Of a DNA stretch of 64,000 nucleotides, positions 1-64,000 are shown piece by piece; within the stretch, counting starts at the first letter, position 1; each line of letters starts with the position of its first letter. Below the pieces are notes generated by a model. The model was not told the origin of the DNA. It was given only the letters and a program-made list of their open reading frames with translations, and did no database searches. Source of the DNA: Pseudomonas sp. LD120 (GTDB lineage: Bacteria > Pseudomonadota > Gammaproteobacteria > Pseudomonadales > Pseudomonadaceae); the NCBI RefSeq assembly GCF_009861525.1, contig NZ_WVHL01000003.1, positions 62,001 to 126,000 of the forward strand, given 5' to 3'. Position numbers and translations under genes: made by a program.

Positions 1-133
1 CAGGGCTGGGGCGGGCTTAGTCAGTGGCATCTGCAGCGGGGTCTCTAGCGGTAGCAAAGGGGGCGCAATGGTAGCGCAGCCGATGTCGAAGAAACGTCGG
101 CTGCGGGGGCGGCAGCAAGGCTTTTGTATCCGA
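1..133. other. Non-coding stretch with one hairpin
   Basis: I see no gene here. A 9-bp inverted repeat (75-83 against 97-105, arms CGCAGCCGA/TCGGCTGCG) lies just downstream of the stop of the leftward LysE-type gene and could act as its terminator, although no clear T-run follows in that direction. The gene to the left lies outside the window. Confidence 0.4.
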
Positions 134-740
134 TTATTTATGGGCGCTGGCCAGCATCACACCGAATCCGAGAAAGGTTATCCCCGACAGTTTGCCGACG
201 ATCCTGGCCCCCCTGCCACTGGACAGCCAGCCCCGGGCGCCGTTGGCCATCAGCGCGTAACCGCTGTGCAGCGCAATCACCAACAGGCTGTAGGACGCCA
301 CCAGCACAAAGAACTGGCTGTAGTCATCGCCTTGCGGCTGGATGAACTGCGGGAACACCGAGAAAGAAAAAACCGGCCTTGGGGTTGAGCAACTGGATCG
401 ACAGGGCCTCGACAAAGCGCCGTCCGGGGCGGCTTTTAGTGTCCTTGAGTGGCGGAATGAAACTCTGCGTGCGCCACATCTTTACCCCCAGATACAGCAA
501 GTACAGGGCGCCGATGTACTTGAGCAGGGTAAAGGCGGTGGTTGAGGCCGCCAGGACCAGACCCAGGCTGCTGGCGGAAATCCCCGCCACCACAAAGGCG
601 CCCAGGGCGATACCGAAAATACCCGGCAGTGCCCCGCTCCAGCCGTGGCGCAGGGCGTTGGACAGGGTCAGCACCACCCCGGGGCCGGGGCTGAGAATGG
701 TCAAGGTGGCCAGCAGTAAAAACAGTCCATAACTTGCCAT
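134..740 (-). pseudogene. LysE/RhtB-family amino-acid exporter, frameshifted
   Basis: The first part (740 down to about 365) encodes the family's N-terminus with the SPGPG motif, hydrophobic helices and the NPKAG motif. The conserved continuation, with SVFPQF followed by two more hydrophobic helices to the stop at 134, sits in another frame. The break falls at a TCTC tract near 360-370; restoring two bases (TCTCTC) would give FFLSVFPQF and one protein of about 200 residues. The start ATG at 740 has GGAGT upstream. The family exports small amino acids or homoserine lactones across the inner membrane. A sequencing error cannot be excluded. A LysR gene lies upstream on the same strand, 125 bp away. 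Confidence 0.75.
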
Positions 741-865
741 GCAACACTCCAGAAATGAGCCATTGAAGGGGCGCAGCCTGCTCCGCGGTTGGCGGCCTGA
801 CAAACGCTTTAATTGCACGGCTGATGTGCCTAAATCAGATCCATGCACAGGCTCTACAAAGTCTG

Positions 866-1795
866 TCAGGCGCCGCTGGCCCGAGCGGGCACCTGGGTCC
901 GATTAGTCATCGCGTCCTGCTGAATCTGCGCCAGCATCCACTCGATAAACACCTGGGCTTCGGGGGCGGCATCGGCGGCGAGCGCGTAGTAATAGCGGGT
1001 CAGTGGCTGGTGCAGTTCCGGCAACGGGCAGACCAGCCGGCCGCTGTTCAGATCCTTGGCCAGCAACGAGGCCGGGCACAGCGCCAGCCCCAGGCCGTCG
1101 ACACAGGCCTGGAGCACGAAGTGCAGATGGTCGAAATGCAAGGTCGGTGGCTGGCGCAGTGGCTTCAGACTGCAGTGTTCCAGCCATTTTTGCCAGTCGT
1201 TGGCGCGGGTACGACTGACCAGCAGGGTATGGCGTCCCAGATCCTTGGGGCTGTTCAGCGCTGCGCTTTGCAACAGCGAGGGCGCGGCCACCACCAGGAT
1301 TTCATCCTCCAGCAAGCGCTGAGGCTGCAGCGATGGCGCCCAGCCCGAACGCCCGCGACGAATCACCAGATCGAAGGTTTCCTTGGCCGGGTCGGGGAGT
1401 AGGGTGCTGGTCACCACTTCCGGCTGGATCTGCGGGTACAGCGCCATGAACTGCGGCAAGCGCGGAATCAGCCAGCGCACCGCGAAGGACGGCCGCACAT
1501 TGACCGTCACCTTGCGCAAGGCCGCGCCGCGGCGCAGTGAAACCGCGGCCGCGGCGATCTGGGTCAGGGCCACGCTGACCTGTTCATAGAAGGCTTGCCC
1601 GGCCGGGGTCAGCACCGACTGGCGAATGCGCCGCTCGAACAGCAACACGCCCAGGTGCTCTTCCAGCCGTTTGATATGGCGGCTTACCGCGCTGTGGCTC
1701 ACGTGCAGTTCTTCAGCAGCGCGGCTGAAACTCTCGTGGCGAGCGGCGGCGGCAAAGGCGCGGACGGCGTTCAAGGGGGGAAGGTCAGTGATCAT
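866..1795 (-). CDS. LysR-family transcriptional regulator (GcvA-like)
   Basis: Length of 309 residues fits the family. The N-terminal winged HTH covers about residues 5-65 (LNAVRAFAAAARHESFSRAAEELHVS, then SAVSRHIKRLEEHLG), followed by an effector-binding domain from about 90 to 295. The ATG at 1795 opens with the usual LPPLNAVRAF start of GcvA-type regulators. It is transcribed toward the frameshifted LysE-type exporter, so it may have regulated that gene. The regulated pathway and ligand cannot be told from sequence. The last residues after about 290 are low-complexity and probably unstructured. Confidence 0.9.
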   Translation of the reverse strand: MITDLPPLNAVRAFAAAARHESFSRAAEELHVSHSAVSRHIKRLEEHLGVLLFERRIRQSVLTPAGQAFYEQVSVALTQIAAAAVSLRRGAALRKVTVNVRPSFAVRWLIPRLPQFMALYPQIQPEVVTSTLLPDPAKETFDLVIRRGRSGWAPSLQPQRLLEDEILVVAAPSLLQSAALNSPKDLGRHTLLVSRTRANDWQKWLEHCSLKPLRQPPTLHFDHLHFVLQACVDGLGLALCPASLLAKDLNSGRLVCPLPELHQPLTRYYYALAADAAPEAQVFIEWMLAQIQQDAMTNRTQVPARASGA

Positions 1796-1854
1796 GTGTC
1801 TAATTTAGTCACCTATACGGCGTAATAAAAGCGTTTGTCAGTGCCACATCGTTA

Positions 1855-1884
1855 ACGTCCATCGCGAGCAAGCTCGCTCCAACA
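1855..1884. repeat. Single REP element
   Basis: The 24 bases at 1855-1878 (core TCGCGAGCAAGCTCGCTCC) are identical to those at 2736-2759, where they form one arm of a complete REPIN. Here only one arm is present. The remainder of 1796-2142, between the LysR gene and the structured leader, shows no gene that I can support. Confidence 0.8.
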
Positions 1885-2142
1885 TGAGTCACTGACATTC
1901 AGCATGGTCGGAGATAGTGAGGGCCAGAGCCTTGGCAAAGGCACCAGGCAGTTCCCCAATAGAATCCACGAAACATCTCGCGCCAAAGCCTGGATTGAAC
2001 ACTTCGGGTATCTCGCTAGGCTTGGACTGTCGCTGCCAATTCAGCGACCGGGCCTGGAAATCCGAGGAAACAATAGGCGCACAGGCGCCACCATGCATTA
2101 GACTGCTGGCGTTTTTTTGCACACGCATTTCTTGTCATGGCG

Positions 2143-2243
2143 GCTGTGCGCGGGAGGTCTTCGGGCCTGCCGGGTTTCCTATTGTCCCGGTTTCCAGCCT
2201 GCGCACAGCTGCCACCCTTTCGCCTGGAAACGAACGTGGCAGC
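2143..2243 (+). ncRNA. Candidate structured leader RNA
   Basis: Three nested or adjacent helices can be drawn by hand. P1 pairs GCTGTGCGC (2143-2151) with GCGCACAGC (2201-2209) and extends inward by GGG/CCT. Inside it are a 5-bp helix closed by a TTCG tetraloop (155-168) and a second helix CCGGG/CCCGG (170-174 with 186-190). A further hairpin pairs TGCCAC (2210-2215) with GTGGCA (2236-2241) and continues as TTCG/CGAA. A Shine-Dalgarno AGGAG follows at 2253-2257, so the structure would lie in the 5' leader of the two overlapping small ORFs downstream. I do not recognise it as a named riboswitch; the function is unknown. Confidence 0.5.
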
Positions 2244-2265
2244 ACTTCAAATAGGAGTGAGTTCC

Positions 2266-2337
2266 ATGGACGTTTCGACTCAGTATCTTCACCCCACCAC
2301 AGCTCGTACCCAGGCCCACGCCGGAGGTGCGCAATGA
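2266..2337 (+). CDS. Possible 23-codon leader ORF
   Basis: An ATG at 2266 with a strong AGGAG nine bases upstream opens a 23-codon frame that ends in TGA at 2335-2337, overlapping the ATG of the next gene (ATGA). The peptide has no recognised domain and no signal sequence. The overlap and the good ribosome-binding site suggest translational coupling to the DUF3077-type gene rather than an independent protein. Expression is an inference. Confidence 0.4.
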   Translation: MDVSTQYLHPTTARTQAHAGGAQ

Positions 2338-2612
2338 CCATCAAGACCCTCGGCCATGTCACTTTCGCCGCCAGTGGCGAAGCCCAGCATCCGCTGTTCC
2401 GGGTCAATCCAGGCGTACCGCTGCGTGAAGCCCTGGAGCAGGTGTCGCAATTGCTGTTTCACGCCAAGCATCTGGCTCGGGACGCGGCGCTGGAGCGGGA
2501 TGACCGCTATGCCTGGGCCGCTCATTACTTCAGCGAGATGGGCAAGGCGATTGTCGATGATTTGTGCCGGGGGAGCTGGCCGGCGGCCGGGGAAGGGCAG
2601 CGCGCCGGTTGA
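2334..2612 (+). CDS. DUF3077-type small protein
   Basis: The product is 92 residues. The segment HPLFRVNPGVPLREALEQVSQL, then LLFHAKHLARDAA, and a C-terminal helix ending in MGKAIVDDL match the pattern of the DUF3077 family common in Pseudomonas, whose role is unknown. The ATG at 2334 has GGAGG six bases upstream, which fixes the start. It overlaps the 23-codon ORF before it by four bases and lies behind the structured leader at 2143-2243. It is predicted to be cytosolic, with no signal peptide or membrane segment. Confidence 0.7.
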   Translation: MTIKTLGHVTFAASGEAQHPLFRVNPGVPLREALEQVSQLLFHAKHLARDAALERDDRYAWAAHYFSEMGKAIVDDLCRGSWPAAGEGQRAG

Positions 2613-2676
2613 GGTGAAGCTCTAAAGGTCTGTGCAGGAGGGGAGCCCGGAGGTGAGTTGCTCCCCGCCTGTGATT

Positions 2677-2766
2677 CTGTAGGCGCGAGCTGGCTTGCGA
2701 TAAACCTGAGAACGCCGCGTTTCCCGTCATCGTTGACGTCCATCGCGAGCAAGCTCGCTGCTACAG
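2677..2766. repeat. REPIN (paired inverted REP elements)
   Basis: Two inverted REP copies, CTGTAGGCGCGAGCTGGC at the left and GCGAGCAAGCTCGCTGCTACAG at the right, flank a spacer that begins AACCTGAGAACGCCGCG, the layout of the common P. fluorescens REPIN. The left copy carries changes relative to the right. It lies between the DUF3077-type gene and a convergent hypothetical gene, ending 4 bp from that gene's stop. Confidence 0.85.
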
Positions 2767-2769
2767 GCC

Positions 2770-3093
2770 TCAAGCCGATGCCTGGCGTTCTTCGCCGCGT
2801 TCAATGCTCTGCGGCTGCCCCTGTTCAATCACCCAGCGCAACAGTTCGGTCACCGACACCCGGTGCTTGCGCTCCACCCATTCCATGCCTTCGGGGCTGT
2901 AGTGCTCGCTGTAGCGGGTCAGCACCAGGTAATGCTGGTCGTCGGACAGGCGCAGGCTGACTTCGCGGCAATGCAGGCTGGCGTCGGCGAGTTTGGTCAC
3001 CCGTTGCAGCAGCATCAGGGCCTGTTGATCGGAGGTGGATATGGGTAGCTCGTTGGCGACGAGGGGGGCCGGGGCGGGGTTGATCAGGCGCAT
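2770..3093 (-). CDS. Conserved hypothetical protein
   Basis: The ATG at 3093 has GGAGAA upstream and gives 107 residues; the open frame extends further upstream but without a better ribosome site. The middle (about 45-95) alternates beta-like segments (LRLSDDQHYLVLTRYSEH) with a helix (VSVTELLRWVIEQG). There is no signal peptide or membrane segment and I do not recognise a domain. It is divergent from the two-component system at 3261-5308 with 167 bp between them, so a shared promoter region is possible. Confidence 0.7.
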   Translation of the reverse strand: MRLINPAPAPLVANELPISTSDQQALMLLQRVTKLADASLHCREVSLRLSDDQHYLVLTRYSEHYSPEGMEWVERKHRVSVTELLRWVIEQGQPQSIERGEERQASA

Positions 3094-3260
3094 GGTCAGG
3101 GTTCTCCAGCAAGGGGAAGCCGATGCTGGCAGGCAAACCTTGCGCAAAGATGTCTGCTTTATTGCGTTGCTGAAGGTTTATTACGGCGTTGAAATATATG
3201 ACGCCGGGCGGCGAATGGTTTTAGATAACCGCTTATTCCGACTTGAAGTGATGTCCGCTG

Positions 3261-3971
3261 GTGAGCCGTCTCTTGATCGTGGACGACGACATTGAAGTCC
3301 TCGCGCTGCTGAAGAAATTCTTTGTCCAACAGGGTTATCAGGTGGCGGTGGCCACTGATGGCGCGTCGCTGTGGGCGGCGCTGGAGCGGGAGGTGCCGGA
3401 CCTGATCATCCTCGATCTGATGCTCCCCGGCGACAACGGCCTGACCCTGTGCCAGCGCTTGCGCCAGCAGCACGCCACGCCGGTGATCATGCTCACCGCC
3501 ATGGGCGAGTTGAGCGACCGGGTGGTGGGCCTGGAGATGGGGGCCGACGATTACCTGAGCAAGCCTTTCGATGCCCGTGAGCTGCTGGCCCGGGTGCGGG
3601 CGGTGCTGCGCCGCGCTGGGGAGAGCCGGCCGGTGAGCGGCGAGGTGCCGCGGCCGTTGATCAAGTTCGCCGACTGGCAACTGGACCTGACTCGCCGTGA
3701 GCTGCGCTCGCCGGACCAGGTGATGATTCCGTTGTCGGCGGGGGAATTCGACCTGCTGCTGGTGTTTGTCGAGCACCCGCAGCGCATCCTCACCCGCGAG
3801 CAGTTGCTGGACCTGGCCCGGGGCCAGGCCCATGACGCTTTTGATCGCAGCATCGATGTCCAGGTCAGCCGCTTGCGGCGCAAGCTGGAGTTCGACACCA
3901 AGCGCCCGGCGATGATTCGCACCGTGCGCAATGGCGGTTATCTGTTCACCCCCAGCGTGACCCGCCAGTGA
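3261..3971 (+). CDS. OmpR-family response regulator
   Basis: The 236-residue product has a receiver domain with the acidic pair at residues 8-10, phospho-acceptor Asp52 in LDLMLPG and Lys100 in SKPF, followed by a winged-helix DNA-binding domain (about 135-232, ending RTVRNGGYLF). The start is GTG at 3261, since no in-frame ATG precedes the MSRLLIVDDD opening; its ribosome site is weak. It overlaps the histidine kinase downstream by four bases (GTGA), so the two are translated as a unit. Its inducing signal and target genes are not evident. Confidence 0.95.
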   Translation: MSRLLIVDDDIEVLALLKKFFVQQGYQVAVATDGASLWAALEREVPDLIILDLMLPGDNGLTLCQRLRQQHATPVIMLTAMGELSDRVVGLEMGADDYLSKPFDARELLARVRAVLRRAGESRPVSGEVPRPLIKFADWQLDLTRRELRSPDQVMIPLSAGEFDLLLVFVEHPQRILTREQLLDLARGQAHDAFDRSIDVQVSRLRRKLEFDTKRPAMIRTVRNGGYLFTPSVTRQ

Positions 3972-5308
3972 AGCTGATCAAGCCCCTGTGGCGCTATCGC
4001 CTGCGCGATACCGTGGCGCGCTGGATCGCCCTGACCATCATCATGGCCATGCTCACCGCCCTGGCGTTCAACGCTTTGTTCGTGCAACTGGCCGGAGTCT
4101 GGGCCTATCCGCCCCTGGCGGAAACCGGGTTGCTGGAAAAGTCCGCGGCCATCGTGCGCATGATCGAAGCCTCGGAACCGGGCCAGCGCCGGCAACTGGC
4201 GGCGGCGGTCAGCAGTGATCACTTGAGCATTGCCTGGCAGGCAACGCGGCAGGGCCTGGATCTGCCGCTGCTGGAAGACTCCGAATACCGCGATGGCTCC
4301 GAGGCGTTTCGCGCCTTGCTCGGCCCACCGCAGCGGCACATCGAGGCCTATCAGCCCAGCGACTGGAGAGGCGATAAAGGCCGCTACGCGTTGCTGGTGC
4401 AGTTGACCGATCAAAGCTGGCTGATGTTTTCTTCGACGTCGCGCCGTTGGGGGCTGGAGGAGGGCACGCGCAACCTGATCGTGATCGCCCTGGTGCTGAT
4501 CTCCACCGGCCTGGTGGCCTTGATCGCTACTCGCCGGTTGGCCAAGCCGCTGCAGCAGTTCGCCCAGGGCGCACGGCGCTTTGCCGTGGACTTTCGCGCG
4601 CCGCCCATCGAGCCGGTGGGGCCCCACGAAATCCGCCAGGCGACCCTCGCGTTCAACGCCATGCAGGCGCAGTTGCAGCACTTCATCAAGGACCGCACGC
4701 AGATGCTCGCGGCCATTTCCCATGACTTGCGCACACCGCTGACCCGCATGCGCCTGCGCGGCGAGTTCATCGAAGATGCCGATCAACAGCAGCGCCTGTT
4801 TCGCGATGTGGACGAAATGCAGGCCATGATCAATTCGGCCCTGGAGTTCTTTCGCGACGATGCCAGGCTGGAGCAGGCGACCCATTTTGATCTGGCGGAG
4901 TTGCTGCAGACCCTGGTGGACGACTATCGCGACCAGTCCATGGAGATTCTGTTCAGCGGCCCGCCACGCCTGGTGTATTGCGGCCGGCCCCTGGGGCTCA
5001 AGCGGGTGATGACCAACCTGCTGGATAACGCGATCAAGTACGGGGGCGAGCCGGCCATCGTGCTGGAGCAGGGCGCCGATCAATTGCGGGTGCGGGTGCT
5101 GGACCGTGGCCCGGGAATTGCGCCCGAGGCGCTGGAGCAGGTATTTGCGCCGTTCTACCGGCTGGAGAGTTCGCGCAACAAGAGCACCGGTGGCGTGGGC
5201 CTGGGGCTGTCGGCGGCGCGGGCCATCGTTCGCGAGCATGGCGGTGAGTTGCGCCTGTTCAACCGTGACGGTGGTGGCTTGGAAGCACGGGTGGAATTGC
5301 CGCTGTAA
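3968..5308 (+). CDS. Sensor histidine kinase (EnvZ/RstB-like)
   Basis: The product has 446 residues. Transmembrane helices at about 19-42 and 170-187 flank a periplasmic sensor of roughly 125 residues with no recognised domain. A HAMP linker follows (about 188-240), then the H-box AISHDLRTPLTRMR with His252, N-box NLLDNAIKYG, and the G-boxes DRGPGI and GGVGLGL. It starts with GTG inside the response regulator stop. It would phosphorylate the regulator at 3261. Only 98 bp separate its stop from a leftward gene, with a REP-like hairpin between them. Confidence 0.95.
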   Translation: MKLIKPLWRYRLRDTVARWIALTIIMAMLTALAFNALFVQLAGVWAYPPLAETGLLEKSAAIVRMIEASEPGQRRQLAAAVSSDHLSIAWQATRQGLDLPLLEDSEYRDGSEAFRALLGPPQRHIEAYQPSDWRGDKGRYALLVQLTDQSWLMFSSTSRRWGLEEGTRNLIVIALVLISTGLVALIATRRLAKPLQQFAQGARRFAVDFRAPPIEPVGPHEIRQATLAFNAMQAQLQHFIKDRTQMLAAISHDLRTPLTRMRLRGEFIEDADQQQRLFRDVDEMQAMINSALEFFRDDARLEQATHFDLAELLQTLVDDYRDQSMEILFSGPPRLVYCGRPLGLKRVMTNLLDNAIKYGGEPAIVLEQGADQLRVRVLDRGPGIAPEALEQVFAPFYRLESSRNKSTGGVGLGLSAARAIVREHGGELRLFNRDGGGLEARVELPL

Positions 5309-5310
5309 CT

Positions 5311-5358
5311 GCTGCCGCAGGCTGCGACAAGACCCGAAGGGCCTTGCGAAGCCCTTCG
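5311..5358. repeat. REP-like element with hairpin
   Basis: GCTGCCGCAGGCTGCGACAAG at 5311-5331, followed by a CCCGAAGGGCC core, matches a related copy at 62175-62222. A perfect hairpin CGAAGGGC/GCCCTTCG (5335-5342 with 5351-5358) sits between the convergent kinase and hypothetical gene and may terminate transcription from both sides. Confidence 0.65.
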
Positions 5359-5406
5359 AGTGCCCAGGCCGGCCGATCCCGGCCTGGGCTCACAATCCGT
5401 TGTGGT

Positions 5407-6144
5407 TCAGGACCAGTCGAAGCAGAACAGCACCAGACCTTCCACCGGCTCGTAGAACATCACGATCAGGTCGGCGCCGCTGATGCCGTAGTGGTAGGCC
5501 GGAACCCCGAGCACGTGTTGAAAACGCCGCCCCGCAGGGCTCAAGGGCCAGACGTCGATGTCGCCGCTGTCATCGGTGGCCTCGACGATGTCCATGGGGA
5601 ACTCTACGGTTTCCACCCAGTTGCCGTAACCCTCGGCGATACCGCCGATCTCATCGATAAAGGTCAGGCGTTGCTCGTCATCTTCCGGCCAGGTCAGGTA
5701 GCCCAATTGCTGGTAGCGCTGGCGCGCGGTCTGGTAGGCGGCGTGTTGCTCGGCGTAATGGCGTTGCAGCTCGCTGCGTAAGTTACGCTGTGGTTCGGGC
5801 AACTGGGCGTTGTCCGGGTGCAGAAAGAAGTAGCGCGGATCGCCGCATAGGCGGTAGCGACCGTGCTCGATCTTGAAGCCGATCCAGTTGGTTTTCAGCA
5901 GCTCGCTGCCAAAGTCGCAGTGTTCCGTCAACTCGCCCACCAACCCCTCGTGAGGTTCGATGGGGCTTAACAGGTGCAGGCGTCCGGCCCACTCAGGGTT
6001 GATCAGGCTGGCGTCTATGGACAGCAGCGGCAGCAGGTGCTCGGCCAGCTCTTGCTGGTCGGCGACGAACACATCTTTGGCGTTGGGAAAGGCGATGGCG
6101 CCGGGAGGCAGTTGGGTGTAGTGCGCGGTGGCGACGGTGGGCAT
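5407..6144 (-). CDS. Conserved hypothetical protein
   Basis: The likely ATG at 6144 gives 245 residues beginning MPTVATAHYTQLPPGAIAF. The protein is soluble, rich in aromatic and acidic residues, with two long helical stretches around residues 110-140 and no membrane segment or signal peptide. It may be a SUKH- or YwqG-like intracellular protein, but no diagnostic motif could be confirmed. The gene is convergent with the two-component system and lies in the same direction as ppk2, 264 bp downstream of it, with no gene in that gap. Confidence 0.7.
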   Translation of the reverse strand: MPTVATAHYTQLPPGAIAFPNAKDVFVADQQELAEHLLPLLSIDASLINPEWAGRLHLLSPIEPHEGLVGELTEHCDFGSELLKTNWIGFKIEHGRYRLCGDPRYFFLHPDNAQLPEPQRNLRSELQRHYAEQHAAYQTARQRYQQLGYLTWPEDDEQRLTFIDEIGGIAEGYGNWVETVEFPMDIVEATDDSGDIDVWPLSPAGRRFQHVLGVPAYHYGISGADLIVMFYEPVEGLVLFCFDWS

Positions 6145-6408
6145 TGATCGAGTCCTTGATGATTGGGCATGTATAGCGCGCAAGCGCGGTCGCGATTTTG
6201 CGGGGTTGCTGACGAATGAACAATCCGTTGGCGGCGCGCAAGGACGGCGTTGCTCTGCAAGGTTCGGTCATGGGGGCGTGGTGTGTAGGCGGTTTCAGTG
6301 GAGGCGGGGTGATCAAACCGTTTGAAAGAGGGCAGGTGGCCAGAAGTTGCGGTGGCAAACGGGACGTGAACCTCAAGGTCGGCGCCCCGTAGCGTGTTGC
6401 AATGTTAC

Positions 6409-7500
6409 TCAGGCCGACAGGGCCAGTTTTGTAGCGTCGGCATCTGCCGTCGCCTGGGCTTGGGTGTGCTCGTCTTCTTCCAGCCCCCGGGAGGCACGGC
6501 CGACCAGCAGTGGGTCCGGGGCGTGGGCGACTTTCAGGTTTTTGTCCGGGTAGTCCAATTCGTGGAGGAAGTGGCGGATGCAGTTGATCCGCGCGCGCTT
6601 CTTGTCGTCGGACTTGATTACCGTCCACGGTGCATCGGCGGTGTCGGTGTGGAAGAACATCGCCTGCTTGGCGGCGGTGTATTCGTCCCACTTGTCCAGG
6701 GACTTGATGTCGATGGGCGAGAGCTTCCAGTGTTTGAGCGGATCGTCCCGGCGCGAGATAAACCGTCGCAGTTGTTCTTCACGGTTCACCGAGAACCAGA
6801 ACTTGAACATCAGGATGCCGCTGTTGCACAGCATGCGTTCCAGCTCCGGGGTCTGGCGCATGAACTCCAGGTATTGCAGGGGCGAGCAGAACTCCATCAC
6901 GCGCTCGACTCCGGCGCGGTTGTACCAGGAGCGGTCGAAGAAGACCATTTCCCCGGCGGTGGGCAAATGCTGGATGTAGCGCTGGAAGTACCACTGGCCC
7001 TTTTCCTGTTCCGAGGGCTTTTCCAGGGCCACGATCCGCGCACCACGGGGGTTGAGGTGTTCCATGAAGCGCTTGATGGTGCCGCCTTTACCGGCCGCGT
7101 CACGGCCTTCGAACAGCACCACGATGCGCTGCCCGGTTTCCTTGACCCAGCTTTGCACCTTGAGCAGCTCGATCTGCAGCTCGTTCTTGGCCTTTTCGTA
7201 CTCGGCGCGGCGCATGCGGTTGCGATACGGGTAGTTGCCCGGCAGCGCGGCCGACATGCTGTCTTCATTGGAGCCGCGAGGCGCCATGGCCACTTGCAGG
7301 GCCATGGGTTTCTGGCTGATGGCGCCGATTTCGGCCTCGACGGTTTTCACCGGCGCCGCTTTGCTGGCGGTGCGTGGGCGGCGGGTGCGCGGTGTGGCGG
7401 CTTTGCGCGGGGCGACCTTGGTGCTGGCCGGGCTGGTACTGGCTGAGGCGTGTTTCACTTGGGCGGGAGGCAGGGGGTGGGCGGTGGATTCTTCACTCAT
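6409..7500 (-). CDS. ppk2: Polyphosphate kinase 2
   Basis: The 363-residue protein has a PPK2 core from about residue 85 to 335. It shows the Walker A motif EGRDAAGKGGT (131-141), Walker B FFDRSWYNRAGVERVM (from 187), and the lid motif RRDDPLKHWKLS. The family transfers phosphate between polyphosphate and nucleoside diphosphates or monophosphates, and the single-domain layout fits class I (GDP/ADP users). The first 80 residues are Ala/Thr/Lys/Arg-rich and probably disordered, which is longer than in many homologues. The ATG at 7500 precedes that extension. Confidence 0.93.
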   Translation of the reverse strand: MSEESTAHPLPPAQVKHASASTSPASTKVAPRKAATPRTRRPRTASKAAPVKTVEAEIGAISQKPMALQVAMAPRGSNEDSMSAALPGNYPYRNRMRRAEYEKAKNELQIELLKVQSWVKETGQRIVVLFEGRDAAGKGGTIKRFMEHLNPRGARIVALEKPSEQEKGQWYFQRYIQHLPTAGEMVFFDRSWYNRAGVERVMEFCSPLQYLEFMRQTPELERMLCNSGILMFKFWFSVNREEQLRRFISRRDDPLKHWKLSPIDIKSLDKWDEYTAAKQAMFFHTDTADAPWTVIKSDDKKRARINCIRHFLHELDYPDKNLKVAHAPDPLLVGRASRGLEEDEHTQAQATADADATKLALSA

Positions 7501-7772
7501 GAGAGGGGCCTGTGGTTGCGTTCAATGTCCTTCGGTCATTTTTAGGGTTGGGGGGCGAGGGGCCGTTGATCTCGATCAAATTTGTAATAAGGAAAATTCG
7601 CTATTGAGTTGAGATTTTTTCATGCACTCACTTCAGGGTTATCTGGCTTGGGAGGTGCGGCGCGGGAGCTGGATGATCGCAGCGCCTGGAGTGTCGTCAG
7701 GCTGGTCGAAGGCGTTTTTTAAACAATAGAACGCGGGCAGGTGACTGTCTGAGCGCCGGCCTGTGTTCGACT

Positions 7773-9017
7773 TCAAGTCGAGCCCAGAGCCCATGCATGG
7801 CTTTTTTCAACGCGAGGAAACAGCCCTGCCGCCAACAGTGCACAGAGGGCGGCGGCCAGCCACACCAGGCCCCAGGAGAAGTGCGTCATGAGGGCTGATA
7901 CGGCAATCGGGGTTGCGAACAGCACTACAAAGACGCAGGTATTGCCCATGGCCAGAGCCGTGCCCGTCCGACTGGCGCCGGCCAGTGTCGCCAGCTCGGT
8001 GTAGGCGACACCGTGCCAGGCGGACACGCTGATTCCAGCGATGATCATCACACCGATGGTCAGGGCGCTGGCCAGCGGGGTTTGGCTGATGCCATAGAAG
8101 CTGGCGGCCGCTACCGTTGCGCTCAAGAGCAGGAAGGTCAGGGTGCTCAACCAGGCGCAGGCCTTGAGGTAGCGGCGCCGGTTCTTGTTTTTGTCGGTCC
8201 AGCGCCCGCTCCAGATCCGGCTGACGATCGCGCCAATCTGGATGACTGCCAGAGTCGCGGAAACCAGGGTGATGTCGATGTTGCCAACGTCATGAAAGAA
8301 CACCGCCGCATAGGTGAGAATGGCAAATTGCGGGGCGCAGAGCAGGGCGATGGCCAGGACGATTCGCCAGATTCTTGGGTCTTTCAAGGGGCTGTTGCGG
8401 CTCTCCAGGCGCTGTTTTTTTGCCGCACTGCTGGAGAAGTCCGGCTCGTACAGCCATAACCAGGCAAACAGGGCGGCCACCAGGCAGAACAGCGCCGATG
8501 CCGTGAATACTTCGATAAAACCGTAGGTATGCGCCAGGTAGGGCAATACCATCGCGCCCAAGGCATAGCCCCCGGGTACAGCGGTCTGCCGAATACTCAT
8601 CGCCAGCCCGCGCTCGCCTTCCTTGAACCAGGCCATGATGGCCCGGCCGCTGGCGCCGTTGACGCTGCTGCCCAACAGGCCCACGGTGAACAGCCCCGCC
8701 GCCAGCAGGCCCACCGTGGGGGCATAAAAGGCCAGTATGGCCAGGATCAGCAAGGCGATGCCGGAGGTCAAAAGCCCGGTCAGCAGAACCGGACGATCCC
8801 CCCAGCGATCGGTGAGCAGGCCCCAGGGAATTTCGCTGAGGGCGATGCCCAGTCCGAGCACCCCCAGGACCAATCCCAGCTCGGCGTTGTCCAGCTGATA
8901 GGTGGCGCGCATATAGACCGCTGTAGCGGGCAGTCCCCCTATCACACTGGAAAAACTGGCGTTGGCCGCAACGCCGACGCCGAGCACGTTCCACCGGTGA
9001 CCGTTATTTACAGGCAT
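7773..9017 (-). CDS. Major facilitator superfamily transporter
   Basis: The product is 414 residues with about twelve hydrophobic helices and the loop 2-3 motif GLLTDRWGDRPVLL typical of MFS carriers. The ATG at 9017 has AGGA five bases upstream; a GTG twelve bases earlier is less likely. It is divergently transcribed from the LysR gene at 9123, with only 105 bp between them, which suggests that regulator controls it. The substrate is unknown. CynX-type or oxalate/formate-type carriers are possible relatives but cannot be told apart here. Confidence 0.9.
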   Translation of the reverse strand: MPVNNGHRWNVLGVGVAANASFSSVIGGLPATAVYMRATYQLDNAELGLVLGVLGLGIALSEIPWGLLTDRWGDRPVLLTGLLTSGIALLILAILAFYAPTVGLLAAGLFTVGLLGSSVNGASGRAIMAWFKEGERGLAMSIRQTAVPGGYALGAMVLPYLAHTYGFIEVFTASALFCLVAALFAWLWLYEPDFSSSAAKKQRLESRNSPLKDPRIWRIVLAIALLCAPQFAILTYAAVFFHDVGNIDITLVSATLAVIQIGAIVSRIWSGRWTDKNKNRRRYLKACAWLSTLTFLLLSATVAAASFYGISQTPLASALTIGVMIIAGISVSAWHGVAYTELATLAGASRTGTALAMGNTCVFVVLFATPIAVSALMTHFSWGLVWLAAALCALLAAGLFPRVEKSHAWALGST

Positions 9018-9054
9018 TAGGATCCTCACTGGGCAGATAGTTGTGGGTTAAAAG

Positions 9055-9070
9055 ATTCTCACGGGAGTAT
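9055..9070. promoter_or_regulatory. Candidate LysR-type operator between divergent genes
   Basis: ATTCTC (9055-9060), a 4-bp spacer, and GAGTAT (9065-9070) form an inverted repeat with one mismatch in the short divergent intergenic region. Such sites are where LysR regulators usually bind. The assignment is tentative. Confidence 0.35.
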
Positions 9071-9122
9071 TGTTCTGAATATCAGGTAATTTGTTGTGTT
9101 GATCCCGAAAAACAGGATTGTT

Positions 9123-10007
9123 ATGAGGCCGATAAATTTGGACCTGGATGCCATGCGCAGTTTTGTCGCTGGGGTCGATCTGGGTAGCTTTGCCAAGGCG
9201 GCGCACAAACTCGCACGTTCGACATCCGCCATTAGCGCCCAGTTGAAGAAGCTGGAAGCTCAGGTGGGCTCTCCCTTGTTCAAAAAGGCTGGGCGCGGGC
9301 TGGCGCTGACGGAGACTGGAGAGGTACTGCTCAATTATTCTCGACGGTTGTTGAGCCTCAATGACGAAGCGCTCACCGCCGTTGCCGGACTCGCGCTCAA
9401 AGGCTGGGTGCGCCTTGGGCTGCAGGAGGACCTGGGCGCTTTCCTGCCCGCGGTGCTTGGCCGTTTTGCCAGGGCTCATCCCGACGTTCGGGTTGAAGCC
9501 TGCATCGCGCGCAATGCCGATCTGTTGAGTCGGATCGATAACGGCTCCCTCGACCTTGCGGTGGCCTGGGGGGCGGACATGAGCAGAGGCAATCAGGAAG
9601 TGCTGGCGCAGTTGCCGATGCAATGGATCGGCTCCGCGCTCCAGCACCTGGACTGGCACGCCGAGTCAGGTACGCCGTTGCCGATCATTGCCTTCGAAGC
9701 GCCTTGCCCTTTTCATTCAATGGCCACCGAGGCGCTGAACCGTGAAGGGATTCCCTGGCTGCTATCGTTCACCAGTTCCAGCCTCACCGGCTTGTCGGCG
9801 GCGACCGAGGCCGGCCTGGGCTACACCATCCGCACGGCCCTGGGCCTGCAGCCCGGCACCGAGCTTCTGCAGGCCGGCGACCGCGGCTTGCCGGCATTAC
9901 CCGCTATCGCCTTGACGTTGCACCGGCGAGAGGCGAATCCTGATCCGCTGACCGAGCGGCTGGCGAGCATGGTGATACAGGCTATCGGCAACGAGATTGC
10001 TTGGTGA
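9123..10007 (+). CDS. LysR-family transcriptional regulator
   Basis: The 294-residue product has an N-terminal HTH (about 5-62: MRSFVAGVDLGSFAKAAHKL, then ARSTSAISAQLKKLEAQVG) and a substrate-binding domain. ATG at 9123 with AGGA upstream is chosen over a GTG at 9096. It is divergent from the MFS transporter, the classic arrangement for a LysR regulator and its target. A hairpin at 10035-10065 follows its stop. The co-inducer is unknown. Confidence 0.92.
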   Translation: MRPINLDLDAMRSFVAGVDLGSFAKAAHKLARSTSAISAQLKKLEAQVGSPLFKKAGRGLALTETGEVLLNYSRRLLSLNDEALTAVAGLALKGWVRLGLQEDLGAFLPAVLGRFARAHPDVRVEACIARNADLLSRIDNGSLDLAVAWGADMSRGNQEVLAQLPMQWIGSALQHLDWHAESGTPLPIIAFEAPCPFHSMATEALNREGIPWLLSFTSSSLTGLSAATEAGLGYTIRTALGLQPGTELLQAGDRGLPALPAIALTLHRREANPDPLTERLASMVIQAIGNEIAW

Positions 10008-10034
10008 GGGCGGTTTCAGCGGTCTTGGGAGTAG

Positions 10035-10065
10035 AGAAAAGTCCGCAACGGTTTTGGGCTTTTCT
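10035..10065 (+). terminator. Hairpin after LysR gene
   Basis: AGAAAAGTCC (10035-10044) pairs with GGGCTTTTCT (10056-10065) over ten base pairs with one G-U. The A-rich and T-rich arms make it a plausible bidirectional terminator 28 bp after the LysR stop. Confidence 0.6.
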
Positions 10066-10138
10066 AATAGCGATGTAGATATACCTGAGTGTGTGGTGTC
10101 TATTGTTTAGCAATGCGCAGATCAAAAGAGAGGACAAG

Positions 10139-10600
10139 ATGAACAAGATCGTTTGGCCGGCACTGGCAATTTTGTTGTTGGCCCAGTCGCCGGCTTACGC
10201 CATCAACGAAAAGTACCGTCAGCAACTTGAGCAATCGGGCTGTACGCAGATGAGCGAGCTTCAGGGCTGCGACATCCACAAGAGCAAGGCGGAAAACGCC
10301 AAGGCCGGGTTTGCCGATCCTTACACCCCCGCCGCCGACAGCGGGAAAGAGCAGACCCCGTATGCGGGGCAGTGGACGGCCACAAGTGACGCTGGCGCGA
10401 CCGTCGCCACCATTCGTATCGATGCCCAAGAGCATGTCTGGGTGAACGGCAAGCAGGTCGACGCCAAACGCACGGACGGCACTTTGCAATTCCGACAAGG
10501 CTCGATCCTGTTCACGATTCAAGGTGACCGGCGCGTGCAAAATGAAGACGTCTGGATGGATGTCGATGCCGGAACCAAAGGGCCGATTCAGATCGAGTGA
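10139..10600 (+). CDS. Periplasmic hypothetical protein
   Basis: The ATG at 10139 follows AGAGAGGAC and opens a 153-residue protein. Residues 1-21 form a signal peptide ending in the cleavage motif AYA. Two cysteines close to the mature N-terminus (in SGCTQMSELQGCD) could form a disulfide in the periplasm. The C-terminal half (about 75-150) looks like a small beta domain (GQWTATSDAGATVATIRI, then VWVNGKQVDAK). I do not recognise the family. It is convergent with the tRNA-Leu gene and its terminator. Confidence 0.75.
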   Translation: MNKIVWPALAILLLAQSPAYAINEKYRQQLEQSGCTQMSELQGCDIHKSKAENAKAGFADPYTPAADSGKEQTPYAGQWTATSDAGATVATIRIDAQEHVWVNGKQVDAKRTDGTLQFRQGSILFTIQGDRRVQNEDVWMDVDAGTKGPIQIE

Positions 10601-10686
10601 GCAGCGCGCCCTTGTATTCCGGATGGGGCTGCTCAGGGTAGCAGCCGGGAAACACCGAGTCTTGGGCAGGGCAGACCGCCAGGCAC

Positions 10687-10712
10687 AAAAAAACCGGCTC
10701 AAGTGGCCGGTT
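10687..10712 (-). terminator. Terminator of tRNA-Leu
   Basis: On the minus strand AACCGGC (10712-10706) pairs with GCCGGTT (10698-10692) across a 7-base loop and is followed by a run of seven T residues, a strong intrinsic terminator for the tRNA transcribed from 10842. In the other direction it could also stop transcripts from the gene at 10139. Confidence 0.8.
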
Positions 10713-10757
10713 CTTTTGGGTTCAAGATGCATTGAGCGGCATCTTGAGGTATGTACT

Positions 10758-10842
10758 TGGTGCCCCGAGGGAGACTCGAACTCCCACTTCTTGCGAAAAC
10801 GGATTTTGAATCCGCCGCGTCTACCAATTCCGCCATCAGGGC
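10758..10842 (-). tRNA. tRNA-Leu (anticodon CAA)
   Basis: The minus strand reads GCCCTGA at the 5' acceptor, pairing with the 3' side before discriminator A, and CCA is encoded. The anticodon stem GCGGA/TCCGT closes the loop TTCAAAA, giving anticodon CAA. The GTTCGAGTC T-loop and a long variable arm, as expected of leucine tRNAs, are present. The total of 85 bases fits a class II tRNA. Confidence 0.97.
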
Positions 10843-10950
10843 TCAATGGCGGCGAAGTATAGAGATGAGGTTGCCGTTGGTCAATCGGCTTTCATGGTCA
10901 ATTTTCACTTATTCCGCTAAACTTTCCGGCCCTGCTAGACGAACTCCATC

Positions 10951-13145
<2,195 letters not shown>

Positions 13146-13192
13146 GTTCTAAAGACGTTAAGCCACCAATTCTGCAATTATCGGAGTGTTAA

Positions 13193-13531
13193 ATGAGCTT
13201 TTTGATCCCTGCCGCGTATGCGGACGCCGCTGCACCTGCCGCCGCCGGTCCTGCCGGCACTGGTTTCGAGTGGATTTTCCTGCTCGGCTTCCTGGCCATC
13301 TTCTATCTGATGATCTGGCGTCCACAGGCCAAGCGCGCCAAAGAGCAGAAGAACCTGCTCGGCAGCCTGCAGAAAGGCGACGAAGTTGTGACCACTGGCG
13401 GTATCGCCGGCAAGATCAACAAGGTGACCGACGACTTCGTGGTTCTGGAAGTATCGGACTCCGTTGAGCTGAAATTCCAGAAGGGCGCGATCGCTGCCAC
13501 GCTGCCAAAAGGCACGCTGAAAGCCATCTAA
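13193..13531 (+). CDS. yajC: Sec translocase accessory subunit YajC
   Basis: The 112-residue protein has one N-terminal membrane helix (about 25-43, FLLGFLAIFYLMIWRPQ) followed by RAKEQKNLLGSLQKGDEVVTTGGIAGKI, the family signature. YajC associates with SecDF at the inner membrane and supports SecYEG-dependent export. It lies between tgt and secD in the gene order usual for gammaproteobacteria. Confidence 0.96.
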   Translation: MSFLIPAAYADAAAPAAAGPAGTGFEWIFLLGFLAIFYLMIWRPQAKRAKEQKNLLGSLQKGDEVVTTGGIAGKINKVTDDFVVLEVSDSVELKFQKGAIAATLPKGTLKAI

Positions 13532-13593
13532 GTTTCATCTTTTACCAATCGACGGGGCGCGCAAGGCGCCCCGCGTCATAAACGGGCGGCGTG

Positions 13594-15462
13594 ATGCTGA
13601 ACAAATACCCTCTGTGGAAGTACCTACTGATCCTGGCGGTGCTGGCGATCGGTTTTATTTATTCCGCTCCCAATCTATACCCTGATGATCCGGCCATTCA
13701 GGTCAGCGGTGCGAGTACTGCGTTGCAGGTCACTCAGGCGGATCTGGATCGTGCGAGCAAAGCGCTCACCGACGCCGGTATCAAGGTCAAGGCTTCGTCC
13801 GTGGCCGCTAATGGCAAGGGTGGCCTGCTGCGTCTGACCAATAAGGAAGACCAACTGCCGGCCAAGGATGTAGTGCGCAAGGCGTTGGGTGATGACTATG
13901 TGGTGGCGTTGAACCTGGCGCAAACCACTCCGCAATGGTTGCGCAGCCTCGGCGCGCATCCGATGAAGCTGGGCCTGGACTTGTCCGGTGGTGTGCACTT
14001 TCTGTTGGAAGTGGACATGGATAAAGCCCTTGATGCCCGCCTGAAGGTCTACGAAGGCGACGTCAAGAGTCTGTTGCGTAAAGAGCGTCTGCGCTATCGC
14101 AGCCTGCCGCAGCTCAATGGTGCCATCCAGTTGGGTTTCAGTGATGAGGACAGCCGTGAACAGGCTCGTTCGCTGATCCGCAAGAATTTCAATGATTTCG
14201 ACATCGTACCGGCCGATCTCAATGGTCAACCGGTGCTGCGTCTGGCGATGACCCCGGCAAAGCTGGCGGAAATCCGCGAATACTCCATCAAGCAGAACTT
14301 GACCACCGTGCGTAACCGGGTCAACGAGCTGGGTGTGGCTGAGCCTCTGGTTCAGCGTCAGGGCGCCAACCGAATCGTGGTTGAGCTGCCGGGCGTGCAG
14401 GACACTGCTGAAGCCAAGCGGATCCTGGGCAAGACCGCCAACCTGGAATTCCGTCTGGCTGCTGATCCGGGTGCTACCCGGGCGACTTCCGAGTCTTTTG
14501 AGTTCCGTGAGGGTAATCGCCCTCCAGCGCTCATTGAGCGAGGTCTGATCATCACTGGTGATCAGGTGACCGATGCTCAGGCCGGCTTTGATGAACAGGG
14601 TCGTCCACAGGTGAACATCAAGCTCGATGGTCACGGCGGCGAGTTGATGAACCGTTCGACCCGCAGCAACGTGGGTCGCAGCATGGCGGTGATCTTCATT
14701 GAGCAGAAGCCGACCACCACCTACACCAAGCAAATGGTGAACGGTGTCGAGAAAGATGTGGCGGTGCAGACCTTCAAGGAAGAGAAGAAGATCATCAGCC
14801 TGGCGACCATCCAGTCGCCGCTGGGCAGTCAGTTCCGTATTACGGGCCTGAACGGCCAGGGCGAGTCCTCCGAACTGGCGCTGTTGCTGCGTGCCGGTGG
14901 TCTGGCGGCGCCGATGTACTTCGCCGAAGAGCGCACAATCGGCCCAAGCCTGGGTGCTGACAACATCACCAAGGGTATCGATGCGTCCCTGTGGGGCATG
15001 CTATTCGTGTCGCTGTTTATCATCTTCATCTACCGTTTCTTCGGTCTCATCGCCACGGTGGCGCTGTCATTGAACATGGTGCTGTTGCTGGCCTTGATGT
15101 CTCTGCTGGGGGCGACGCTGACCCTGCCGGGTATCGCCGGTATCGTCTTGACCATGGGGATGGCGGTGGACGCCAACGTACTGATCTTCTCGCGCATACG
15201 TGAAGAAATTAACGCTGGCCTGAGTGTGCAGCGGGCAATCAACGAAGGCTTCGGCCGGGCATTCACTGCGATTCTCGATGCCAACCTGACCACCTTGCTG
15301 GTGGGCGGCATCCTCTTTGCCATGGGCACCGGCCCGGTCAAGGGTTTTGCGGTGACCATGTCCCTCGGGATCTTTACCTCGATGTTCACGGCCATCTGGC
15401 TGACCCGTGCGATGGTCAACCTGATCTTCGGCGGTCGTGACTTCAAGAAGTTGTGGATTTAA
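13594..15462 (+). CDS. secD: Protein translocase subunit SecD
   Basis: The product is 622 residues from ATG 13594; a GTG three bases earlier is also in frame. It has an N-terminal helix, a large periplasmic region containing the LGLDLSGGVHFLLEVD signature, and a C-terminal block of about five membrane helices (from about residue 450, SLGADNITKGIDASLWGM). SecD works with SecF to pull translocated proteins into the periplasm using the proton gradient. It is followed ten bases later by secF. Confidence 0.97.
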   Translation: MLNKYPLWKYLLILAVLAIGFIYSAPNLYPDDPAIQVSGASTALQVTQADLDRASKALTDAGIKVKASSVAANGKGGLLRLTNKEDQLPAKDVVRKALGDDYVVALNLAQTTPQWLRSLGAHPMKLGLDLSGGVHFLLEVDMDKALDARLKVYEGDVKSLLRKERLRYRSLPQLNGAIQLGFSDEDSREQARSLIRKNFNDFDIVPADLNGQPVLRLAMTPAKLAEIREYSIKQNLTTVRNRVNELGVAEPLVQRQGANRIVVELPGVQDTAEAKRILGKTANLEFRLAADPGATRATSESFEFREGNRPPALIERGLIITGDQVTDAQAGFDEQGRPQVNIKLDGHGGELMNRSTRSNVGRSMAVIFIEQKPTTTYTKQMVNGVEKDVAVQTFKEEKKIISLATIQSPLGSQFRITGLNGQGESSELALLLRAGGLAAPMYFAEERTIGPSLGADNITKGIDASLWGMLFVSLFIIFIYRFFGLIATVALSLNMVLLLALMSLLGATLTLPGIAGIVLTMGMAVDANVLIFSRIREEINAGLSVQRAINEGFGRAFTAILDANLTTLLVGGILFAMGTGPVKGFAVTMSLGIFTSMFTAIWLTRAMVNLIFGGRDFKKLWI

Positions 15463-15471
15463 GGGGCTGCC

Positions 15472-16386
15472 ATGTTACGTACTATCAACTTTATGGGTGT
15501 GCGCAACGTCGCGTTCGGCGTTACCGTGCTCCTCACCGTTCTGGCGTTGTTCAGCTGGTTCCAAAAGGGCTTGAACTACGGTCTGGACTTCACTGGCGGC
15601 ACGCTGATCGAGCTGACCTACGAGCGTCCGGCGGATGTGATGAAGGTGCGCTCGCAGTTGAGCGATGCTGGTTATCACGAAGCGGTCGTGCAGAGCTTCG
15701 GTGCGACCACTGATCTGCTGGTGCGGATGCCGGGTGAAGATCCGCAACTGGGCCACAAGGTGGCCGAAGCGTTGCAGAAGGCTGGCAGCGACAACCCGGC
15801 GCAGGTCAAGCGCGTCGAGTTCGTGGGGCCGCAAGTGGGTGAAGAGCTGCGCGACCAAGGCGGGCTGGGCATGCTCATGGCGCTGGGCGGCATCCTGATC
15901 TACCTGGCGTTTCGCTTTCAGTGGAAGTTCGCTGTGGGTGCCATCGTCTCGTTGATCCATGACGTGGTCGTGACCGTGGGTATTCTGTCGTTCTTTCAGG
16001 TCACCTTCGATTTGACGGTGCTGGCGGCGGTGCTGGCGATCATCGGCTATTCGCTCAACGACACCATCGTGGTGTTCGACCGGGTGCGTGAGAACTTCCG
16101 GGTGCTGCGCAAGGCCAGCCTGATCGAGAACATCAACATCTCGACCACCCAGACCTTGCTGCGCACCATGGCGACGTCGGTCTCCACGTTGCTGGCGATT
16201 GCGGCGCTGCTGTTCTTCGGGGGCGATAACTTGCATGGTTTCTCCATCGCCCTGTTTGTGGGTGTGTTGGCGGGTACTTACTCGTCGATCTACATCGCCA
16301 ACGTGGTGCTGATCTGGCTGAACCTGAGCAGCGAGGACCTGATTCCTCCGGCTAATACCGAGAAGGAAGTGGACGAGCGTCCGTGA
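15472..16386 (+). CDS. secF: Protein translocase subunit SecF
   Basis: The 304-residue protein has an N-terminal helix, the periplasmic signature GLDFTGGTLIELTYE, and a C-terminal set of membrane helices with GYSLNDTIVVFDRVREN. It pairs with SecD in the inner membrane. The gene is the last of the tgt-yajC-secD-secF run and is closed by a strong terminator at 16415. Confidence 0.97.
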   Translation: MLRTINFMGVRNVAFGVTVLLTVLALFSWFQKGLNYGLDFTGGTLIELTYERPADVMKVRSQLSDAGYHEAVVQSFGATTDLLVRMPGEDPQLGHKVAEALQKAGSDNPAQVKRVEFVGPQVGEELRDQGGLGMLMALGGILIYLAFRFQWKFAVGAIVSLIHDVVVTVGILSFFQVTFDLTVLAAVLAIIGYSLNDTIVVFDRVRENFRVLRKASLIENINISTTQTLLRTMATSVSTLLAIAALLFFGGDNLHGFSIALFVGVLAGTYSSIYIANVVLIWLNLSSEDLIPPANTEKEVDERP

Positions 16387-16414
16387 GGATCTAACCCTTT
16401 TCCGGCTGTCAGTC

Positions 16415-16447
16415 AAAAAGGCGCGAGTGTTGAACTCGCGCCTTTTT
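16415..16447 (+). terminator. Intrinsic terminator after secF
   Basis: AAAAAGGCGCGAGT (16415-16428) pairs perfectly with ACTCGCGCCTTTTT (16434-16447) over 14 bp with a short loop, followed by more T residues. It can stop transcription in both directions. Confidence 0.95.
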
Positions 16448-16508
16448 TATTGCTCCAACGCTGGGAGAAGCGCGGGCCGGGTCCCGTTTGTATGGTCAGG
16501 AGGTTCAC

Positions 16509-17063
16509 GTGAACAAGTCGTTGCTGGTTGGTGCAGTATTGGGTGCTGTCGGTGTCACAGCCGGGGGTGCTGTTGCCACCTACAGCTTGGTTAAAAGCGG
16601 CCCTGAGTATGCGCAAGTGCTGGCCGTACAGCCGGTCAAACAACAGATCAAGACTCCTCGTGAGGTCTGCAAGGACGTCGCCGTGACTCGCCAGCGCCCG
16701 GTCAAGGATGAGCATCAGATCCTGGGTACTGTGGCGGGTGCGGTGGGCGGTGGCCTGCTGGGTAGCATGATTGGTGGTGGTAATGGCAAGAAGATCGCCA
16801 CTGTGGCGGGTGCTGTTGGTGGTGGCTATGCCGGCAACAAGGTGCAGGAAGGCATGCAGGAGCGTGACACTTACACCACTACCCAGACTCGCTGTAATAC
16901 AGTCAATGACATCAGCGAGAAGGTCGTGGGTTATGACGTGAAGTACGACCTGGATGGCAAGCAAGGTCAGGTGCGCATGGATCGTGATCCGGGTAACCAG
17001 ATTCCAGTTGATAAAGAAGGTCGCTTGATTCTTGGTCAGAACCAGAATCAGTCCGGCCAATAG
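16509..17063 (+). CDS. Glycine-zipper 2TM-domain outer-membrane-type protein
   Basis: GTG at 16509 has a perfect AGGAGG five bases upstream, so it is preferred over an ATG 21 bases earlier; the product is 184 residues. An N-terminal hydrophobic segment (residues 3-25) serves as signal or anchor. Residues about 75-115 carry the glycine-zipper repeats GTVAGAVGGGLLGSMIGGG and ATVAGAVGGGYAGNKVQEG of the 17-kDa antigen/SlyB-like family. The C-terminal part is polar. Function in Pseudomonas is unknown; an envelope-integrity role is the usual guess. Confidence 0.85.
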   Translation: MNKSLLVGAVLGAVGVTAGGAVATYSLVKSGPEYAQVLAVQPVKQQIKTPREVCKDVAVTRQRPVKDEHQILGTVAGAVGGGLLGSMIGGGNGKKIATVAGAVGGGYAGNKVQEGMQERDTYTTTQTRCNTVNDISEKVVGYDVKYDLDGKQGQVRMDRDPGNQIPVDKEGRLILGQNQNQSGQ

Positions 17064-17150
17064 CTCTCTTGGTGGGCGTTGGCTTGCCAGTGAGGGTGAT
17101 CTCAAGATCCCGGTTGTTGGTAAGTCGGTTCCTGCGCAGGTTGCAGGTAT

Positions 17151-17180
17151 AAAAAAAGCACCCCTTGGGGTGCCTTTTTT
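17151..17180. terminator. Bidirectional terminator between convergent genes
   Basis: A run of seven A residues, GCACCC, CTTG loop, GGGTGC and a run of T residues form a short GC-rich hairpin with U-tracts on both strands, between the glycine-zipper gene and the convergent suhB. Confidence 0.93.
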
Positions 17181-17191
17181 GTCGCTGGCGC

Positions 17192-18007
17192 TTAGCGCTT
17201 CAGCGAAGCCGGCAGGTGCGGCTGGATGGCGGTCAGGACCGCTTTGAAGCATTTGGTGTTGCCGGCCACCACGTGGCCTTTTTCCAGGAAGTCGTGACCG
17301 CCGGTGAAGTCGCTCACCAGGCCGCCGGCTTCTTGAATCAGTAGGGCGCCTGCTGCCATGTCCCATTCGGACAGGCCCGACTCCCAGAAGGCGTCAAAAC
17401 GACCGGCGGCCACGTAGGCCAGGTCCAGGCTTGCAGCGCCAGCGCGGCGGATGCCGGCGGTCTGGCCAACCAGGGCGCGGAACATGCCCAGGTAGTTGTC
17501 CAGGTTGTCCATTTGATCGTCACGGAACGGGAAGCCGGTACCCAGCAGGGCGCCGTCGAGGCTGGTGCGACCGCTCACCCGCAGGCGACGACCGTTGAGT
17601 TGTGCGCCACGGCCACGACTGGCTGTGAATTCTTCCTGGCGAACCGGGTCCAGGACTACGGCGTGTTCCAGGCGACCACGGTATTTGCAGGCAATGCTTA
17701 CGGCAAAGTGCGGGATGCCGCGCAGGAAGTTGGTGGTGCCGTCCAGTGGGTCGATGATCCACAGGTAGTCCTCGCCTTCGCCGCTGCCTGCGTGCAGGCC
17801 GGTTTCTTCACCGAGAATGGCGTGGGTTGGATAGGCTTTGCGCAGCGCGTCGATGATCTTCTGCTCGGCAGCGCGATCAACTTCGGATACGTAGTCTTTG
17901 GCGTCTTTTTCGTCGACCTTGATGGTATCCAGGCGCTCGATGGAGCGGAAAATCAATTCACTGGCGCTGCGGGCGGCGCGCAGCGCGATATTCAGCATTG
18001 GCTGCAT
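17192..18007 (-). CDS. suhB: Inositol-1-monophosphatase / NusG-associated SuhB
   Basis: The product has 271 residues. Metal-site motifs of the family are present: GEETG, WIIDPLDGTTNF (residues about 83-94) and SEWDMAAGALLIQEAGG. SuhB hydrolyses inositol phosphates and in enterobacteria also joins the rRNA antitermination complex; in Pseudomonas aeruginosa it affects virulence regulation. It is divergent from trmJ across a 245-bp gap and convergent with the glycine-zipper gene. Confidence 0.96.
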   Translation of the reverse strand: MQPMLNIALRAARSASELIFRSIERLDTIKVDEKDAKDYVSEVDRAAEQKIIDALRKAYPTHAILGEETGLHAGSGEGEDYLWIIDPLDGTTNFLRGIPHFAVSIACKYRGRLEHAVVLDPVRQEEFTASRGRGAQLNGRRLRVSGRTSLDGALLGTGFPFRDDQMDNLDNYLGMFRALVGQTAGIRRAGAASLDLAYVAAGRFDAFWESGLSEWDMAAGALLIQEAGGLVSDFTGGHDFLEKGHVVAGNTKCFKAVLTAIQPHLPASLKR

Positions 18008-18252
18008 GGATAGGTCACCTAAGGTTGTTAAAGAAAGCCGAGCATTCTAGCAGAAAACTTTTGCAGATGAAGGTCAGTGTTCGCTTTGATTGCATTGATC
18101 TGCTGTGTGGCAGTCTTCGGGGTGCTGTGTTTGTGGCGGTTGTGGCGTCTCTCTACAGAGGCGTGGGAATTGTGTAGCGGTTATTTTTGAGGCGGGAGTG
18201 GTGTTCGTTCTGTAAGATTTGCTCCCCTTTCCCGTGTCCGAGAGCGCTTCCC

Positions 18253-19026
18253 TTGCTGCAGAACATTCGTGTCGTCCTGGTCAATACCAGTCATCCCGGC
18301 AATATCGGTGGTGCTGCGCGTGCCATGAAGAACATGGGCCTGTCGCGTCTGGTGCTGGTTGAGCCACGGGTGTTCCCGTCCCATGAGGCAGATGCGCGGG
18401 CTTCCGGTGCTACCGATATCCTGCAAAACGCCCAGGTGGTCGCGACGCTGGAAGATGCGTTGGCGGGCTGTACCCTGGTGTTTGGCACCAGTGCCCGCGA
18501 TCGACGTATTCCCTGGCCTTTGCTTGATCCTCGCGAGTCTGGTCTCAAGGTCGTGGAGGAGGCGGGGCAGGGTGCGCAGATCGCCCTGGTGTTCGGTCGT
18601 GAAGATTCCGGCCTGACCAATGACGAGCTGCAGCGATGTCATTTCCATGTGCACATCCCGTCGGATCCAGCGTTCAGCTCGCTGAACCTGGCCACGGCGG
18701 TGCAGGTGCTGACCTATGAGGTGCGCATGTCCTGGTTGGCGGCGCAAGGTCAGCCAAGCAAGGTGGAGAAGGATGAAGTGGCTTCGCCGCGCAGTGAGGA
18801 ACTGGCGACCATGGATGAGTTGGAGCGGTTCTACGAGCATCTGCAGCAGACATTGGTAGCCATCGACTTCCTCGATCCGGAAAAACCAAGGCATTTGATG
18901 GCGCGCCTACGCCGCTTGTACGGTCGTAGCTCGGTCAGTCGAGCGGAAATGAATATATTGCGTGGCATTCTCACGGAAACCCAGAAAGCGGCCCGTGGGG
19001 AGCTACAAAAGCGGAAGGATCAGTGA
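18253..19026 (+). CDS. trmJ: tRNA (cytidine/uridine-2'-O)-methyltransferase TrmJ
   Basis: TTG at 18253 is chosen because it gives the conserved opening [21 protein letters not shown] for a product of 257 residues; the frame stays open upstream but without family similarity. SpoU-type knot motifs are seen in [30 protein letters not shown] and [16 protein letters not shown] [15 protein letters not shown]. TrmJ methylates the ribose at position 32 of tRNAs. Its TGA overlaps the cysE ATG by one base. This order, suhB divergent from trmJ-cysE-iscR, is standard in pseudomonads. Confidence 0.95.
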
Positions 19027-19805
19027 TGTTCGAGCGCCTGCGTGAAGATATTCAAAGCGTATTCCATCGTGACCCGGCGGCGCGCAACGCCTTTGAGGTG
19101 TTGACCTGCTATCCGGGCATGCATGCGATCTGGATTCATCGCCTCTCCGGCGCGCTGTGGGGCATGGGCTGGAAATGGCTGGCGCGGTTGGTGTCGAACT
19201 TCGGTCGCTGGTTGACCGGAATCGAAATTCACCCCGGGGCCAAGGTCGGTCGTCGTTTCTTTATCGATCATGGCATGGGTATCGTCATTGGCGAGACAGC
19301 GGAGATCGGTGACGACGTAACGCTTTATCAGGGGGTGACCCTGGGCGGTACCAGTTGGAACAAGGGTAAGCGCCATCCGACCCTGGAAGACGGTGTGGTG
19401 GTGGGGGCGGGCGCCAAGGTGCTGGGTCCCTTCACTGTCGGGGCTGGAGCCAAGGTTGGTTCCAATGCCGTGGTGACCAAGGCGGTGCCGGCGGGGGCAA
19501 CGGTGGTGGGGATTCCTGGGCGGATCATTATGAAGTCCAGCGATGAGCAGGAGGCCAAGCGCAAGGCGATGGCGGAAAAGCTCGGCTTCGATGCTTATGG
19601 TGTCAGTGAAGACATGCCGGACCCGGTGGCTCGCGCCATTGGTCAGTTGCTTGATCACCTGCAGGCCGTCGACGGTCGTCTGGAAGGTATGTGTGGTGCG
19701 CTGAAAGATCTGGGCAGTGATTATTGCGCCAAGGATCTGCCTGAGCTGCGGCAAGAGGATTTCGCGGAAGTCAAAGGCGAGGGTGACAGTCCTGTCGGCA
19801 GGTAG
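19026..19805 (+). CDS. cysE: Serine O-acetyltransferase
   Basis: The 259-residue protein starts [21 protein letters not shown]. Its C-terminal half is a left-handed beta-helix of hexapeptide repeats ([52 protein letters not shown]-like VGIPGRIIM). It makes O-acetylserine from serine and acetyl-CoA, the first step of cysteine synthesis, which supplies sulfur to IscS encoded next door. ATG overlaps the trmJ stop. A Pseudomonas-type C-terminal extension after about residue 170 is present. Confidence 0.96.
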
Positions 19806-19929
19806 GTCGTAATACCGCATAAGCGACCCGCGAGTCAGGCGTTGGCACTGTGCTGTGCCATTGCATCGCAGACTTTGCTATGATTCGCGCGCTCTTTTGC
19901 GGGTAAACCCGACTAAGGTAGTGGGTCTT

Positions 19930-19962
19930 ATAGTTGACCTGATTACTCGGGTATTGCATACT
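19930..19962 (+). promoter_or_regulatory. iscR promoter with type-1 IscR site
   Basis: From 19930 to 19954 the bases ATAGTTGACC, a short A/T segment, then ACTCGGGTAT match the type-1 IscR operator known from the enterobacterial isc promoter. The -35 box TTGACC (19934-19939) lies inside the site and a -10-like CATACT (19957-19962) follows with 17-bp spacing, 34 bp before the iscR start. Binding of [2Fe-2S]-IscR here would repress the operon when clusters are abundant. Confidence 0.85.
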
Positions 19963-19995
19963 CGTCCCTATTCCGAAACTCCGTGGTACTTGTCC

Positions 19996-20487
19996 ATGCG
20001 ACTGACTACTAAAGGCCGATACGCGGTGACCGCCATGCTCGATTTGGCGTTGCACGCGCAACATGGCCCGGTCTCCCTGGCCGATATCTCTGAGCGCCAA
20101 GGCATCTCCCTGTCCTATCTCGAACAGCTTTTCGCCAAACTGCGCCGCAGTAACTTGGTATCCAGTGTCCGGGGTCCCGGCGGCGGCTATCAGCTGTCCC
20201 GTGACATGCAGGGGATCCAGGTGGCCCAGGTGATCGATGCGGTGAATGAATCGGTCGATGCCACCAAATGCCAGGGATTGGGTGATTGCCACGCCGGCGA
20301 CACCTGTTTGACCCACCACCTGTGGTGCGACCTGAGCCTGCAGATCCACGAATTTCTGAGCGGTATCAGCTTGGCAGACCTTGTCACTCGCCGTGAGGTA
20401 CAAGAGGTCGCCCAGCGTCAGGACCAGCGCCGCTGTAATGGCAAGGCGCCGCGTCTGGACAAGATTGAAGCGTCAGCCGTCGAATGA
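19996..20487 (+). CDS. iscR: Fe-S cluster-responsive regulator IscR
   Basis: The 163-residue product has an Rrf2-type winged HTH ([19 protein letters not shown], then [19 protein letters not shown]) and the three cluster cysteines in the stretch [21 protein letters not shown] (residues about 92-112). Holo-IscR represses isc; apo-IscR activates other targets. It heads the isc operon, 50 bp before iscS. Confidence 0.97.
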
Positions 20488-20537
20488 CAGCCAAAGAGCT
20501 AGCGGCACGCCAGCCAGCCTGATTTAGGAGAGAGTCC

Positions 20538-21752
20538 ATGAAATTGCCGATTTACCTTGATTACTCTGCAACCACCCCGGTTGATCCACGGGTGGCGCAG
20601 AAGATGAGTGAATGCCTGCTGGTCGACGGAAACTTCGGTAACCCGGCGTCCCGCTCCCACGTGTTTGGCTGGAAAGCCGAAGAGTCGGTGGAAAATGCCC
20701 GTCGCCAAGTGGCAGACCTGGTCAACGCCGACCCGCGTGAAATCGTCTGGACTTCCGGTGCCACCGAGTCCGATAACCTGGCAATCAAGGGCGTCGCGCA
20801 TTTCTATCACACCAAGGGCAAGCACCTGATCACCTCGAAGATCGAGCACAAGGCTGTCCTGGACACCATGCGCCAGCTTGAGCGTGAAGGCTTCGAAGTG
20901 ACCTACATCGAGCCGGGCGAAGACGGTCTGATCACTCCGGCCATGGTTGAAGCGGCCCTGCGTGACGACACCATCCTGGTTTCGATCATGCATGTGAACA
21001 ACGAGATCGGCACTATCAACGACATCGCCGCCATCGGCGAGTTGACCCGCTCCAAAGGCGTCCTGTTCCACGTCGACGGCGCTCAGTCCACCGGCAAGGT
21101 CGAGATCGACCTGCAGGCTCTGAAAGTCGACCTGATGTCCTTCTCGGCCCACAAGACCTACGGCCCCAAAGGCATCGGCGCGCTGTACGTCAGCCGCAAG
21201 CCGCGGGTGCGCCTGGAGGCCACCATGCACGGCGGTGGTCATGAGCGTGGCATGCGCTCCGGCACCTTGGCCACTCACCAGATCGTCGGCATGGGCGAGG
21301 CTTTTCGCGTCGCCAAGGAAGACATGGCGGCCGAGAACCTGCGCATCAAGGCCCTGAGCGATCGCTTCTTCAAGCAGGTCGAGCACCTCGAAGAGCTGTA
21401 CGTCAACGGCAGCATGACAGCCCGCGTGCCGCACAACCTGAACCTGAGCTTCAACTACGTTGAGGGCGAGTCGCTGATCATGGCCCTCAAGGACCTGGCG
21501 GTGTCTTCCGGTTCGGCCTGTACTTCGGCTTCGCTTGAGCCTTCGTACGTGCTGCGCGCCCTGGGTCGCAACGATGAGCTGGCTCACAGCTCGATCCGCT
21601 TCACCTTCGGCCGCTTCACCACTGAAGAAGAAATTGATTACGCGGCGCAGAAAGTCTGCGAAGCCGTTACCAAGCTGCGCGCTCTGTCGCCGCTGTGGGA
21701 CATGTACAAAGATGGCGTCGATATCTCGAAGATCGAGTGGGCGGCGCACTGA
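20538..21752 (+). CDS. iscS: Cysteine desulfurase IscS
   Basis: The product has 404 residues. It is a PLP enzyme that takes sulfur from cysteine and hands it to IscU and to tRNA thiolation. The PLP lysine is in [15 protein letters not shown] and the persulfide cysteine in [21 protein letters not shown] near residue 328, followed by the usual long C-terminal tail to WAAH. GGAGAG precedes the ATG. Confidence 0.98.
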
Positions 21753-21846
21753 ATTTAAGTCGCCGCACAGGGTTCTGTGGAGCGTGCCGATAACGGCGGT
21801 TTGCGGACCCCAAGAGCGACTCTCTGATGAGTGAGGATTAAGAATC

Positions 21847-22233
21847 ATGGCTTACAGCGAAAAGGTCATCGACCACTACGAGAACCCGCGCAACGTCGGC
21901 AAGATGGATGCGGAAGACCCTGATGTCGGCACCGGCATGGTCGGCGCTCCAGCCTGCGGCGACGTAATGCGTCTGCAGATCAAGGTCAACGAGCAGGGCG
22001 TCATTGAGGACGCCAAGTTCAAGACTTACGGCTGCGGTTCGGCGATCGCCTCCAGTTCCCTGGCCACCGAGTGGATGAAGGGCAAGACTCTGGATGAAGC
22101 CGAGACCATCAAGAACACCCAGCTGGCTGAAGAGTTGGCTCTGCCGCCAGTGAAGATCCACTGCTCGGTACTCGCCGAAGACGCCATCAAGGCCGCCGTT
22201 CGCGATTACAAGCAGAAGAAAGGCCTGATCTGA
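21847..22233 (+). CDS. iscU: Fe-S cluster scaffold IscU
   Basis: The 128-residue protein has the three cluster ligands in GAPACGDVM, KTYGCGSAIASSS and IHCSVLAEDAI, and the LPPVK motif that HscA recognises. It assembles [2Fe-2S] and [4Fe-4S] clusters with sulfur from IscS. The gap from iscS is 94 bp with no gene. Confidence 0.98.
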   Translation: MAYSEKVIDHYENPRNVGKMDAEDPDVGTGMVGAPACGDVMRLQIKVNEQGVIEDAKFKTYGCGSAIASSSLATEWMKGKTLDEAETIKNTQLAEELALPPVKIHCSVLAEDAIKAAVRDYKQKKGLI

Positions 22234-22275
22234 TCGATCGGCTTTCACAGATTTGGCGACAAGTAAGGAGTCACG

Positions 22276-22599
22276 ATGGCTATCAGCATGACAGAAGCGG
22301 CTGCTCAACACGTGCGACGCTCCCTCAACGGGCGCGGCAAGGGTGATGGGATTCGCCTGGGTGTTCGCACCACGGGCTGTTCCGGCCTTGCCTATGTGCT
22401 GGAGTTCGTCGACGAGATCGGCGAGGACGATCAGGTGTTCGAAAGTCACGGTGAAAAAGTGATCATCGACCCGAAAAGCCTGACCTATCTGGATGGCACC
22501 GAACTTGATTTCGTCAAGGAAGGGTTGAACGAAGGCTTCAAGTTCAACAACCCCAACGTGCGCGGTGAATGTGGCTGCGGCGAAAGCTTCAACATCTGA
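22276..22599 (+). CDS. iscA: Iron-sulfur assembly protein IscA
   Basis: The 107-residue A-type carrier has the conserved Cys in [14 protein letters not shown] and the C-terminal pair GECGCGESF. It carries iron or clusters to targets. The upstream AAGGAG is well placed. It is followed nine bases later by hscB. Confidence 0.97.
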
Positions 22600-22607
22600 G
22601 GCTTCTT

Positions 22608-23129
22608 GTGGGTACTCCTTGTCATTTCGCTTTATTTGAGCTGCAGCCGAGCTTCCGTCTGGATCTCGAGCAGTTGGCCGCGCGCTACCGTGAGTTGGCG
22701 CGTGAGGTTCATCCGGACCGTTTTGCCGATGCTTCCGAGCGCGAGCAGCGTTTGGCCCTTGAGCAGTCGGCGAGCCTCAATGAGGCATATCAAACCCTCA
22801 AGAGTCCGCCCAAGCGCGCCCGTTACTTGCTGGCCTTGAAGGGGGGCGAGTTGCCGCTTGAGGTCACGGTGCATGACCCGGAGTTTCTTCTGCAGCAGAT
22901 GCAGTGGCGCGAAGAGCTCGAGGACTTGCAGGACAGCGCGGATCTGGCTGGCGTGGCGGCATTCAAGCGTCGGCTCAAGACTGCCCAGGATGAACTGAAC
23001 GAAAGCTTCGCAGTTTGTTGGGACGATGCAGTGCAGCGTGAGCAGGCCGAGCGCCTGATGCGACGCATGCAGTTCCTCGACAAGCTCACCTACGAAGTGC
23101 GCCAGTTAGAAGAGCGCCTCGACGATTAA
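22608..23129 (+). CDS. hscB: Fe-S co-chaperone HscB
   Basis: The start is GTG at 22608, giving 173 residues that open with the family's [11 protein letters not shown]; upstream in-frame codons lie inside iscA and have no similarity. The J-domain with VHPDRF (about residues 33-38) stimulates HscA ATPase, and the C-terminal helices bind IscU. No strong ribosome site is visible, so coupling to iscA is likely. Confidence 0.95.
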
Positions 23130-23180
23130 CCCAGTGCCGCTCCGGTCGCACGCCTGATATACAGATAAGTCCAGATAAGC

Positions 23181-25043
23181 ATGGCCCTACTGCAGATCGC
23201 CGAACCCGGCCAAAGTCCTCAACCGCACCAGCGTCGCCTGGCTGTGGGAATCGACTTGGGTACTACCAATTCGCTGGTCGCTGCCTTGCGCAGTGGTCTT
23301 TCCGAGCCTCTGGCCGACGCGCAGGGTCAGGTGATTCTGCCGTCTGCCGTGCGTTATCACGCCGACCGCGTCGAAGTGGGCGAGTCCGCCCGCCAGGCTG
23401 CGCCCACCGATCCCTTGAATACCGTGCTTTCGGTCAAGCGCTTGATGGGGCGTGGTTTGGCCGACGTTAAGCAATTGGGTGAGCAACTGCCTTATCGCTT
23501 TGTCGGCGGTGAGTCGCATATGCCGTTCATCGAGACTGTCCAGGGGCCCAAAAGCCCGGTGGAAGTCTCCGCTGAAGTGCTGAAGGTGTTGCGTCAGCGT
23601 GCTGAAGCGGCGCTGGGTGGTGAATTGGTGGGGGCGGTGATCACTGTTCCGGCTTATTTCGATGATGCCCAGCGTCAAGCCACCAAGGATGCGGCCAAGC
23701 TGGCCGGTCTGAATGTGTTGCGCTTGCTCAACGAACCGACCGCAGCGGCGGTCGCTTATGGCTTGGATCAGCACGCCGAGGGCGTGGTGGCTATCTATGA
23801 CCTGGGTGGTGGTACGTTCGATATTTCCATCTTGCGCCTGACCGGCGGTGTTTTCGAAGTCCTGGCCACCGGTGGCGACACGGCCCTGGGCGGCGATGAT
23901 TTCGACCACGCTATTGCCAACTGGATCATTGAGGGCGCGGGTTTGTCCGCTGACCTGGATCCGGGCGCCCAGCGCAATCTGTTGCAAACCGCCTGTGCGG
24001 CCAAGGAAGCCCTGACCAGCGCTGCTTCGGTGGAGGTGGTGCATGGCGCCTGGCGCGCAACCCTGACTCGGGAGGCCTTCGATGCGTTGATCGAGCCCAT
24101 GGTGGCGCGCAGCCTCAAGGCTTGCCGTCGTGCGGTGCGTGACTCCAATGTCGAATTGGACGAAGTGCAGGCGGTGGTCATGGTCGGTGGTTCGACTCGC
24201 GTGCCGCGTGTGCGCGAAGCGGTCGCTGAAATGTTCGGGCGCCAGCCGCTGACCGAGATCGACCCGGATCAAGTGGTGGCCATCGGTGCTGCGATCCAGG
24301 CCGATACCTTGGCCGGCAACAAGCGTGAAGGCGGCGAATTGCTGCTGCTGGATGTGATTCCGTTGTCCCTGGGGCTGGAAACCATGGGTGGGCTGATGGA
24401 GAAGGTGATCCCGCGCAACACCACCATCCCGGTTGCCCGTGCCCAGGACTTCACCACCTACAAGGATGGCCAGACGGCCATGATGGTTCATGTGCTGCAA
24501 GGCGAGCGTGAGCTGATCAGCGACTGTCGCTCCCTGGCGCGCTTCGAATTACGTGGCATTCCGCCGATGGTGGCCGGCGCGGCGAAAATCCGCGTGACCT
24601 TCCAGGTCGACGCCGACGGCCTGCTCAGCGTTTCCGCGCGTGAGCTGGGATCGGGCGTGGAAGCCAGCATCCAGGTCAAGCCGTCCTACGGCCTGACCGA
24701 CGGCGAAATCGCCAAGATGCTCAAGGACTCCTTCCAGTACGCCGGCGACGACAAGGTGGCACGTGTGCTGCGGGAGCAGCAGGTTGATGCTCAGCGGCTG
24801 ATCGAGGCCGTGCAAGGCGCTCTGGATGCGGACGGTGATCGCCTGCTGGACGCTGAAGAGCGCATGGTCATCGAGCTGCAGATGCAGGAACTGAGTGAAT
24901 TGATGCGTGGTACCGATGGTTACGCCATCGAGCAGCAGACCAAGCGTCTGTCGCAGGTGACCGATGCTTTTGCTGCCCGCCGCCTGGATTCGACGGTGAA
25001 AGCCGCTCTGGCGGGGCGCAACCTGAATGAAATTGAGGAATAA
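23181..25043 (+). CDS. hscA: Hsp70-type chaperone HscA
   Basis: The product is 620 residues with an ATPase domain ([13 protein letters not shown] near residue 25; [26 protein letters not shown]) and a substrate domain. It binds the LPPVK motif of IscU and drives cluster transfer with HscB. The IscU partner lies two genes upstream in the same operon. Confidence 0.97.
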
Positions 25044-25046
25044 CTG

Positions 25047-25388
25047 ATGCCGCAGATCATTTTTCTGCCACACGCCGTGTTCTGCCCGGACGGTCTGGTT
25101 GTCGAGGTCGAGCCCGGGGTTTCGGTGCTCGAAGTGGCCCATGACAACCACATCGAGATCGAGAGCGCCTGCGGCGGCGTCTGTGCCTGTACCACCTGTC
25201 ACTGCATCATTCGCGAAGGCTTCGACTCGCTGAATGAGGCGGACGAGTTGGAAGAAGACTTGCTGGACAAGGCTTGGGGGCTGGAGGCGCAATCGCGGCT
25301 GTCGTGCCAGGCCATCGTCGGCGACGAAGACCTGACCGTTGAAATTCCCAAGTACTCGCTCAACCACGCCGCCGAAGCGCCGCACTGA
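25047..25388 (+). CDS. fdx: ISC-type [2Fe-2S] ferredoxin
   Basis: The 113-residue protein carries the adrenodoxin-type ligands in SACGGVCACTTCHC and LSCQAIVG. It supplies electrons for cluster assembly. It follows hscA by three bases, as expected in isc operons. Confidence 0.97.
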   Translation: MPQIIFLPHAVFCPDGLVVEVEPGVSVLEVAHDNHIEIESACGGVCACTTCHCIIREGFDSLNEADELEEDLLDKAWGLEAQSRLSCQAIVGDEDLTVEIPKYSLNHAAEAPH

Positions 25389-25402
25389 TTCAAGGAGTCG
25401 TC

Positions 25403-25603
25403 ATGAGTCTGAAGTGGGTTGATGTACTGGAAATCGCGATCCAGTTGGCTGAGTCCAAGCCCGATGTGGATCCGCGTTATGTGAACTTTGTCGATCTGCA
25501 CCAATGGGTTCTGGCCCTGCCGGAATTCAACGACGATCCGGCTCGCGGAGGCGAGAAGGTTCTTGAAGCAATTCAAGCTGCCTGGATCGACGAAGCGGAC
25601 TGA
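25403..25603 (+). CDS. iscX: Fe-S assembly regulator IscX
   Basis: The small acidic protein (66 residues) has the family pattern LKWVDVLEIAIQLAE, DPRYVNFVDLHQWVLAL and IQAAWIDEAD. IscX binds IscS and modulates sulfur transfer. It ends the isc operon; a hairpin follows at 25636. Confidence 0.97.
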   Translation: MSLKWVDVLEIAIQLAESKPDVDPRYVNFVDLHQWVLALPEFNDDPARGGEKVLEAIQAAWIDEAD

Positions 25604-25635
25604 ATCCGCGGGCTACGCCGTTAGGCAATCCCTAT

Positions 25636-25660
25636 AAACCCGCGTATAATTCGCGGGTTT
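25636..25660 (+). terminator. Terminator hairpin after iscX with TATAAT in the loop
   Basis: AAACCCGCG (25636-25644) pairs with CGCGGGTTT (25652-25660), followed by AATTTTT. The loop contains TATAAT (25645-25650), a consensus -10 hexamer, about 45 bp ahead of ndk, so the same bases could also belong to the ndk promoter (a weak -35-like TTAGGC lies 18 bp upstream). Confidence 0.8.
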
Positions 25661-25697
25661 AATTTTTCGCTTTAATCACCGTTTCTGGAGTTACACC

Positions 25698-26123
25698 ATG
25701 GCTGTTCAACGTACTTTCTCCATCATCAAGCCTGACGCTGTTGCAAAAAACGTTATCGGCAAGATCGTTTCCCGTTTTGAAGAAGCCGGCCTGCGCGTTG
25801 TAGCTTCGAAAATGAAGCAGCTGTCCAAGGCTGAAGCTGAAGGCTTCTACGCTGAGCATAGCGAGCGCGGCTTCTTCGGTGAGTTGGTTGCCTTCATGAC
25901 TTCCGGTCCAGTTGTTGTTCAGGTTCTGGAAGGCGAAAACGCCATCGCTCGCAACCGTGAGCTGATGGGCGCTACCAACCCTAAAGAAGCGGCTGCCGGC
26001 ACCATCCGTGCTGACTTCGCCGAGTCCATCGACGCCAATGCCGTTCACGGTTCGGACTCCGAAGCTGCCGCTGCTCGCGAAATCGCTTACTTCTTCGCAG
26101 CTACTGAAGTAACCGCTCGCTGA
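25698..26123 (+). CDS. ndk: Nucleoside diphosphate kinase
   Basis: The 141-residue protein starts [17 protein letters not shown] and carries the phospho-His in [16 protein letters not shown] (His near 117). It equilibrates NTP pools using ATP. ATG has CTGGAG upstream. It is followed 28 bp later by rlmN. Codon use is strongly biased, suggesting high expression. Confidence 0.98.
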
Positions 26124-26151
26124 GTAAGGCTTGCGCGTGAGGGGTGAAACC

Positions 26152-27300
26152 ATGACTGCATCGATCGGCAAAACTAACCTGTTGGGTCTGACTCAACCGG
26201 AAATGGAGAAATTCTTCGACTCAATCGGGGAGAAGCGCTTCCGTGCCGGTCAGGTAATGAAATGGATTCACCACTTTGGCGTCGATGATTTCGACGCCAT
26301 GACGAATGTCGGCAAGGTCCTGCGCGAAAAGCTCAAGACCGTTGCCGAAATTCGCGGTCCCGAAGTGGTCAGCGAGGACATCTCCAGCGACGGCACCCGT
26401 AAATGGGTGGTGCGCGTGGCGTCCGGCAGTTGTGTCGAGACCGTGTACATTCCCCAGGGCAAGCGCGGCACTCTGTGCGTTTCGTCCCAGGCAGGCTGTG
26501 CCCTGGACTGCAGTTTCTGCTCCACCGGCAAGCAAGGCTTCAATAGCAACCTCACCGCCGCCGAAGTCATCGGCCAGGTGTGGATTGCCAACAAATCCTT
26601 TGGCAGCGTCCCGGCGACAGTCGACCGTGCCATCACCAACGTGGTGATGATGGGCATGGGTGAGCCGCTGCTGAACTTCGACAACGTCATCGCGGCCATG
26701 CACCTGATGATGGACGACCTGGGCTACGGCATTTCCAAGCGCCGGGTGACCCTGTCGACCTCCGGCGTGGTGCCGATGATCGATGAGCTGGCCAAGCACA
26801 TCGACGTCTCCCTGGCGTTGTCGCTGCACGCACCCAACGATGCGCTGCGCAACCAGCTAGTACCGATCAACAAGAAGTACCCGTTGAAGATGCTGCTTGA
26901 GTCTTGCCAGCGCTACATGTCCGCCTTGGGCGAGAAACGTGTGCTGACCATCGAGTACACCCTGCTCAAGGATGTTAACGACAAGTTGGAACACGCCGTT
27001 GAAATGATCGAGTTGCTCAAGGACATTCCTTGCAAGATCAACCTGATCCCGTTCAACCCGTTCCCTCATTCGGGGTACGAGCGCCCGAGCAATAACGCCA
27101 TTCGTCGCTTCCAGGATCAACTGCACCACGCAGGTTTCAATGTCACCGTGCGTACTACCCGGGGTGAGGACATCGATGCTGCTTGCGGTCAGTTGGTCGG
27201 GCAGGTGCTGGACCGCACCCGTCGCAGCGAGCGTTATATCGCCGTGCGCGAGTTGAGCGCCGACACCGATATGCCGCAAAGCGCTGCGACTCGAACCTGA
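26152..27300 (+). CDS. rlmN: Dual-specificity 23S rRNA/tRNA methyltransferase RlmN
   Basis: ATG 26152, with GAGGGG upstream, gives 382 residues. The radical-SAM motif [16 protein letters not shown] binds the [4Fe-4S] cluster, and a later conserved Cys near residue 350 (DAACGQL) carries the methyl group. It methylates C2 of A2503 in 23S rRNA and A37 of some tRNAs. It depends on Fe-S supply from the operon just upstream. Confidence 0.97.
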
Positions 27301-27312
27301 GAGAGGAACTCC

Positions 27313-28071
27313 ATGGCCCTGCGCTTCGCGCTGCTGTTGCTTGTTGCCAGCCTGTGTGCTGGCTGTGTTCTTTCGGGTGATTCCAGCCCGATGAGCACCA
27401 GCAAGGGCCGTGATGAGGCGCGTGCAGCGTACGTGCAGTTGGGGTTGGGTTATCTGCAGCAGGGCATGAGCGAGCGAGCCAAGGTGCCACTGAAAAAAGC
27501 CCTTGAGCTGAGCCCGGCTGATGCCGATGCCCATGCCGCCTTGGCGCTGGTGTTCCAGGTTGAGATGGAGCCTGCGCTCGCCGATGAGCATTTTCGCAAG
27601 GCCCTGGTGGCGGCTCCGCACAGTGCCCGGATTCTTAACAACTACGGCAGCTTTCTCTTCGAAGAAAAACGTTACAAAGAGGCTTATCAGCGTTTCGAGC
27701 AAGCGGCTGCTGATACTCTCTACCCCGAGCGCTCCCGGGTGTTCGAAAACCTGGGTATGACCGCTTCGAAGCTGGGCCAGCGCGAGCTGGCCCAGTTGCA
27801 ACTGGAAAAGGCTCTGCGTCTGAATCACCAACAGCCCCGTGCGTTGCTGGAAATGGCTGAGTTGTCTTACGAAGACAGGCATTATGTGCCCGCGCGCAAC
27901 TATTACGATCGTTTTAGCCTGCTTGGCGAGCAAAATGCACGTAGTCTATTGCTCGGCGTTCGGCTGGCAACGGTGTTCGAAGATCGCGACAAGGCCGCCA
28001 GTTACGGTCTGCAACTAAAACGACTTTATCCCGGCACGCCGGAATATCAGCAATACCTGTCGGAGCAATGA
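27313..28071 (+). CDS. pilW: Type IV pilus biogenesis lipoprotein PilW (PilF)
   Basis: The 252-residue protein has a lipoprotein signal ending in the lipobox LCAGC (Cys17) and about six TPR helices (for example AAYVQLGLGYLQQGMSERA; ILNNYGSFLFEEKRYKEA). It is the outer-membrane pilotin that helps the PilQ secretin assemble. Its stop overlaps rodZ by four bases. The order rlmN-pilW-rodZ-ispG-hisS is conserved in gammaproteobacteria. Confidence 0.95.
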   Translation: MALRFALLLLVASLCAGCVLSGDSSPMSTSKGRDEARAAYVQLGLGYLQQGMSERAKVPLKKALELSPADADAHAALALVFQVEMEPALADEHFRKALVAAPHSARILNNYGSFLFEEKRYKEAYQRFEQAAADTLYPERSRVFENLGMTASKLGQRELAQLQLEKALRLNHQQPRALLEMAELSYEDRHYVPARNYYDRFSLLGEQNARSLLLGVRLATVFEDRDKAASYGLQLKRLYPGTPEYQQYLSEQ

Positions 28072-29072
28072 TGAAAGCGGCGCATCCCGAAGTTCAAGCA
28101 GTGACTCGCGTAAACCCCGGAGAGACCCTGCGACAGGCCCGCGAAAGCAATGGTTGGTCGCTGGCTGAAGTGGCCCAAAAGCTCAACCTCACCGTGAGTT
28201 CCCTGAGTAACCTGGAAGCTGGCGCGTTCGACAAACTGCCGGGGCATACCTTCGCCCGCGGCTATATCCGTGCTTACGCCAAATTGCTGGGCATGGATCA
28301 GGCCATTCTGGTCCAGGAGTTCGATCAGTACACCGGTACCGACTCACAGGGCAGCAGTGTCCACGCATTGGGCCGTATTGAGGAGCCCGTGCGGGTTTCC
28401 CATGCGATCCTGCGTATTGTCAGTTTGCTGTTGCTGGTGGCAGTGGTCGGTGTCGGTTTTGTCTGGTGGCAAGATCAGTCCTCCCAGCGTGGCAAAGAGG
28501 CCGTGTCGTTGACGCCTGAGCATGTCGAGGTCGAAGGCGCAGACGGTACCACGCAGATTCATCCGATCGACGAACCTGAAGATCAGGCCGTTGCCGAAGG
28601 GCAGAGCGAAGCGGACGCCAGTACCGCGCAAGTCGAGAGTCAGGCGCAGAGTGAAGCGCCTGCCAGTGCTGCGACGCCAGCAGCACCAACGCCTGTGGCG
28701 CGATCTGCAGCACCTATGAATACCGCGCCAGTGCAAGCTACGCCGGTCGCTCAGGCGCCAGCCGCCGCACCGGCACCTGCTGCACCTGCAAGCGCTGTCA
28801 GCGCGCCGGACACCGCCGCGTCAGCTGTCGGTTCGGCACAGGTAAACATTCAGTTCAGCGCTGACTGCTGGACTCAGGTTTCCGATGGCAACGGCAAGCT
28901 CCTGCTCAGTGCCCTCAAGCGCAAGGGTGAAAGCGTTGATGTCAGCGGCAAGCCGCCTTTTGCCGTGCGTCTGGGTTATGCCCGTGGCGCACAAATCACT
29001 TACAACGGTCAGGCGGTGGATGTCGCCCCGTTTACCACTGGCGAGACTGCTCGCCTGAAGTTAGGTCAATAA
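28068..29072 (+). CDS. rodZ: RodZ-like cytoskeletal/HTH membrane protein
   Basis: The product has 334 residues. A cytoplasmic HTH_25 domain (about 15-85, GETLRQARESNGWSLAEVAQKL) is followed by one membrane helix (about 108-128), a low-complexity Ala/Pro/Gln/Glu region and a C-terminal DUF4115 domain (from about 255). RodZ links MreB filaments to the membrane and keeps rod shape. Two adjacent ATG codons are possible starts. It overlaps pilW. Confidence 0.92.
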   Translation: MMKAAHPEVQAVTRVNPGETLRQARESNGWSLAEVAQKLNLTVSSLSNLEAGAFDKLPGHTFARGYIRAYAKLLGMDQAILVQEFDQYTGTDSQGSSVHALGRIEEPVRVSHAILRIVSLLLLVAVVGVGFVWWQDQSSQRGKEAVSLTPEHVEVEGADGTTQIHPIDEPEDQAVAEGQSEADASTAQVESQAQSEAPASAATPAAPTPVARSAAPMNTAPVQATPVAQAPAAAPAPAAPASAVSAPDTAASAVGSAQVNIQFSADCWTQVSDGNGKLLLSALKRKGESVDVSGKPPFAVRLGYARGAQITYNGQAVDVAPFTTGETARLKLGQ

Positions 29073-29075
29073 GTC

Positions 29076-30185
29076 ATGCACGGCGAATCTCCAATCAAAC
29101 GTCGCGAGTCCCGCAAGATCTGGGTCGGCCCGGTGCCGGTCGGTGGCGATGCCCCGATCGCGGTACAGAGCATGACCAATAGCGACACCAACGATGTGGC
29201 GGCAACCGTTGCCCAGATCAATCGCCTGGAAGCCGCCGGTGTCGACATCGTGCGAGTCTCGGTGCCGGACATGGATGCCGCTGAGGCATTCGGTCGGATC
29301 AAGCAACAGGTCAAGGTGCCGCTGGTGGCGGACATTCACTTCGACTACAAGATCGCGTTGCGCGTGGCGGAACTGGGTGTTGATTGCTTGCGGATCAACC
29401 CGGGTAACATTGGCCGCGAAGATCGCGTGCGTGCGGTGGTGGATGCAGCCCGTGACCGAGGCATCCCGATCCGCATTGGCGTCAACGCCGGATCGCTGGA
29501 AAAAGATCTGCAGAAGAAATACGGCGAACCGACCCCGGCTGCACTGGTCGAGTCGGCACTGCGTCACGTTGAGCACCTTGAACGCCTGAATTTCAAAGAT
29601 TTCAAGGTCAGCGTTAAGGCATCGGATGTCTTCATGGCCGTGGAAGCCTATCGCTTGCTGGCCAAGGAAATCATCCAGCCATTGCACCTGGGAATCACTG
29701 AAGCCGGCGGATTGCGTTCAGGCACAGTGAAATCCGCCGTCGGCCTCGGTATGCTGCTGGCCGAAGGCATTGGCGATACCATTCGCATCTCGCTGGCGGC
29801 CGACCCGGTCGAAGAAGTGAAGGTCGGCTACGACATTCTCAAGTCCCTGCACCTGCGCTCCCGCGGTATTAACTTCATCGCTTGCCCGAGCTGTTCGCGG
29901 CAGAACTTCGATGTGGTCAAAACCATGAACGAACTGGAAGGGCGTCTCGAAGACCTGCTGGTGCCGTTGGATGTTGCGGTAATCGGTTGTGTGGTCAACG
30001 GCCCGGGTGAAGCCAAAGAGGCGCATATCGGCCTGACCGGTGGTACGCCGAACCTGATCTACATCGATGGTAAGCCGGCGCAGAAACTGACCAATGACAA
30101 TCTGGTGGACGAGCTTGAAAAACTCATCCGGCAGAAGGCGGCCGAAAAGGTCGAAGCCGACGCAGCGCTGATCGCTCGCGGCTAA
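29076..30185 (+). CDS. ispG: 4-hydroxy-3-methylbut-2-enyl diphosphate synthase
   Basis: The 369-residue protein has a TIM-barrel start ([16 protein letters not shown]) and cluster ligands in [10 protein letters not shown] and GCVVNGPGE. It is the [4Fe-4S] enzyme of the MEP isoprenoid pathway that forms HMBPP. It begins three bases after rodZ. Confidence 0.97.
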
Positions 30186-30208
30186 CCGAACGTATTTAAG
30201 GATTTTTT

Positions 30209-31498
30209 GTGAGCAAGTCTCTGCAAGCCATTCGTGGCATGAATGACATCCTGCCCGAGCAGACGCCGCTGTGGCGTTATTTCGAGAGCACCGTGGCGCG
30301 CCTGCTGGATAACTACGGTTACAAGCAGATCCGCATGCCGATCGTTGAGTTCACCGAGTTGTTCAAACGCTCCATCGGTGAAGTGACCGATATTGTCGAA
30401 AAAGAGATGTACACCTTCGAGGACCGTAATGGCGACTCCCTGACCCTGCGTCCCGAGGGCACTGCGGCCTGCGTGCGTGCAGCCCTGGAGCACGGCCTCA
30501 CCGGCGGCGGGCAGGTACAGAAGTTGTGGTACATCGGCCCGATGTTCCGTCACGAGCGTCCGCAAAAAGGTCGTTATCGCCAGTTCCACCAGATCGGTCT
30601 GGAGGTGTTCAACCTCGACGGTCCGGACATCGACGCCGAGTTGATCGTGCTGACTTGGCGCCTGTGGGGCGAACTCGGTATCCGCGATGCGGTGAAGCTC
30701 GAACTCAACAGTCTGGGAACCTCCGAAGCCCGTGCGCGCTATCGCGATGCACTGGTGGAGTTCCTGTCGGCGCGCCACGATCAGTTGGATGAAGACAGCC
30801 AGCGCCGCCTGAAAACCAACCCGTTGCGGGTTCTGGACACCAAGGATCCGGCAACCCAAGCCGTGTTAGTGGATGCACCGAAGCTGGCCGACTATCTGGA
30901 CGAAGAGTCCCGTGTGCATTTCGAGGGCCTCAAGGCTCGTTTGGAGGCTGCAGGGATTCCATACGTGATCAATCCGAAGCTGGTCCGCGGCCTGGACTAC
31001 TACAGCAAGACCGTTTTTGAATGGGTAACCGACAAGCTTGGTGCCCAAGGCACCGTTTGCGCCGGTGGCCGTTACGACGGTCTGGTGGAGCAAATGGGCG
31101 GCAAGCCGACCTCGGGCGTGGGTTTTGCCATGGGTATCGAGCGTCTGGTGCTGATGCTGGAAACCCTGGAGCAGGTGCCGGAATCAATTTCCCGCCAGGT
31201 GGACGTCTACCTCTGCGCCTTTGGCGAGGCTGCCGAATTGGCGGGGCTGGCCCTGAGCGAGCGGGTACGCGATCAACTGCCCAACCTGCGCCTGCAGGTC
31301 AATGCCGGTGGCGGCAGCTTCAAGAGCCAATTCAAGAAGGCCGACAAGAGCGGTGCGTTGTACGCGCTGATCCTCGGTGACGACGAGCTGGCCCAGCAAG
31401 TGGTAGGTTTCAAACCCCTGCGTGGCCAGGGTGAACAACACAGTATTGCCTGGGATGCGCTCGCAGCGCACTTGGCCACCTGCGTCGTGCAGGGTTGA
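30209..31498 (+). CDS. hisS: Histidyl-tRNA synthetase
   Basis: GTG start at 30209 with AAGGA upstream; 429 residues. Class II motifs are present ([40 protein letters not shown]) together with the histidine signatures [15 protein letters not shown]. It charges tRNA-His. Confidence 0.98.
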
Positions 31499-31538
31499 AG
31501 CTGTCCAACAGCCGAATTAGCGAATAAGGAGTATTGGG

Positions 31539-32180
31539 GTGTCGAGTACCGAAGATGAACAGCTGGCGGAACTGAAAGACTGGTGGCAGCGCAACGGCAA
31601 ACCCCTGGTGACTGGCGGCCTGCTGGCGTTGGTTATCGTGTTCGGCTGGCAAGCCTGGCACAAGTATCAGAGCAATCAATCGCAAGGCGCCTCGGTGCTC
31701 TATCAGCAATTGCTGGAAACCACCCTGACACCGGATGGAAAACCTGACGCCGCCCGCGTTGCGGATCTGGCCGGCAAGCTCAACAGTGAGTTCGGCGGCA
31801 CGGCCTATGCGCAGTACGGCAGCCTGTTCGTGGCTAAAGTGGCGGTGGACACCGGTAAGCTGGACGACGCGGCGGCACAACTGAAGGCCGTGGCCGACAA
31901 ACCGGCGAATCCGACTTTGGGTGAAGTGGCGCGTCAGCGCCTGGCCCAGGTTCTGGCGGCACAGAACAAGGCCGATGAAGCCCTGAAACTGCTCGACGGT
32001 GATGCCGATAAGGCGTTCCTGGCGACCCGTGAAGAACTCAAGGGCGATCTGCTGGTCCAGTTGGGCCGTGTGGATGAAGCCCATGCGGCATACAAAAAAG
32101 CCAAGGCGGCGCTCTCGGATGAAGCAGCGGTCGGTGGTTTACAAATCAAGCTGGACGACTTGGCCAAAGGGGATGCATGA
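31539..32180 (+). CDS. yfgM: YfgM-like tetratricopeptide membrane protein
   Basis: GTG start with AAGGAG upstream; 213 residues. A short cytosolic N-terminus (EDEQLAELKDWWQRNGK), one membrane helix (about 22-42) and a periplasmic TPR region define the YfgM/TPR_21 family, an ancillary partner of SecYEG and periplasmic chaperones. It sits before bamB in the conserved hisS-yfgM-bamB-der run. Confidence 0.94.
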   Translation: MSSTEDEQLAELKDWWQRNGKPLVTGGLLALVIVFGWQAWHKYQSNQSQGASVLYQQLLETTLTPDGKPDAARVADLAGKLNSEFGGTAYAQYGSLFVAKVAVDTGKLDDAAAQLKAVADKPANPTLGEVARQRLAQVLAAQNKADEALKLLDGDADKAFLATREELKGDLLVQLGRVDEAHAAYKKAKAALSDEAAVGGLQIKLDDLAKGDA

Positions 32181-32181
32181 C

Positions 32182-33324
32182 GTGATCCGTTGGAAACATG
32201 CAGCATTGCTGGCTCTGGCCTTGTTGGCCGCGGGTTGCAGCAGCAACAGCAAGAAAGAACTGCCGCCAGCCGAACTGGTCGACTTCAAAGAAGAAGTGGT
32301 CCTGCAGAAGCAGTGGAGTCGTTCGATCGGCGATGGTCAGGGTGAAACCTACAACATGTTGGTGCCGGCCGTAGATGGTGACACCATTTACGCCGCCGAC
32401 GTGACCGGCGTGGTGGTTTCCATGGACCGCATGAACGGCGACGTCAAATGGAAAAAAGATCTTGAACTGCCTGTTTCCGGCGCCGTTGGCGTGGGTTATG
32501 GCCTGGTCATGATCGGCACGTTGAAAGGCGAAGTGGTTGCGCTGGATACGTCCAACGGTGAAGAGAAATGGCGCGCTCGCGTATCCAGCGAAGTGCTGGC
32601 TCCGCCTGCCACCAATGGTGATGTCGTGGTGGTTCAAACCCAGGATGACCGGGTTATCGGCCTTGACGCCAACACTGGCCACCAGCTTTGGCTCTATGAC
32701 AGTACGCCGGCGGTTCTGACCCTGCGTGGCACCAGTGCCCCGTTGGCGACCAACCGTCTGGCCCTGGCAGGCCTTTCCACTGGCAAGGTCGTGGCGCTGG
32801 ATATTCGCAACGGGGTACCGGTGTGGGAGCAGCGCGTAGCGATTCCACAAGGTCGTTCCGAGTTGGAACGCGTGGTGGACATCGACGGTGGTTTGCTGTT
32901 GTCCGGCGGTACCCTCTATGTCGCCAGCTACCAGGGGCGTGTTGTAGCGCTGGACCTGGAGAGCGGCCGTCCGCTGTGGCAGCGTGACGCTTCCAGCTAC
33001 GCTGGTGTTGCCCAGGGTTTCGGCAGCGTCTATGTCAGCCTGGCCTCGGGTACCGTGGAAGGTGTGGACGAGCGTTCGACCACTGCCCTGTGGAGCAACG
33101 ACTCCCTGGCTCGCCGTCAACTGTCGGCACCAGAAGTTTTTTCCAGCTACGTAGCGGTGGGCGACCTGGAAGGTTACCTGCACCTGCTGAGCCAGGTTGA
33201 CGGTCGTTTCGTTGGCCGTACGCGTATCGACAGCGATGGCCTGCGGGCCCGTCCGCTGGTGGTGGGCGACATGATCTATGTGTATGGCAACAGCGGCAAA
33301 CTGGAAGCCCTGACCATCAAGTAA
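32182..33324 (+). CDS. bamB: Outer membrane assembly lipoprotein BamB
   Basis: GTG at 32182 gives 380 residues starting VIRWKHAALLALALLAAGC; the lipobox LAAGC follows directly. An ATG nine bases earlier would overlap yfgM and sits too close to AAAGGGG, so GTG is preferred. The rest is an eight-bladed PQQ-type propeller (repeats such as GEVVALDTSNGEEKWRARV and GRVVALDLESGRPLWQRDA). BamB helps BamA insert beta-barrel proteins. Confidence 0.95.
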   Translation: MIRWKHAALLALALLAAGCSSNSKKELPPAELVDFKEEVVLQKQWSRSIGDGQGETYNMLVPAVDGDTIYAADVTGVVVSMDRMNGDVKWKKDLELPVSGAVGVGYGLVMIGTLKGEVVALDTSNGEEKWRARVSSEVLAPPATNGDVVVVQTQDDRVIGLDANTGHQLWLYDSTPAVLTLRGTSAPLATNRLALAGLSTGKVVALDIRNGVPVWEQRVAIPQGRSELERVVDIDGGLLLSGGTLYVASYQGRVVALDLESGRPLWQRDASSYAGVAQGFGSVYVSLASGTVEGVDERSTTALWSNDSLARRQLSAPEVFSSYVAVGDLEGYLHLLSQVDGRFVGRTRIDSDGLRARPLVVGDMIYVYGNSGKLEALTIK

Positions 33325-33409
33325 TGGTTTGACTATGCTTGGGGTTGACTCCCCAAGCGGCCTTGTTTCGACAAGGTTCGCAGCACTTCAAGGTGTTGCC
33401 CCGAGCACC

Positions 33410-33434
33410 AGCCGCTGCCTCGCAGCGGCTTTTG
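33410..33434 (+). terminator. Terminator after bamB
   Basis: AGCCGCTG (33410-33417) pairs with CAGCGGCT (33423-33430) across five bases, followed by TTTGTATTTT. A second small hairpin with a TTCG tetraloop, CCTTGT/ACAAGG, lies at 33361-33376. Der begins 36 bp later, so der may have its own promoter. Confidence 0.8.
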
Positions 33435-33465
33435 TATTTTCGCAATTAACGCAGTGGAGAGCCGC

Positions 33466-34938
33466 ATGGTTCCCGTAATCGCCCTGGTGGGCCGACCTAA
33501 CGTCGGCAAGTCCACCTTGTTCAACCGCCTGACTCGGACTCGCGACGCCATCGTCGGCGACCTGTCCGGTCTGACCCGTGATCGCCAATACGGTGAGGCC
33601 AAGTGGCAAGGGCGTACCTATATTCTGATCGACACCGGCGGTATCTCCGGTGATGAGCATGGCATGGATGAAAAGATGGCCGAGCAGTCGCTGCTGGCCA
33701 TTGAAGAAGCTGATGTGGTGTTGTTCCTGGTGGACGCTAAGGCCGGGTTTACCGCGGCCGACCAGATGATCGGTGAGCACCTGCGCAAACGTAACAAGAC
33801 CTCTTACGTGGTTGCCAACAAGGTCGACAACATCGACCCGGACATGGCTCGCGCTGAGTTCGCGCCCCTTGGCATGGGGGATGCTATCCCGGTCGCCGGT
33901 GCTCACGGCCGCGGCATCACTCAGATGCTGGAAATCGCCCTGAGTGAATTCCCCAAGGATGATGCCGATGAACCGGAAGAGGGCGAGGAAGAGATCGTCG
34001 CCGAAGGCGAGGAAGCCAAGCGCATTCCGGGCCCTAGCGAGAAAGACGGGATCAAGATTGCCATCATCGGTCGTCCCAACGTGGGTAAATCCACGCTGGT
34101 CAACCGTATGCTCGGTGAAGACCGGGTCATCGTCTACGATCAACCCGGCACCACCCGCGACAGCATCTACATCCCGTTCGAGCGCAACGACGAGAAGTAC
34201 ACGCTGATCGACACCGCCGGTGTGCGCAAGCGCGGCAAGATCCATGAGGAAGTCGAGAAGTTCTCGGTGGTCAAAACCCTGCAGGCGATTAAAGACGCCA
34301 ACGTGGTGATCTTCGTCATGGATGCCCGCGAAGGTGTGGTGGACCACGACCTGAACCTGCTGGGCTTTGCCCTGGAAGCCGGCCGGGCCTTGGTCATTGC
34401 CCTGAACAAATGGGACGGCATGCAGCCCAGCGAGCGCGATTACGTGAAGACCGAGCTGCAACGCCGGTTGTTCTTCGTTGACTTCGCCGATATCCATTTC
34501 ATCTCGGCCTTGCACGGTACTGGCGTGGGCAATCTCTACCAGTCGGTGCAGAACTCCTTCAAGTCGGCGGTCACCCGCTGGCCCACCAGCCGCCTGACCC
34601 AGATTCTCGAAGATGCCGTTGGCGAGCACGCGCCGCCCATGGTCAACAACCGTCGGATCAAGCTGCGTTACGCCCACTTGGGGGGGGCCAACCCTCCGCT
34701 GATCGTGATCCACGGCAACCAGGTGGAGAAGGTACCCAAGTCCTACGTGCGTTACCTGGAAAATACCTACCGTCGAGTGCTGAAGCTGGTGGGTACGCCG
34801 ATCCGTATCGAGTTCAAAGGTGGCGAGAACCCGTACGAAGGCAACAAGAACACGCTCACCGACCGCCAGGTCAACAAGAAGCGTCGTTTGATGTCGCACC
34901 ACAAGAAGGCTGACAAGAAGCGCCGCGACAAGCGCTAA
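33466..34938 (+). CDS. der: Ribosome biogenesis GTPase Der (EngA)
   Basis: ATG 33466 has GGAGAG upstream; 490 residues. Two tandem G domains carry [14 protein letters not shown] / DTGG / NKVD and [14 protein letters not shown] / DTAG / NKWD. An acidic linker ([11 protein letters not shown]) joins them, a KH-like domain follows, and the tail is Lys/Arg-rich. It is needed for 50S subunit assembly. Confidence 0.97.
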
Positions 34939-34942
34939 AAAG

Positions 34943-35022
34943 CAGCAGCGAGCTACAAGGTACGAGCTGCAAGTGAGGGTAGGGAAGTCTTGCCGCTCGT
35001 GGCTTGCAGCTTAAAGCAGCGA
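34943..35022. repeat. Degenerate long palindrome
   Basis: GCTGCAAG (34966-34973) is mirrored by CTTGCAGC (35003-35010), with related AGCTACAAG and AGCAGCGA words at the edges. This looks like the worn remains of a larger hairpin repeat between der and the insertion sequence, possibly serving as the der terminator. Confidence 0.5.
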
Positions 35023-35084
35023 CTGAAAAAGGGGCCTTGGCAGACTGTGTGAAAACCTAGCAATCTGTCCGGCCCTTTATAGAG

Positions 35085-35117
35085 AATGCTCCGTATCGAA
35101 AGATACGGAGCATTTTT
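35085..35117 (+). terminator. Hairpin between IS left end and transposase start
   Basis: AATGCTCCGTATC (35085-35097) and GATACGGAGCATT (35102-35114) form a perfect 13-bp stem with a GAAA tetraloop, followed by T residues, five bases before the transposase ATG. It would stop read-through from flanking genes or hide the ribosome site, a known way to limit IS activation. Confidence 0.75.
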
Positions 35118-35121
35118 CGTT

Positions 35122-35988
35122 ATGGCCTACATACAAGGAGAGTCCCGTAGCCAGACCAGTCTGTTCCCGGTCTCGCTGGAGGAGTTGATCCCTGAAGATC
35201 ACCTCGTACGGGTCATCGACCTGTATGTCGCCAAGCTCGATCTGGGCCAACTCGGTTTTGAGAACGCTCAGCCCAAGGCCACTGGGCGCCCTGCTTACGA
35301 CCCCGCCGATCAGCTCTATCTCTGTGGCTATGGCTATGGCTATGGATATTTTCAGCGCATTCGCTCGTGGCGGCGCCTGGAAGCTGAGTGCCAGCGCAAC
35401 ATCGAAGTGATGTGGTTGATCAACCGGCTTAAACCCGACTTCAAGACCATCGCCGACTTTCGCAAGAACAACAAAGTAGCTTTCGTTACGACGTGCCGAG
35501 CTTTTGTGCAGTTCTGCCGATCCGTCGGCTTGATTGCGGGTGATCTGGTTGCGATCGACGGCAGTAAGTTTCAGGCAGTCGCTTCCTCGCGACGCCACCT
35601 GAATTTGAATCAGCTCAAGCGTCAGGAGGAGACGCTGGATAAGCGGACAATACCTGGCTGACCTGGATGCCGCTGATAAAGCACAGGGCGAGCAAGTGGT
35701 CGATCGCACTGCGATCAAGGCGGCACTGGCGAAGCTTGAGGCCAAGCAGCAAGACAACCGTAGTTGCCAAGCTTTGATGAAGTCGATGGGGCTGGAGCAA
35801 CTCAACACGCACGAAAGCGATGCCCGAATGATGCGCACGCCAAAGGGGGGGGGGCGCGTGTTGCCTATAACGTGCAAACAGCCGTGAACGCAGGGCACGG
35901 TCTGATTTTGCACCATGAGGTGACGCAAGATGGTGACGACCGCAAAACAAAAACAAACGCGCTGAACAAGTCGGGGCGTTTGGTCTAA
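35122..35988 (+). pseudogene. IS1182-type transposase, broken
   Basis: ATG 35122 opens a protein with the DUF772-type transposase N-terminus (SLFPVSLEELIPEDHLVRVI; FQRIRSWRRLEAECQRNIE; DGSKFQAVASS). The frame is lost near 35645 and the continuation (GQYLADLDAADKAQGEQ) is in another frame. A G10 tract at 35845-35854 causes a second shift to the frame with VAYNVQTAVNAGHGLI. After HHEVTQDGDDR the catalytic C-terminal half is missing. A hexamer repeat (ggctat x3 plus ggatat, 35326-35349) inserts extra Gly-Tyr pairs. It cannot make an active enzyme. Confidence 0.88.
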
Positions 35989-36106
35989 GGCCTGTCAGTG
36001 TGTTTTCACACAGTCTGTTAGGGCTCCGTTTTTAATCGCTGCGCTTTGGGCTATTCTCGGGACCTCCCGCGCCGCCGTAGAGCCGGGTGTTCAGCAGGAA
36101 ATCCCC

Positions 36107-37255
36107 ATGATCACCAGTAAGCTGCCGAATGTCGGCACCACCATCTTCACGCAAATGTCCCAGCTCGCGGTGGAAGCCGGGGCACTCAACTTATCCCAGG
36201 GCTTTCCTGATTTTGATGGCCCGCAAGCGTTGCGCGACGCGGTTGGACGGCATATCGCCAGTGGTCATAACCAGTACGCGCCGATGACCGGTCTACCGAC
36301 GTTGCGCCAGCAAGTGGCGGCCAAAATTACCCGTTGCTATGGCGTTGAAGTCAATGCCGATACCGAGGTGACCATTACTCCGGGCGCGACCCAGGCGATC
36401 TTCTGTGCGATCCAGGCGGTGGTTCAACGCGGCGATGAAGTGATTGTCTTCGACCCCAGTTATGACAGCTACGAGCCGGCAGTGGCGCTGGCCGGCGGTC
36501 GTTGCGTGCACGTGCAATTGAATCGGGATGATTTTGCCATTGACTGGCAGAAGCTTGGCGATGCCCTGAGCCCGCGTACGCGAATGATCATCCTCAATGC
36601 GCCACACAATCCCAGTGGTGCACTGATCAGCCGGGCTGAGCTGGATCAACTGGCGGCCTTGATCCGTGATCGCGACATTTATCTGGTCAGCGATGAGGTC
36701 TACGAACACCTGGTGTTCGATGGCGTACGCCATGTCAGTGTGCTGGCGCATCCAGAGCTTTACCAACGGGCCTTCGTGGTCAGCTCGTTCGGCAAGACCT
36801 ATCACGTGACTGGCTGGAAGACTGGCTATGTAGTGGCGCCGCCGACCTTGAGTAGCGAGCTGCGCAAGGTGCATCAATATGTCAGCTTCTGCGGAGTGAC
36901 CCCTTTGCAGTACGCTCTGGCGGACTTCATGGCCGAACACCCGGAGCATGTCGATGAATTGCCGGCGTTCTATCAAGCCAAGCGCGATTTGTTCTGCGAT
37001 TTGCTACGTCCTTCGCGGTTCAGCTTTACCCGGGTAGCCGGTACTTATTTTCAATTGATGGATTATTCGCAGATTCGTCCAGATCTGAATGATCTCGACA
37101 TGGCGATCTGGATGACCCGCGAATATGGCGTCGCGGCCATTCCAGTGTCGGTGTTCTATCAGGACCCACCTCAGGGACAGCGTCTGGTGCGTCTGTGTTT
37201 TGCTAAACGCGAGGAGACGCTGCGTCAGGCAGCGGAGAAACTATGCGTGATTTGA
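36107..37255 (+). CDS. Pyridoxal-phosphate aminotransferase (methionine-type, YbdL-like)
   Basis: The 382-residue class I/II aminotransferase has the PLP lysine in SSFGKTYHVTGWKTGYV (Lys230), NAPHNPSGA and VSDEVYEHLVFDG. Similarity of the opening (LPNVGTTIFTQMSQLAVEAGALNLSQ-type) points to the methionine aminotransferase group that uses glutamine or methionine with 2-oxo acids. Its stop overlaps the next gene by 13 bases. Pairing with an omega-amidase supports a role in methionine salvage or glutamine transamination. Confidence 0.9.
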   Translation: MITSKLPNVGTTIFTQMSQLAVEAGALNLSQGFPDFDGPQALRDAVGRHIASGHNQYAPMTGLPTLRQQVAAKITRCYGVEVNADTEVTITPGATQAIFCAIQAVVQRGDEVIVFDPSYDSYEPAVALAGGRCVHVQLNRDDFAIDWQKLGDALSPRTRMIILNAPHNPSGALISRAELDQLAALIRDRDIYLVSDEVYEHLVFDGVRHVSVLAHPELYQRAFVVSSFGKTYHVTGWKTGYVVAPPTLSSELRKVHQYVSFCGVTPLQYALADFMAEHPEHVDELPAFYQAKRDLFCDLLRPSRFSFTRVAGTYFQLMDYSQIRPDLNDLDMAIWMTREYGVAAIPVSVFYQDPPQGQRLVRLCFAKREETLRQAAEKLCVI

Positions 37256-38034
37256 GTGCGTTACCCGATCTGAATCTGGCACTGATTCAGACCACCCTGG
37301 CCTGGCACGATCGTCAGGCCAACTTCGAGCACTTCGAGCAACTGCTGGAGCAGGCTCGTGGTGCCGATCTGATCATACTTCCGGAGATGTTCACCACTGG
37401 CTTCTCCATGGAGTCCAGCACCCTGGCGGAGGCCGAGAATGGCCCCACCAGCAAGTGGCTGCGCAGTCAGGCGAAGAAACTCGACGCGGTGATCACTGGC
37501 AGCGTGATCGTCCAGGCGGCAGATGGCAGCCACCGCAACCGTTTGTTGTGGGCGCGTCCTGAGGGCGAAGTCTGGTATTACGACAAGCGCCACCTGTTCC
37601 GCATGGCCGGCGAGCACAATCACTTCACCCCGGGTGAGCGTCAGGTGCAGTTTGAGCTCAAGGGTTGGCGCATCCGTCCGCTGATCTGCTATGACCTGCG
37701 CTTTCCGGTGTGGAGCCGCGATGCTCAGGACACTGATCTGCTGCTGTACACCGCCAATTGGCCCGGTGCTCGGCGCTTGCATTGGAACCGTCTGCTACCG
37801 GCCCGGGCCATTGAAAACCTTTGCTACGTCGCGGCGGTAAACCGGATAGGCACCGATGGCAAGGGTTTTGCCTATACCGGTGACAGCCAGGTGCTGGATT
37901 TTCAGGGCGAGACGCTGCTCAGCGCCGGGGAGGCGGACGGGGTGTTCCAGGTGCGCCTGAGTGCTGGCGAGCTCGCGGGCTACCGCTCACGCTTTCCCGC
38001 GAACCTTGATGCCGACACTTTCATGTTCACTTAG
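37243..38034 (+). CDS. Nitrilase-family omega-amidase (YafV-like)
   Basis: The product is 263 residues. The catalytic triad of the nitrilase superfamily is visible as Glu48 (ILPEMF), Lys115 (YDKRHLF) and Cys149 (LICYDLRFPVW). YafV-type omega-amidases hydrolyse 2-oxoglutaramate or 2-oxosuccinamate, the products left by glutamine or asparagine transaminases. The gene overlaps the aminotransferase, so both are made together and the hydrolysis would pull transamination forward. Confidence 0.92.
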   Translation: MRDLSALPDLNLALIQTTLAWHDRQANFEHFEQLLEQARGADLIILPEMFTTGFSMESSTLAEAENGPTSKWLRSQAKKLDAVITGSVIVQAADGSHRNRLLWARPEGEVWYYDKRHLFRMAGEHNHFTPGERQVQFELKGWRIRPLICYDLRFPVWSRDAQDTDLLLYTANWPGARRLHWNRLLPARAIENLCYVAAVNRIGTDGKGFAYTGDSQVLDFQGETLLSAGEADGVFQVRLSAGELAGYRSRFPANLDADTFMFT

Positions 38035-38124
38035 GGGCAGGTCGCCGCACACTTTTTTACAGATTGCAGATATCAAGCTTCAGGGACGAGCGCCGATAGG
38101 ACGGATATCCAGGAGGAATCAAGC

Positions 38125-38526
38125 ATGACCATCATCAACGCCAATGCCGTCAATCCTTATCCATTGTCCGCGCCGAAAGTCGTGACCAGGGAAGCCGAAG
38201 ACACCAGCCCGCTGGCGCCGGCGGCCCAGGGCAAGGATGGCGAGGACAAGGAGCTGCGGGTCAACTCTGCCGATGCCAGCATCGATGCGGTGCGAGGCGG
38301 GGGGGATCCGGTCGCGCAACTGCAGAAGCAGATCGAGCAAACCCAGAAGATCCTTGAGCAACAACAGGCGCAATTGGCCAGTACCCAGAAGGGGCAGGCC
38401 AGCGACGAGCAGAAAGCCCAGCAGATGATGGAGATCCAGACTCAGATCGCCGTGACCAGCAGCACCTTGCAGGTGTTGCAGGCGGCCTTGCTGCAAGCCA
38501 TGTTCAGTGTCGATGTTCATGCCTGA
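38125..38526 (+). CDS. Coiled-coil hypothetical protein (FlxA-like)
   Basis: The 133-residue protein begins after CCAGGAGGAATC. Its first 60 residues are polar and Pro/Ala-rich; residues about 68-110 form a Gln/Glu-rich coiled coil (QLQKQIEQTQKILEQQQAQL), and the end is hydrophobic (LQVLQAALLQAMF). The layout resembles FlxA-like proteins, some of which are flagellum-associated, but no functional motif confirms that. Confidence 0.7.
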   Translation: MTIINANAVNPYPLSAPKVVTREAEDTSPLAPAAQGKDGEDKELRVNSADASIDAVRGGGDPVAQLQKQIEQTQKILEQQQAQLASTQKGQASDEQKAQQMMEIQTQIAVTSSTLQVLQAALLQAMFSVDVHA

Positions 38527-38550
38527 AGCGCCGCCGCGCGCTTTTAGCGT

Positions 38551-38597
38551 GATCAAAAAGGCCCCGAGGAGCAGAACTCCCCGGGGCCTTTTTGATC
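38551..38597. terminator. Bidirectional terminator, FlxA-like gene and leuA
   Basis: GATCAAAAAGGCCCCG (38551-38566) and its exact complement at 38582-38597 make a 16-bp stem with U-tracts for both strands, between the convergent FlxA-like gene and leuA. Confidence 0.95.
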
Positions 38598-38605
38598 AGC
38601 GCTGT

Positions 38606-40285
38606 TTAAGCCGCCTTGGCTTCCTGTTCGCTCAGGGAGCGGTTCAGGGCACTGAACAGCGCCTTGAAGCTGGCGGTGGTGATGTTCTCGTCGATACCCA
38701 CGCCGTGCACCGCACGTTCACCGTTGACCCGCAGCTCGATGTAGGCCGCTGCCTTGGCGTTGGTGCCAGCACCGATGGCGTGTTCGTTGTAGTCCATGAT
38801 CTCCACCGGCACCGGCAAGCCAGCGACCAGAGCTTCCAGGGCGCCGTTGCCCTTGCCGCGCCAGTGCAGGTTGGTTTCGCCCTGGCCCTTGCTCGACACT
38901 TCCACTTCCACGGCGCTGTGGCCGTTTTCTTCCTGCAGGCGATGGCTGACCAGTGCGTATGGAGTGTTGGCCTGCAAGTATTCGCTGTGCAACAGCGCGT
39001 GGATTTGCTGGGCGGTCATCTCCAGACCCAGGCGGTCGGTTTCCCGCTGTACGACCTGGCTGAACTCGATCTGCATGCGGCGCGGTAAGCTGATGCCGTA
39101 TTCCTGCTCCAGCAGGTAGGCGATACCGCCTTTGCCCGACTGACTGTTGACGCGGATGACTGCCTCGTAGCTGCGACCGATGTCGGCCGGGTCGATCGGC
39201 AAGTACGGCACTTCCCACAAGCCATCGGCTTTCTGCTGGGAAAAGCCCTTGCGAATCGCGTCCTGGTGGGAACCGGAGAATGCGGTGTGGACCAGGTCGC
39301 CAACGTAAGGATGGCGCGGGTGCACTGGGATCTGGTTGCACTCCTCCACGACTTTGCGTACGCCGTCGATGTCGGAGAAGTCCAGCTCCGGGTTCACACC
39401 CTGGGTGTAGAGGTTCAAGGCCACGGTGACCAGATCGACGTTACCGGTGCGCTCGCCGTTGCCGAACAGGCAGCCTTCAACACGGTCGGCACCTGCCATC
39501 AGGCCCAGTTCGGTGGCGGCCACGCCGGTGCCACGGTCGTTGTGGGTGTGCAAGCTGATGAGCACGCTGTCACGGCGGTTGATGTGGCGGCAGAACCACT
39601 CGATCTGATCGGCATAGATGTTTGGTGTCGCCACTTCAACGGTAGCGGGCAGGTTGAGGATCACCTTGTTGGTTGGGGTCGCGTTCCAGACTTCCACCAC
39701 GGCGTCGCAGACTTCCTTGGCGAACTCCAATTCGGTGGCGCTGAAGGTTTCCGGCGAGTATTCGAATTGCCACTGGGTTTCCGGCTGCTGGGCGGCGTAT
39801 TTGACGAACAGCTTGGCCGCGTTCACTGCGATCTCTTTCACTCCGGCTTTGTCCTGATTGAAGACAATGCGGCGGAACGACGGGCTGGTGGCATTGTACA
39901 GGTGGACGATGGCTTTCTTCGCCCCACGCAAGGATTCAAAGGTACGGGCGATCAGGTCTTCACGGGCCTGGGTCAATACCTGGATGGTGGTGTCGTCCGG
40001 GATATGGCCGTCTTCGATCAGCGTGCGCACGAAGTCGAAGTCGGTTTGCGAGGCCGCCGGGAACGAGGCTTCGATCTCTTTCACGCCAACGGCCACCAGG
40101 GTTTTCCAGAAGCGCAGCTTCTTGACCGCATCCATCGGCTCGATCAGCGACTGGTTGCCATCACGCAGGTCCGAGCTGCACCAGATCGGCGCGCGAGTGA
40201 TGGTCTTCGATGGCCAGGTGCGGTCCGGCAAGTTGATGGTCGGAAACGCGCGGTACTTGGAGGAGGGGTCTTTGAGCATGCTCAT
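38606..40285 (-). CDS. leuA: 2-isopropylmalate synthase
   Basis: The product has 559 residues. The catalytic TIM barrel shows [12 protein letters not shown] and the metal motif [10 protein letters not shown]; the C-terminal part (from about 430) is the regulatory domain that binds leucine. It condenses acetyl-CoA with 2-ketoisovalerate, the first step of leucine synthesis. The ATG at 40285 has AAGGA upstream. This is the longer LeuA type used by pseudomonads. A 25-codon ORF in the leader (40376-40453) may take part in control. Confidence 0.97.
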
Positions 40286-40375
40286 GGAGAAATCCTTATG
40301 GTCCGGGCCGAAGAAAGGCGGCCTGCCTGTGAGTCAAGAGTGGGGTGTTGACGCAGGGGGATGAGGCACCGCGAT

Positions 40376-40453
40376 TCAGCCTGGCAGTCGTGCGCTGACG
40401 AGACAGAGGCTCCGGTGTTGACGACGCTGAATGAGGGTGTGAGAGGTTTTCAT
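40376..40453 (-). CDS. Candidate leuA leader peptide
   Basis: Between leuA and its promoter region an ATG at 40453, eight bases after AGGG, opens a 25-codon frame ending in TGA. It begins MKTSHTLIQRRQHR and ends SLCLVSARLPG; four of 25 residues are Leu. A hairpin GGCCG/CGGCC (40323-40306) lies between it and leuA. The layout fits a translated leader, but leucine codons are not clustered as tightly as in classic attenuators. The rest of 40286-40641 shows nothing else I can name. Confidence 0.45.
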   Translation of the reverse strand: MKTSHTLIQRRQHRSLCLVSARLPG

Positions 40454-40641
40454 GTGTTCAACCCTAACCACTGAGATGAGAGATGGCAAGCAGTCGAAAA
40501 AAATTGAGAGGAATACTCGAAATTGAAGCGATATCGAGATTTTATGCTGGGCACTCTTTAAAAGAATACTGAGGATTGCGCAGTCGGGATGAGCTGCGCA
40601 ATCCTTGTCGATCCGTTTTTTGCCCGGATCGGGTTTGCCGA

Positions 40642-41463
40642 TCAGGGCGCAAAGGCGCCGATAAAGATAGCCGGGTCGACCCGTGCATCGTTCAGGCTGA
40701 CGTTCCAGTGCATATGCGGCCCGGTGGCGCGACCGGTTGAGCCAACCTTGCCCACCACGGCGCCACGGGCGAGTGACTGGCCGACTTTCACCTCGATCTT
40801 CGACATGTGGCAGAACATGCTGATAAAGCCCTGGCCGTGATCGACGAACACCGTGTTGCCGTTGAAGAAATAGTTCCCGGTGAGAATCACCTTGCCCGCT
40901 GCCGGCGTTTTGATCGGCGTGCCGGCGGGCACCGCGAAATCCAGGCCGGCGTGGGGATTACGCTCCTCACCGTTGAAGAACCGGCGCACGCCGAACTTGC
41001 TCGACAGTGGTCCTTGGACCGGTTTGTCCAGCAGCAGATTGCTGGGTGTCCTGGCGCTGAAGCTGCGATAGGCACGAAGCTGTTCTGCCAGCTCGCCATC
41101 GATGCGCTTCAGGTCTGTCGGGTTGGGGTTCACCTGGCGCTTGTTCTTCAGGGTGATGTGTTGCTCGGGGTACTGCTTGTTGCCCACCACGAAGTTCAGG
41201 CTGCGGTTGCCCGCAGTGATCTGCTGAGTTCCAGGTTTCACTGTCAGCGGGATACCGACAATCGCCAGCCAGTTGTTCTGTTCCTTCACCACCAGCACCG
41301 GTCTGCCCTGATAGCTGGCCTTGGGGGCCTGGGCGGTGCTGCCCAGATCGATCACCGCCACGCCACCGGGCACAGGTTTGTTCAACATACGGGTGATGTA
41401 GCTGTCAGCCTGAGCATTGAGGGTCAGACACAGCAACAGCAGGGCACAAAGAAAACGCGGCAT
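40642..41463 (-). CDS. M23-family (LytM-type) peptidase, secreted
   Basis: The 273-residue protein has a signal peptide (1-19, cleaved after AQA), an N-terminal Ig-like region, and a C-terminal M23 domain with HAGLDFAVPAGTPI and HMHW zinc motifs (about 170-265). Such enzymes or inactive relatives cut or regulate peptidoglycan cross-links in the periplasm. All expected metal ligands (H..D, H.H) are present, so it may be active. It ends three bases from the xseA stop region, sharing direction with xseA. Confidence 0.92.
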   Translation of the reverse strand: MPRFLCALLLLCLTLNAQADSYITRMLNKPVPGGVAVIDLGSTAQAPKASYQGRPVLVVKEQNNWLAIVGIPLTVKPGTQQITAGNRSLNFVVGNKQYPEQHITLKNKRQVNPNPTDLKRIDGELAEQLRAYRSFSARTPSNLLLDKPVQGPLSSKFGVRRFFNGEERNPHAGLDFAVPAGTPIKTPAAGKVILTGNYFFNGNTVFVDHGQGFISMFCHMSKIEVKVGQSLARGAVVGKVGSTGRATGPHMHWNVSLNDARVDPAIFIGAFAP

Positions 41464-41466
41464 GGA

Positions 41467-42846
41467 TCAGTCCAGTAGAGAAAGGGTGACAGGCGTCAGG
41501 TGATTGTCTTCGACGCGGACCTGCAGTTGGCCTTCGCCCAGGCGGGCGGTAAGGCGCTGGCCATTGTGAGTCTGCGCGGCGCTGCGGATGGCCTGGCCAC
41601 GGTCGTCCAGAAGGATGCTGTAGCCCCGGCCGAGGGTGGCGAGCGGGCTGACTACATGCAGGGTTTGCATCTGACTGTGCAACTGCAGGCGCCGGGCTTT
41701 CAGGCCTTCGCCCATGGCACGGGGCAGGCGATTGGCGAGGCTGTCCAGGCGCTGGCGCAACAGGGCCAGTTGTCGTCCCGGATGCTGAGCGCCGAGGCGA
41801 GTTTCCAGGCGGATCAGGCGCTCGCGGCGGGTGTTCAGGCTGCGCTCGAAGGCCCGGCGCAGACGCATGTCCAGGTCATCCAGGCGCTGGGCTTGCTGGC
41901 GCAGGCGTTCGCCGGGATGGCGCAGGCGCCGGGCCAGCCCATCCAGGCGCAAGCGGTCGCGCATCAGCCGGTCGCGGATGCGCATCACCAGGCGCCGCTG
42001 CAGGCTGTCGACGCGGTGTTGCAGGTCACTGGCGTCGGGTGCCAGCAGTTCAGCGGCGGCGGAAGGGGTGGGGGCCCGTACGTCAGCGACAAAATCGCTG
42101 ATGGAGACATCGGTTTCATGGCCGACGGCGCTGACGATCGGCGTCACGCAGGCATCCACCGCGCGGGCTACTGCCTCTTCGTTGAAGCACCAGAGGTCTT
42201 CCAGAGAGCCGCCGCCCCGAGCCAAGATCAAGGCATCGAAGCCCCGGGCATCGGCCAGTTGTAGGGCCCGGACGATCTGCGCCGTGGCCTCGCGACCTTG
42301 CACGGCAGTGGGGATCAGCGTCAGTGCCACCTGGGGCGCCCGGCGGCGGAACACGCTGATGATGTCGCGAATCACCGCGCCGGTGGGTGAGCTGATGATG
42401 CCGATGCGTTGTGGATGGGCCGGCAGCGGTACTTTGCGCTCGGCGCTGAACAATCCCTCAGCGCTGAGCTTTTCCTTCAGCGCGTCGAAGGCCAGGCGCA
42501 GGGCACCGTCACCGGCGGGTTCCACGGTGTCGAGAATCAACTGATAGTCGCCGCGCCCCTCGAACAGCGAGACCTTGCCGCGAACCTTGACCGCCAGGCC
42601 GTCCTTCAGTGCCTGGCGAACCCGCGCGGCATTCTGCCGGAACAGCGCGCAGCGCACCTGGGCGCCACTGTCCTTGAGGGTGAAGTACACATGGCCGGAC
42701 GCCGGGCGGGCAAGGTTGGAGATCTCGCCTTCGACCCAGATATTGCTGAACACGTCTTCGAGCAGCACCCGTGCGCGGCCGTTGAGCTGGGTGACGGTGA
42801 GGACCTCGCGGTCCAGGCCAAGTCGTGCAAAGGGATCTTTAATCAT
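41467..42846 (-). CDS. xseA: Exodeoxyribonuclease VII large subunit
   Basis: The 459-residue protein opens with an OB fold (LTVTQLNGRARVLLEDVFSNIW) and contains the conserved SSPTGAVIRDI, RGGGSLEDLWCFNEE and GHETDVSISDFVAD motifs, followed by long coiled-coil helices. With XseB it degrades single-stranded DNA. Its ATG overlaps the stop of the LysR gene upstream (ATGA), an unusual coupling. Confidence 0.97.
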   Translation of the reverse strand: MIKDPFARLGLDREVLTVTQLNGRARVLLEDVFSNIWVEGEISNLARPASGHVYFTLKDSGAQVRCALFRQNAARVRQALKDGLAVKVRGKVSLFEGRGDYQLILDTVEPAGDGALRLAFDALKEKLSAEGLFSAERKVPLPAHPQRIGIISSPTGAVIRDIISVFRRRAPQVALTLIPTAVQGREATAQIVRALQLADARGFDALILARGGGSLEDLWCFNEEAVARAVDACVTPIVSAVGHETDVSISDFVADVRAPTPSAAAELLAPDASDLQHRVDSLQRRLVMRIRDRLMRDRLRLDGLARRLRHPGERLRQQAQRLDDLDMRLRRAFERSLNTRRERLIRLETRLGAQHPGRQLALLRQRLDSLANRLPRAMGEGLKARRLQLHSQMQTLHVVSPLATLGRGYSILLDDRGQAIRSAAQTHNGQRLTARLGEGQLQVRVEDNHLTPVTLSLLD

Positions 42847-43790
42847 GGGGCGCAGTTTAAGGGGCTGTCAGTCCATGGAACAACGCAATTCGATTGCCAA
42901 TGATTGCGCAGCTGTTCGACAAACTGCGCCACCAGCGGTGTGGGGTCTTGCCGATAGGCGAGGGCGACGGTGCTCTGGCAATCGCTATCGGCCAGAGGCA
43001 GGAAACGTACGCTAGCCGGGGCGATGTCCTGCATCGATTCGGGCAGCAGGGCAACGCCGAAACCGGCCTGGATCAACTGCAATTGAGTGGTCTTGCGTGA
43101 CATCACCCGCGCTGCTTTGGGAAAGAAACCCTGGCGCATGCACAGCTGCGCCGAGAGATAGCTCAAGCCCCCACGCTGGGGATGGGGAATGGAGATAAAG
43201 GCTTCGTTGCGCAGTTGCGCCAGTTCCACCCCGTGGGCCGGCGGATCAAGGGCCAGCGGATGCTGCGGGGGTAAGGCCAGCAGCAGGGATTCGCTGAACA
43301 AGGGCACGATTTGCACGCCCTCGCGCTGGCGCAGCACCGGCAGGCGCAGCAGGCCAGCATCCAGCCGGCCTTCGGCGAGTTCTTGCAACTGCGCCTCGGA
43401 CGACAGCTTGGCGATGTCCATCGAAACTCCGGGGCACGCCTGCAGGTACTCGCTGATGCCCCTTAGCAGGCGACCGCTCATGGGCACGGTGCTGGAGTGA
43501 CTGAGGCGCAGCGTGCCCAGTTGCCCCTGGCCGACCTGGGTGGCCAGCTCGGCGGCCTTGTGCAGTTCGTTCAGCAGGTTGCGGGCCTTGGGCAGGAAGG
43601 CTTCACCGGCGGCGGTCAGTCGAGGCTGGCGGGCGGTGCGTTGGAACAGTGGGGTTTGCAACTGGTTTTCCAGTTCCTTGATCTGCCGGCTGAGGGCTGA
43701 CTGGGCGACGAACAGGCGTTCTGCCGCAGCGCTGAAACTGCCGCTCTCGGCAATTTCCACGAAATAGCGCAGTTGACGGATTGAAATCAC
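42843..43790 (-). CDS. LysR-family transcriptional regulator
   Basis: The likely start is GTG at 43790 (VISIRQLRYFVEIAESGSF), giving 315 residues; the frame continues upstream without similarity. HTH about 1-60, effector domain 90-300. It is divergent from the TauE/SafE permease at 43893 with about 100 bp between, suggesting it controls that gene, and overlaps xseA by four bases downstream. Confidence 0.9.
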   Translation of the reverse strand: MISIRQLRYFVEIAESGSFSAAAERLFVAQSALSRQIKELENQLQTPLFQRTARQPRLTAAGEAFLPKARNLLNELHKAAELATQVGQGQLGTLRLSHSSTVPMSGRLLRGISEYLQACPGVSMDIAKLSSEAQLQELAEGRLDAGLLRLPVLRQREGVQIVPLFSESLLLALPPQHPLALDPPAHGVELAQLRNEAFISIPHPQRGGLSYLSAQLCMRQGFFPKAARVMSRKTTQLQLIQAGFGVALLPESMQDIAPASVRFLPLADSDCQSTVALAYRQDPTPLVAQFVEQLRNHWQSNCVVPWTDSPLNCAP

Positions 43791-43892
43791 AAGACATGCC
43801 TTTTTGCGATGGGTTGAAGGCTTTGACGATATTAGTCGCAAGGCTCGCCGCTGGCTAAAGTCGTTGCTGATTTGGTTGGGGAAGTCGCAGTA

Positions 43893-44663
43893 ATGAGCGT
43901 GATCATCGAGGGCCTGAGTCAGTGGTCGTTTGGTCCGGGTGCCTGGATGGCGATCGGCTTGGGCATCGCGCTGGCGTACATCGTGTTTGGCATTGCCGGT
44001 TTCGGCACGGCGCTGGTGGCGGGACCGGTGCTGATCCTGTTCATGCCGTTGTCGAAGATCGTGCCGCTGCTGGTGCTGCTCGACTTTGTCGCGGCCTTCG
44101 GCAACCTGTTGCCGTCGCGCAAGGACGTGGCCAAGCCGGAGCTGTTGCGCTTGCTGCCCTGTATGGCGCTGGGCTGCACCTTGGGGGTGATCTTTCTGCT
44201 CAACCTCAAGTCCGATCTGCTGCTTCTATTAATGGGGCTGTTTATCAGTACCTACGCCATCTACAGCTTGTGGGTGAAGGTACGCCCGGCTCAGCTGGCG
44301 GCCGGCTGGTCGGTGCCGATGGGAATAGTGGGAGGAATGTTTGGCGCTTTGTTCGGCAGTGGTGGCTTTCTATATGCGATTTACCTGAACAGCTGTTTGC
44401 CCAAGGACCCGGCACGGGCCACTCAAAGTGCGTTGATCAGTTGCAGTACCGTGGTGCGCTTGAGTCTGTTTGCCTTGGCCGGGGTCTATGCCGAGTTGCC
44501 GCTGTTGCTGTTGTCGGTGTGCTTGTTGCCGGCGATGGCGTTGGGCTTGTGGGTCGGGCGGCGCTTGACCATGAGGTTGTCTCGGGAAGCTTTTGTGCGT
44601 CTGGTGACCTGGCTGGTGCTGGCCAGCGGCGTTGCCTTGATCGGGCGCTACCTGAGTACTTGA
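43893..44663 (+). CDS. TauE/SafE-family (TSUP) permease
   Basis: The 256-residue membrane protein has about eight hydrophobic helices with the family's two-repeat pattern (GIAGFGTALVAGPVLILFMP; GGMFGALFGSGGFLYAIYL). Members move sulfite, sulfonates or other organic anions. ATG 43893 lies divergent from the LysR regulator at 43790, its probable regulator. The substrate is unknown. Confidence 0.9.
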   Translation: MSVIIEGLSQWSFGPGAWMAIGLGIALAYIVFGIAGFGTALVAGPVLILFMPLSKIVPLLVLLDFVAAFGNLLPSRKDVAKPELLRLLPCMALGCTLGVIFLLNLKSDLLLLLMGLFISTYAIYSLWVKVRPAQLAAGWSVPMGIVGGMFGALFGSGGFLYAIYLNSCLPKDPARATQSALISCSTVVRLSLFALAGVYAELPLLLLSVCLLPAMALGLWVGRRLTMRLSREAFVRLVTWLVLASGVALIGRYLST

Positions 44664-44703
44664 CCTGCCGGGGGCAGGGATTAAGCTGCGGGCCTTTAAA
44701 TTC

Positions 44704-44759
44704 GTTCGCCGGCACGCCGGCTCCTAAAATTGACGCTAGGAGCCGGTTGCCGGCGAAAG
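44704..44759. repeat. Inverted REP pair (REPIN-like)
   Basis: GTTCGCCGGCACGCCGGCTCCTA and its inverted partner TAGGAGCCGGTTGCCGGCGAA, ten bases apart, form a long hairpin between the permease and the next gene. Both copies belong to the GCCGGC REP class also seen at 60352 and 63448. Confidence 0.85.
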
Positions 44760-44793
44760 CGTTCGTACTGTCCCGCACGTTTCAGGCTTATCC

Positions 44794-45342
44794 ATGAACT
44801 CGCAAAGCATCCTCGTCCCGAAAATTTCCACCCTACCGGTGCACGAGCCCCGGGCTCGGGCCATTGTGCGTTGGCTGGTGCGCAAGAACATCGTCGAGGA
44901 AACCCTGAGCACCTGCGGGCGCACCGGCAATCGCATGGGCCATGCGATCGCGCCGGGGGCACGGGAGGTGGTGCTGCGGCCAGAGGCGCTGCCCTTCGGC
45001 GAGCCGATCAATGGTCTGGAGATCATCACCAAGCGCTGCATCTATACCCCGGCCAAGGGCTTTCTCGAAGAAGCCGGTTGTGCCGAATGCCGCCAGGAAG
45101 TGGGTGAAGCGCTGTTCGAGAGCCTGGAAGACTGGATGCCGGGGCGCACCGATAACTTCACCTGCCCTGAATGCGGTCATGAAGATGACATCAACGGTTT
45201 CCTGTTTCTTCAGGAGTGCGGCTTTTCGAACTTGGGCTTTATCTTCAACAACTGGGCCGAGGCGGGCTTCAAACAGAGTTTTATCGACGAGTTCGCCGAC
45301 TGGCTGGATCAACCGATAAGTTGGGTCAAGGTCGAGTTGTAG
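44794..45342 (+). CDS. Conserved zinc-ribbon-like hypothetical protein
   Basis: The product has 182 residues. Two CxxC pairs (CAECRQE at about 96-99 and CPECGHEDD at about 124-127) could bind zinc as a ribbon. There is no membrane segment or signal peptide. Homologues are sometimes labelled as sugar ABC transporter ATPase, but no Walker motif is present, so that label is not supported. It follows a REPIN and precedes guaB with its own promoter. Confidence 0.7.
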   Translation: MNSQSILVPKISTLPVHEPRARAIVRWLVRKNIVEETLSTCGRTGNRMGHAIAPGAREVVLRPEALPFGEPINGLEIITKRCIYTPAKGFLEEAGCAECRQEVGEALFESLEDWMPGRTDNFTCPECGHEDDINGFLFLQECGFSNLGFIFNNWAEAGFKQSFIDEFADWLDQPISWVKVEL

Positions 45343-45393
45343 AGTAGTGATATCTCCATCTATCACTCCAGCGATATTAGACAGAGTTTTACA

Positions 45394-46928
<1,535 letters not shown>

Positions 46929-46980
46929 TAGTGATCGTCTCCAGGCCCAGGCCCGGAGGCGATTGACGAATTTAGTAACC

Positions 46981-47001
46981 GGGGCTGTGTTTTTCAGCCC
47001 C
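46981..47001 (+). terminator. Hairpin between guaB and guaA
   Basis: GGGGCTG (46981-46987) pairs with CAGCCCC (46995-47001) and is followed by GTGTCGTTT. A second stem, ATCGTCTCC/GGAGGCGAT (46934-46942 with 46955-46963), precedes it. They may lower read-through into guaA, 31 bp downstream. Confidence 0.55.
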
Positions 47002-47032
47002 GTGTCGTTTCTGAAATTAGACGAGACTGACC

Positions 47033-48610
47033 ATGGCCCTCGACATTCACGCCCACCGCATCCTGATCCTCGACTTCGGTTCCCAGTACACCCAACTGAT
47101 CGCCCGCCGCGTGCGCGAGATCGGTGTCTACTGTGAACTGCATCCGTTCGACATGGACGACGAAGCGATCCGCGAATTCGCCCCCAAAGGCGTCATCCTC
47201 GCCGGTGGTCCCGAATCCGTGCACGAAGCCAACAGCCCTCGCTGCCCACAAGCAGTGTTTGACCTGGGCGTACCGGTCTTCGGCATCTGCTACGGCATGC
47301 AGACCATGGCCGAGCAACTGGGCGGCAAGGTTGAAGGTTCCGAACTGCGTGAATTCGGTTATGCCCGGGTTGACGTGGTGGGCAAGAGCCGCCTGCTGGA
47401 CGGCATCGAAGACCACGTCGACGCTGACGGCTTGTTCGGTCTCGACGTGTGGATGAGCCACGGTGACAAGGTCACCAAGATGCCAGAAGACTTCCACATC
47501 CTGGCCAGCACCCCGAGCTGCCCGATTGCCGGCATGTTCAACGACGACCTGCGCTATTACGGCGTGCAGTTCCACCCAGAAGTGACCCACACCAAGCAGG
47601 GCGGTCGTATCCTGTCGCGTTTCATCCTCGATATCTGTGAGTGTGAAGCGCTGTGGACGCCGTCGAAGATCGCTGAAGATGCCATCGCCAACATCCGTGC
47701 ACAAGTCGGCACCGACAACGTCCTGCTGGGCCTGTCCGGTGGCGTCGACTCCTCGGTCGTGGCGGCCCTCCTGCACAAGGCCATCGGCGACCAGCTGACC
47801 TGCGTTTTCGTCGACAACGGCCTGCTGCGCCTGCACGAAGGCGAGCAAGTGATGGCCATGTTCGCTGAGAACATGGGCGTCAAGGTCATCCGCGCCAACG
47901 CCGAGGAGCAGTTCCTCAATAACCTGGCCGGCGAGTCGGACCCCGAGAAGAAGCGTAAGATCATCGGCCGCACCTTCATCGACGTGTTCGATGCCGAATC
48001 CTGCAAGCTGGAAAACATCAAGTTCCTGGCCCAGGGCACCATCTACCCGGACGTTATTGAGTCGGCTGGCGCGAAAAGCGGCAAGGCCCACGTGATCAAG
48101 TCGCACCACAACGTGGGCGGCCTGCCGGAAGAAATGAACCTCAAGCTGGTTGAACCGCTGCGCGAGCTGTTCAAGGACGAAGTCCGCCGTCTGGGCCTGG
48201 AACTGGGCCTGCCGTACGACATGGTCTACCGTCACCCGTTCCCGGGCCCGGGCCTGGGCGTGCGCATCCTCGGTGAAGTGAAGAAGGAATACGCCGACCT
48301 GCTGCGTCGCGCCGACCACATCTTCATCGAAGAACTGCGCAAGGCCGACTGGTACCACAAGGTCAGCCAGGCATTCGTCGTGTTCCAACCCGTGAAATCC
48401 GTCGGCGTGGTCGGCGATGGCCGCCGTTACGCCTGGGTCGTGGCCCTGCGCGCGGTGGAAACCATCGACTTCATGACCGCCCGTTGGGCGCACCTGCCTT
48501 ACGAGCTGCTGGAAACCGTCAGCGGCCGGATCATCAACGAAATCGAAGGCATCTCCCGCGTCACTTACGACGTGTCGAGCAAGCCGCCGGCAACGATCGA
48601 GTGGGAATGA
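47033..48610 (+). CDS. guaA: GMP synthase (glutamine-hydrolysing)
   Basis: The 525-residue enzyme has an N-terminal glutamine amidotransferase ([15 protein letters not shown] with the catalytic Cys; HPEVTHT) and a C-terminal ATP-pyrophosphatase with the P-loop [17 protein letters not shown]. It converts XMP to GMP. Sequence ends PPATIEWE as in the family. Confidence 0.98.
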
Positions 48611-48650
48611 TCGGGGCCGAGTGATCGGCGCTTGATCCACTGGCTTTAAC

Positions 48651-48688
48651 CAATGGCGATCGGGACCTTCGGGGATCGATCGCCATTG
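48651..48688 (+). terminator. Hairpin after guaA
   Basis: CAATGGCGATCG (48651-48662) and CGATCGCCATTG (48677-48688) form a perfect 12-bp stem; the following T-run is weak (TCGTTTCTG). It lies 40 bp after guaA. The rest of 48611-48886 has no gene I can support. Confidence 0.7.
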
Positions 48689-48886
48689 TCGTTTCTGCGG
48701 AGATTGAATCCGTTACACATCGGCATTTGTGTTGCAGAACCTTTAGAAACGCTGCTTTTTCACCTTCCGGCAATATCACGTAAGACATGTTCGGCGCTCT
48801 GCCCCGGGCTTCTCTCTACCCTTGGGTCTCCCCCCGCTGTTTTTGCTGCGGCTTGTTCGTGGCGCGGGTTTGATCGGATTGCATAA

Positions 48887-48923
48887 GGTTGTCAGTTGAC
48901 AACCATGTATGACTGGCGATACT
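48887..48923 (+). promoter_or_regulatory. Palindromic operator over a -35 box
   Basis: GGTTGTCA (48887-48894), two bases, TGACAACC (48897-48904) form a perfect palindrome. The consensus -35 TTGACA (48896-48901) is inside it and a -10-like GATACT (48918-48923) lies 16 bp later, 12 bp before the start of the small gene. A repressor bound here would block the promoter; the HTH protein encoded two genes on is the obvious candidate. Confidence 0.7.
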
Positions 48924-48934
48924 GGAGGCTATGG

Positions 48935-49213
48935 ATGGCTCGTGCAATTCATCCCAAGAAGGACATTGAGATGGCCCTGCGCTACGCCGAATGGCAGGGC
49001 TGGTGCATCGAGGTTGGCGGTGGTCATGCCTGGGGGCGGATCTACTGCCCGTACAACAACGAAGTGTGTCGCTGTGACGAGTTCTGTATCACCAGTGTCT
49101 GGCGTACGCCGAAGAACCCGACCCAGCACGCCCGGGCGCTATGCCGGGTGATCGACAACTGCACCGTGAACCAGATGCGTGGGGCCAAGGCGCCGGCAGC
49201 CCGTCAGGAGTAA
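48935..49213 (+). CDS. Cys-rich HicA-like small protein (candidate toxin)
   Basis: ATG 48935 with GGAGG six bases upstream gives 92 residues. The pattern of an N-terminal helix (KKDIEMALRYAEWQGW), a strand, then GGGHAWGRIYCP resembles the dsRBD-like fold of HicA mRNA interferases, with a His where HicA has its catalytic one. Unlike HicA it has seven cysteines, four in the stretch CPYNNEVCRCDEFC, which might bind a metal. It is followed five bases later by an HTH gene. Function is inferred from layout, not shown. Confidence 0.6.
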   Translation: MARAIHPKKDIEMALRYAEWQGWCIEVGGGHAWGRIYCPYNNEVCRCDEFCITSVWRTPKNPTQHARALCRVIDNCTVNQMRGAKAPAARQE

Positions 49214-49218
49214 GCACC

Positions 49219-49740
49219 ATGGAATACCTGTTCACCCTCAACTATCTGCTGCCGCTGGAGGGCTGTGATCCGCTGCAATTGGTGGAGCGCCTCGGTGCGG
49301 CGGGGTGCACTGACGCCCTGGTCGGCACCGGCCTGGCCGGGCGCCTGGCCCTGGAGTTCAGTCGCGAGGCCGAGAGTGCCGAGGCGGCGCTGCTCAGTGC
49401 CCTGGGGGATATCAAGCGGATCATCCCCGAGGCGCGGCTGGTGGAGGTCAGCCCGGATTTCGTCGGCCTCAGCGAGATCGCCGAGATCGTCGGGGTGTCG
49501 CGGCAGAACATGCGCAAGCTGATGCTCGGCCACGCCGACAGCTTTCCCCTGGCGATCCATGAGGGCAGCACCTCGCTGTGGCATCTGGCGGAGGTCCTGA
49601 GCTGGCTGGACAGCAAGGGCGGCTACCCCCTCAAGCACCCGGTGATCGAGGTGGCGCGGGTGGCACAGCAGGTGAACACCGCCAAGGAGTCGCAGCGCAT
49701 CGGCCCCCTCAGTGGTGAACTGTTGGCCCTGTTGGGCTGA
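49219..49740 (+). CDS. HTH DNA-binding partner protein (candidate antitoxin/regulator)
   Basis: ATG 49219 with CAGGAG upstream; 173 residues. Residues about 1-78 form an alpha/beta domain that is not recognised; residues about 83-103 (GLSEIAEIVGVSRQNMRKLML) are a helix-turn-helix. It is coupled to the Cys-rich gene before it, and a palindrome overlies their promoter, so autoregulation is likely. Antitoxins of HicB type also end in an HTH, but similarity outside that part is weak. Confidence 0.7.
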   Translation: MEYLFTLNYLLPLEGCDPLQLVERLGAAGCTDALVGTGLAGRLALEFSREAESAEAALLSALGDIKRIIPEARLVEVSPDFVGLSEIAEIVGVSRQNMRKLMLGHADSFPLAIHEGSTSLWHLAEVLSWLDSKGGYPLKHPVIEVARVAQQVNTAKESQRIGPLSGELLALLG

Positions 49741-49751
49741 CGGGGCAGGGC

Positions 49752-50456
49752 TTAGCGCCGGGCCACGTCGGAGAAGTAGAACTTGTCCAGGGTGTGCCGT
49801 GATTCGGTGTATTCGAACTGCCGCCCGTCCTGCAGAAAGGTCTGGTTGCTCACCACGATCACATGACTCTGGCCGTCCAGGTCGAGCAACTGCTGGTCGT
49901 CCTTGCTTCGCGGACTGGCCTCGATGGTGCGCTGGGCATAGCTGATGTTCAGTTGCAGGGTCTGTTCGATGTAGGCGTAGATCGAATGCTCAGCGATCTC
50001 TCGGTCCAGCCCCGGAATCAGCTCGGCGACGAAATGGTTGATGTCGAGAATCACCCGCTTGCCGTCGATTCGCCGCACGCGCTTGATGCGGGTGATCAGG
50101 CTGCCTTCTTGCGCCTGCAGGTGATTGAGCAGCGCGCCTTGCAGGGGGAACTGGCTGAACTCCACCACCTCGGTGCTGACGTCATCCCCCAGGCGCGGAT
50201 AGGTTTCCTGGAAGCTGACGATGCCGCCCAGCTGAAACTCGATGGGATTGGGCGAGAGCACGAAGGTGCCCTTGCCATGGATCTTCTGCGCGAAGCCGCG
50301 CTCCTGCAGCAGTTCGATGGCCTTGCGCACGGTGCCGCGGCTGGCCTGGTAGCTGTCCATCAGTTCGCTTTCCGAAGGCAGCCGGGCGCCACGCTCAAGA
50401 CGTTCGGTGGTGATGCTGGCAAGCAGATCGCTGTAGATCTGGTTGTATTTGCTCAT
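49752..50456 (-). CDS. treR: Trehalose operon repressor TreR
   Basis: The 234-residue GntR/HutC-type regulator has an N-terminal winged HTH (about 5-70, RLPSESELMDSYQASRGTVRKAIELL) and a UTRA ligand domain. TreR proteins bind trehalose-6-phosphate. It is divergent from treP; two operator-like palindromes lie in between at 50590-50633. Confidence 0.95.
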   Translation of the reverse strand: MSKYNQIYSDLLASITTERLERGARLPSESELMDSYQASRGTVRKAIELLQERGFAQKIHGKGTFVLSPNPIEFQLGGIVSFQETYPRLGDDVSTEVVEFSQFPLQGALLNHLQAQEGSLITRIKRVRRIDGKRVILDINHFVAELIPGLDREIAEHSIYAYIEQTLQLNISYAQRTIEASPRSKDDQQLLDLDGQSHVIVVSNQTFLQDGRQFEYTESRHTLDKFYFSDVARR

Positions 50457-50589
50457 GGGATGGCTCTGTGCCGGACTGTGCTCAAGGCAGGCACCTTAAG
50501 GGCTGGACGGGGCATTTGTCCATGCGCCCGGGCCAGGCTTCCCCAGGCGCAAACCGCCCGGCACAAGGCGGTGGCGGAAGAAAATTTCA

Positions 50590-50633
50590 AACTCGTCTGT
50601 ACGAGTTGTTGATTTAACTCGTACAGACGAGTA
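50590..50633. promoter_or_regulatory. Twin mirrored TreR-type operators
   Basis: ACTCGTCTGTACGAGT (50591-50606) and ACTCGTACAGACGAGT (50617-50632) are both palindromic, and the second is the reverse complement of the first, so the pair is itself an inverted repeat with centres 26 bp apart. They lie 55 bp before treP and 135 bp before treR, the expected place for TreR binding. Confidence 0.85.
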
Positions 50634-50687
50634 ATTTGCCCCTCGGCGTGCTGCCAATAACAAAAAACCTCAGGTGGAAGAACAAGC

Positions 50688-52130
50688 ATGAGCCACGACT
50701 ATTCAACGATCGCCAGCGAGTTGCTGCACAGCCTCGGTGGTGCCGACAACCTCGAACAGGCGGCCCACTGCGTGACCCGCCTGCGCCTGGCCCTCAAGGA
50801 CCCGAACCTCGTCGACAGCGCCAGCCTCAACCAGATCGACCTGGTCAAGGGATCGTTCTTCACCGGCGGCTTGTTCCAGGTGGTGATCGGCCCGGGCGAG
50901 GTGGAAAAGGTCTACGCGGCCTTGCGCGAGCAGACCGGTCTTGCGGCGGCGACCATTGCTGATGTGAAAGACAAGGGCGCGCAAAAAACCAACGCGATGC
51001 AGCGTCTGGTACGAGTCTTTTCCGATGTGTTCATGCCCATCCTGCCGGCCTTGATCATTGCTGGCCTGTTGATGGGGGTGAACAACCTGCTGGGCGCCAA
51101 GGGCATGTTCATCGAGGGCAAGACCCTGCTGGAGGCCTACCCAGGGCTGGACGGGTTGTGGAGCCTGATCAACCTGATGGCCAACACCTCCTTTGTATTT
51201 CTCCCGGCCCTGGTGGGCTGGTCGGCGGCCAAGCGCTTTGGCGGCAGCGAGATCCTCGGCATCGTCCTGGGCCTGATGCTGGTGCATCCGGACCTGCTCA
51301 ACGCCTGGAACTACGGCAAGGCGGTGGCCGGGCTGGACGGTCAAAGCCTGCCGTACTTCGACATTCTTGGCCTGTTCCAGATCGAGAAGGTTGGCTATCA
51401 GGGGCAGATCCTGCCGATCCTGCTGGCGGCCTATGTGATGAGCGTGATCGAAAAGTGGCTGCGGGCCCGGGTGCCCAACGCCATCACCCTGCTGGTGGTG
51501 CCCATCACCACCATCGTGGTCACGGGTGTGCTGGCCCTGGCGATCATCGGCCCGGTGACCCGGCACCTGGGCATCTTGATCACTGAAGGCGTGGTCACGC
51601 TGTTCGACCTGGCGCCTGTGCTCGGCGGCGCGATCTTCGGCCTGCTCTACGCGCCGTTGGTGATCACCGGCATGCATCACATGTTCCTCGCGGTCGACCT
51701 GCAACTGATCTCCACTCAGGGAGGCACCTTCATCTGGCCAATGATTGTCATGTCCAATCTGGCCCAGGGCAGCGCGGCCCTGGCGGTGTTCATCATGAGT
51801 CGCAACGCCCGGGATCGCAGCATGGCTTCGACTTCGGCGATTTCCGCCTATTTCGGTATCACCGAACCGGCGATGTTCGGCGTCAACCTGCGCTACAAGT
51901 TTCCCTTTTACGCCGCGTTGGTCGGCTCGGCCCTGGGCAGCATCTTTCTTTCGCTGAACAAGGTCCAGGCCTCGGCCATCGGTGTGGGCGGGCTGCCGGG
52001 GTTCATCTCGATCATTGTGCAGTACATCCCGATGTTCGTCATGGGCATGGTCATCGCCCTGGTGGTGCCCTTCGTCCTGACCTGCGGCCTGAGTATGAAG
52101 ATCATCCGCCCCGGCTACCGCGTGGCCTGA
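50688..52130 (+). CDS. treP: Trehalose-specific PTS EIIBC component
   Basis: The 480-residue protein has an N-terminal EIIB domain with phospho-Cys28 (AAHCVTRLRL) and a C-terminal EIIC domain of about ten membrane helices (from about residue 105). It imports trehalose as trehalose-6-phosphate. It lacks its own EIIA; the fused EIIA-HPr-EI at 55233 supplies phosphate. AAGCATG context and the TreR sites place it first in the operon. Confidence 0.96.
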   Translation: MSHDYSTIASELLHSLGGADNLEQAAHCVTRLRLALKDPNLVDSASLNQIDLVKGSFFTGGLFQVVIGPGEVEKVYAALREQTGLAAATIADVKDKGAQKTNAMQRLVRVFSDVFMPILPALIIAGLLMGVNNLLGAKGMFIEGKTLLEAYPGLDGLWSLINLMANTSFVFLPALVGWSAAKRFGGSEILGIVLGLMLVHPDLLNAWNYGKAVAGLDGQSLPYFDILGLFQIEKVGYQGQILPILLAAYVMSVIEKWLRARVPNAITLLVVPITTIVVTGVLALAIIGPVTRHLGILITEGVVTLFDLAPVLGGAIFGLLYAPLVITGMHHMFLAVDLQLISTQGGTFIWPMIVMSNLAQGSAALAVFIMSRNARDRSMASTSAISAYFGITEPAMFGVNLRYKFPFYAALVGSALGSIFLSLNKVQASAIGVGGLPGFISIIVQYIPMFVMGMVIALVVPFVLTCGLSMKIIRPGYRVA

Positions 52131-52143
52131 CTCGGTTCTTCAG

Positions 52144-52161
52144 GCGCCGGCTCGCCGGCGA
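52144..52161. repeat. Short REP-like palindrome between treP and treC
   Basis: CGCCGGCTCGCCGGCGAG is palindromic and resembles the core of the GCCGGC REP class. It may lower read-through or protect the upstream message. Confidence 0.5.
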
Positions 52162-52190
52162 GTGCCTTCACCTCTTTCCAAGGAATCCCC

Positions 52191-53837
52191 ATGCAAGACT
52201 GGCAGCGTTCGGTGATCTATCAGATCTACCCGAAAAGTTTTCACAGCCACTCAGGGCAGGCCACCGGCGATCTGTTGGGGGTGGTGGACAAGCTCGACTA
52301 CCTGCAATGGCTGGGGGTCGATTGCCTGTGGCTGACCCCGTTCCTGCGTTCGCCGCAACGGGACAATGGCTATGACATCAGCGATTACTACGCCATCGAT
52401 CCCAGCTACGGCAGCATGGCCGACTGCGACTTGCTGATCGCCGAAGCCGGCAAGCGCGGGATCAAGCTGATGCTGGACATCGTGGTCAACCACACCTCCA
52501 TCGAACACACCTGGTTCCAGCAAGCCCGCAGCAGCCTGGACAACCCGTACCGGGACTTCTACATCTGGCGCGACGAACCCAACAACTGGGAATCCAAGTT
52601 CGGCGGCTCCGCCTGGGAATACGAGGCCCAGACCGGGCAGTACTACCTGCACCTGTTCGATCACACCCAGGCCGACCTCAACTGGGACAACCCCCAGGTG
52701 CGCGCCGAGGTGTTCAAGATGATGCGCTTCTGGCGCGACAAGGGCGTCGGCGGTTTCCGCCTTGACGTGATCAACCTGATCTCCAAACCGGCGGATTTCC
52801 CCGAGGATCAGAGTGACGGCCGCCGCTTCTATACCGACGGCCCCAACGTTCACCAGTACCTGCAGGAAATGCACCGGGAAGTGTTCGCCGGCCACGATCT
52901 GGTGAATGTCGGCGAGATGTCCTCCACCCGCCTGGAACATTGCATCCGCTATTCCCATCCGGAGTCGAAGGAGCTGTCGATGACCTTCAACTTCCATCAC
53001 CTGAAGGTGGACTACCCCAACCAGCAGAAGTGGTTGTGGGCCGATTTCGACTTCCTCGAACTCAAGCGCATCCTCTCGGATTGGCAAACCGGCATGCAGG
53101 CCGGCGGCGGTTGGAATGCGCTGTTCTGGTGTAACCACGACCAGCCGCGGGTGGTCTCGCGCTTTGGCGATGACGGCGAGCATCGGGTGGTGTCGGCGAA
53201 GATGCTGGCCACGGCGTTGCACCTGCTCCAGGGCACGCCCTTTGTGTACCAGGGCGAAGAACTGGGCATGACCAATCCGCACTTCGAGCGCATCGAGCAG
53301 TACCGCGATGTCGAAACCCTGAACATCCACCGCCTCAAGCGCGAGGCCGGCGAAGACCCGCAGGCCATCATGGCGGCGATCCAGCAGAAATCCCGGGACA
53401 ACGGGCGCACGCCGATGCAGTGGAATGCCGGGATCAATGCCGGTTTCAGCAGCGCCGAGCCCTGGATCGGGATACCGGCCAACGCCAGCCAGATCAATGT
53501 CGAGGCGCAACTCGACGACGAAGAATCCGTGCTGCATCACTATCGCCGGCTGATTGCCTTGCGCCGCCATGAGGCGCTGATCCAGCACGGCCTCTATCGC
53601 CAGCTGCTGCCCGAGCATTGGCAGGCCTGGGCCTATCTGCGCGAAGGCGAGGGCGAGCGCCTGCTGGTGGTGAACAACTTCTACGGCGCCCCGTGCGAGG
53701 TCGAGTTGCCGGAAGCGGTAATCGGCGCAGGCATGCATCAGCGCCTGCTGATCAGCAACTACCCGGACCACGAGCCGCGCAGCCAGCACTTGCACCTGCG
53801 GCCTTACGAGTCCTTCGTCCTGCACTTGACCCTGTAG
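52191..53837 (+). CDS. treC: Trehalose-6-phosphate hydrolase (alpha,alpha-phosphotrehalase)
   Basis: The 548-residue GH13 enzyme has the four conserved regions: DIVVNHTS, GFRLDVINLI (catalytic Asp), GEMSST (acid Glu in this stretch) and FWCNHDQPR. It splits trehalose-6-phosphate into glucose and glucose-6-phosphate. AAGGAATCCCC lies before the ATG. In Pseudomonas this gene is sometimes called treA. Confidence 0.95.
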   Translation: MQDWQRSVIYQIYPKSFHSHSGQATGDLLGVVDKLDYLQWLGVDCLWLTPFLRSPQRDNGYDISDYYAIDPSYGSMADCDLLIAEAGKRGIKLMLDIVVNHTSIEHTWFQQARSSLDNPYRDFYIWRDEPNNWESKFGGSAWEYEAQTGQYYLHLFDHTQADLNWDNPQVRAEVFKMMRFWRDKGVGGFRLDVINLISKPADFPEDQSDGRRFYTDGPNVHQYLQEMHREVFAGHDLVNVGEMSSTRLEHCIRYSHPESKELSMTFNFHHLKVDYPNQQKWLWADFDFLELKRILSDWQTGMQAGGGWNALFWCNHDQPRVVSRFGDDGEHRVVSAKMLATALHLLQGTPFVYQGEELGMTNPHFERIEQYRDVETLNIHRLKREAGEDPQAIMAAIQQKSRDNGRTPMQWNAGINAGFSSAEPWIGIPANASQINVEAQLDDEESVLHHYRRLIALRRHEALIQHGLYRQLLPEHWQAWAYLREGEGERLLVVNNFYGAPCEVELPEAVIGAGMHQRLLISNYPDHEPRSQHLHLRPYESFVLHLTL

Positions 53838-55172
<1,335 letters not shown>

Positions 55173-55232
55173 GCGATGCTGTCGGGGCTCGCGCTCCATC
55201 GGCACTTCAAGGAATCATTAGCAGGTGACGTC

Positions 55233-57770
55233 ATGGCCATAACCCAACCCTTGCAATTGCTCGCGCCCCTGTCCGGGGTGCTGCTGCCCCTGGATCAGGT
55301 CCCGGACCCGGTGTTTTCCAGCCGGGTGATCGGTGACGGGCTGTGCATCGACCCGACTACCCAGACCCTCTGCGCGCCGCTGTCCGGAGTGATCAGCAAC
55401 CTGCAGCACAGCGGTCATGCGCTGAGCATTACCGGCGAACAGGGGCATCAGGTGCTGATGCACATCGGGCTGGACACGGTGAACCTGGCGGGCAAGGGCT
55501 TCACCTGTCTGGTCGAGGAAGGCCAGCAAGTGGCGGCCGGCCAGCCGCTGATCGAGTTCGATGCCGATTACCTGGCCCAGCATGCCCGCAGCCTGTTGAC
55601 CCTGATGCTGGTGGTCAGTGGCGAGGCGCTGACGGGGCTGGTCACCGACAGCGTGCTGGTGGAAGCAGGGCAGCCGGTGTTGCAGATCGAGCCTGCCGGC
55701 GAGGAGAACGGCGCCGAGCCCCAGGCCGAGGACGCTGAAGCCGTGTTTTCCCAGCCGTTGATCCTGGCCAATCCCCAGGGGCTGCACGCTCGCCCGGCGG
55801 CGTTGCTGGCCCAGGCCGCCAAGGGCTTTGCCGCGAGTATCAGCCTGCACCGGCGTGAGGATTCGGCCAATGCCAAGTCCCTGGTGTCGATCATGGCGTT
55901 GCAGACGGTGCAGGGCGATGTTTTGCAGGTCAGCGCCGCCGGCGAGGATGCCGAGCGGGCGATTCAGGCTCTGGTGCAACTGCTGGCTTCCGGTTGTGGC
56001 GAGAACGTCCGGGCTGCGGCGCCCGGTCTGCAGCCGGCAGCGGCGCTGGATGAGACGCCGGGGACGGTTCTGCGGGGCGTCTGTGCGTCCCCGGGTTCAG
56101 CGGTCGGCCAGGTGGTGCAGGTGGCTGAACAGCGCCTGCCGATAACGGAGTGCGCGGCGAACCCGCAGCAGGAGCGCGAAGTGCTGGAGCAGGCCTTGCG
56201 CGAAGCGGTCCGGGACCTGCAACAGCTACGGGACAACGCCCTGGGGGAGGCGCAAGAGGAAATCTTCCGTGCCCACCAGGAACTCCTCGACGACCCGAGC
56301 CTGCTGGAGCAAGCCCACGCCCTGATCGCCACCGGCAAGAGCGCCGCCTTTGCCTGGAACGCTGCCATCGAGGCCACCGCCGAGCTGTTCAAGGGCTTGG
56401 GCAGCTCGCTGCTGGCTGAGCGTGCGGTGGATCTGGCGGATGTCGGCCAGCGGGTGCTCAAGCGGATGCTCGGGTTGCAAGAGCATGCCCTGAGCCTGCC
56501 GGACCAGGCCATTCTGATTGCCGAGCAACTGACCCCCTCGCAGACTGCCAGCCTGGACACGGCCAAGGTACTGGGGTTTGCCACCGTCGGCGGTGGCGCC
56601 ACCAGCCACGTGGCGATTCTGGCTCGGGCCCTGGGCTTGCCGGCCATCTGTGGCCTGCCGTCATGGGTCCTGTCGCTGGCCAATGGCACCCGCATTCTGC
56701 TGGATGCCGACCGCGGCGAGCTGCACCCGGACCCGGACCCTCAGCACCTGCAGCAACTGCAGTCGCAGCGTCAGCAGCAACGTCTGCGTCAGCGCCAGGA
56801 CCTGGCCCAGGCGGCGTGGCCGGCGGTGACCCGTGACGGTCATCATCTGGAGGTCACGGCCAACATTGCCTCCCTGGCAGAGGCTGAGCAGGCCATGAGT
56901 CTGGGCGGCGAAGGCGTCGGTCTGTTGCGTTCGGAATTCCTCTACCAGGACCGTGGCCACGCCCCCAGTCCCGAGGAGCAGGCCGACACCTACCAAGCCA
57001 TTGCCCGGGCCTTGGGGCCGACGCGCAATCTGGTGGTGCGCACCCTGGACGTGGGCGGCGACAAGCCTCTGGCGTATGTGCCCATGGACCGCGAGGCCAA
57101 CCCCTTTCTCGGCCTGCGGGGTATCCGCCTGTGCCTGGCGCGTCCCGAATTGCTGCGCGAGCAGTTCCGAGCAATTCTCGCCAGCGCCGGACAGACCCGT
57201 CTGCACATCATGTTGCCGATGGTCAGCCAACTGGCGGAGCTGCGCCAGGCGCGCCAACTACTCGATGACGAGGTTCGGGCTCTGGGCCTGGCGCAGCGGC
57301 CCAAGTTGGGCATCATGATCGAAGTGCCTTCGGCGGCCTTGATGGCTGATCGCTTCGCTCCAGAGGTGGATTTCTTCTCCATCGGCACCAACGACCTGAC
57401 CCAATACACCCTGGCCATGGACCGGGATCATCCGCGCCTGGCCAGCCAGGCCGACAGCTTCCATCCCTCGGTGCTGCGCCTGATTGCCCGCACGGTGCAA
57501 GCCGCGCATGCCCACGGCAAGTGGGTGGGCGTCTGCGGCGCGCTGGCTTCCGAAACCCTGGCGGTGCCGTTGTTGCTGGGGCTGGGCGTGGATGAACTGT
57601 CGGTGAGTGTGCCGCTGATTCCTGCCATCAAGGCCCGGGTCCGGGAACTGGATTTGAGCGAGTGTCAGGCTTTGGCCGCAAGGATCATCGACCTGGAAGA
57701 CGCAGTTCAGGTACGTGAATACCTGCAACAGCAGCACGTCGCCGCCGACTCACTGATTCTGGAGAACTGA
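55233..57770 (+). CDS. Fused PTS EIIA(Glc)-HPr-Enzyme I phosphotransferase
   Basis: The 845-residue protein carries an EIIA of glucose type (about 10-150; His62 and phospho-His77 in LMHIGLDTV), HPr (about 172-260; His185 in NPQGLHARPAALL) and Enzyme I (about 275-840; His459 in GGGATSHVAILARALGLPAICG; GTNDLTQYTLAMDR). It passes phosphate from PEP to TreP. The order is like NagF of the GlcNAc system, and unlike FruB, whose EIIA is of fructose type. It ends two bases before the EIIB-like gene. Confidence 0.95.
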   Translation: MAITQPLQLLAPLSGVLLPLDQVPDPVFSSRVIGDGLCIDPTTQTLCAPLSGVISNLQHSGHALSITGEQGHQVLMHIGLDTVNLAGKGFTCLVEEGQQVAAGQPLIEFDADYLAQHARSLLTLMLVVSGEALTGLVTDSVLVEAGQPVLQIEPAGEENGAEPQAEDAEAVFSQPLILANPQGLHARPAALLAQAAKGFAASISLHRREDSANAKSLVSIMALQTVQGDVLQVSAAGEDAERAIQALVQLLASGCGENVRAAAPGLQPAAALDETPGTVLRGVCASPGSAVGQVVQVAEQRLPITECAANPQQEREVLEQALREAVRDLQQLRDNALGEAQEEIFRAHQELLDDPSLLEQAHALIATGKSAAFAWNAAIEATAELFKGLGSSLLAERAVDLADVGQRVLKRMLGLQEHALSLPDQAILIAEQLTPSQTASLDTAKVLGFATVGGGATSHVAILARALGLPAICGLPSWVLSLANGTRILLDADRGELHPDPDPQHLQQLQSQRQQQRLRQRQDLAQAAWPAVTRDGHHLEVTANIASLAEAEQAMSLGGEGVGLLRSEFLYQDRGHAPSPEEQADTYQAIARALGPTRNLVVRTLDVGGDKPLAYVPMDREANPFLGLRGIRLCLARPELLREQFRAILASAGQTRLHIMLPMVSQLAELRQARQLLDDEVRALGLAQRPKLGIMIEVPSAALMADRFAPEVDFFSIGTNDLTQYTLAMDRDHPRLASQADSFHPSVLRLIARTVQAAHAHGKWVGVCGALASETLAVPLLLGLGVDELSVSVPLIPAIKARVRELDLSECQALAARIIDLEDAVQVREYLQQQHVAADSLILEN

Positions 57771-57772
57771 AG

Positions 57773-58063
57773 ATGTTCGAGAGATTGCAACGGGCGTTCT
57801 GGAAGGCCCTGACTCCAGACCTGATCCCGGATCAGCCGACCGCCTCCAAGGCCTGCGGCCGTACTCTGAATGAGGCGATGCTGGCGGCGTTGGGGGGGCG
57901 CGCCAACATCAAGAGCCAGCAACCATTGGCCCTGACCCGGCTGCGCCTGGAGTTGCATGATCCGCAGCTGCTGGACAGCAGTGCCTTGCGCGTGGCGGGG
58001 GTGCCGGCCGTGATGCCCCTGGCCGGTGGCGTGGTGCATCTGTTGTTGGGGTTGCAGGGCTGA
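57773..58063 (+). CDS. EIIB-like PTS protein lacking the phospho-cysteine
   Basis: The 96-residue protein has the EIIB fold pattern MLAALGGRANIKS ... TRLRLELHDPQLLDSSALRVAGV, as in glucose-type EIIB domains where the pattern is GGxxNI ... CxTRLR. At the Cys position it has Leu-Ala, and the only cysteine (Cys28) lies in the N-terminal part. The N-terminal 30 residues are extra. It cannot carry phosphate in the usual way; it may be a regulator, an accessory subunit, or a relic. It is the last gene of the trehalose cluster. Confidence 0.75.
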   Translation: MFERLQRAFWKALTPDLIPDQPTASKACGRTLNEAMLAALGGRANIKSQQPLALTRLRLELHDPQLLDSSALRVAGVPAVMPLAGGVVHLLLGLQG

Positions 58064-58068
58064 AGGCT

Positions 58069-58092
58069 TTTTCGCCGGCACACCGGGCTCCA
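58069..58092. repeat. Single REP element
   Basis: TTCGCCGGCACACCGGGCTCCAG is one copy of the GCCGGC REP class, directly before the MITE-like element. The rest of 58241-58435 holds only a weak REP-like palindrome near 58262-58290 and the leader of the multicopper oxidase. Confidence 0.6.
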
Positions 58093-58095
58093 GCA

Positions 58096-58240
58096 CAGGC
58101 TGCGTGAAAACGTCGCGAGTGAAGGCAAAAAAAGGCGAAGAACGGCCGGGGGGCGCGTTCGACTTTAGGAGCCTAAATGAGCATTCCGATCGGACTCGCG
58201 TCCGAGCCTGTTTTTAACGCAGTAGTTTTCACACAGCCTG
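58096..58240. mobile_element. MITE-like element related to the IS at 35041
   Basis: CAGGCTGCGTGAAAAC (58096-58111) and GTTTTCACACAGCCTG (58225-58240) are inverted with one mismatch in 16. They differ by one base from the IS ends at 35041/36017 when the right end is compared. The 145-bp interior has no ORF. No target duplication is clear. It is probably an internally deleted derivative of an IS1182-type element that could be moved in trans. Confidence 0.75.
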
Positions 58241-58435
58241 AAGCCTGAGCAAGCGCCATGTAACCGGCGCCAGGTCCTGGCTGGCCGGCGAACAGGCCCT
58301 TGAAAGCACACCCTGCTTCCCCACCCCGTCTGCGTCCCGTCGCCGCGTAGGCCTTACTGTTTCTCAACTGCGGGTGTATCGTATTCGCCTTTTGCGGGCC
58401 AGGGCCCGCTGTGCATACGTGAGGTAGTTGAGTCC

Positions 58436-59812
58436 ATGTCCTTTACCCGTCGACAAATACTCGGTGGTCTGGCCGGTCTGGTAGTGGTGGGCGTGGGAGC
58501 GGGCGGCGCCTCGCGTTACTGGCTGGGGAAAATGGCCGACGCCGAAGCGGGCCACGACTACGAGCTGATCGCCGCGCCGCTGGACGTGGAACTGGTGCCA
58601 GGGCACAAGACCGAAGCCTGGGCCTTTGGCCCTTCGGCGCCTGGCACTGAACTGCGGGTGCGCCAGGGCGAGTGGTTGCGAGTGCGCTTCATCAACCACC
58701 TGCCGGTGGCCACCACCATCCACTGGCATGGCATCCGCCTGCCGCTGGAAATGGACGGCGTGCCTTACGTTTCGCAACTGCCGGTATTGCCCGGCGAATA
58801 CTTCGACTACAAGTTCCGCGTGCCGGATGCCGGCAGCTACTGGTATCACCCTCACGTGAGCAGTAGCGAAGAGCTGGGGCGTGGTCTGGTGGGGCCGCTG
58901 ATCATCGAGGAGCGCGAGCCTACCGGCTTCAAGTACGAGCGCACCCTGAGCCTGAAGAACTGGCACGTGGATGAAGAGGGCGCCTACATGCCGTTCAGCG
59001 TTGCCCGGGAAGCCGCGCGCGGTGGCACCGCCGGGCGCCTGTCCACCATCAATGGCGTGTCCCAGGCGGTGATCGACCTGCCGGCGGGGCAGATCACCCG
59101 GGTGCGCTTGCTCAACCTCGATAACACCCTGACCTACCGCATCAACATTCCCAATGTCGAAGCGCAGATCTACGCGCTGGATGGCAACCCCATCGAGCCG
59201 CGCCCCTTGGGCAAGGAATACTGGCTGGGACCGGGCATGCGCATTTGCCTGGCGATCAAGGCCCCGCCGGCGGGAGAGGAGCTGTCGTTGCGCAATGGCC
59301 CGGTACGCCTGGGCACCTTACGTTCGGTGGCCAACAGCGATGCGCCCACCGCCTGGCCGCCAGCGTTGCCGGCCAACCCGGTGGCCGAGCCTGATCTCGA
59401 CAACGCTGAGAAGCTCAACTTCAATTTCGAATGGGTTGGTTCGGTCTCGGTGAACGTGGACAATGGCAAACCGCCGAGCCTGTGGCAGATCAACGGCCAG
59501 GCTTGGGACATCACCGACAAGACCTGCGCCGACCGGCCGATTGCCACCTTGAAACAGGGCAAGAGCTACATTTTCGAATTGAAGAACATGACTCAGTACC
59601 AACACCCGATCCACTTGCACGGCATGAGCTTCAAAGTCATCGCCTCGAATCGCAAGAAGATCACGCCCTACTTCACCGACACCTACCTGCTGGGCAAAAA
59701 CGAGCGTGCCCGCGTGGCGCTGGTGGCGGATAACCCCGGGGTCTGGATGTTCCACTGCCACGTGATCGATCACATGGAAACCGGGCTGATGGCCGCTATC
59801 GAGGTGGTGTGA
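58436..59812 (+). CDS. Multicopper oxidase with Tat signal
   Basis: The 458-residue protein opens with a twin-arginine signal (FTRRQILGGLAG) and carries the four copper-binding stretches TIHWHGIRL, YWYHPHVSS, HPIHLHGMSF and HCHVIDHMETGLMAAIEV. Such enzymes oxidise phenols, metals such as Cu(I), or other substrates in the periplasm. The last Met of the type-1 site (METGLM) is present. Its TGA overlaps tadA. The substrate is unknown. Confidence 0.93.
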   Translation: MSFTRRQILGGLAGLVVVGVGAGGASRYWLGKMADAEAGHDYELIAAPLDVELVPGHKTEAWAFGPSAPGTELRVRQGEWLRVRFINHLPVATTIHWHGIRLPLEMDGVPYVSQLPVLPGEYFDYKFRVPDAGSYWYHPHVSSSEELGRGLVGPLIIEEREPTGFKYERTLSLKNWHVDEEGAYMPFSVAREAARGGTAGRLSTINGVSQAVIDLPAGQITRVRLLNLDNTLTYRINIPNVEAQIYALDGNPIEPRPLGKEYWLGPGMRICLAIKAPPAGEELSLRNGPVRLGTLRSVANSDAPTAWPPALPANPVAEPDLDNAEKLNFNFEWVGSVSVNVDNGKPPSLWQINGQAWDITDKTCADRPIATLKQGKSYIFELKNMTQYQHPIHLHGMSFKVIASNRKKITPYFTDTYLLGKNERARVALVADNPGVWMFHCHVIDHMETGLMAAIEVV

Positions 59813-60300
59813 TGCGGCAGATTCGCCCGGCGCCGATCATCGACCGCAGTCGTGACCAGGACTTCATGCGCGAGGCCCTGGCCCTGGCCACCCAAGGCGC
59901 AGCCCTGGGGGAAGTGCCGGTGGGCGCGGTGCTGGTGCTGGACGGCCAGATCATCGGCCGTGGCTACAACTGCCCGATCAGCGGCAGCGACCCCAGTGCC
60001 CACGCCGAGATGGTGGCGATCCGCGCGGCGGCCCAGGCAGTGAACAACTATCGCCTGCCCGGCAGCACCCTGTACGTAACCCTGGAACCTTGCAGCATGT
60101 GCGCCGGCCTGATTGTCCATTCGCGCATTGCCCGCGTGGTGTACGGCGCCCTGGAGCCCAAGGCCGGCATCGTGCAGAGCCAGGGCCAGTTCTTCACCCA
60201 GGGGTTTCTCAATCATCGGGTGCTGTACGAAGGCGGGGTGCTGGCCGAAGCGTGCGGTGCGGTGTTGAGCGAGTTCTTCAAGGCGCGCCGAGCGCGCTGA
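59812..60300 (+). CDS. tadA: tRNA-specific adenosine deaminase TadA
   Basis: ATG 59812 overlaps the oxidase stop (TGATG) and gives 162 residues. Zinc and catalytic motifs HAEMVAIRAA and PCSMCAGLIVHSRI are present. TadA converts A34 to inosine in tRNA-Arg(ACG). A GTG three bases upstream is possible but less likely. Confidence 0.96.
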   Translation: MRQIRPAPIIDRSRDQDFMREALALATQGAALGEVPVGAVLVLDGQIIGRGYNCPISGSDPSAHAEMVAIRAAAQAVNNYRLPGSTLYVTLEPCSMCAGLIVHSRIARVVYGALEPKAGIVQSQGQFFTQGFLNHRVLYEGGVLAEACGAVLSEFFKARRAR

Positions 60301-60317
60301 TCTCAAACCGGTTCGCG

Positions 60318-60432
60318 GCTTTCGCGAGCAAGCTCGCTCCTGCAAAAACACGGAGCCGGCTTGCCGGCAAACCGCCCCTTGAGCCCTACGCCGCTCTGGC
60401 GCAAGCCTTCGCTGGCAAGCCAGCTGCAGGGG
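60318..60432. repeat. Cluster of three REP elements of different classes
   Basis: Within 115 bp there are GCGAGCAAGCTCGCTCCTGC (about 60324-60344), GGAGCCGGCTTGCCGGCAAA (about 60353-60372) and TTCGCTGGCAAGCCAGCTGC (about 60408-60427). They fill the gap between convergent tadA and cmoB. Confidence 0.8.
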
Positions 60433-60441
60433 AGGGCGGCG

Positions 60442-61398
60442 CTATTTACTGGCGACAATCACTGCGCGCATCGGCGCCGGCAGACCCTCGATGGTCTTGC
60501 TGTGATCGTTGGGGTCGAGGAAGTCGCTCAGGGACTGGTACTTCATCCACTCGGTACCGCGTTGTTCCTCGACGCTGGTCACGCTGACATCCACGCAACG
60601 CACGTTGCTGAACCCGGCGCGCCGCAGCCACAGTTCCAGGGCCGGCACCGAGGGCAGGAACCACACGTTGCGCATCTGCGCATAACGGTCTTCGGGCACC
60701 AGCACCTGATGCTGATCGCCTTCCACCACCAGGGTTTCCAGTACCAGTTCGCCGCCCTTGACCAGGCAGTCCTTGAGCGCCAGCAGATGCTCGATGGGCG
60801 AACGGCGGTGGTAGAACACCCCCATGGAAAACACCGTGTCGAAGCCTTCCAGGTTGGCCGGCAGGTCTTCGAAGGGGAATGGCAGGTGCCACACCGAGGG
60901 CTCCGACAGGTAGCGCTGCACCGCCTGGAACTGGCAGAAGAACAGCCAGTTGGGGTCCACGCCGATCACGCTGTGGGCGCCGGCGCCGAGCATGCGCCAC
61001 ATGTAGTAGCCATTGCCGCAGCCGACATCGAGGATGCGTTTGCCTTCAAGGTTCAGGTGCGGGGCGACCCGCGACCATTTCCAGTCCGAACGCCATTCGG
61101 TATCCACGTGCACGCCGAACAGGTCGAACGGGCCTTTGCGCCACGGTGACAGGCCCATCAGTGCGGTACGCATCTGCGCCCGGGTGGCGTCGTCGCAGTC
61201 GGTGTCCAGGCGCAGGCCGTTGATCAGGTCGACGTCGCTGGGCTGGATGTTCGGCAATGCGTCGAGGGCGCTCTGCCAGCGCTCCAGGTCGCCATGGCCC
61301 TTTTCCATCTTGGCGTCGAGCTGGGCTTGCAGGCCGTTGGCCCATTCGGCCAGGGGCGTGCCCGCCAGACGGCGAGCGAGGGGGGACAGATCAATCAT
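60442..61398 (-). CDS. cmoB: tRNA U34 carboxymethyltransferase CmoB
   Basis: The 318-residue protein has a SAM-binding Rossmann fold ([19 protein letters not shown]) and the family stretch [23 protein letters not shown]. It uses carboxy-SAM made by CmoA to form cmo5U34 in tRNAs. Its ATG overlaps the cmoA stop by four bases. Confidence 0.96.
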
Positions 61399-62138
61399 GG
61401 CAGGGCAATCAACGAGGCAAAGTTAAGACACTGGAACCACGGCACGACTTTCGAGAACCCGGCGGCCAGCAGGCGCTCGCGGTGTTCTTCGAGGCTGTCG
61501 GGCTTCATGACGTTTTCGATGGCACTGCGCTTCTGGGCAATTTCCAGTTCGCTGTAGCCGTTGGCGCGCTTGAAGGCGATGTGCAGGTCGGTGAGCAGGG
61601 CGTGTTCCTCGGCATCGTTGAAGCGCAGCTTCTCCGAAAGGATCAGCGCACCGCCGGGCAGCAACGACTGGCGGATGCGCCCGAGCAGGGCCAGGCGCTG
61701 CTCGGGGGCGATGAACTGCAGGGTGAAGTTCAGCGCCACCACCGAGGCCGGTTGGAACTCCAGGGCCAGAATATCGGCTTCGAGCACCTGCACCGGCAGC
61801 AGCTCCTGGAACATCGAATCCTGGCCGTTGAGGTATTCCCGGCAGCGCTCGACCATGGCCGCCGAGTTGTCCACGGCGATCACCCGGCAACCGTCCGTGC
61901 GCACATGGCGGCGCAGGGCCTGGGTCACCGCGCCCAGGGATGAGCCCAGGTCATAGAGCACGCTGTTGGGCTGAGCGAACTGCGCCGCCAGCACCCCGAG
62001 GTTCTCGACAATGGTTGGGTAACCCGGCACTGAGCGCTTGATCATGTCCGGGAACACCCGCACCACATCCTCGTTGAAGGCGAAGTCGGGCACCTGGGCC
62101 AGGGGCTGGGCGAATAGGCGGTCAGGTTGTTTGCTCAC
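61395..62138 (-). CDS. cmoA: Carboxy-S-adenosylmethionine synthase CmoA
   Basis: GTG at 62138 ([19 protein letters not shown]) gives 247 residues, the usual family length, so it is preferred over longer frames. SAM fold motif [15 protein letters not shown] is present. It makes carboxy-SAM from SAM and prephenate, used by CmoB next in the operon. Confidence 0.95.
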
Positions 62139-62174
62139 GGCGGTTCCAGCGATGCAGATAAAAAAGAGGGCGGC

Positions 62175-62222
62175 ATTGTAGCCGCTGCCGCAGGTTGCGA
62201 TAAGGCCCGCAGGGCCTTCAGC
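62175..62222. repeat. REP-like element, same class as at 5311
   Basis: GTAGCCGCTGCCGCAGGTTG, followed by a CCCGCAGGGCC core, resembles the element after the histidine kinase. A further REP copy (GCAGGAGCCGGCTGACCGGC) lies at about 62295-62314. Confidence 0.65.
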
Positions 62223-62322
62223 GGCTGATGGGCGACACAAGGTGGATTCGTCCTCAGGGCTCCTTCGCCCTGGCCGGCCCCTGGTGGCTTCTTGCAGGAG
62301 CCGGCTGACCGGCGCAAGTGGA

Positions 62323-62958
62323 TTAGCGTGCCCTTTGCTTGAACGCCGACGCGGCGATGCCCCACTGGCCCAGCCAGTAGAAAATGATGATCAGGTAGGG
62401 CGCGGCATCGAAGCTCACCACGAAGCGGCTGATACCGATCAGGCTGTCGGAGAAGGCAAAGCTCAGTGCCCCCAGGGCGGCCAGTAGCGCCGAGCGCTTG
62501 GGCACCTCGCTCCCCAGACGCGCCCAGGCTCGCCAGAGCATGGCGCTGATGGTCAGGGCATAGACGATCACCGGGATCAGCAGCGGGCCCAGGCCGTGAG
62601 CGATCAGAATGCTCAACAGCCCCGCACCGATGGCCAGTGCCACTGCCATCGGCAGCAGCGCCGGGCGTCGGCAGTCGCTGAGGTAAGCCTTGAGGTAGGC
62701 CAGGTGGGCCACCAGGAAGGCCCCGAGGCCGAACACGAACAGGTCCGAAGGCCAGGCCAGCAGCACGTCACCCAGCAGCGAGAACAGCAGGCCGAGGATG
62801 ATCCAGCGGCGGTAGTCCCCGGACGGCGCATCATGCAGCCAGCCCAGCAGGGCCAGCACCGGCAGCGGCTTGACCAGCAGGCAGAGCAGCGTGGCATGCA
62901 CGCTGACCCCGTAGATAAAGGTCACGGCGCCCATCAGGGCCAGAATCAGCCAGCCCAT
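62323..62958 (-). CDS. Lysoplasmalogenase-like membrane protein (YhhN family)
   Basis: The 211-residue protein has about seven to eight membrane helices and the paired acidic motifs [12 protein letters not shown] and [13 protein letters not shown] of the YhhN/TMEM86 family, known for cleaving the vinyl-ether bond of lysoplasmalogens. Whether this bacterium contains such lipids is unknown, so the physiological substrate is open. It ends in KQRAR and is one base after the inhibitor gene on the same strand. Confidence 0.88.
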
Positions 62959-62959
62959 G

Positions 62960-63352
62960 TCAATTGACCGTGATCGAGCAGTCGAAGGCTTTCGCCGGGG
63001 CTTCTTCTGGTGCCCAAGGCTGTTGATAGGTCAGCAACAACCGGCCCTGGCCGCTGGCAAAGGCCTGGAAGCGCCAGGTCGACTGGCCGCCGTTGCCCAC
63101 CAGGCCGGTGTCCTCGGGGTTGCTGTAGACCTCGGGGCTGACCTTGCGCAGGATGCCGCCGGCCGAGTCCTGGATCGCCCAGCGATAGCCGGTGGTGGGG
63201 TTGCTCGGCAGGATCAGGGTCAGGGTTTGCCCGTTGTGCAGTTGCAGCGGGCATTGGTTCTGGTTTTCCACGCTGACGTTTTGCTTGGGCTGGCTGGCGC
63301 AGGCGCTCAGCAGAGTAAGGCTGAGCAGGGTAAGTAGGCGAGGTGCGGACAT
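62960..63352 (-). CDS. icp: Chagasin-type (I42) peptidase inhibitor, lipoprotein
   Basis: The 130-residue protein has a lipoprotein signal with lipobox LLSAC (Cys18). The three inhibitor loops are recognisable: NPTTGYRW, GNGGQSTWRF and YQQPW. Such proteins block cysteine peptidases of the papain type. In P. aeruginosa an icp gene also precedes the Lon-type asrA gene, which supports the call. Confidence 0.9.
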   Translation of the reverse strand: MSAPRLLTLLSLTLLSACASQPKQNVSVENQNQCPLQLHNGQTLTLILPSNPTTGYRWAIQDSAGGILRKVSPEVYSNPEDTGLVGNGGQSTWRFQAFASGQGRLLLTYQQPWAPEEAPAKAFDCSITVN

Positions 63353-63447
63353 GGGTCAGGAAGCTCCGATCATTCATGACGAACGGCGAGCATAACTGAA
63401 GATGATGGGCGGTGTGGGGGAGGGATGGAGGTTGGCGGTTATGGCGT

Positions 63448-63505
63448 GTTCGCCGGCACGCCGGTTCCTACAAGGGACAAGCTGTAGGAGTCGGCGTGTC
63501 GACGC
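63448..63505. repeat. Inverted REP pair
   Basis: GTTCGCCGGCACGCCGGTTC, then CTACA, is mirrored by TGTAGGAGTCGGCGTGTCGACG some ten bases on, a REPIN-like pair just upstream of icp and downstream of the Lon-type gene. Confidence 0.75.
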
Positions 63506-63511
63506 AGGGCG

Positions 63512-64000
63512 TTAGAACAGGACCTTGGCCACGTCGGCAAAGCGCTTGGCGAAGTGCACGGTGAGGCCTTCCTTGAGGTACTCCGGCAACTCCTCGAAGT
63601 GCCCGCGGTTGGGCTCCGGCAGGATCAGCTCAAAGATCTTCTGCCGCCGCGCCGCGATGACTTTCTCCCGCACCCCGCCAATGGGCAGTACGTGCCCGGT
63701 GAGGGTCAGTTCGCCGGTCATGGCCACGCCTTTTTTCGGTGGCTGGTTACGCGCCAGGGACAGCAATGCGCTAGCCATGGTCACCCCGGCGCTGGGGCCG
63801 TCCTTGGGGGTCGCGCCTTCCGGTACGTGCAGGTGGACGAAGGCTTCGTCGAAGAACTGGCTGTCACCGCCGAACTGCTTGAGGTGCGAGCTGACGTAGC
63901 TGTAGGCGATCTCCGCCGACTCCTTCATCACATCCCCCAGTTGCCCGGTGAGCTTGAAGCCGCGGTTGTGGGTATGAATCCGCGTGGCCTCGATGGGCAA
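63512..64000 (-). CDS. Lon-type ATP-dependent protease, C-terminal part (AsrA-like)
   Basis: The gene is cut by the window edge; 162 C-terminal residues are seen. The protease domain shows the catalytic Ser in DGPSAGVTMASALLS and Lys in GGVREKVIAARR. Pseudomonads have two Lon-type enzymes; the neighbour icp suggests the AsrA type rather than the main Lon, but the ATPase part is not visible here. Confidence 0.85.
   Translation of the reverse strand: MPIEATRIHTHNRGFKLTGQLGDVMKESAEIAYSYVSSHLKQFGGDSQFFDEAFVHLHVPEGATPKDGPSAGVTMASALLSLARNQPPKKGVAMTGELTLTGHVLPIGGVREKVIAARRQKIFELILPEPNRGHFEELPEYLKEGLTVHFAKRFADVAKVLF

Follow-up and report, generated by a model that had tools for sequence, protein, structure and literature searches.

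The window, by which we mean the whole 64,000-nucleotide stretch that was analysed, carries a two-gene unit, A and B (Table 1). One flank is an ORF which we take to be guaA, and the other is presumably a GntR/TreR-like regulator gene (treR) beside trehalose genes. An integrase is missing from this arrangement: no integrase match was found in the window at E 0.01, and the gap between guaA and A gave only chance-level matches (E 0.85 or more). A perfect 8+2+8 palindrome, GGTTGTCAGTTGACAACC, overlaps the -35 box TTGACA of the unit, in agreement with the earlier note. TTGACA/GATACT is the sole promoter-like site found in 48600-49800 (10/12 matches; shuffles gave a mean of 0.2). Two perfect 8+2+8 palindromes occur in the window, against an expectation of about one (64000/4^8), so the palindrome is unsurprising alone; it is not significant by itself, and conservation across loci is what gives it significance. 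The start of transcription is expected near 48930, 3' of the GGAGG, and the A message would then be almost leaderless. Gene B is preceded by a GGAG of its own, so the layout may favour B over A, as a toxin-first operon needs. In the window (48918-48937) the Shine-Dalgarno-like GGAGG precedes the expected start site, yet TGGAG is the majority sequence across relatives.

Table 1. Features of the A-B locus, with positions in the window
Feature	Position	Strand	Evidence
Palindrome GGTTGTCA-GT-TGACAACC, predicted operator of B	48887..48904	.	core exact in 73/80 B loci and 115/133 upstream regions
-35 box TTGACA, within right half of palindrome	48896..48901	+	TTGACA in 110/115 core-bearing loci
-10 box GATACT, spacer 16 bp	48918..48923	+	most frequent class in relatives: xATACT, spaced 16-18 bp
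GGAGG, Shine-Dalgarno-like, between -10 box and expected transcription start	48924..48928	+	sequence; majority of relatives TGGAG
Gene A, 92 aa, PDC-M06A, predicted HicA-like fold	48935..49213	+	PDC-M06A match, 154.3 bits
His31 codon, in G-G-H; candidate catalytic residue	49025..49027	+	His in 30/30 chosen diverse A proteins
Codons 38-51, Cys cluster C-X6-C-X-C-X3-C, predicted to form a zinc site together with Cys76 (49160-49162)	49046..49087	+	sequence and alignment
Gene B, 173 aa, PDC-M06B	49219..49740	+	PDC-M06B match, 247 bits
B residues 1-82, predicted ferredoxin-like (Lrp/RAM-like) domain	49219..49464	+	structure prediction
B residues 84-104, predicted helix-turn-helix	49468..49530	+	prediction and profile match
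Presumed guaA, site beside which many relatives carry the pair	47033..48610	+	ORF; loci of relatives
Presumed GntR/TreR-like regulator gene, other flank	49752..50456	-	ORF; convergent

The homologue search, which reaches only relatives sharing exact words, returned 2119 proteins with B and 75 with A. Loci were then selected through B (the best 80 of 245 confirmed) and through A (55 loci; the window is among them, and one place appears twice). A sequence lies immediately 5' of B on the same strand in 78/80 B-selected loci, and B lies immediately 3' of A in 53/55 A-selected loci, both misses being among the weakest A matches. These counts bear out the pairing of the two genes in the earlier note and point to one co-conserved two-gene unit, such as is looked for in type II toxin-antitoxin systems. 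Among 298 Pseudomonas genomes, A was found in 50 (own genome included) and B in 60, some of the latter having only N-terminal fragments or weak HTH matches; among 398 genomes drawn from the phylum, A was found in 25, again with the own genome included. Full-length B occurs at 54 loci in 53 of the 298 genomes and is present in 50/50 of those that have A. At seven of the 54 loci A is absent or a remnant (G267, G045, G181), broken by frame changes (G239, G281, G117) or broken by an early stop (G265). It is likewise absent or broken in nine of the 80 B-selected loci (L013, L020, L043, L049, L072, L073, L078, L080, L081); in L013 and L043 A is gone and the palindrome is retained directly before B. 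One case that seemed to show the reverse was rejected, as the interruption of B beside an intact A in L017 is an assembly gap of Ns inside B. The stops reported in B of G181 and G025 are the natural ends of these genes. In IMG/VR no A relative was found by A's own patterns, and one locus was found for B. In the window's clade, in which no integrase was found, selection on both genes is purifying (dN/dS 0.082 for the first 80 codons of A and 0.077 for B); values in other groups are 0.04-0.15 for A and 0.09-0.10 for B.

The product of A matches the PADLOC model PDC-M06A over nearly its full length. No Pfam family matches it at E<=1 and no NCBIfam family reaches cut-off, its best PHROG is a family of unknown function, and a sequence search of the PDB returned nothing. 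Its predicted secondary structure, H-E-E-E-H (alpha-beta-beta-beta-alpha), is the strand order of HicA, which is dsRBD-like. The HicA chains 5yrz, 6g26 and 6hpb aligned to A over 54-59 of 57-60 residues, weakly and tied with unrelated folds; viral models were somewhat clearer, with at least four named HicA among the 50 listed. Residues 10..76 of A aligned to 2..58 of EcHicA, and His31 would thereby correspond to EcHicA His23, as judged from the aligned range only. Profile comparison with HicA was weak, the real pair scoring 22.0 in one direction and 18.4, with a different alignment, in the other, against a top score of 14.2 in 30 column shuffles of A. By sequence, A is not supported as a member of the HicA family: there is neither a Pfam (PF07927) nor an NCBIfam match and the profile score is weak; kinship with HicA appears weak at this level. 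Of the HicA-like pattern that had been suggested for A, the predicted strand order and an invariant His stand, and family membership by sequence does not.

Translation of the ORF confirmed the seven cysteines (24, 38, 45, 47, 51, 69 and 76) with the dense stretch CPYNNEVCRCDEFC. In 30 chosen diverse A sequences, His31, Thr58, Pro59 and Cys76 are found in 30/30 and Cys38 in 29; Cys38 is also present in 167/170 parsed distinct A proteins (11 unparsed). Cys45 and Cys51 are replaced by His in distant members, and each of the 7 chosen sequences that lack Cys45 has a His in the loop. Such an exchange retains a metal site and not a disulfide switch, which disfavours the redox sensing considered in the earlier note and suits its other proposal of a metal site. 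It suggests that four Cys/His positions of A form a predicted site for zinc.

B has no Pfam match at E<=1, HicB included, and no NCBIfam family above cut-off, and the PDB sequence search gave one insignificant designed protein. It matches PDC-M06B nearly over its full length, and its best PHROG is PHROG 2620, 'excisionase and transcriptional regulator' (E 1.5e-19). The fold search, which bears essentially on residues 1-82, aligned the N-terminal domain to ferredoxin-like folds. The HTH noticed earlier was also predicted here, the N-terminal part that had gone unrecognised is predicted ferredoxin-like, and a HicB-type partner found no support. Thus, in the comparison with HicA and HicB folds, the predicted strand order of A agrees with HicA, whereas B is predicted to combine a ferredoxin-like domain with an HTH and not to be HicB. 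The N-terminal domain of B was also matched alone, without the HTH part, in L033 (6733-7339, where the matches are in tandem), G125, G282, G232, G252 and G297.

The exact core GTTGTC-N4-GACAAC was found within 480 bp 5' of B in 73/80 B-selected loci; of the other seven, five have base changes, L062 has Ns at the site, and in L017 the assembly gap displaces B. In the full set of 133 upstream regions the core is exact in 115, and 12 loci have no operator in the stretch searched, two of them (L017 and L043) having one outside that stretch. Where the core is present, TTGACA is retained in 110/115 loci, with an xATACT-like -10 box mostly 16-18 bp off. The 18-mer of a Gloeothece (cyanobacterial) plasmid copy is identical, GGTTGTCAgtTGACAACC; a Sagittula plasmid copy has the palindrome TTGTCA-ct-TGACAA, and a Janthinobacterium plasmid copy has a long diverged palindrome ahead of a broken A. 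A variant palindrome, GTTGAC-N4-GTYAAC, is present in 7/133 loci, where the B helix reads [LIV][ST][RK][QA]A[IV].. as against RQ[NA]MR[KQ] with the main core; the helix was read in 6/7 variant and 108/114 main-core loci, the variant pattern was set after looking, and the lineages are not independent. Phage SSU5 carries the same variant, GTTGACTCAAGTTAAC, as read by eye. Site and helix could have split once in a common ancestor, which would make this a single joint divergence and not many events. This joint divergence is the best evidence that B may read the palindrome, which behaves as a conserved promoter element that varies where the HTH helix of B varies, as expected of an operator that B binds.

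In the 6.67 Mb genome, with up to one mismatch allowed, the operator core GTTGTCANNTGACAAC has one site, at this locus; no second site was found on these terms, so that a regulon is not visible. This bears on the proposal that the pair is a redox or metal sensor, in which the cysteines of A would sense oxidants or metal and signal to B, which would regulate the operon. Such a sensor would have dense conserved cysteines and an HTH partner whose operator-like site is conserved, as seen here, but the single operator core and the exchange of Cys45 and Cys51 for His in distant members argue against it, and we regard it as very improbable.

The arrangement resembles that of known toxin-antitoxin systems. 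HicAB, as described in PMC11594946, has the toxin gene first, a DNA-binding partner second and an inverted repeat in the promoter. The A-B pair shares the toxin-like gene in first place, a conserved His after strand 1 (predicted), a DNA-binding partner in second place (predicted) and the promoter inverted repeat. It differs in that A has no HicA sequence-family match and has a Cys/His-rich loop between strands 2 and 3, and B is predicted ferredoxin-like plus HTH whereas HicB has a partial RNase H fold. MqsRA, a toxin-first operon, likewise has a zinc-binding member, but there zinc is bound by the antitoxin, whereas here it is predicted in the toxin-like A. We put at roughly 50% the probability that the pair is a toxin-antitoxin-like module, with A as a candidate HicA-like toxin that would cleave RNA and be held together by a predicted zinc site, and B as a putative palindrome-binding, autorepressing antitoxin. 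The toxin-antitoxin idea of the earlier note is supported in part, by the co-conserved unit, the conserved promoter palindrome and the predicted HicA strand order, and is not supported as to the assignment of A to HicA by sequence or a HicB partner.

In such a module, a B dimer would cover the palindrome and the -35 box, repressing the shared promoter, and B would also bind and neutralise A. A fall in B would release A, a HicA-like zinc-held RNase, to arrest growth; His31 may cut RNA, and four Cys/His residues may hold the zinc. Cells that keep the element would be favoured on islands and plasmids, and guaA islands would be stabilised by the module beside the integrase, the window copy being a retained remnant between guaA and treR. 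Every step beyond operator conservation is one that we infer. If it is true, a toxin-antitoxin role would explain the upkeep of guaA islands and why the pair outlives them, would add a HicA-like toxin that binds zinc and is paired with an antitoxin of a new type, and would settle the PADLOC candidate.

The genomic contexts of the pair are those of mobile elements, and this, together with the PDC-M06 match, is new relative to the first reading. guaA lies within the fetched DNA in 62/80 B-selected loci. In 30/80 a full-length integrase stands immediately 5' in the same orientation and stops a short way before the palindrome, and in 35/80 no trace of this integrase was found at E 0.01 in the fetched DNA. 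Two integrases were scanned and have Pfam Phage_integrase plus arm-binding domains, as in a tyrosine integrase. Downstream ORFs of at least 170 aa were taken from 25 of the 30 integrase loci, 24 of which yielded 88 proteins, some being mechanical calls. Among the PADLOC matches listed (25 of 245 models) were GajA, PD-Lambda-3, AbiLi, PtuA, JAB, E1-E2 and AriA, with 2-3/88 proteins each; a few of the 88 are conjugation proteins. The pair is thus often placed behind a guaA-site tyrosine integrase and ahead of phage-defence genes.

In 25 other Pseudomonas treR loci, scanned over 1.5 kb, guaA lies about 80-100 bp away with nothing between in L211, L212 and L214, and about 590 bp away without the pair in L223, so that some sites which match in other respects lack it. 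L228 and L229 have the pair, and no guaA was found within 1.5 kb in the remaining 19/25. Outside the guaA site, the pair lies between transfer genes on a Rhodobacterales conjugative plasmid, and is carried by cyanobacterial plasmids and by phage SSU5 (a phage-plasmid context), whose B is annotated as AlpA-like. Of 72,556 plasmid records, 226 have relatives of SSU5 A and 281 have relatives of SSU5 B, mostly in Enterobacteriaceae and mostly diverged. As SSU5-type B is in more records than A, some records may have B alone.

The pair could thus be a control module of mobile elements, with B an AlpA/excisionase-type regulator of excision, integrase expression or superinfection, and A a zinc-binding partner or co-regulator and not a toxin. 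The PHROG 2620 match, the annotation of SSU5 B and the 30 loci with an adjacent integrase agree with such a role, and like AlpA/excisionase regulators B has a predicted HTH, although it gave no Pfam match. However, B adds a predicted N-terminal ferredoxin-like domain and has a near-constant partner in A, and an integrase is often absent: no integrase lies near the pair in the parts of the conjugative plasmid and SSU5 that were read, none was traced at E 0.01 in the fetched DNA of 35/80 loci, and purifying selection maintains both genes in the window's clade, where none was found. We hold this possible, as the more tentative reading. An anti-phage defence system, probably abortive, in which A would be an effector freed when a phage disturbs B, is unlikely. 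Both genes match the models of PDC-M06, PADLOC's phage-defence candidate, as adjacent and nearly full-length components; the first six models named above are matched by downstream cargo of guaA islands, and a Stenotrophomonas maltophilia defence island has guaA at its flank (PMC11680222). However, this is guilt by association, as integrase linkage puts the pair near defence genes whatever its job, and phage SSU5 itself carries the pair. PDC-M06 is a label without mechanism, which PADLOC lists as uncharacterised, and a full-text search of one literature collection found no paper on PDC-M06, PDC-M06A or PDC-M06B. The pair is widespread, heads defence islands and occurs on phage-plasmids, and the sources searched assign it no function.

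Beside the integrase the palindrome is longer. Its mean extension beyond the 6+4+6 core is 4.8 pairs at 36 loci with a full-length integrase, 4.7 at 6 with a partial one and 1.6 at 69 with none (full versus none, Mann-Whitney p 1e-10, not corrected for relatedness). At integrase loci the outer pairs vary (AT, TA, GC, CG), yet 122/150 cells pair over 30 distinct rows, against a maximum of 85 in 5000 shuffles; pairing at loci without integrase is slight (112/305 cells, shuffle mean 83.6, maximum 111). The stem in L022 (5658-5700) starts 5 nt after the integrase stop and folds with -26.5 kcal/mol (z -4.5), and that in L042 (5657-5700) starts 3 nt after the stop with -35.1 kcal/mol (z -7.9). Folding of the window palindrome does not stand out from that of shuffled sequences (z -1.1, 29 of 200). 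Since the long covarying outer arms are found mainly beside an integrase, we predict an RNA hairpin at the end of the integrase mRNA. The outer arms have the look of such a hairpin, and the inner core that of an operator. We propose an mRNA-end or attenuator role for it. Symmetric divergence of the outer contacts of B may instead account for the pairing of the outer arms. An intrinsic terminator was considered and rejected, since inspection by eye showed no run of T after the stem in L022 or L042.

Taken at its widest, the toxin-antitoxin reading would define a new superfamily over Proteobacteria and Cyanobacteria, with a zinc-stabilised HicA-like RNase, a ferredoxin-HTH antitoxin, a cross-phylum operator and, on guaA islands, an operator grown into an integrase-ending hairpin that couples mobility to toxin expression; we consider this wide form doubtful. 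In L003, L005 and L008 the gap between guaA and the palindrome is 1303 bp, against the usual 330 bp or so, and the L003 gap contains a 294-aa ORF that does not resemble the integrase. Elsewhere in the window, a C4 antisense RNA and an a1/b1 target element (Rfam RF01695, RF03163) were found at 2016-2219, which suggests that the start of the window is a P1/P4-like phage or satellite region.
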